Virus record (IMG/VR): IMGVR_UViG_3300005264_000391
Span: 1-22,138 of that record
DNA from: a virus
Direction: 5' to 3' (one strand)
Length of the DNA stretch: 22,138 nucleotides
The translations under genes were made by a program, and so were the position numbers. Shown here piece after piece: positions 1-22,138 of this stretch. Position 1 is the stretch's first letter. Each line of letters opens with the position of its first letter. The notes beneath the pieces are model-generated. The model had not been told where the DNA came from. It saw only the letters and a list, made by a program, of their open reading frames with translations, and made no database searches.

Positions 1-379
1 CTGCTGGTGGGGATTATCCACATGATTTTGATGAGTTGAAGGCCTGTAGAAAATGTACTGTTTACGATGCCTGTGAAGCCGATTACGAGAATTTGACAAA
101 ATCTAAAAAGGTGGAAGAAGTCCCTTCAACAAGACGTAGTAGAAGGAAGAGGGAAGAAGAGGAGGACATACGACAGGCGGAGGAAATGGAGATACAGGAA
201 AAGGGGGACTGTCCTGCTGGTGGGGATTATCCACATGATTTTGATGAGTTGAAGGCTTGTAGAAAATGTACTGTTTACGATGCCTGTGAAGCCGATTACG
301 AGAATTTGACAAAATCTCAAAAGGTGGAAGAAGTCCCTTCAACAAGACGTAGTAGAAGGAAGAGGGAAGAAGAGGAGGA
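1..379 (+). repeat. Near-perfect direct duplication of 166 bp inside a coding frame
   Basis: Bases 1-166 recur at 214-379, an offset of 213 bp (71 codons), so the frame is preserved. I count only two mismatches, at 44/257 and 105/318; the second changes Lys to Gln. The unit may extend left beyond the window. The near identity at the DNA level indicates a recent duplication rather than an old protein repeat. Confidence 0.95.
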
Positions 380-434
380 GACTCCAAAAAAAAGCAGCAG
401 GAAATCCGGTCGCCTTAGTAGAGGGCGGAGATAA
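3..434 (+). CDS. C-terminal part of a Cys-rich/Arg-rich protein (5' end outside window)
   Basis: The reading frame is open from the first complete codon at position 3, so the gene begins upstream; the internal TTG at 36 is not a convincing start. The visible part holds two copies of one module. Each copy has a Cys cluster (CRKCTVYDAC; the second copy also shows an upstream CPAGGDYPHDFDEL, giving four Cys) followed by a basic and then acidic tail (RRSRRKREEEE). The C-terminus is very basic (KKSSRKSGRLSRGRR). The Cys pattern suggests zinc binding. Its stop codon overlaps the RecA-like gene start (TAATG). Being directly upstream of a recombinase, it could be the tail of a single-stranded DNA-binding protein; that is inference from position and from my memory of similar Cys motifs in phage proteins, not shown here. 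Confidence 0.7.
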   Translation, partial: AGGDYPHDFDELKACRKCTVYDACEADYENLTKSKKVEEVPSTRRSRRKREEEEDIRQAEEMEIQEKGDCPAGGDYPHDFDELKACRKCTVYDACEADYENLTKSQKVEEVPSTRRSRRKREEEEETPKKSSRKSGRLSRGRR

Positions 435-1519
435 TGAGTAAAATAATAACCAGGAAGTCCAATTTAAAAAAAACAAAGGAGATTGATTTACTTCCAACCG
501 GTTCTACCTTACTCAATTTAAACTGTGCCGATAACCCCTTCGGGGGTTTCGGCTTGGGTAGGATGGTAAATTTAATTGGCGACAGCAGTAGTGGCAAGAC
601 TCTTATTACTTTGACCATGTTTGCTGAGATGAGTTTGCAGAAACGATGGAAGGACTATGACCTTTATTTTGACGATGCAGAGGCGGCACTTGGTTTTGAT
701 TTGAAACATTTGTTTGGGAAGAGGATGGCGGAACGAGTTGATACGGATACTTTTCAAAGCAACACGATACAGAGAGTATATGGTAATATCCAATCGTTGT
801 TGAAGGAAGGCAGTCCTTTCGTATATGTGATAGACAGTTGGGATGCTCTTACATCGGAGGAGGAGATGCAGAGGGCGGAAAGATACATGAAGGATAAAAA
901 GGATAGGAAGAAGAACGAGGAGGGCGGTAGTTATGGAGTGGACAAAGCAAAATTGACCAGTCAGTTGCTTCGAGTCATTACAGGAGATTTGAAAAATACG
1001 GAATCTGTTCTTATTATTATTTCACAGACAAGGGATAATCTTGGTTGGGGTTTTAGTACGAAATCTCGAAGTGGTGGGAGGGCGTTAAAGTTTTTCGCTT
1101 CCCATGAAGGATGGCTCTCTATTATTCGTTCTATAAAAAAGAGGGAAAGGGCTGTCGGTGTAGAGTGTCAGTTCGAATTAACGAAGAACAAACTGACAGG
1201 GAAACAGTTTCGTCGTTGTCCTCTTCATATTTTTTATGAGTATGGAGTAGACAATATAGGCACGAACGTAGATTTCCTTATTGAGAACAACTTTTGGAAA
1301 GCAGTAAAGGAAAAGGAAAGAGAAAAGAAAAGAGGTGTTAAAAAAAATAAAGCCTCCAAGATACTCATACCGGAATGGAAGTTCGAGGGTTCTCGAGTTA
1401 AGTTAATTGACTATATCGAGGAGCAGGAGTTGGAGCAGGAGTTGATTGACATGGTAACAGAAAAGTATTGGGCAATAGAGGAGACGATGAGTATAAATAG
1501 AAAAAGGAAATATGAATAA
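434..1519 (+). CDS. RecA/UvsX-like recombinase
   Basis: This is a 361-residue RecA-fold strand-exchange ATPase. Walker A is GDSSSGKT at residues 49-56. The FDDAEAA segment near 79-85 matches the conserved glutamate region, and YVIDSWDALT at 131-140 is Walker B. The ISQTRDN segment near 196-202 carries the sensor Gln, and GGRALKFFAS at 214-223 is a typical RecA-family motif. The start overlaps the upstream stop (TAATG) behind a GGCGGAG ribosome binding site. It would coat single-stranded DNA and drive homologous pairing in phage recombination and recombination-dependent replication, which fits the Mre11/Rad50-like, FEN and RuvC-like genes downstream. Family assignment is firm; whether it is closer to UvsX or to RecA is not settled by eye. 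Confidence 0.93.
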   Translation: MSKIITRKSNLKKTKEIDLLPTGSTLLNLNCADNPFGGFGLGRMVNLIGDSSSGKTLITLTMFAEMSLQKRWKDYDLYFDDAEAALGFDLKHLFGKRMAERVDTDTFQSNTIQRVYGNIQSLLKEGSPFVYVIDSWDALTSEEEMQRAERYMKDKKDRKKNEEGGSYGVDKAKLTSQLLRVITGDLKNTESVLIIISQTRDNLGWGFSTKSRSGGRALKFFASHEGWLSIIRSIKKRERAVGVECQFELTKNKLTGKQFRRCPLHIFYEYGVDNIGTNVDFLIENNFWKAVKEKEREKKRGVKKNKASKILIPEWKFEGSRVKLIDYIEEQELEQELIDMVTEKYWAIEETMSINRKRKYE

Positions 1520-2190
1520 TGATACTACTCGATTGTAACGCCATAGCCAGTAAGGTACGATTTGGAATGGACCATGTCATGCTAACTGCTGGAGAGATGA
1601 GAACTGAAGTTATATTTGGATTTCTACGTCAGTTGCTGCTGTTAGCAAAACAGAAGAAGGACATTCGCGACAGAATGGTTTTTGTTTGGGACTCCAGATA
1701 TTACCACAGGTTTGAATATTGTCCGGAGTACAAACAGAAAAGAAAAAAGGAATTGACGGAGTGGGAGGAAGAAAGGGATGTCATATCCTACGAGCAGTTC
1801 GATTTACTGAGACAGGAGATTCTTCCTGCTATGGGGTTTCGTAATGTTTTTCGATTGCATGGATATGAGGCGGACGATGTCATAGCTGTTTTATGTAAAG
1901 GGAATGCCGAGGAGAAAATAACTATCGTGACTACCGACCAAGATTTGTATCAGTTACTAACGGACAATGTTTCTTTTTACAATTTAAGAACCAAAGTACT
2001 ATACACTCGACAGCAGTTTACACGGGATTACGGTATTACACCGAAGCAATGGGTAGATGTGAAGGCTTACGGTGGATGCGTTTCCGATAACGTGAAAGGG
2101 ATAAAGGGCGTTGGGGAAAAAACGATGTGCAAGTACATATTGAAGCAATTGAATTTTACAGGGGCAATGGTGGGCCGATTGGCAAAGTAG
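1519..2190 (+). CDS. FEN-type 5'-3' exonuclease / flap endonuclease
   Basis: A 223-residue protein of the phage T5 D15 / T4 RNase H / Pol I 5'-nuclease family. Metal-binding acidic residues are in place: D5 (LLDCN), D58 (VWDSR), E118-D119-D120 (GYEADDVIA), D140 and D142 (TTDQDLYQLL) and D190 (GCVSDN). The helix-hairpin-helix KGIKGVGEKT follows at about 193-202. It would remove RNA primers and cut 5' flaps. It ends soon after the H3TH segment and is shorter than T5 FEN (about 290 residues), so it may lack the usual C-terminal helices. Its start overlaps the RecA-like stop (TAATG). It ends in TAG, and the following gene lies in the same frame 24 nt later. Confidence 0.92.
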   Translation: MILLDCNAIASKVRFGMDHVMLTAGEMRTEVIFGFLRQLLLLAKQKKDIRDRMVFVWDSRYYHRFEYCPEYKQKRKKELTEWEEERDVISYEQFDLLRQEILPAMGFRNVFRLHGYEADDVIAVLCKGNAEEKITIVTTDQDLYQLLTDNVSFYNLRTKVLYTRQQFTRDYGITPKQWVDVKAYGGCVSDNVKGIKGVGEKTMCKYILKQLNFTGAMVGRLAK

Positions 2191-2214
2191 ATTCGATTTA
2201 CAGTAAGGAGCGAT

Positions 2215-2706
2215 ATGAAAAAAAACAACTCTCCAGTATACATGGGAATAGACCCTGGTAAGAAAGGGGCTATTGCTGTACTGTCGGAGGACTACAAGAT
2301 AAAATTCGTTTGGGAGTACCCAGGGGAAATCGTTTATTGTGTAAACCTATTTGATAAGATAATGGAAATGTTTCCAAGGATAACGTTATGTGTAATAGAG
2401 CAGCAACAAAGTGTCTTTGGTGGTGGTGCAGGCAAGGCTTCATTTTCTTTAGGAGAGAACTACGGCATGTGGCAGGCTATTATCACACAAGAACGAATAC
2501 CGTTAGTACTTATCAAGCCAAACATTTGGATGAAGAAGTGTATCGATTACGGTAAAAGGAAAAAGGTGGATACGAAAGTCCGTAGCAGAGAAATGGCGCA
2601 AAGACTATTTCCCGATTTAGATTTTAGCAGAAAAAAGGATGACGGACGTTCGGACGCTTTGCACATTGCTCGATACGCCATTATGTATCAAAAAGGAGAC
2701 AAATGA
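2215..2706 (+). CDS. RuvC-like Holliday junction resolvase
   Basis: A 163-residue RNase H-fold nuclease resembling phage RuvC-like resolvases. It starts with GIDPGKKGAIAVL (catalytic D13). A second acidic position is E62 in VIEQQQS, and the C-terminal helix has DDGRSDALHIARYA (D143/D147, with H150). Length matches the family. The ATG at 2215 follows TAAGGAGCG, a good ribosome binding site. It would cut four-way junctions made by the upstream recombinase before packaging. Its stop overlaps the next start (ATGA at 2703-2706), suggesting translational coupling. Confidence 0.88.
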   Translation: MKKNNSPVYMGIDPGKKGAIAVLSEDYKIKFVWEYPGEIVYCVNLFDKIMEMFPRITLCVIEQQQSVFGGGAGKASFSLGENYGMWQAIITQERIPLVLIKPNIWMKKCIDYGKRKKVDTKVRSREMAQRLFPDLDFSRKKDDGRSDALHIARYAIMYQKGDK

Positions 2707-3623
2707 TTCTCGATAAAATTAAAATTAAAAACTTCCAACCTTTTAAGGATACGACTATCGAGTTAGCGACGGGATTGAATGTCTTTAAAGGGACAAGCCA
2801 TATAGGTAAGTCTTCCATAATCAGAGCTATCAAATGGGTATTGCAAAACAAGCCGCAAGGGTTCGGGTATCGTAGCAATTTTGCAGACAAGAAGGAAGCG
2901 ACTGTCGTGTCCCTGTTTTTTCCGGACAGCGAAGTAGTGAGGCGACGGGATAGTAAAGAAAATTGTTATGAGGTGAATGGAAATAAGTTGGAAGCTATGC
3001 GTTCTGATGTTCCTGATGTAGTGCAGGCAGCTTTACAAATGAACGAGGTAAATCTACGAACTCAATTTGAAGGATTTTTTTTACTACAGAATACCGCGGG
3101 GGAAGTTGCGAAGAAATTGAACGAGTATGCCGGGTTAGAAATCATAGACGTTAGTTTATCGAAGGTGAACAGACTTTTGTCCGTTGCGAAGAAGTACTAT
3201 GAAGAAAAGAATAGTCAGTTGGACGCGAACAAGATTTTGTTGGGAGGACTGCCTTATATTGATGGCATGGAGAGGGCTTTGAACAAGGTTATTGTGTTAG
3301 AACAAACCTTGGAAGAAAAAAGAGAGAAATTAAAAGTAGCAGAGGTACTGTTATCTCAATGGCAAGTAGTCGAGGGGAACATTCGCGATGAGTCAGCTTG
3401 GCAGAAGGATATACTACCGCGTTATAAGAAAACAGTCGCGATTGCCGAGGAGTACTATAAAGCCGAGGAGAAATTTTCTCAAGCTGTTGAGTTGTTAGAG
3501 GAACTTGATTACTGTACGAAAAAAATGAGGAGGATGAACTCAGAAGCTCTTGTTCTTGAAAAGCAATTTCATAAAAAATTATCGGACAATAAAATATGTC
3601 CTTTATGCGGGAAGAAGATATGA
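2703..3623 (+). CDS. Rad50/SbcC-like ATPase, N-terminal half ending in a zinc hook
   Basis: A 306-residue protein beginning like an SMC/Rad50 ATPase: IKIKNFQPFKDTTIEL, then a Walker A variant GTSHIGKSS at 30-38. FFLLQNTAGE near 125-134 fits the Q-loop region. From about residue 150 it is predominantly charged helix, consistent with a coiled coil. It ends at CPLCG (C299, C302), the zinc hook motif that in full-length Rad50 sits at the apex in mid-protein. Walker B, signature and H-loop are absent here and are instead found in the ORF at 4701-5135, after the nuclease gene. So this is half of a Rad50, cut just after the hook. Its stop overlaps the nuclease start (ATGA). Confidence 0.9.
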   Translation: MILDKIKIKNFQPFKDTTIELATGLNVFKGTSHIGKSSIIRAIKWVLQNKPQGFGYRSNFADKKEATVVSLFFPDSEVVRRRDSKENCYEVNGNKLEAMRSDVPDVVQAALQMNEVNLRTQFEGFFLLQNTAGEVAKKLNEYAGLEIIDVSLSKVNRLLSVAKKYYEEKNSQLDANKILLGGLPYIDGMERALNKVIVLEQTLEEKREKLKVAEVLLSQWQVVEGNIRDESAWQKDILPRYKKTVAIAEEYYKAEEKFSQAVELLEELDYCTKKMRRMNSEALVLEKQFHKKLSDNKICPLCGKKI

Positions 3624-4528
3624 AAATTTTAATAACAGGTGATTGGCATTTGACGGACAAAGTACCAGAGCGACGGACGGACGACTATACAGCCGCACTG
3701 GAAAGAAAAATGGATTTCATTTTTGATGTTTGTGAGAAATATAACTGTTCCATTATTCTACAGCCGGGCGACGTATTCGACCATCATAGTTGTAGCTACC
3801 AGTGTATTAATACTTGGATTGAAAAATTAAAAAGTAATATGGATAGGCATAACCGTTTCATCTATGCCGTATTCGGGCAGCATGATTTGAGGTACCATAG
3901 TTCCAACAAATTGAACACTCCTTTAAAAGTTATGGATGCAGCAGAGGCGGTCACTATTTTAGAAACGGAAAATTTTAAACGAGCAGGGGTGCATCTATAT
4001 GGTTGTAATTGGAATGAGGAACTTCCAAAGCCGGAAAGGAAACAGGGAGTTCACATCTTAGTCGTGCATCGGATGATAATAAAGAATAAAAAACTATGGG
4101 AGGGGCAGGAGGAGTTCGATGTCTCATTGGACATATTGAAGCAGACGAAGTTCGATTATATAGTTTCTGGAGATAACCATTCTGGGTTTACTTGTAAGGT
4201 AGGCAATCGAGTTCTGTTTAATTGTGGTTCTCTTATGCGGTCAAATATTAATCAAAAGGAACATAGACCTTCGGTGTGGGTGCTGGATACTCATAACCGT
4301 AAAATAAAACAAATTTTTATCCCTGTAGAGCCGTATAAAAAAGTGTTCGACTTCGAGAACTACGAAAGGGTGAAGGGGAGGAACGAGGAGTTGATGCTAT
4401 TCATAGAGCAGTTGGAAACCGGGGAAAAAATAAAGGGACTGGAGTTCCAAAAGAATTTGACTGCTTACTTAAAAAATAAAAAAATATCGAAGAACATTAA
4501 ACAAGCTATTGACGAGGTGATGCAATGA
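3620..4528 (+). CDS. Mre11/SbcD-like DNA exonuclease (metallophosphoesterase)
   Basis: A 302-residue calcineurin-like nuclease. I chose the ATG at 3620, which overlaps the previous stop as ATGA and begins MKILITGDWHL; the earlier in-frame ATG at 3596 lies inside the zinc-hook coding region. Metal-binding motifs are D8/H10 (GDWH), D51 (PGDVFD), GQHD at 86-89 in place of the common GNHD, H150 (VVHR) and H187 (SGDNHSGF). It pairs with the Rad50-like halves on either side to form an end-resection nuclease. Placing SbcD between the two Rad50 halves is unusual. It ends with an ATGA overlap to the next ORF. Confidence 0.92.
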   Translation: MKILITGDWHLTDKVPERRTDDYTAALERKMDFIFDVCEKYNCSIILQPGDVFDHHSCSYQCINTWIEKLKSNMDRHNRFIYAVFGQHDLRYHSSNKLNTPLKVMDAAEAVTILETENFKRAGVHLYGCNWNEELPKPERKQGVHILVVHRMIIKNKKLWEGQEEFDVSLDILKQTKFDYIVSGDNHSGFTCKVGNRVLFNCGSLMRSNINQKEHRPSVWVLDTHNRKIKQIFIPVEPYKKVFDFENYERVKGRNEELMLFIEQLETGEKIKGLEFQKNLTAYLKNKKISKNIKQAIDEVMQ

Positions 4529-4665
4529 GCGACTCTACCGTGATAAAAGAATTGGACAACTTAAAAAATGAGATTGAGAAAAGTAAGGAACAGTCGGCCG
4601 TCCTTCAAGGTAGGCGACAGGAAATTTTGAAGCAAGCTAAAAAGCTGTGTAATGTAAAAAGGTAG
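4525..4665 (+). CDS. Short coiled-coil ORF, probable first part of the Rad50-like C-terminal half
   Basis: An ATG overlapping the nuclease stop (ATGA) opens a 46-residue ORF of charged helical sequence (KELDNLKNEIEKSK and so on) that ends at TAG 4663-4665. The next frame is open from 4653 and continues with similar helix (KKVVLQEVAKQTQQ) into the ATPase C-terminal domain. A -1 shift on the run AAAAAGG (4656-4662), or one missing A in that run, would join the two into a 203-residue protein: a returning coiled coil plus the second ATPase lobe. As a separate protein this ORF has no obvious role. Confidence 0.65.
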   Translation: MSDSTVIKELDNLKNEIEKSKEQSAVLQGRRQEILKQAKKLCNVKR

Positions 4666-4700
4666 TCCTTCAAGAAGTAGCAAAACAAACGCAACAGAAT

Positions 4701-5135
4701 TTGGAAAAGCATTTGAGTGGTCTTGTTACCTTGGCATTGCGTTCCGTTTGGGCAACCCCTCCAGAGTTTGTTTTGAGGTTCGAAAGTCGTAGAGGAAAAA
4801 CAGAGTGTGACCTTCTGTTCGAAGAAAATGGGTTTGAGCAAAAACCTGTTGACGGGAGTGGTGGTGGTATGATGGATGTGACTTCGTTTGCTTTGCGTGT
4901 AGCCTTTTGGGCATTAAAAAAGAATAGACCGATAATGGTGCTCGATGAACCCTTCCCTAACGTGTCACCGGATTTACAGTACAAGGTTTCCGAGATGGTA
5001 AAATTCGTTAGCGAGAAATTAGGGTTGCAGATTATTATGGTATCCCATGCGGAGAATATCAATGTGGCAGCGAATAAGACGTTCGTTGTATCAAAAAAAG
5101 GGAAGGTAGGTTTTATTAATGAAGAAAAAGTATGA
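4701..5135 (+). CDS. Rad50/SbcC-like ATPase, C-terminal half
   Basis: This is the second ATPase lobe of a Rad50-like protein. Counting from the TTG at 4701, it has the signature-type motif DGSGGGMMDVTSFALR (51-66), Walker B PIMVLDEP (77-84), the D-loop region after it, and the H-loop MVSHAE (H116). The frame is open from 4653 but holds no ATG or GTG before codon 57, and TTG 4701 lacks a ribosome binding site. It is therefore probably translated as an extension of the ORF at 4525-4665 by frameshift, or it is broken by a homopolymer error or mutation. With the N-terminal half at 2703-3623 it would rebuild the ATP-binding cassette. Domain identity is firm; how it is expressed is not. Confidence 0.87.
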   Translation: MEKHLSGLVTLALRSVWATPPEFVLRFESRRGKTECDLLFEENGFEQKPVDGSGGGMMDVTSFALRVAFWALKKNRPIMVLDEPFPNVSPDLQYKVSEMVKFVSEKLGLQIIMVSHAENINVAANKTFVVSKKGKVGFINEEKV

Positions 5136-5265
5136 TTACCGAACGCTGTCTGATACAGTTTGTAAAACAAAGGGATGTTCCAAAAAAATAAAACAAAGGT
5201 TGGTAGAGCAACGATTGTCGCGTAATATAGAATTCTGTTACCGTTGTTGGCGGATGCTGCAATAA
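5119..5265 (+). CDS. Small putative zinc-binding protein
   Basis: A 48-residue ORF starting at an ATG inside the end of the Rad50-like gene. It carries two Cys pairs: CKTKGC near 15-20 and CYRC at 40-43, with a basic helix between (KKIKQRLVEQRL). That spacing suggests a single zinc site with a nucleic-acid-facing basic helix. An alternative short ORF in the ATGA overlap at 5132 is only 17 codons and lacks any motif, so I prefer this frame. Function is unknown. It sits in the recombination operon just ahead of the ligase. Confidence 0.6.
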   Translation: MKKKYDYRTLSDTVCKTKGCSKKIKQRLVEQRLSRNIEFCYRCWRMLQ

Positions 5266-5290
5266 ACTCATTCCGTATAGAAAGGGTATC

Positions 5291-6520
5291 ATGGCAATAA
5301 GAACAGTACAGAAATTGAAGGAGGAATGTGAGGCGTTGGGCTTGTGTGTGGAAAGGGAAGGGGATAAGTTCTCGAAGCAGGATTACATCAAAGTCTTACA
5401 GAAACATTTCTTGCCGCAGGAGGTTTCTTTTGGTATGAAGTATCGATTGTCGCTTGACTCTTTGCAGTTAGCACGACAGTCGACTACCCTTACCGAGAAG
5501 GAAAGGGATATGATTTTTAAAAGCGATGAATGGGTAATGGAGGAGAAGTTGGACGGAGTAAGAATGTTGGTGTGTTATTCCAGAAAATATGGCTTCGAGC
5601 TATACTCCAGAAATATTTCTGTAAAAGACTTCCTCCCTGTCAGTTACTCCGATAAGTTTTGGTACAACAGAAACAGGGGAACGAACATACTCACAACCTT
5701 TGTTCTCGATTGCGAGATTACTTCTAACAACTCCAACCTCTCCACTATAATAGGCAAGAGAGGCGTGGTAACGGAAACCGTTTTGCAAGCAGTAACGGCT
5801 GTCTTGTCCCTTAATACGAAGGACTCCGTGCAAGTACAAAAGGAATTGGGCAACCCACTTGTCGTAACGGCGTTCGACTGCCTATACGTTGATGGAAGAG
5901 ATTTGCAGCATGAGGATTATTTTACTCGTCGACAAGCATTGAATGCGGTAGTCAAAAAATTGAACTTCCATGGTGTTCCATTTCAAAAAACAAAGGCTGT
6001 TTCTACGAACAAGAAATCCTACTTGAAAAAATTGTGGGCAGCCGGAGGGGAAGGTGGTATAGCAAAAAATATCAATCAAGGTTACCTTGCCAAGTCGAGT
6101 AGACCAAAAAATGGTTGGATAAAATTTAAGAAGACAGTATCCGGTGATTTGGGGGATACTGTTGATGGGTATATAACCGGCTTCGAACCTGGTAGGAAGG
6201 GTTCCGCGTTCGAGAAGTTGGTAGGAGCATTGCATATTTCTATAAAACTGGAAAAATTGAATGGAGATGTGGTTGAGCACATGATAGCAAGAACTGCGAA
6301 CATGCCACTTGCGGAGAGGAAACGAATCTCTTATTTGGACGGGAATGGGAAAGTGCGTTTGATTGATGAATATTTCGGTAAGGTTGTCGAGGTAGAAGGA
6401 CAAGCAATTTCTTCCCGAGTACTGCGGTTGGTACATCCTCGACTAATTAGATTCCGGATTGATAAAAGTATTTTAGACTGTGTTGAGAAGGAAAGCGATT
6501 TACGCCAGCTGATAAAGTAA
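5291..6520 (+). CDS. ATP-dependent DNA ligase
   Basis: A 409-residue nucleotidyltransferase ligase. The adenylation motif is EKLDGVR at 85-91, with K86 the predicted AMP-accepting lysine. Later motifs include ELYSRN, VLDCEI, FDCLYVDG, GGEGGIAKN and WIKFKK, in the expected order. An OB-fold-like C-terminal domain follows (DGYITGFEPG onward). The first 40 residues (VQKLKEECEALGL...DYIKVLQKHF) resemble a SAP-type DNA-binding segment. The start follows GAAAGGG. It would seal nicks in replication and recombination intermediates. Assignment is secure; the SAP-like reading is more tentative. Confidence 0.93.
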   Translation: MAIRTVQKLKEECEALGLCVEREGDKFSKQDYIKVLQKHFLPQEVSFGMKYRLSLDSLQLARQSTTLTEKERDMIFKSDEWVMEEKLDGVRMLVCYSRKYGFELYSRNISVKDFLPVSYSDKFWYNRNRGTNILTTFVLDCEITSNNSNLSTIIGKRGVVTETVLQAVTAVLSLNTKDSVQVQKELGNPLVVTAFDCLYVDGRDLQHEDYFTRRQALNAVVKKLNFHGVPFQKTKAVSTNKKSYLKKLWAAGGEGGIAKNINQGYLAKSSRPKNGWIKFKKTVSGDLGDTVDGYITGFEPGRKGSAFEKLVGALHISIKLEKLNGDVVEHMIARTANMPLAERKRISYLDGNGKVRLIDEYFGKVVEVEGQAISSRVLRLVHPRLIRFRIDKSILDCVEKESDLRQLIK

Positions 6521-6641
6521 CGTAATGCAGCTATACCTTGGAAATACACCCGAAATAAGCGAGGAACAGGGAGCAATCGTTGTCCTTTACTGGATTAAAC
6601 AATAAAACAGCGACAAGCTGGGGTATAGGGAATCAAAAATC

Positions 6642-7238
6642 ATGAAAGCGAAAACTATTCTTTTGCAGGTACCTGGAATAAAAACAGTTATAGAATCTAT
6701 TGACGTAGCAGTTGACCAAATACAGGAAACGTTGGAGTATAATTATCAAGAGGGAACCAATATTGAAATACGAATTTCTATTCGAGATAAACAAGAGGTG
6801 GAGAACTTTTTCAATTCAACCAACGCCAACTCCTTGCAGCCTTTAAACTACAAGACGGAAAAAATTCTTGAATTATTGAACACGGTTGAAAAGCAGGATG
6901 GATTGAAATCAATCGAGGTTGCACAAAAAGTCAATGTAGATGCTACCCTAATTCGGGAGCCTTTAAAAAGACTATGGGAGAGCGGAAGAATACAGAGAGA
7001 GAAATCTGTTAAAGACAAATATTATATCTACTATGGAGTGAAGGAAAAGGAAGTTGCTGTACCAGTAATGAGAGAGGTACCGATTGATTTGGGGGGGCCC
7101 GTAGTTGCTGAGAAAATTTTCTGCTTGGTAAAAGATAAGATTATCAATATAAACAAATGCCGTCCCATCCAAACCAGCTCAATTTGTAAAAATTGCAACA
7201 GTAGGAAAGCGAAAAAGAAATTTAAAAATTGTGATTAA
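6642..7238 (+). CDS. Predicted winged-helix protein with C-terminal Cys cluster
   Basis: A 198-residue protein I cannot assign to a named family. Residues about 70-130 read as a winged helix: KTEKILELL, then SIEVAQKVNVDATLIREPLKRLWESGRIQ, then a wing with KYYIYYG. The last 30 residues contain four Cys (CRPIQTSSICKNCNS...C) and many Lys, suggesting a zinc-bound basic tail. The N-terminal 65 residues are acidic and without a clear motif. A 121-nt gap precedes it, so it may begin a new transcription unit and act as a phage regulator. The ribosome binding site is weak. Confidence 0.75.
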   Translation: MKAKTILLQVPGIKTVIESIDVAVDQIQETLEYNYQEGTNIEIRISIRDKQEVENFFNSTNANSLQPLNYKTEKILELLNTVEKQDGLKSIEVAQKVNVDATLIREPLKRLWESGRIQREKSVKDKYYIYYGVKEKEVAVPVMREVPIDLGGPVVAEKIFCLVKDKIININKCRPIQTSSICKNCNSRKAKKKFKNCD

Positions 7239-7248
7239 GGTGCAGCCC

Positions 7249-7722
7249 ATGTCTTATGACCCAGGTAAATTGAATTGGTACACTTGCGAACATAATAAGG
7301 ACGGAATATGTACATTGGAAGACCACTGTACGATATGTCCTTTTGTCACGGAATTATTTGTAGAGACTTGTTCGTATCGAGTAGCTCACGAAAAAAGGAA
7401 GAAAGAAAATGCGAAAAAGTATAGTGATTGGATAGATGAGAAGTACCCTAATTATCCGTCTGCCAAGAAACAATGTAATGAGGGAGTTCATGCCATGGTA
7501 AAACGATTTCCTGAATTGCAGATACGGATAGGTTATGCGAATGGTATTCAGCATTGTTGGTTGGTAGATGAGTATGGCAATACTGTAGACCCTACAGCAA
7601 GGCAATTTAAAGAAAGGCCTATAGTTTACCGTTCCGTGGCAAATAGTTTTTTAACGAAAGAGCAGTGGGAGGACTTGCTAACTTTTAATGGAGGGAAGAA
7701 CAATGTTAATCATAATAGGTGA
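7249..7722 (+). CDS. Putative Cys-His-Asp fold enzyme with N-terminal Cys cluster, function unknown
   Basis: I start it at ATG 7249, which has AAGGTG upstream, giving 157 residues; the GTG at 7231 in frame is an alternative. The N-terminus has six Cys in about 40 residues (WYTCEHNKDGICTLEDHCTICP...C), suggesting a metal site. Later come KKQCNEGVHAMVKRFPEL, then GIQHCWLVDEYGNTVDPTARQF. The order Cys on a helix, His on a strand, then Asp in a DPT motif resembles the layout of papain-like or transglutaminase-like enzymes. I recall similar small phage proteins with HxWxxxxxGxxxDPTxxQF, all uncharacterised. Catalytic activity is inference only. Confidence 0.75.
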   Translation: MSYDPGKLNWYTCEHNKDGICTLEDHCTICPFVTELFVETCSYRVAHEKRKKENAKKYSDWIDEKYPNYPSAKKQCNEGVHAMVKRFPELQIRIGYANGIQHCWLVDEYGNTVDPTARQFKERPIVYRSVANSFLTKEQWEDLLTFNGGKNNVNHNR

Positions 7723-7942
7723 TAAGACTTTGTCGGTTGAACAGCTCGGTATCTTCGGAGTAGTGCTTACAGAAAAGGACAAGAGGGATATCGCAGCGAT
7801 GCCTTTGAATCATACTATGTTCGTAGAGTACGATAATGCAAAATTAACACCGCAGCAGGTTAAGAGTTGGGTAGAGAAAGCAAAAAAAAAGCAGCAGAAA
7901 ATAATAGTACCGTCGGAGCAAGAGATAAGTAAGCTGTCTTAA
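7703..7942 (+). CDS. Small hypothetical protein
   Basis: A 79-residue ORF starting at ATG 7703, chosen over the in-frame ATG at 7688 because GGAGGG at 7690-7695 is correctly spaced for it. It overlaps the end of the previous gene by 20 nt in another frame. The sequence begins MLIIIGDKTLSVEQLG and ends in a Lys/Gln-rich helix (VKSWVEKAKKKQQKIIVP). No family is recognised. The overlap suggests coupling to the upstream gene. Confidence 0.7.
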   Translation: MLIIIGDKTLSVEQLGIFGVVLTEKDKRDIAAMPLNHTMFVEYDNAKLTPQQVKSWVEKAKKKQQKIIVPSEQEISKLS

Positions 7943-8004
7943 CAGTGGGGTCAGCGGGGAACATCGAACAGTCAATCTGTGGAGTAATTTAAAAGGAGAA
8001 CGAT

Positions 8005-8196
8005 ATGAGGAAAGAAAAAATAAAACGGAAACCGGTCGGTTTGACGGAAGAGCATTTGACATATCTAAAAATTTTACGAGAGTCAGGTGTTACGAATATG
8101 TTTGGGGCGAGCCCGTATCTTGCAAGGGCATTTGGACTGTCCCCATCACATGCTCGGGAAATAGTAGCTTACTGGATGGAAACTTTTAAAAGGTGA
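8005..8196 (+). CDS. Small HTH-like phage protein
   Basis: A 63-residue protein with a strong ribosome binding site (AAAAGGAGAACG). The pattern LTYLKILRESGVTNMFGASPYLARAFGLSPSHAREIVAYWMETF reads as a helix-turn-helix in which FGLSPSHAREIVAYWM would be the recognition helices. I recall similar short proteins in many phages without known function. The next gene follows immediately. DNA binding is inferred. Confidence 0.75.
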   Translation: MRKEKIKRKPVGLTEEHLTYLKILRESGVTNMFGASPYLARAFGLSPSHAREIVAYWMETFKR

Positions 8197-8201
8197 TTGA
8201 T

Positions 8202-8522
8202 ATGCGTGGGGATAAAAATAAAAAAGATACTGGAAAATTAATGTGGGACTTGTTGCCCTATTGCCAAGTAAGAAAGGTTGTCTCGGTTTTAACTTTCGGT
8301 GCCGGGAAGTATAGCTCGAACACCTGGCAGGATGCAAAGGATGGAAAAGCCCGTTACTATGCAGCAGCGATGAGGCATATAACGGATTGGTGGCTTGGTG
8401 AAAGGAACGACTCGGAAAGCGGTATACATCATCTTGCCCATGCAGCGTGCAATTTATTTTTTCTGTTATGGCTGGACGAACGGGAAGAAAGAATTTCTAA
8501 TGAAAGGGATATAGATGCTTAA
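8202..8522 (+). CDS. dATP/dGTP diphosphohydrolase-like protein (DUF5664 type, MazG-like)
   Basis: A 106-residue all-helical protein. Start ATG 8202 is preferred because AAAAGGTG precedes it; GTG 8193 overlaps the prior stop and is possible. The sequence GKLMWDLLPYCQVRKVVSVLTFGAGKYSSNTW, then RYYAAAMRHITDWWLGE, then ESGIHHLAHAACNLFFLLWL closely follows the pattern I know for the dATP/dGTP diphosphohydrolase N-terminal family (formerly DUF5664), a relative of MazG-type nucleotide pyrophosphatases. It would hydrolyse purine dNTPs, adjusting the nucleotide pool or sparing a modified base. No purine-modification gene is seen in this window. Confidence 0.85.
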   Translation: MRGDKNKKDTGKLMWDLLPYCQVRKVVSVLTFGAGKYSSNTWQDAKDGKARYYAAAMRHITDWWLGERNDSESGIHHLAHAACNLFFLLWLDEREERISNERDIDA

Positions 8523-8724
8523 AATAATAAATTTTATTCAAATGATTTTGTTGGGACTTATTCTTACCGCCCTTATGGATATCGGAGGTTACTGCAAAGA
8601 GTTAATTGAGTTGAAGAATATGGAGCTCGATAGGATAGCGTGGCTTGCAACTGACGAGGCTGACGAGGTAAGGAATACAGCTTTTAAACAGGTGGTGAGA
8701 AAAACACTTGGATACACTGAATAG
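8515..8724 (+). CDS. Small membrane protein
   Basis: A 69-residue ORF whose start overlaps the previous stop by 8 nt. Residues 2-23 (LKIINFIQMILLGLILTALMDI) form one predicted transmembrane helix. The remainder is an acidic helical tail (ELIELKNMELDRIAWLATDEADEVRN). A GAAAGGG motif precedes the start. It is a single-helix membrane protein of unknown role; nothing here specifically marks it as a holin. Confidence 0.7.
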   Translation: MLKIINFIQMILLGLILTALMDIGGYCKELIELKNMELDRIAWLATDEADEVRNTAFKQVVRKTLGYTE

Positions 8725-8732
8725 GAGAAGCA

Positions 8733-9014
8733 ATGAAAAAAGTGATAGATAAGTTAGGGGAGTTCCGAGTCGTTAAGTGTTGTTGTGTATGTGATTGGTA
8801 TAAATCACCGGAGGAGTCGCTATCTACTACAGTTTGCCCAAAGTGTGGAGGGAAGTTACGGAATGAAGTCGGTCGCTTTGTAGTTAGAATGACGAGCAGC
8901 TTCTGGATAGGTAGGAGCATAAAATATTTGGGCTTTGTTAGGAAGAATGTGTTTAAGCTGCCTAACAGGGAAAGGGACAATAGCCAACCTGTGGAGGATT
9001 GGCCGAACAACTAA
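8733..9014 (+). CDS. Zinc-ribbon protein
   Basis: A 93-residue protein behind AGGAGAAG. It has a clear zinc ribbon: KCCCVCDWYKSPEES followed by VCPKCGGKL, about residues 15-46. The C-terminal half is basic (RSIKYLGFVRKNVFKLPNRER). It lies directly upstream of the large terminase gene, 13 nt away, so the two are probably co-transcribed. No function can be named. Confidence 0.75.
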   Translation: MKKVIDKLGEFRVVKCCCVCDWYKSPEESLSTTVCPKCGGKLRNEVGRFVVRMTSSFWIGRSIKYLGFVRKNVFKLPNRERDNSQPVEDWPNN

Positions 9015-9027
9015 GAAAGGATAATGG

Positions 9028-10038
9028 ATGGGAGCAATAATACAGAGAGTGGACAAGGGAGGTAGGCCCTCGAAGGAGCAGCAGAGGAGAAGAGTAGACT
9101 TTCTACGTATGGAGGCACAGCAGCAGGAAAAGGAGGAAAGGACTATTCAGGTAACAAGAGTGTTCTTGTCGTTGAAGGATGCCGCAGGTAGTAAGGTAGT
9201 CATATGCAGGGGCGGCGCTCGGAGTAGTAAGTCTCATAGCATTAGTCAATTGCTCATAGAACGTTTGTTTTGCAGTATACCAAGGAAGATACTCATTGTC
9301 CGGAAAACTTTGCCAGCCTTGCGAGTGAGCATCAAGGCGATGGTAGACGAGATACTATCGAACCCTCCATACAACTTGATGGAATACGTTAAACAGAATA
9401 AGCAGCTTATGAATTACTATTACGGCAAGAGCTTTATACATTTTGGCAGTATAGATGACCCCGAAAAGATAAAGTCAAGTGAGTGGAACGATATCTTGAT
9501 GGAGGAAGCAACCGATTTTACATACGAGGACTTCGTGAACCTTAAATTGAGACTGTCCGCAAAAGAATACGGAGTAAAAAATCAATTAATATTGTCGCTT
9601 AATCCTATCGACGAGTTTCATTGGATAAAGACAAAGTTGTTGGATGGCGGACAGGAGCCCAACTGTGTTGAGCTGTTAAGTAATTACAAGGACAACCCAT
9701 ACTTGTCGCAGGACTATATTGACGTGATAGAAAATTTGCAAGACATTGACGAGAATTACTGGCGCATTTACGGCAAGGGGGAATGGGGTCACCTTGAAGG
9801 CATGATATATGATAATTGGAAAGTACACCGGGCGGAGGATAAGCCGGTTGAGGGGGAAACAATATATGGATTGGACTTTGGATTTACCAATCCCACAACG
9901 CTCTTGCAGTTAAAGGTGGATGGAATGAAGGCATTGATAACCCAGAAATTATATAAGACGAATATGACGAACGATGTTCTGATTGAGGAATTAAAGAACA
10001 TAATACCCAAGGAGCGTCGGAGTGAGCATATTATTTAG
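9028..10038 (+). CDS. terL: Terminase large subunit, ATPase and first part of nuclease domain (truncated)
   Basis: The packaging motor ATPase. The N-terminal KGGRPSKEQQRRR segment is basic and AT-hook-like. Walker A is GGARSSKS at 62-69, Walker B is DILMEEATD, and the coupling motif region is QLILSLNP. The nuclease domain begins at YGLDFGFTNPTTLLQL with metal ligand D283. The frame then stops at TAG 10036-10038 after RRSEHII. Homologues normally continue with an IYADSAEP-type motif holding the second catalytic Asp, then about 30 more residues. Those are missing, and the C-terminal part resumes in another frame at 10035-10238. As written, the nuclease would lack essential residues. The ATG follows AGAAAGGATA. 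Confidence 0.93.
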   Translation: MGAIIQRVDKGGRPSKEQQRRRVDFLRMEAQQQEKEERTIQVTRVFLSLKDAAGSKVVICRGGARSSKSHSISQLLIERLFCSIPRKILIVRKTLPALRVSIKAMVDEILSNPPYNLMEYVKQNKQLMNYYYGKSFIHFGSIDDPEKIKSSEWNDILMEEATDFTYEDFVNLKLRLSAKEYGVKNQLILSLNPIDEFHWIKTKLLDGGQEPNCVELLSNYKDNPYLSQDYIDVIENLQDIDENYWRIYGKGEWGHLEGMIYDNWKVHRAEDKPVEGETIYGLDFGFTNPTTLLQLKVDGMKALITQKLYKTNMTNDVLIEELKNIIPKERRSEHII

Positions 10039-10238
10039 ATTTTTGTAAGAGGCATGAGCTATTGATTGAGGAGGGAAGCACTGACGTAATAAAAGAATTG
10101 AGAAGCTACACGTGGAGGAAGGATAGAAACGGCAATCCAATTGAGGAACCAGTTAAGTATAACGACCACGCTATGGACGCTATGCGATATGCTTTGTTCT
10201 CTCATAATTACTCGAAGCCTAATATACGGTCGCTTTGA
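10035..10238 (+). pseudogene. Terminase large subunit, C-terminal fragment in shifted frame
   Basis: Frame 10035-10238 encodes LDFCKRHELLIEEGSTDVIKELRSYTWRKD...KYNDHAMDAMRYALFSH and ends with TGA. This matches the C-terminal end of the terminase nuclease domain, including the DHAMDAMRYA motif with the third catalytic Asp. It has no start codon or ribosome binding site. Relative to the usual family layout, about 30-35 residues between HII and LDFCKRH are absent, and the frame differs by one. That points to a deletion (roughly 90-105 nt, not a multiple of three) rather than a simple programmed frameshift; no slippery heptamer is present. Assembly collapse is also possible. Confidence 0.85.
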
Positions 10239-10286
10239 CGTATAAACCAACCCGTGGAGTATAGACGTATAAATCAACTTGTGGAG
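10237..10286 (+). repeat. Duplicated 23-bp leader with ribosome binding site
   Basis: GACGTATAAACCAACCCGTGGAG at 10237-10259 recurs with three changes at 10264-10286, an offset of 27 bp. The second copy provides GTGGAGG for the ATG at 10295. The duplication sits exactly between the terminase remnant and the first tiny gene. Confidence 0.8.
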
Positions 10287-10294
10287 GAAATATT

Positions 10295-10396
10295 ATGTCG
10301 GATTATTCGGAGTACATAGAGAAGGTGAAAAAGTATTGGCCATACGTGAAGAAGGCGTTCGCTTGGTTAAAAAGTAAAAAGGAGAAAAAGATATGA
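10295..10396 (+). CDS. Tiny Lys/Trp-rich amphipathic peptide gene
   Basis: A 33-residue ORF with a good ribosome binding site (GTGGAGG, 10280-10286). The product MSDYSEYIEKVKKYWPYVKK... continues AFAWLKSKKEKKI: a Lys-rich helix with aromatic residues spaced along it. No signal peptide or transmembrane helix is seen. Its stop overlaps the start of the next tiny ORF (ATGA). It is too short for family assignment. Coupled overlaps and a Shine-Dalgarno signal support translation. Confidence 0.55.
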   Translation: MSDYSEYIEKVKKYWPYVKKAFAWLKSKKEKKI

Positions 10397-10485
10397 AAGA
10401 TGATGGATATGAAGTAATAGGGATGTTCATCGCATCCAATAAAAGATATCTTCAATACTTACAAAAACAAATAGAGGAGGTATAA
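10393..10485 (+). CDS. Tiny ORF, translationally coupled
   Basis: A 30-residue ORF (MKDDGYEVIGMFIASNKRYL...) starting in an ATGA overlap and preceded by AAAAAGGAGAAAAAG, an excellent ribosome binding site. It ends directly before the ATG of the next gene, and its last codons GAGGAGGTA serve as that gene's ribosome binding site. The layout strongly suggests real translation; function is unknown. Confidence 0.55.
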   Translation: MKDDGYEVIGMFIASNKRYLQYLQKQIEEV

Positions 10486-10683
10486 ATGAAACCTGTAGGA
10501 TACAGACATTTAAAAGGAGTTCCGTGTTGTGCCAATTGTAGGTTTGGCGGGTATCTTGGGGATGTTTCTGAGCCCTTAAGAATGTGTATATGTGAAATAA
10601 TGGGTGAGTGTCAAAATAGTGAGTATGGTGAAATCGCTGTGGAGCCACTGGGCATTTGTGATGCTTATAAACCAAATTGTTAA
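10486..10683 (+). CDS. Small Cys-rich protein
   Basis: A 65-residue protein behind a perfect AGAGGAGGT. It has eight Cys: VPCCANC near 13-18, MCICEIMGEC near 33-42, and GIC...C at the end. This pattern would allow one or two metal sites (zinc or iron-sulfur). No family is recognised. Confidence 0.7.
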   Translation: MKPVGYRHLKGVPCCANCRFGGYLGDVSEPLRMCICEIMGECQNSEYGEIAVEPLGICDAYKPNC

Positions 10684-10767
10684 TTGGAGTTGGGAGGTAC
10701 CCATTTATCTTCATAAACATATTTGAGGGTGAAGGATATTGTCGGTGTAGTAAATAAAGGGGAGATA

Positions 10768-11283
10768 ATGAATATATGCAACAAATGTAAATTTCAAGAT
10801 GGTGAATACTGTGTGCGTGATTACTATAGCCTCATCTCTGGTATGCCATTGAACTATCGACTGTCATGCGAGGTAGCACGCAAGGATGAAGGGTGTTGTG
10901 GGGCGCAAGGCCTGCACTTCCAAGAGAAGAGTGTCAGTGATTTAAAGAAGGAAAAGAAGTTACACTTGGAAGTATATGACGACGACTTACACATCATCTA
11001 CAATAGGTGGGACTTGGCTTGGGTGAGTGGCAGTACAAAGTGTTTGTTCATTTCTATCCACAGCATAGAAAAATATGAGGAGTGGAGGAGAGGAGGAATG
11101 CTTGTTGATGAGCACAGCCAAGAATGGGGTGGTGGTGTGTACTGTATTCGTGACTGCCATCTTGAAAGAATAGATATCACCAATGGTCGTATATATGATT
11201 TCATTGAGTGCTTTGCTGTGGCGAACTGCCATGACGAAAATATCCGGCGGTGGAGGCATAACCTTCGACCTATAATATTTTGA
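10768..11283 (+). CDS. Hypothetical protein with N-terminal Cys motif
   Basis: I start at ATG 10768, behind AAAGGGGAG, giving 171 residues. The N-terminal 45 residues have CNKCKFQDGEYC, then SCEVARKDEGCCGAQGLHFQ. The CxxC, C, C-x-x-x-R, CG-x-x-G-x-x-F pattern is one I associate with small phage proteins of unknown function. The rest is mixed helix/strand with Trp-rich segments (YNRWDLAWVSG, YEEWRRGG, QEWGGG). No catalytic motif is evident. Confidence 0.75.
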   Translation: MNICNKCKFQDGEYCVRDYYSLISGMPLNYRLSCEVARKDEGCCGAQGLHFQEKSVSDLKKEKKLHLEVYDDDLHIIYNRWDLAWVSGSTKCLFISIHSIEKYEEWRRGGMLVDEHSQEWGGGVYCIRDCHLERIDITNGRIYDFIECFAVANCHDENIRRWRHNLRPIIF

Positions 11284-11289
11284 GGATGG

Positions 11290-11586
11290 ATGATGCCTTA
11301 TAAATTTGCAGTTCAAAAATTGACACCTGAACAGGATAGACGAATTAAGCTGTCCGAGGACGAGAGAGAAGCTATCAGGCAATCTTCTTCGTCTCATAGA
11401 GAACTCGCTCACCAGTATAACGTATCCAGGCGCTTAATCCAGTTTATTAAAAACCCAGCAGCCCAAAGGCAAAACCTGCTGAGGAGGGAGGAACGAGGAG
11501 GGTGGAGACAGTATTACGACAAAAAGAAAAACACTAAGGCCATTCGTGAGCACAGAAGATACAAACGGAGCTTATTTGTTGAATAG
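11290..11586 (+). CDS. HTH DNA-binding protein, phage accessory type
   Basis: A 98-residue basic protein; ATG 11290 or 11293 is possible behind GAGGAT. Residues about 21-52 (LSEDEREAIRQSSSSHRELAHQYNVSRRLIQFI) form a resolvase-like helix-turn-helix. The tail (GGWRQYYDKKKNTKAIREHRRYKRSL) is strongly basic and resembles the tail of short HTH proteins found near terminase genes in many phages. Likely a DNA-binding regulator or packaging-region protein; the target is unknown. Confidence 0.75.
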   Translation: MMPYKFAVQKLTPEQDRRIKLSEDEREAIRQSSSSHRELAHQYNVSRRLIQFIKNPAAQRQNLLRREERGGWRQYYDKKKNTKAIREHRRYKRSLFVE

Positions 11587-11625
11587 AAGGGAGGGAGGAA
11601 ATAAGCGAGTCTTGCAGGGAAACAG

Positions 11626-11653
11626 TTGACAGGTTATGTGTAGACCCTATTAT
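11626..11653 (+). promoter_or_regulatory. Sigma70/sigmaA-like promoter
   Basis: TTGACA (11626-11631) and TATTAT (11648-11653) are separated by 16 nt. The -35 is a perfect consensus and the -10 matches five of six positions. It lies in a 146-nt intergenic gap and would start transcription about 70 nt ahead of the gene at 11733. Confidence 0.6.
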
Positions 11654-11732
11654 TTCTAATCTCGAAGATGTTAAGAAGAGTTCGACCATTACAGGATTAT
11701 TTAACAGACATTTCTAAAAAAGGAGAAAAGCA

Positions 11733-12038
11733 ATGAAGGTAAATACGACAACAATAGAAGATCGTAGTAATGGCTTAGAACGAGAAACGGACGTTTCTAA
11801 AAAAGAAAGCCACGATATCTTATTTAAAACTGGTAATAAATATCGATATAAATCTACTGCACATTGTGAGATATGTGGAACGTTTGATGCTTATCTTATA
11901 AAAGGTCATTTTCTTTGCCAATCTTGTTTTCAAAAAATAAAAGTGAATAGCAAGCAGCCAAAACCACCGGCTTCTTCCTGCTCATCCATTAAAGGGGGAA
12001 TACCTGCACCAGACCCAGATTTACGTGATAAGTATTAG
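11733..12038 (+). CDS. Zinc-finger-like hypothetical protein
   Basis: A 101-residue protein behind AAAAAAGGAGAAAAG. The centre has HCEICGTFDAYLIKGHFLCQSCFQK (about 44-68), a treble-clef or ribbon-like arrangement of two CxxC pairs. The N-terminus is polar and the C-terminus is Pro/Ser-rich. It is the first gene after the promoter at 11626. No function can be assigned. Confidence 0.7.
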   Translation: MKVNTTTIEDRSNGLERETDVSKKESHDILFKTGNKYRYKSTAHCEICGTFDAYLIKGHFLCQSCFQKIKVNSKQPKPPASSCSSIKGGIPAPDPDLRDKY

Positions 12039-12055
12039 CAATGGAGAAAAAAATA

Positions 12056-12328
12056 ATGACTGATTATGAAAAAGCAAAAGAATTAGGTTTAACTTCAAAA
12101 AATAGGTGGGAAGATGGAACAGAACATCATCCAAAATCAGAACGAATTATGCAGTTTTTAAGTAGTCATGATTTCTACGATTACGAAGATTTTTTTTGTT
12201 GGAAAATAGGAGGGGATGGGGATAACGGTGAGACTTTGTTGTATCAATTAGATGCGTTTTTTGAATTAGAGGATTTAATGAAGAAGGCAGAACTAAAAGG
12301 AAAAGGTAATGAAGATCTTAAACTATAG
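12056..12328 (+). CDS. Conserved-type phage hypothetical protein
   Basis: Start ATG 12056 has GGAG 9 nt upstream; ATG 12041 is in frame but lacks a ribosome binding site. The 90-residue acidic protein has MTDYEKAKELGL and SSHDFYDYEDFFCWKIGGDGDNGETLLYQLDAFFELED. That DF-x-DY...CWK-x-GGDGDNGE-x-L-x-YQLD pattern is one I recognise from many phage genomes without a known function. The cluster of acidic residues could bind metal, but this is speculation. Confidence 0.75.
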   Translation: MTDYEKAKELGLTSKNRWEDGTEHHPKSERIMQFLSSHDFYDYEDFFCWKIGGDGDNGETLLYQLDAFFELEDLMKKAELKGKGNEDLKL

Positions 12329-12379
12329 CAAGCAATACTCATTCCTCTTTTTCCTGTCCACCTATTAAAGAGGGTAAAT

Positions 12380-12679
12380 ATGATAGTTGTAAATTATTGG
12401 CTTGAAGATTATGATGCAGATAGTTATTCTATTCATTTGGCGGGCATAATAAATGATACCTTTGATTTGTTGGTGGATCCCGCCTTGATAAAAGAGGCTA
12501 TAGATGTGGATGGGGAATTTAAACCAGTTACGGAGACTCTATACGAACTCCACTTAGAAAGGGCTACAATAAACACATCCTACCCTCACACTGAGCTTGC
12601 TTTTGCAATAGTTAGTAAAATTAAAAAAATACAGGACACAGAAACAGGGGAATGGAAAACACCACCAATATCCCTCTAA
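12380..12679 (+). CDS. Hypothetical protein
   Basis: A 99-residue acidic protein (MIVVNYWLEDYDADSYSIHL...) preceded by AAAGAGGG. It appears to be a mix of strands and helices; no motif or family is recognised. A gap of about 230 nt containing a long stem-loop follows it. Confidence 0.65.
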   Translation: MIVVNYWLEDYDADSYSIHLAGIINDTFDLLVDPALIKEAIDVDGEFKPVTETLYELHLERATINTSYPHTELAFAIVSKIKKIQDTETGEWKTPPISL

Positions 12680-12691
12680 CCTTGCTCATAT

Positions 12692-12769
12692 TAAGGCATG
12701 GGAGGCCTCAGGCTGGTAACACTTGAGGGCAGTTTAAATTAACCTTCTGCGAATGCGTCCCATGCCTTA
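12692..12769 (+). other. Long stem-loop, candidate structured RNA or terminator
   Basis: TAAGGCATGGGA (12692-12703) is the exact reverse complement of TCCCATGCCTTA (12758-12769), a perfect 12-bp stem around a 54-nt insert. The insert can form two smaller stems: CCTCA/TGAGG (12706-12710 with 12724-12728) and GCAG/CTGC (12729-12732 with 12747-12750). The overall shape is a three-way junction. Only a weak TTT follows, so it is a poor intrinsic terminator. It is not a recognisable tRNA: there is no paired T-arm and no anticodon arm of the right size. Confidence 0.6.
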
Positions 12770-12908
12770 TTTAAAAGCTGATATGAAGAAGAGGAAAGGA
12801 AATACTAAACCCCGAAGGAGGAACGTATAAGAGAAGCAGCCACCTTGCAGCAAATGTGTACGTAAACGGCCGGGGAAGACTAACAGAATAGTAGAAAGGA
12901 TATGAGAC

Positions 12909-13118
12909 ATGATAACGAACGACAATATAAAAGACGTAGTGTACTTTGTACAGGAAAAGGGAGACGTAGCTCGTCTATCCTATTGGGACCAGATAAAAAA
13001 GGATTTCTACCAGGAGTACCCGGAGTTTGAGAAGGCAGAACGGGACCTCCGAGCAGCAGAGAAGATATTTGAGCTGGTAGTGGAGGGCATATCGGACGAC
13101 ATCATATTCGATGAATAG
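12909..13118 (+). CDS. Small hypothetical protein, possibly amber-interrupted
   Basis: A 69-residue acidic helical protein (MITNDNIKDVVYFVQEKGDV...) behind GAAAGGATATGAG. It ends at TAG 13116-13118. The same frame then stays open for 43 more codons to TAA 13248-13250, and that extension (RAAANERENKALQERTALCEAELL...) has the same charged helical character. The intact gene may therefore be 12909-13250 with a nonsense mutation or readthrough. Its first six residues, MITNDN, match those of the ORF at 14845. Confidence 0.6.
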   Translation: MITNDNIKDVVYFVQEKGDVARLSYWDQIKKDFYQEYPEFEKAERDLRAAEKIFELVVEGISDDIIFDE

Positions 13119-13246
13119 AGAGCAGCAGCAAACGAACGGGAGAACAAGGCATTGCAGGAACGGACAGCATTATGTGAGGCAGAGCTGCTAAGAACGGAAA
13201 CAAGAGCGTATATAAAAAAAAGAAGACAAGTAGCAACAAAGAAAGG

Positions 13247-13471
13247 GTAAGTAAGTAGATAGGTAAGTAGCAACAAGGTAGGTAGATAGGTATGTGTATG
13301 TGTGTATTGTGTGTGTATTGTGTAGATAGACAGATAAGTAGGTAGACAGCAGCAGTAGTAGTAGTAGTAGGTAGACAGATAAGTAGGTAGACAGATAAGT
13401 AGTAGGTAGGCAGTAGTAGTTAGGTGTGTGTGTGTGTGTGTATTGTGTAGATATGTGGGTAGGAACAGGGG
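13247..13471 (+). repeat. Microsatellite-like low-complexity tract
   Basis: About 225 bp almost free of C on the + strand, made of interleaved short motifs: TAAG/TAGG/GTAG tetramers, AGTAGT trimers and GT dinucleotides, plus repeats of GGTAGACAGATAAGTA and TGTGTATTGTGTAGATA. No coding frame on the + strand is supported; the long minus-strand frame here is a by-product of the repeat. With the rest of 13251-13562 it forms a 312-nt stretch without a gene, ending at the ribosome binding site of the next gene. Confidence 0.85.
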
Positions 13472-13562
13472 CGAAAGATATGGAAGAACTGGTAGACAGG
13501 TATGGTAAACGTTTGACGGAATAGAGAAAATGTAATGGAAATGGCCAGAAAGGAGAGGAAAT

Positions 13563-14129
13563 ATGAGGAAAGGACGGCGTGGGGGTAATTTGATTGGAAG
13601 ACAGAGCACCAATGTCTCGACTTTAGATAAACGTAGCAGTAGCAGTAGCAAACCTGTGGAGGGTACCGAGGAGATGATTGCCAAACCTCTTGCTCCAGTT
13701 GCAAAAGGTAGGCCAAAGGGTACCAAGAACAATACAGACTTGATACCGTACTCCTTGACGAGATTAGAGAACGTCTTGCTCAAGAACAATGGTAGGGTTG
13801 CCAAGACAGCAGACGAGCTTGGTCATCCATTTGCCAACGTATGGTACCAAATAAAAAAGTCAAGGGCATTGACTAAGATAGTACAAGATGCCAACGAGGA
13901 GGCTTTAGACTTAGCAGAGGCCAGATTAATACAAGCAGTTGAGGCTGGCAAGGCATGGGCTGTCCAGTTTATGTTATCTAAGAAGGGACGTAAGAGGGGC
14001 TATGTGGATTCGTCTGAGATAGTCTTGCCTAACAAAGCTATCAGTTTTAAATACGAAGTTGCTGTGCGAGCTAACAATGTTATCATAGAGCCGACAAGGA
14101 AGAAGCTGAAGAATGTGACGGAGGAGTAA
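13563..14129 (+). CDS. Terminase small subunit-like protein
   Basis: A 188-residue basic protein behind AAAGGAGAGG. A Ser-rich, AT-hook-like N-terminal part (AKGRPKGTKNN at about 48-58) leads into a helix-turn-helix (NNGRVAKTADELGHPFANVWYQIKKS). The helical segment NEEALDLAEARLIQAVEAGKAWAVQFMLSKKGRKRGY is the pattern of phage small terminase subunits, which end in F-x-L-x-x-K-G-x-x-RGY. It would bind the packaging site and direct the large subunit. Unusually it lies 3.3 kb downstream of the large subunit gene. A 40-bp tandem repeat array starts 51 nt after it. Confidence 0.72.
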   Translation: MRKGRRGGNLIGRQSTNVSTLDKRSSSSSKPVEGTEEMIAKPLAPVAKGRPKGTKNNTDLIPYSLTRLENVLLKNNGRVAKTADELGHPFANVWYQIKKSRALTKIVQDANEEALDLAEARLIQAVEAGKAWAVQFMLSKKGRKRGYVDSSEIVLPNKAISFKYEVAVRANNVIIEPTRKKLKNVTEE

Positions 14130-14180
14130 GTTAGCAGAGAAACTACTATTGTAGCAACCAACCAGTGGAAGATCTACCTG

Positions 14181-14572
14181 GACCTATCAAATGTATGTAG
14201 ATTATGTGACAACCTAACTGAACCTATCAAATGTATGTAGATTATGTGACAGCCTAACTGGACCTATCAAATGTATGTAGACTATGTGACAGCCTAACTG
14301 GACCTATCAAATGTATGTAGACTATGTGACAGCCTAACTGGACCTATTATGTGACAGCCTAACTGGACCTATCAAATAACAGTAGACTATGTGACAGCCT
14401 AACTGAACCTATCAAATAACAGTAGATTATGTGACAGCCTAACTGGACCTATCAAATGTATGTAGATTATGTGACAGCCTAACTGGACCTATCAAATAAC
14501 AGTAGATTATGTGACAACCTAACTGGACCTATCAAATGTATGTAGATTATGTGACAGCCTAACTGAACCTAT
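14181..14572 (+). repeat. Ten 40-bp tandem repeats, candidate packaging or iteron site
   Basis: Nine full 40-bp units and one shortened unit of 25 bp (14341-14365), followed by a 7-bp partial copy. The consensus begins GACCTATCAAATGTATGTAG and ends CAGCCTAACTG. Units fall into two types that differ at positions 13-16: GTAT (units 1-4, 8, 10) and AACA (units 6, 7, 9). Minor variation occurs at positions 1, 22 and 32. The 40-bp period is not a multiple of three and no start is present, so it is not coding. There are no unique spacers, so it is not CRISPR. Its place between the small terminase-like gene and the portal gene suggests a pac-type recognition site. Confidence 0.93.
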
Positions 14573-14589
14573 GGAGGGATGGGACGAGA

Positions 14590-14701
14590 GGTAATGACGG
14601 GGAGCAAAAAAATCACTGGCCGTTCTTGTATATCAGTAGTACGCCCCTGAAAAAATTACAGCCGAAAATTCCGTCATTAACCACTTTCCGTCATTAACCA
14701 C
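14590..14701 (+). repeat. CCGTCATTAAC repeats: two direct, one inverted
   Basis: TTCCGTCATTAACCAC occurs at 14669-14684 and again at 14686-14701 (17-bp period). An inverted near-copy GGTAATGACGG lies at 14590-14600. The group follows the 40-bp array in the 272-nt gap before the next ORF. Such direct plus inverted sites suggest protein binding (operator or packaging), but nothing identifies the protein. Confidence 0.7.
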
Positions 14702-14794
14702 ATTTCACTGCTGCACACTTTCATCGTAACCAGGACACAGTCGTACTACCACGTTACCATTCCCAGTTGCTATGATTATGCACGCGAGCAAACA

Positions 14795-14806
14795 GTTTAT
14801 ATAAAC
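14795..14806. promoter_or_regulatory. 12-bp perfect palindrome, possible operator
   Basis: GTTTATATAAAC is a perfect palindrome 38 nt upstream of the ATG at 14845. It is AT-rich and could also act as part of a promoter. There is no convincing paired -35 element. A chance palindrome in AT-rich DNA cannot be excluded. Confidence 0.3.
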
Positions 14807-14844
14807 GACTGCAATACTACGAACAAACGAACAGGAGAACCAAT

Positions 14845-15039
14845 ATGATAACCAATGACAACCTGCACGCATCACAGCAACAACCACACCCACCAAAGCA
14901 TCCAAAGCATCCAAAGCAACCTAAACCGCAACACGTACCGCAACACGTACCGCAGGACGAGCAGGATGCCATTGAACAGCAGAACAGTCAAACACACCAA
15001 AGCATTGAACAGCAGTCATGCTTCATTGTCTGCAAATAA
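14845..15039 (+). CDS. Low-complexity His/Pro/Gln-rich small ORF
   Basis: A 64-residue ORF with a good ribosome binding site (ACAGGAGAACC). The product is almost all Gln, His, Pro and Lys (PPKHPKHPKQPKPQHVPQHVPQ) and arises from short DNA repeats: a 9-bp CATCCAAAG unit, a 12-bp CGCAACACGTAC unit, and a CATTGAACAGCAG pair. It shares MITNDN at its start with the ORF at 12909. The initiation signals look real, but the composition argues for a decayed or repeat-expanded gene. It ends 35 nt before the portal start. Confidence 0.45.
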   Translation: MITNDNLHASQQQPHPPKHPKHPKQPKPQHVPQHVPQDEQDAIEQQNSQTHQSIEQQSCFIVCK

Positions 15040-15074
15040 ACGACAAAGCTAACTATAAATTTAAAAGAGGAAAC

Positions 15075-17444
15075 ATGGATATCTTGAACAAAGCGAAACG
15101 ATTTCTGAGCAGAGACAAAGGGGATGTGGTGGTAGAGCAGAAAGAGATGACCACGGAGGCTTCATGGAACACCTTGCTTGGGCTTACGAGTACTTCGGTT
15201 AACTACAGTGACCGGGCAGCTTACAGGCAGGTGGTGTGGATATATGCTTGCGTCAACGCTATCGCGAAGAACTTGATATCTCTGCCTATAAAGATACGGA
15301 AGAAAGGGGTCGAGGGCTCAGAGCTGTTAGACTCGCATCCGTTGATGATGTGGTTTACCAGTGATAAGGTGACTCCGTTGATGAACTTCACTCAAGTCTA
15401 CGAAGCTCTGTTGATAAATAAATATTTGTGGGGTGAGTGCTTCGGTATTAAAGAGGGGGTGTGGCAGAAGGGTAGTCTTGGGGAGCTGTGGGCTCTACCG
15501 CCAGCTAACTTTACAGAGAAGATAATTGGAGGAGAGTTAGTTAAGTGGGAGTATACGAAGGACAATGGTAAGATGGTGGTGCTCCCTGTCGAGGAGGTAA
15601 TATTTGACCGCATGTTCAATCCCTATAACCCTATCAGAGGTCTTAGTCCTGTTGAAGTGGCTTCCCTTTCAGCTCGACTCGACTACAGTGCGGGGCTTAC
15701 AAGCAATTTATTTTTTAAGAACGGCTCTGTATTGCCTGGAGTCATTAAGGTTAAAAAGAATCTAACCGACCCACAGTTCGACCGTTTACGTGCCCAGTGG
15801 GAAGAGAGACATCAAGGACATGACAAGTCGTTTAATCCGATGATACTGGAAGGTGGTGCCGAGTGGGATAGCATGTCCTCACAGCGACAGAGCACCGTGT
15901 TCCCTGAAATAAAAAGTTTCTCGAGGGAAGAGATAGCTGCCGTGTACCGTGTACCCCCTTCGGAGATAGGAATTTTTGAATATGCTAACTACGCTAACAG
16001 CTCTCAGCAAGATTTAAACTTTTGGGTAAAGACATTAGTGCCTGAAGCTGTATCGCAAGCCAAGATGTTTACGAATGAAATAGTAGAGATATATGACTCC
16101 TCGCTCGAGTTATATTTTGACTTCTCGAAAGTCCCGGTACTGCAAGAGGACATGAAACGAAAATCCGAAATTGCTAACACATTTTTTAATATGGGATTTT
16201 CTTTAGAAGCTATAAACAGAAGATTGCACCTTGGTTTCACTGAAGCTGATGTTATGGCAGCCGATAATGCAGGCCCGGACACTGACACGACTACCGAGGA
16301 GGAGCCGGAGGAGGTTACAGGAACACACTTACCAGCAGGAGCTCAACTCGACTTGCTCTCTCATCAAGGAGCTGACATAAAGGTTCCGTTTGTTGAAATG
16401 CCGTTTCAAGAATACCATGTTGTATGGTACGAACGTCGCGATACTATAAGTATAAAGAGGCATTTGAAAAATTGGACATTCGATAACGACAGGACAGTGT
16501 GCGACGTAATAGATTTCGATGGGACGAAACTGTGCACGATGTTCTATATGGAAGAGTTCACTGAAAAGGAAGTACTGCAATGGGCCAAAGAGAAAGGGTT
16601 ACCCATGACTACAGCAACTCACGTTTCCTCTAATGCTTTTAATTATATGGAGGAGGTAAGCAAGGAGGAAGAATGGGAAGGGGAACTTACTGAGGAGGAT
16701 AAAAAGAGGTTGGCGGAGGATACGGAAGGGTTAGCTATTTGGAAGAAGGTCGATAAAGAGATACGAGCACAGGAGGATTTAGTTGAAATATTTATTTTGG
16801 AAATGCAGAATGAAGTTGAGGTGGAGACTTTAAGAAACGTTCGCAAGTACTACTCATCCAACAACCTGTACTCGATTGGAGAGGCTACGTTCGATGACGA
16901 GGTAGCCGATTATAAAATAAGGGAATTCTTTGATACATTTTATGCCGAAGCACTCACGGTATCCTTTGCAATGATTAAGGAGGAGTTAGGTTTTAAAGCG
17001 AAGCCACATAGACTGTCGCGGTACAAGAGTTTGACAGATATGATGGAGGCAAACTTTGACCCTTATTATTCCGATGCGATAGCCAGTCTGCAGCTAAGAA
17101 AGTTTGCATCCCTGCAAGGCATTACTCCCAAGTCGTTCGGGAAGGAGATTAAAAGGTTTCGTGCTATGAGAGTGGCGAGAACTGAAACCGGTATCGCGAT
17201 GAAGACGGGACGGAATGCAGAGTTGTTAAGAAGGAAGTTGAGCAGAAGATGGGTAAGTGCGAAGGATGCAGCGGTACGCGATAGTCATAGGAAGGAAGAT
17301 GCACAACAAACTGTATTGACTTCCCGTACACAGGTGTACCCTGTTACGATGCTTCGTTTCCCTCAAGACCCAAATGGTGCTGCGAAAGAGATAATAAATT
17401 GTCGTTGCGTGGAGATAGCAACAATAAAAAAAGCGAAACGATAG
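15075..17444 (+). CDS. Portal protein fused to MuF-like minor head domain
   Basis: I start at ATG 15075 behind AAGAGGAAAC, giving 789 residues; an upstream in-frame ATG at 15018 lacks a ribosome binding site. Residues about 40-400 match HK97-type portals: VVWIYACVNAIAKNLISLPIKI, then DSHPLMMWF, then NPYNPIRGLSPVEVA, and FSREEIAAVYRVPPSEIG with YANSSQQ. A variable middle (about 415-640) follows. The C-terminal 150 residues are MuF-like: FRAMRVARTETGIAMKTGR, WVSAKDAAVRDSHRKEDAQ and the end motif IINCRCVEIA. The portal forms the dodecameric ring at the head vertex through which DNA passes; the MuF domain is a minor head component. Such fusions are known in phages. Confidence 0.93.
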   Translation: MDILNKAKRFLSRDKGDVVVEQKEMTTEASWNTLLGLTSTSVNYSDRAAYRQVVWIYACVNAIAKNLISLPIKIRKKGVEGSELLDSHPLMMWFTSDKVTPLMNFTQVYEALLINKYLWGECFGIKEGVWQKGSLGELWALPPANFTEKIIGGELVKWEYTKDNGKMVVLPVEEVIFDRMFNPYNPIRGLSPVEVASLSARLDYSAGLTSNLFFKNGSVLPGVIKVKKNLTDPQFDRLRAQWEERHQGHDKSFNPMILEGGAEWDSMSSQRQSTVFPEIKSFSREEIAAVYRVPPSEIGIFEYANYANSSQQDLNFWVKTLVPEAVSQAKMFTNEIVEIYDSSLELYFDFSKVPVLQEDMKRKSEIANTFFNMGFSLEAINRRLHLGFTEADVMAADNAGPDTDTTTEEEPEEVTGTHLPAGAQLDLLSHQGADIKVPFVEMPFQEYHVVWYERRDTISIKRHLKNWTFDNDRTVCDVIDFDGTKLCTMFYMEEFTEKEVLQWAKEKGLPMTTATHVSSNAFNYMEEVSKEEEWEGELTEEDKKRLAEDTEGLAIWKKVDKEIRAQEDLVEIFILEMQNEVEVETLRNVRKYYSSNNLYSIGEATFDDEVADYKIREFFDTFYAEALTVSFAMIKEELGFKAKPHRLSRYKSLTDMMEANFDPYYSDAIASLQLRKFASLQGITPKSFGKEIKRFRAMRVARTETGIAMKTGRNAELLRRKLSRRWVSAKDAAVRDSHRKEDAQQTVLTSRTQVYPVTMLRFPQDPNGAAKEIINCRCVEIATIKKAKR

Positions 17445-17479
17445 GGTACAATAATTTTAATAATAAGGAGGAATGAAAC

Positions 17480-18730
17480 ATGCCAGCAAAACCAAATGAA
17501 TTATTTATGAAAGTGAAATCGATTAACAAGAGTAAGAAACAAATGGACATCTTTGCTAACTGCATCACGATGGACAGGAGTAATGAAATTATACACCCGA
17601 AAGCCTTTGCCTCCAGTTTAGAGAAGTTCATGGAAAATCCTGTACTCCTTGCCTTTCACGACTACCGGTCCGAGGCTGTAGGTAAGTTCGTAAGTATGGA
17701 GATACAGAAGGAAGGACTTAAAGGCAGAATAGAATTCGCCCCAACCGAGCAGGGCGAAAAGTTTTGGAAACTCTACAGCGGCGGTTATCAAAGGGCGTTC
17801 TCTGTCGGCTTTATACCTTTGAAGTCTACACCAGTAACAGAAGCCGATGCCAAAGCCGGTAAAGTAGAGATACTTGTTGATGGGGAAAAGGAATCTCTGC
17901 CCTACGAGCAGGGCTTGAGGGAAGTGTATACGGATGTAGAGCTGCTTGAGACTTCCTGTGTACCTATTCCCTGTAATCGCGAATCGCTTGCACAGCTTGC
18001 CTACCAGGGTTTTAAAAGTTTGAAGAACACCCTCGAGATACATGAGGCGGACTTTGCACCGAGAGCCGTATACGATAGCAAAGGTATGTTCGCAGGCATG
18101 GAGATAGATAAAGAAACAGTGACTACTCCCGATGCACTACGGAAGGAATGGTTTGTGGAGCTCTTAGATGAGAAGTTCCTCCAAAATTTTGACCGTTTTT
18201 GTAGAGCCTATGCAGGGACAAAGGATTGGGGAAAAGCAACTACGGTCATCTATGGTATCAAGGAGGACGGCAGTCTTGTCGAGGTAGCAAGGAAGTTCCC
18301 TAATGAGTATTGGGCCAAGTCCGAAAAGTCCCCGTCACATATACTGGAGGGCGAGACGAAACAACAATGTATAGATAGGAAAATTCCTGAGCTCATGGAA
18401 GAGGGAATGAGTGCCGTTGACGCTGATGCAGCAGCAATCGAAATAAGTGAGAAGGATGCACCAGTTGTAGAGCCGGAAACTGTTTTACCGGTTTTAGAAA
18501 CAACTGATGTGCCAGACCTGAAAGAAATTACAGCTACTATGAAGGAGACGATGGATAATTTACTAACCGTGGCTGACGATATAAATGAAAATATCTTATC
18601 ATTGGGCAACTTGCTGAAACAGAACGGGGCGGAACTGAAATCGAGCATCGGCGTGGATACTGGAAAGGAAATGGAAAAGAAACAGAAAGAGTTTATTGAG
18701 AAGTTGAATGTAGTTTTAAACAAGGAATAA
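17480..18730 (+). CDS. HK97-family prohead protease with C-terminal scaffold-like region
   Basis: A 416-residue protein behind AAGGAGGAATG. Residues 10-175 are the U35-type protease: FANCITMDRSNEIIHPKAF, catalytic H60 in LAFHDY, S108 in RAFSVGF, and the acidic region ELLETSCVPIPCN (154-166). The C-terminal half contains a short module ETKQQCIDRKIPELMEEGMSAVDADAAAIEI (about 292-322), of a kind I have seen appended to phage head proteins. The end is a coiled-coil-like segment (about 345-416) consistent with a built-in scaffold. It would process the capsid delta domain during head maturation. Confidence 0.92.
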   Translation: MPAKPNELFMKVKSINKSKKQMDIFANCITMDRSNEIIHPKAFASSLEKFMENPVLLAFHDYRSEAVGKFVSMEIQKEGLKGRIEFAPTEQGEKFWKLYSGGYQRAFSVGFIPLKSTPVTEADAKAGKVEILVDGEKESLPYEQGLREVYTDVELLETSCVPIPCNRESLAQLAYQGFKSLKNTLEIHEADFAPRAVYDSKGMFAGMEIDKETVTTPDALRKEWFVELLDEKFLQNFDRFCRAYAGTKDWGKATTVIYGIKEDGSLVEVARKFPNEYWAKSEKSPSHILEGETKQQCIDRKIPELMEEGMSAVDADAAAIEISEKDAPVVEPETVLPVLETTDVPDLKEITATMKETMDNLLTVADDINENILSLGNLLKQNGAELKSSIGVDTGKEMEKKQKEFIEKLNVVLNKE

Positions 18731-18764
18731 ATTGACGTTAATTTTAACAGGAGGATTTTGAACA

Positions 18765-19940
18765 ATGGATTATGAAAAATTAATAACGGACATTACAGAA
18801 AAAATTGATTCCTTCAATACAGATAAGAAGGAAGGTGAACAGGAGCTCGCTCTTGTTAAACAGAGAATTATTGAACTGGATACTTTGATTAAAGAGCTGC
18901 AGATGAAAAGGAAAATCGGTCTTCTAGATTCCGGCTGCTTTGAGGACGGTGATGAGTCCGAAGCGAAAGAGTTCGTACAGTGGTTTAAGGCTGTAGTGTT
19001 TCACGATGAAAAGGCTATCTCTAAAATGCAGAGTGATGTTGACTCAGCAGGTGGGTATCTCGTGCCGGATGAGTTTGCACCGAGGGTCCTTCGTCTTATA
19101 AACAAGTATGGACTGGCAAGGCAGTTGGCATCTATTATTCCTATGTCAAGAGCGAAGATGCTGTTCCCCACTCTCTCCAGTGGCGTGACTGTTTATTGGG
19201 GTTCCGATATGGGCGGGCAGTCTTGGACAGGTTCCGGTGCTTCCGGTATTCCTGAGAGCAATCCTGTTTTCTCTGAGGCCTCTTTGGATACGGACGATAT
19301 GTATTGTCTTGTTCCTATTGCTAATCAGTTGCTTGAAGACAGTGCCGTCGATGTAGCAAACCTTGTGCTCACTCTTATTGCGGAAGCAGTTGCAGCAGAA
19401 GAGGACAGAGTTGCTTTCGTTGGTGATGTTTCCGGCGCCGGTGACCCCTTTAATGGTGTGGCGTATTCAGGAATTAATTTGACTGTTATTTCTGGTGGAT
19501 CGTATTCAGACTTGACAGCGGACAATCTGCTTGATATGACGGACGCCATTGACGGTTCCGACGATAATGCTTCTTATCTTTTGAACAGGACTGTATTGAA
19601 CGTCGTTCGTAAGTTAAAGGACACTACTGGGAACTATATACTTCAGCCTTCCATCACACCTGGGGAGCCACCCACAATTTGGGGGTATCCTTATTATAAA
19701 ACAAAGGTGATGCCAAGTGTTGCAGCATCCGTGCAGGACAAGACGTTCGTTCTGTTTGGTGACTTCCGACAGTTGTACTTTGGTGACAGAAAGAAAATGG
19801 CGATAGCCTCTTCTGTTCATGCTCAGTTTGAGAAAAACCGTACTATGATTCGTATGGTGGAACGTATAGCAATCGACGTTCCTCTTCCGGCTGCCTTTGC
19901 TGGACTGATACCAAGTTCTTCTACTACCACTACTACTTAG
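18765..19940 (+). CDS. Major capsid protein, HK97 fold
   Basis: A 391-residue protein behind ACAGGAGGATTT. The first 90 residues are charged helix (delta/scaffold domain: ELALVKQRIIELDTLIKELQMKRK). The mature domain begins around SDVDSAGGYLVPDEF (90-104), the usual HK97-type entry. Further typical stretches are SIIPMSRAKMLFPTL, SEASLDTDDMYCLVPIANQLLEDS, EEDRVAFVGDVSGAGDPFNGV and KTFVLFGDFRQLYFGDR...RMVERIAIDV. It would be cleaved by the upstream protease and form the icosahedral shell. The C-terminus ends in a Ser/Thr run (SSSTTTTT). An efficient-looking terminator follows. Confidence 0.95.
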   Translation: MDYEKLITDITEKIDSFNTDKKEGEQELALVKQRIIELDTLIKELQMKRKIGLLDSGCFEDGDESEAKEFVQWFKAVVFHDEKAISKMQSDVDSAGGYLVPDEFAPRVLRLINKYGLARQLASIIPMSRAKMLFPTLSSGVTVYWGSDMGGQSWTGSGASGIPESNPVFSEASLDTDDMYCLVPIANQLLEDSAVDVANLVLTLIAEAVAAEEDRVAFVGDVSGAGDPFNGVAYSGINLTVISGGSYSDLTADNLLDMTDAIDGSDDNASYLLNRTVLNVVRKLKDTTGNYILQPSITPGEPPTIWGYPYYKTKVMPSVAASVQDKTFVLFGDFRQLYFGDRKKMAIASSVHAQFEKNRTMIRMVERIAIDVPLPAAFAGLIPSSSTTTTT

Positions 19941-19967
19941 AAGTGGTGATAGTGTTTTATGAGTATG

Positions 19968-20000
19968 ATATGGGGCGGCTGCTTGGTCGCCCCATATTTT
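19968..20000 (+). terminator. Rho-independent-type terminator after the capsid gene
   Basis: ATATGGGGCG (19968-19977) pairs perfectly with CGCCCCATAT (19988-19997) across a 10-nt loop, followed by TTT. The GC-rich core fits an intrinsic terminator. It lies 27 nt past the capsid stop and would raise capsid mRNA dosage relative to downstream genes if partly read through. Confidence 0.8.
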
Positions 20001-20029
20001 AAAATTTAGATTGAAAGGGAATATTTATT

Positions 20030-20377
20030 ATGGTTGAGAAATTAAAGACGAGAGGTAGAAATAGGAAAGTTTCTACAAGGACGGCAGTTGTGAAGGAGGA
20101 AATGCCGGCTACTGTAAAGGAGGAAACTGTTACCGGGAAGATTAAGGATATCATAATACCAAAGAAAAAGGTAGCTGATATGTATACGGTTAAGAAACCG
20201 ATTTGGGAACAGCACCGAAGATGGGACGTGGGTGAGTATATAAAGTTGTCCGAAGCTCGAGCAAAGGCCGTCGGACTCGATTTTCTTATCAAGGGGAAAG
20301 TTGTAATTAAAAAAGATTTAGGTTCCGTTGCAGCAAAGAAACGGGTTCAAAAGTTGGAACAGCAGAGACAGGCATAG
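20030..20377 (+). CDS. Small basic head-region hypothetical protein
   Basis: A 115-residue Lys/Arg-rich protein behind GAAAGGGAAT. The first 50 residues are low-complexity and basic-acidic (VVKEEMPATVKEETVTGKIK), the middle has KKPIWEQHRRWDVGEYIKLSEARAKAVGLDFLIKGKVVIKK, and the tail is a basic helix. It sits between capsid and connector genes, so a head-associated role is plausible, but I recognise no family. Confidence 0.7.
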   Translation: MVEKLKTRGRNRKVSTRTAVVKEEMPATVKEETVTGKIKDIIIPKKKVADMYTVKKPIWEQHRRWDVGEYIKLSEARAKAVGLDFLIKGKVVIKKDLGSVAAKKRVQKLEQQRQA

Positions 20378-20392
20378 AGAAGGGGCTTTTTA

Positions 20393-21280
20393 ATGGCTTT
20401 CGATTACACTACACCACAAAACATTTTATCAACAGTCAAACATAATTTAGGTTTAGAAGATGATACTGCTCAGGATAGTCTTATCAACGCTTTGATACAA
20501 GGAGTTATCGCGGCATTCAATACGCAGTGCTCTACTTCCTTTGTAGAGCACAAGGTGTTCGAGCATCAGTTTTTTATAAAGTGTGGGGAACTGTTAAGAA
20601 CATTCGTTCTTCCTTACTTACCAGTCGTAACGATAACAGGTGTGGTAAGCGACGACACTACGATTACCTATGAGGAAGGAGACTATAAACTTTTAAAGGC
20701 TTCCGGTATTCTTATTTTTCAATATGACGTTACTCCCGAACAAATAATAACGGTTTCTGGTACCTATGGGTATTCCCTCATACCGGAGAACGTTGGATTG
20801 GCTATCTCCACGCAAGTTTTATTTCTGTTTGGCTTATTAATCACTGCTCTTTTAAGCTTTGCAGTTATGAGGTCTATCACTTCACCAATTAAAAATTTAC
20901 TATCAAACATTGAGAGCATTAATGCTCAAATCCAAGAAGAAGGTGGAACGATAAGAGCGAGTGGCGGTGGTTGGTTGACTGTCCCTTTGGAGGTAAACAA
21001 GGACGCAAGAAAAATTCTGTTCACTTTAGCCGGCAATAATAAGGGAGGATGGACCTCCGCAAGGGACTTCGATAATACTTTCCTGCAATTATCAAAAAAG
21101 GGTAATCTAATTATCTTTCAAAACAAGGGCAAGAAGATAATACCGTTGTTTATTTTACAATCGCAGGTTCAGATTAAACCGAAGTACTATTTGAGGGATG
21201 GTATTAAGGCAGGTTCCGGAAAAGTGTTTGATGATGTTATGAAGCAAGTGGTTTCAGAAATCATGGTTGGAACTTTCTGA
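20393..21280 (+). CDS. Chimeric ORF: head-tail connector start, membrane/HAMP-like middle, neck-protein end
   Basis: A 295-residue ORF of three parts. Residues 1-145 resemble gp6-like head-tail connectors: TPQNILSTVKHNLGLEDD..QDSLINALIQGVIAAFNTQC, then ITYEEGDYKLLKASGILIF and IPENVGLAISTQVLFLF. Residues about 140-182 form a transmembrane helix followed by RSITSPIKNLLSNIESINAQIQ, the pattern of a chemoreceptor TM2 plus the first HAMP helix. Residues about 184-295 (GGTIRASGGGWLTVPL, ARDFDNTFLQLSKKGNLIIF, PLFILQSQVQIKPKYYL) resemble a phage neck/minor head protein. A membrane helix is not expected here. A separate head-closure gene is missing nearby, so a rearrangement or assembly chimera is possible. 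Confidence 0.75.
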   Translation: MAFDYTTPQNILSTVKHNLGLEDDTAQDSLINALIQGVIAAFNTQCSTSFVEHKVFEHQFFIKCGELLRTFVLPYLPVVTITGVVSDDTTITYEEGDYKLLKASGILIFQYDVTPEQIITVSGTYGYSLIPENVGLAISTQVLFLFGLLITALLSFAVMRSITSPIKNLLSNIESINAQIQEEGGTIRASGGGWLTVPLEVNKDARKILFTLAGNNKGGWTSARDFDNTFLQLSKKGNLIIFQNKGKKIIPLFILQSQVQIKPKYYLRDGIKAGSGKVFDDVMKQVVSEIMVGTF

Positions 21281-21395
21281 TAATCGCCGGTATACAGAGG
21301 TGTTTCCTTTAACTCGTACACTTAGCAGTAAATTGACGAGATATTCGCGTGTTCCTATGAAAACGCCACAATTTTAATGGATAATAAAGAATATT

Positions 21396-21854
21396 ATGAC
21401 AACAAAGACGAGGGAATATTACATAAACAAATTTTTAACGGATTTTTCAGGATTTCTTGCTACTCGCAACTCCGACAACCTACTCACTATTAAGGACGAT
21501 GATGTTGAACGTGGACCGTATCCTGTTCCAGATATTATACCGTCTCCGAAGATTTATTTATGGGAAATGCCGGACGAGCAGGTAACAAGAAGCAATAAGT
21601 ACAATCTAAGAAAGTTGAATCTGTCCATTGAGTGTTTTTTCAATCCAAAAAAATATTGGAACACCCTCAACACGAGGAACTCGCAAGTAGTCGCAAATCA
21701 ATTTCTAAGGCAGTTGCAACTTGCTGCCAATAATTGTTTATTTTCAAAAAATCCAGTTGTCGAAATAGGGAATTCCATCATTGGAGGTGTTCCCGATGCT
21801 TCCTCGATGGCTGTTCAAATAGTTGTAGAAGTGAATTATGCGACTGACTATTAA
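21396..21854 (+). CDS. Probable tail-completion (tail terminator-like) protein
   Basis: A 152-residue protein with no strong ribosome binding site. Features include an N-terminal helix (YYINKFLTDFSGFLATRNSDNLL), RKLNLSIECFFNPK and a C-terminal strand AVQIVVEVNYATDY. It occupies the position after neck proteins and before the tail tube gene, where tail-completion proteins (gpU / SPP1 gp17 type) normally lie. The assignment rests mainly on position and size. The 115-nt gap before it (21281-21395) holds no supported gene. Confidence 0.6.
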   Translation: MTTKTREYYINKFLTDFSGFLATRNSDNLLTIKDDDVERGPYPVPDIIPSPKIYLWEMPDEQVTRSNKYNLRKLNLSIECFFNPKKYWNTLNTRNSQVVANQFLRQLQLAANNCLFSKNPVVEIGNSIIGGVPDASSMAVQIVVEVNYATDY

Positions 21855-21920
21855 GGCCTAATGATAAGACGCATAGATAGTAGTTAGTAAATTCATAATA
21901 ATTTTAATGGAGGATTAAAA

Positions 21921-22138
21921 ATGGGAATACCATCAGCACCGAATACAGAACTTTATACCTTAGGCAAGGGTGTTATTTCAGCAGCACCCTGGGTGGGCAG
22001 CATACCGCCTATTGAAACTGATTTTATTGACCTTGGAAATGCCCCGGATGTAAATGTCGAGGTAACTGAGGAAGTACTTGACCATTTCTCAAGTAGAAGT
22101 GGAACAAGGAAAAAAGATAAACAGGTTACGATTGAGAC
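21921..22138 (+). CDS. Tail tube (major tail)-like protein, N-terminal part, cut by window end
   Basis: ATG 21921 follows TGGAGGATTAAAA. The 72 visible codons read MGIPSAPNTELYTLGKGVIS, then GSIPPIETDFIDLGNAPDVNVEVTEEVLDHFSSRSGTRKKDKQVTIET. The G-x-G...DLGN and LDHFSSRSGTRKKDKQV segments are typical of siphophage or myophage tail tube proteins. The open frame runs off the window. Gene order supports the call. Confidence 0.75.
   Translation, partial: MGIPSAPNTELYTLGKGVISAAPWVGSIPPIETDFIDLGNAPDVNVEVTEEVLDHFSSRSGTRKKDKQVTIE

Follow-up and report, generated by a model that had tools for sequence, protein, structure and literature searches.

A Rad50 gene split at the zinc hook and encoded with SbcD and a small coiled-coil protein in phages and Bacillota

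Introduction

The Mre11-Rad50 complex is, to our knowledge, close to universal, and the working of its long arms and zinc hook is still debated. In Rad50 proteins of the phage T4 gp46 type, both ATPase lobes lie in one chain. A viral contig (IMG/VR record IMGVR_UViG_3300005264_000391; the window analysed here is positions 1 to 22,138, i.e., 22,138 nucleotides) appeared instead to carry the two lobes in separate genes, with the gene for the nuclease between them. Is this an ordinary rad50 gene that was broken, or a Rad50 assembled from several chains, and, if the latter, how would its arm be built?

Results

Rad50 N-half and SbcD

The relevant features of the window are as follows.

434..1519, + strand: UvsX/RecA-like recombinase (phrog_97, 3.9e-36; RecA tblastn, 5e-21)
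1519..2190, + strand: 5' exonuclease (phrog_107, 1.4e-29)
2215..2706, + strand: RuvC-like Holliday junction resolvase (phrog_1770, 2e-24)
2703..3623, + strand: Rad50 N-half, 306 aa, with N-lobe, helical arm and terminal zinc hook (Pfam AAA_15/AAA_23, phrog_16465, profile A3)
2790..2816, + strand: Walker A, GTSHIGKSS (direct translation; G30, G35 and K36 invariant in A3)
3138..3590, + strand: helical arm, residues 146-296, of the shortest class, with about two repeats of ~47 residues
3597..3608, + strand: zinc-hook motif CPLC, four residues ahead of the stop (direct translation)
3620..4528, + strand: SbcD/Mre11-like nuclease, 302 aa (Metallophos, 3.6e-11; phrog_100 SbcD-like, 2.5e-13)
4525..4665, + strand: first half, 46 aa, of a small coiled-coil gene (SC) remnant (SC HMM, E value 5.8e-8)
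4651..4664, + strand: junction with a change of reading frame, where the 3' portion of SC and the 5' portion of the C-half gene are lacking (three-frame translation)
4665..5135, + strand: Rad50 C-half, a 5'-truncated C-lobe with signature, Walker B and H-loop (phrog_15167, 2.2e-19)
4854..4880, + strand: ABC signature region, GSGGGMMDV (direct translation, alignment A4)
4932..4952, + strand: Walker B, IMVLDEP (direct translation, alignment A4)
5046..5048, + strand: H-loop histidine (direct translation)
5291..6520, + strand: ATP-dependent DNA ligase (phrog_114, 5.4e-32)

The initial annotation described a first half running from the Walker A motif to a terminal hook, and the translation of ORF 2703-3623 agrees, since CPLC is followed by GKKI and the stop. 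The hook Cys pair is invariant in alignments A3 and A5, and profile A3 of the N-half family finds Rad50 N-lobe chains as its best matches in the PDB. The proposed split at the zinc hook also stands: the C-terminal motif resembles an ordinary Rad50 hook in which the return helix has just begun, and then ends, so that the break falls just after the hook, and the Pfam model Rad50_zn_hook (PF04423) matches 9 of 39 N-halves, from Bacillota and Bacillus phages. AF2 models of the N-half have a low pTM (0.38-0.39); that of the window protein places helices at residues 146-181, 184-231 and 238-296 and aligns to Rad50/SMC heads (VIA-align, with Z scores that are uninformative for the arm).

The nuclease gene does lie between the halves with ATGA overlaps at both ends (start at 3620, end at 4525-4528), as first reported. 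Its product is a calcineurin-like phosphoesterase with SbcD-type similarity, and its match to TIGR00619 (5.5e-7) is below the cut-off of that model.

A third gene and a damaged junction

Downstream of SbcD, the two ORFs had been taken together as the second half of Rad50 with its returning coil. The second ORF does contain the signature, Walker B and H-loop. The 46-aa ORF, however, is not the returning coil but begins a separate gene, SC, and was the sole clear match to the SC HMM among 200 window ORFs. In most relatives, a full-length SC of ~77-87 aa immediately precedes the C-half. The two-chain Rad50 originally proposed is not supported, as a third chain, SC, is conserved.

The window C-half is 60% identical to that of relative L003, in which SC and the C-half are separate and both intact, and the best PDB matches of the C-half profile A4 are Rad50 C-lobes (3qkr_B, 2.4e-12). 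The HMM match of the window C-half begins only at position ~69 of 244, in the conserved VLQEVAKQ stretch; its frame has no ATG, and the first start codon, TTG at 4701, is inside this stretch. The contig lacks ~250 bp, out of frame, comprising the 3' half of SC together with ~53 codons at the start of the C-half, and the junction at ~4651-4664 was absent from the other viral contigs searched. The window locus is therefore damaged, by deletion or misassembly. Since both SC and the C-half are truncated, the phage itself may be without a working complex.

An AAAAAGG run is present at which a programmed -1 frameshift might link 4525-4665 with the C frame. This was rejected as the main explanation, because the small ORF heads another gene and the N-terminal ~53 residues of the C-half are absent, so that a shift would not yield a C-half of the family type. 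That N is spliced or recoded into C was likewise rejected, since 43 loci have SbcD in between; an Rfam search found no intron in the window.

Recurrence and co-inheritance of the split module

Single-protein scans recovered no relative with one protein (P0001) and one relative with another (P0003), and alignment A2 was too diverse for scanning; weak C-half BLAST matches (L008-L010) proved to be ABC transporters and were discarded. Locus searches yielded 80 viral and 41 genome loci with the module, which is represented by 146 dereplicated loci and is thus not confined to one contig. The module occurs in three gene orders, SbcD-N-SC-C (77 loci), N-SbcD-C (43 loci) and N-SC-C-SbcD (26 loci), each of which forms a near-perfect clade whether the tree is built on N, C or SbcD. 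The order with SbcD between the halves accordingly recurs as a clade. The suggestion that this order serves to assemble Rad50 around its nuclease is not supported, as the other two orders show that the family can do without SbcD in the middle. The genes are co-inherited, with tree-distance correlations of 0.90 (N-C), 0.84 (N-SbcD) and 0.88 (C-SbcD) against null maxima of 0.15-0.25.

In all armed loci examined, the halves are separate genes, and no armed single-chain Rad50 of this family, with the lobes joined by an antiparallel coiled coil, was found among them. The division of the Rad50 gene is genuine and of ancient origin. In the PHROG catalogue, the N-half (phrog_16465, exonuclease), the C-half (phrog_15167, ATPase) and the SC of Bacillus phages (phrog_18563, unknown) are unconnected families; here they are members of one module.

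A chromosomal operon in Bacillota

The arrangement is not chiefly peculiar to phages, since many Bacillota carry it as a recA-linked operon on the chromosome. The order recA-SbcD-N-SC-C-rny is present in 61 of 398 Bacillota genomes, roughly one in seven of those sampled, within the synteny pgsA-(cinA)-recA-SbcD-N-SC-C-rny. Finished chromosomes also carry the split module, among them that of Alkalihalophilus pseudofirmus OF4 (L098), whose genome is complete.

Canonical SbcC was recognised in 2 of the 61 split-module genomes (59 had no recognisable copy) versus at least 115 of the 337 others (Fisher p 6e-8), the calls being based on one Pfam model (PF13558) with matches sorted by strength and five inspected loci, since raw PF13558 counts mix in JetC-like Wadjet proteins. 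Among these loci, L210 and L211 are true SbcDC, and L208, L209 and L212 are not SbcC. TIGR00618 was too weak to serve as a marker, scoring above its cut-off in 1 of 14 controls. PF13558, which describes the SbcC Walker B, matched no window protein in the Pfam scan; in 16 host genomes it matched only two unrelated proteins of 1358 and 1399 aa and never the module. The best reading of these genome comparisons is that the split lineage replaces single-chain SbcC in Bacillota, the exclusion being near and not absolute.

Construction of the arm

The N arms of the relatives consist of tandem repeats of ~47 residues (z 9.4 at 47, with the period also evident at 95, 142 and 189), and their lengths are quantised in steps of ~47 residues. 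The lengths of SC and the C-half do not co-vary with these steps, and a role for SC as a length-matching return arm in all classes was therefore rejected. SC and the C-half coil together comprise ~140-155 residues, a length that could pair with an outgoing arm of ~156 residues but not with the arms of the 259 or 305 classes. In some Bacillota the N- and C-lobes are fused without an arm, and in 4-5 cases also with SbcD; hook and SC are absent from the armless fused forms checked. The armless SbcD-N-C fusions (P0012) belong to the split family.

We lean somewhat towards an arm that is not covalently closed. The hook would sit on the free end of one chain, the return path would be made by a detachable SC and by the C chain, or omitted, and length would grow by the ~47-residue N repeats only. 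Such an arm could open or exchange, and a sizeable share of the Bacillota would have this complex as their resident Mre11-Rad50.

A variant of the multi-chain reading, differing in arm geometry, is tentative and on present evidence rather doubtful: the N-half would be a self-contained hairpin or repeat rod that needs no separate return arm, with CPxC away from the far tip. The tandem repeats would fit a rod, as would arm lengths that change with no compensation in SC or the C-half. The AF2 model of the L098 N-half has one low-confidence gap, at 345-352, and a turn there would balance an outgoing arm of 186 residues against 106 plus the C-half coil. The AF2 model for the class of the window, however, breaks at a non-balancing place, and coevolution analysis (78 sequences, Neff 58) gave no clear hairpin signal and favoured no turn position. 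The hook-like C-terminus with its beginning of a return helix also argues against this variant.

Discussion

We consider it probable (roughly 0.8) that the window carries a phage copy of a multi-subunit Mre11-Rad50, in which Rad50 is formed from the separate chains N, SC and C and works with SbcD. The N chain would supply the N-lobe, the arm and the zinc hook, SC would form a small helical subunit of the arm, and the C chain would provide the base of the return coil and the C-lobe. The two lobes would join into one composite ATPase head; two such heads would form an ATP-dependent dimer and regulate SbcD on DNA ends or hairpins, while the hook, at the free terminus of N, would tether via zinc. 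The phage copies would serve recombination beside UvsX, the 5' exonuclease, RuvC and the ligase. A two-chain Rad50 head can form, since the P. furiosus Rad50 structures (PDB: 1f2t and 1ii8) contain heads held as two separate chains.

It is very unlikely that the two halves are paralogues of distinct function, such as a regulator consisting of an N-lobe only and an unrelated ABC-type ATPase, that merely neighbour SbcD. C-half profiles do match ABC transporters and SMCs weakly, and the N-C complex is so far deduced from sequence; yet neither half has a complete ATP site, N and C best match the N-lobe and C-lobe of Rad50, respectively, their trees are congruent, and fused N+C and SbcD+N+C proteins of the same family place both lobes in one chain.

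Equally improbable is a Lamassu-related system for defence or phage-host conflict, in place of a repair complex. The N-half matches the PADLOC model LmuB (1e-13, residues 1-305 of the window protein), but LmuB belongs to the Rad50-like SMCs, and many models of Rad50-type ATPases also match; moreover, the chromosomal site, with recA on one side and rny on the other, is conserved and does not resemble an island, and phage copies sit among recombination genes. LmuA and LmuC were not found beside the module, which has a split chain and an SbcD partner where Lamassu has a single-chain SMC.

That a sequencing or assembly error broke an ordinary single rad50 gene, as the unique junction with missing sequence in a metagenomic contig might suggest, is the least credible alternative, for it accounts for the SC/C junction only and is already refuted for the N/C split itself by the 146 dereplicated loci, in 43 of which a complete SbcD gene separates the halves, and by the finished chromosomes.

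Canonical SbcCD/Mre11-Rad50 (E. coli SbcC, P. furiosus Rad50) shares with the module an SbcD-like nuclease, the N- and C-lobe motifs, a CPxC hook and the link to recombination genes. The module differs in that Rad50 is encoded by separate genes broken just after the hook, that a small coiled-coil gene is added, that the arm is made of ~47-residue repeats, and that canonical SbcC is usually missing from the same genome. With T4 gp46/gp47 and the T5-type SbcCD-like subunits (phrog_77/phrog_100) it has in common a phage-borne Rad50/Mre11 pair for recombination, although here, unlike in gp46, the lobes are in two chains accompanied by SC. Archaea-specific SMC-related proteins (ASRP; PMC9389158) and LmuB likewise have Rad50-like heads with a zinc hook, but are unsplit single chains with other partners. 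Mre11/Rad50 fusion proteins have been reported from Mimivirus, bacteria and Bacillus phage 0305phi8-36, those of the Bacillus phage and Anaerostipes being without one P-loop NTPase segment (PMC3175470). Like the module, they show rearranged Mre11-Rad50 coding, but as fusions; that paper does not describe a Rad50 divided into separate genes with SC, and our literature search of open-licence papers found no description of a split Rad50.

The module would name a repair system for many Bacillota that otherwise seem to be without SbcCD, and it links three PHROG families. In this lineage the arm is split from the C-lobe, is quantised in length and has been lost together with the hook and SC in some relatives, so that arm function becomes testable by swapping or omitting chains. 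If the arm is indeed not closed, the complex could open or exchange it, which is impossible for a single-chain Rad50.

Recombination block of the viral contig

The contig (22,138 bases, viral record) carries terminase, portal, protease and capsid genes, along with a recombination block of the following composition:

434-1519, UvsX-like recombinase, first gene of the block
1519-2190, 5' exonuclease
2215-2706, RuvC-like resolvase
2703-3623, Rad50 N-half (N-lobe, helical arm and terminal hook)
3620-4528, SbcD, an Mre11-like nuclease
4525-4665, 46-aa ORF
to 5135, remainder of the Rad50 C-half
5291-6520, ATP ligase, end of the block

The N-half contains the Walker A motif GTSHIGKSS, followed by the arm and by CPLCGKKI immediately before the stop codon, and the C part includes GSGGGMMDV, IMVLDEP and the H-loop His. 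When profiles of 14 N-halves and 14 C-halves were compared with PDB sequences (all PDB sequences for the N-halves), the top matches were Rad50 chains (3aux, 2.8e-11; 1ii8_A) and the Rad50 C-lobe (3qkr_B, 2.4e-12; 1ii8_B), respectively. Structure models of two N-halves align with the heads of Rad50, SMC and RecF (Z about 10-13). A two-chain head is feasible, since the P. furiosus Rad50 heads in PDB 1f2t and 1ii8 were built from two separate chains.

A small coiled-coil ORF (SC; about 77-104 aa) lies immediately 5' of the C-half in almost every locus. An HMM of phage SCs matches the 46-aa ORF (5.8e-8), with no other convincing match in the window, and also matches chromosomal SCs (E value about 1e-6 to 1e-7). 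In the contig SC is missing its second half, and the C-half its first ~53 codons; the conserved C-half sequence starts at 4665, in a different frame and lacking an ATG. This junction had no second occurrence among the viral contigs searched, and the missing sequence would reflect either a real deletion or a misassembly.

The phosphoesterase motifs of SbcD in the window (3620-4528) and in a related viral contig, IMGVR_UViG_3300025022_000025 (2856-3782), read GQHD and GDNH rather than the usual GNHD and GHxH, a possible change of metal ligands. Elsewhere in the window, an ORF open at the contig edge (3-434) carries a segment with Cys, GGDYPHDFDELKACRKCTVYDACEADYENLTKS, in duplicate, the two copies being nearly identical. 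Short tandem repeats, TGTGTGTATTG and GTAGGTAGACAGATAA, occur at 13299-13402 within low-complexity sequence upstream of ORF 13563-14129. Between that ORF and the portal gene is a minisatellite (14174-14572; about 10 copies of ~40 bp units, with higher-order repeats of 105-185 bp), which is unusual in a phage genome.

Recurrence and shared inheritance

The half-SbcD-half order noticed in the initial annotation recurs in other genomes: among 146 dereplicated loci, 43 share the N-SbcD-C order of the window, 77 have SbcD-N-C and 26 N-C-SbcD. Whether the tree is built on the N-lobe, the C-half or SbcD, each order forms a single clade. The correlation between tree distances is 0.84-0.90 (permutation maxima 0.15-0.25), a range that is inflated by relatedness; the match between clade and order is independent of it. 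The further suggestion that gene order drives assembly around the nuclease is unneeded, because two of the three orders place SbcD outside N and C.

An alignment scan yielded 80 viral loci, in most of which N, SbcD and C are separate ORFs; wherever the contig includes the end of the N-half, a CxxC lies no more than about 27 residues from it. In the related contig named above, the N-half ends in CPLCGNKLVEE and is accompanied by SbcD, a small coil gene and a C-half of 208 aa that is intact. Two isolates also carry the genes. In Bacillus phage vB_BboS-125 they are gp32 (N, ending ICPLCEQTHKGGGC; annotated exonuclease), gp34 (small coil; hypothetical) and gp35 (C; ATPase), and in Microcystis phage Mvi-JY20 N, SbcD, small coil and C overlap in that order. 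In Bacillus-type phages an AP2/HNH-like ORF lies between the N-half and SC genes (L002, 7398-7970; similar in L050, L051, L063, L069 and L085), as if a homing gene had settled in the module.

The module in Bacillota

When bacterial genomes were scanned, about 33 loci from Bacillota contained the split module, arranged as recA-SbcD-N-SC-C-rny and flanked by pgsA, cinA, ymdB and spoVS; one of them lies on the chromosome of A. pseudofirmus OF4, whose sequence is complete. It is present in 61 of 398 sampled Bacillota genomes and in 106 of 199 from the order containing Soehngenia; some Bacillota plasmids also bear it, annotated mostly as hypothetical protein. A second copy in one genome (G455) encodes a 414-aa SbcD-like protein (L193, 505-1749) with an ~85-residue insertion, adjoining a 604-aa N-half that is among the longest seen.

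The split module and canonical SbcC seldom share a genome. PF13558, the SbcC Walker B model, matched in 12 of 14 control genomes, whereas 14 of the 16 genomes with the module had no match. Across the 398 genomes its matches form two classes. Three inspected loci of the strong class are not canonical, single-chain SbcC, and encode JetC-like or still longer SMC-like proteins lacking CxxC; in two of the weak class, SbcC adjoins SbcD and has a mid-chain CxxC. Of the 61 genomes with the module, 2 have a weak-class match, versus at least 115 of the 337 others (Fisher p 6e-8), the latter being a hand count and a minimum, since genomes with both classes were left out. JetC-like proteins of ~1110 aa (L208 and L209, from G064 and G128) give stronger PF13558 matches than true SbcC, and PF13558 counts therefore overstate SbcC.

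Arm, hook and armless fusions

Chromosomal N-halves have an arm of 290 residues that repeats in tandem with a period of 47 (z 9.4); the values at 95, 142 and 189 are elevated too. Arms fall into length groups of about 105-116, 144-160, 182-213, 257-263 and 305. SC and C-half sizes stay constant across these groups, so that only the N chain determines how long the arm is; simply cutting the canonical coil in two does not account for this. The N-half ends in what resembles a normal hook, with the return helix present for its first turns. The hook may lie at the arm's tip, with SC and C completing that arm, or on an N arm folded back; neither geometry is favoured by AF2 models or coevolution of the N-half.

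In one genome (G060; L195, 2152-4254) a single 700-aa protein comprises SbcD (6-320), N-lobe (336-505) and C-lobe (500-681), lacking arm and hook; its pieces share 36-37% identity with the three A. pseudofirmus proteins. G379, G315, G649 and probably G623 encode similar SbcD-N-C fusions, and three more genomes have N+C fusions (352-375 aa) beside a separate SbcD. Loci L198-L201 and L204-L206, from one order of Bacillota together with L195, are armless fusions of either type that lack the hook. SC was absent from all fused loci checked. Of the sequence evidence, these fusions make the strongest case for N and C being two halves of a single ATPase and for SC going with the arm, and they appear to be a natural minimal Mre11-Rad50.

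Proposed mechanism

No paper describing the split module was found in the openly licensed literature searched. Mre11/Rad50 fusions missing one P-loop segment have been reported in a Bacillus phage and in Anaerostipes (PMC3175470), and may be partial sightings of the split Rad50 family. The sequences, synteny and inheritance of the split module are observed directly, and its assembly, activity and zinc binding are inferred: the N-lobe and C-lobe would meet to form a composite head, ATP would bring two such heads together, SbcD would process ends and the hook on N would act as the tether.
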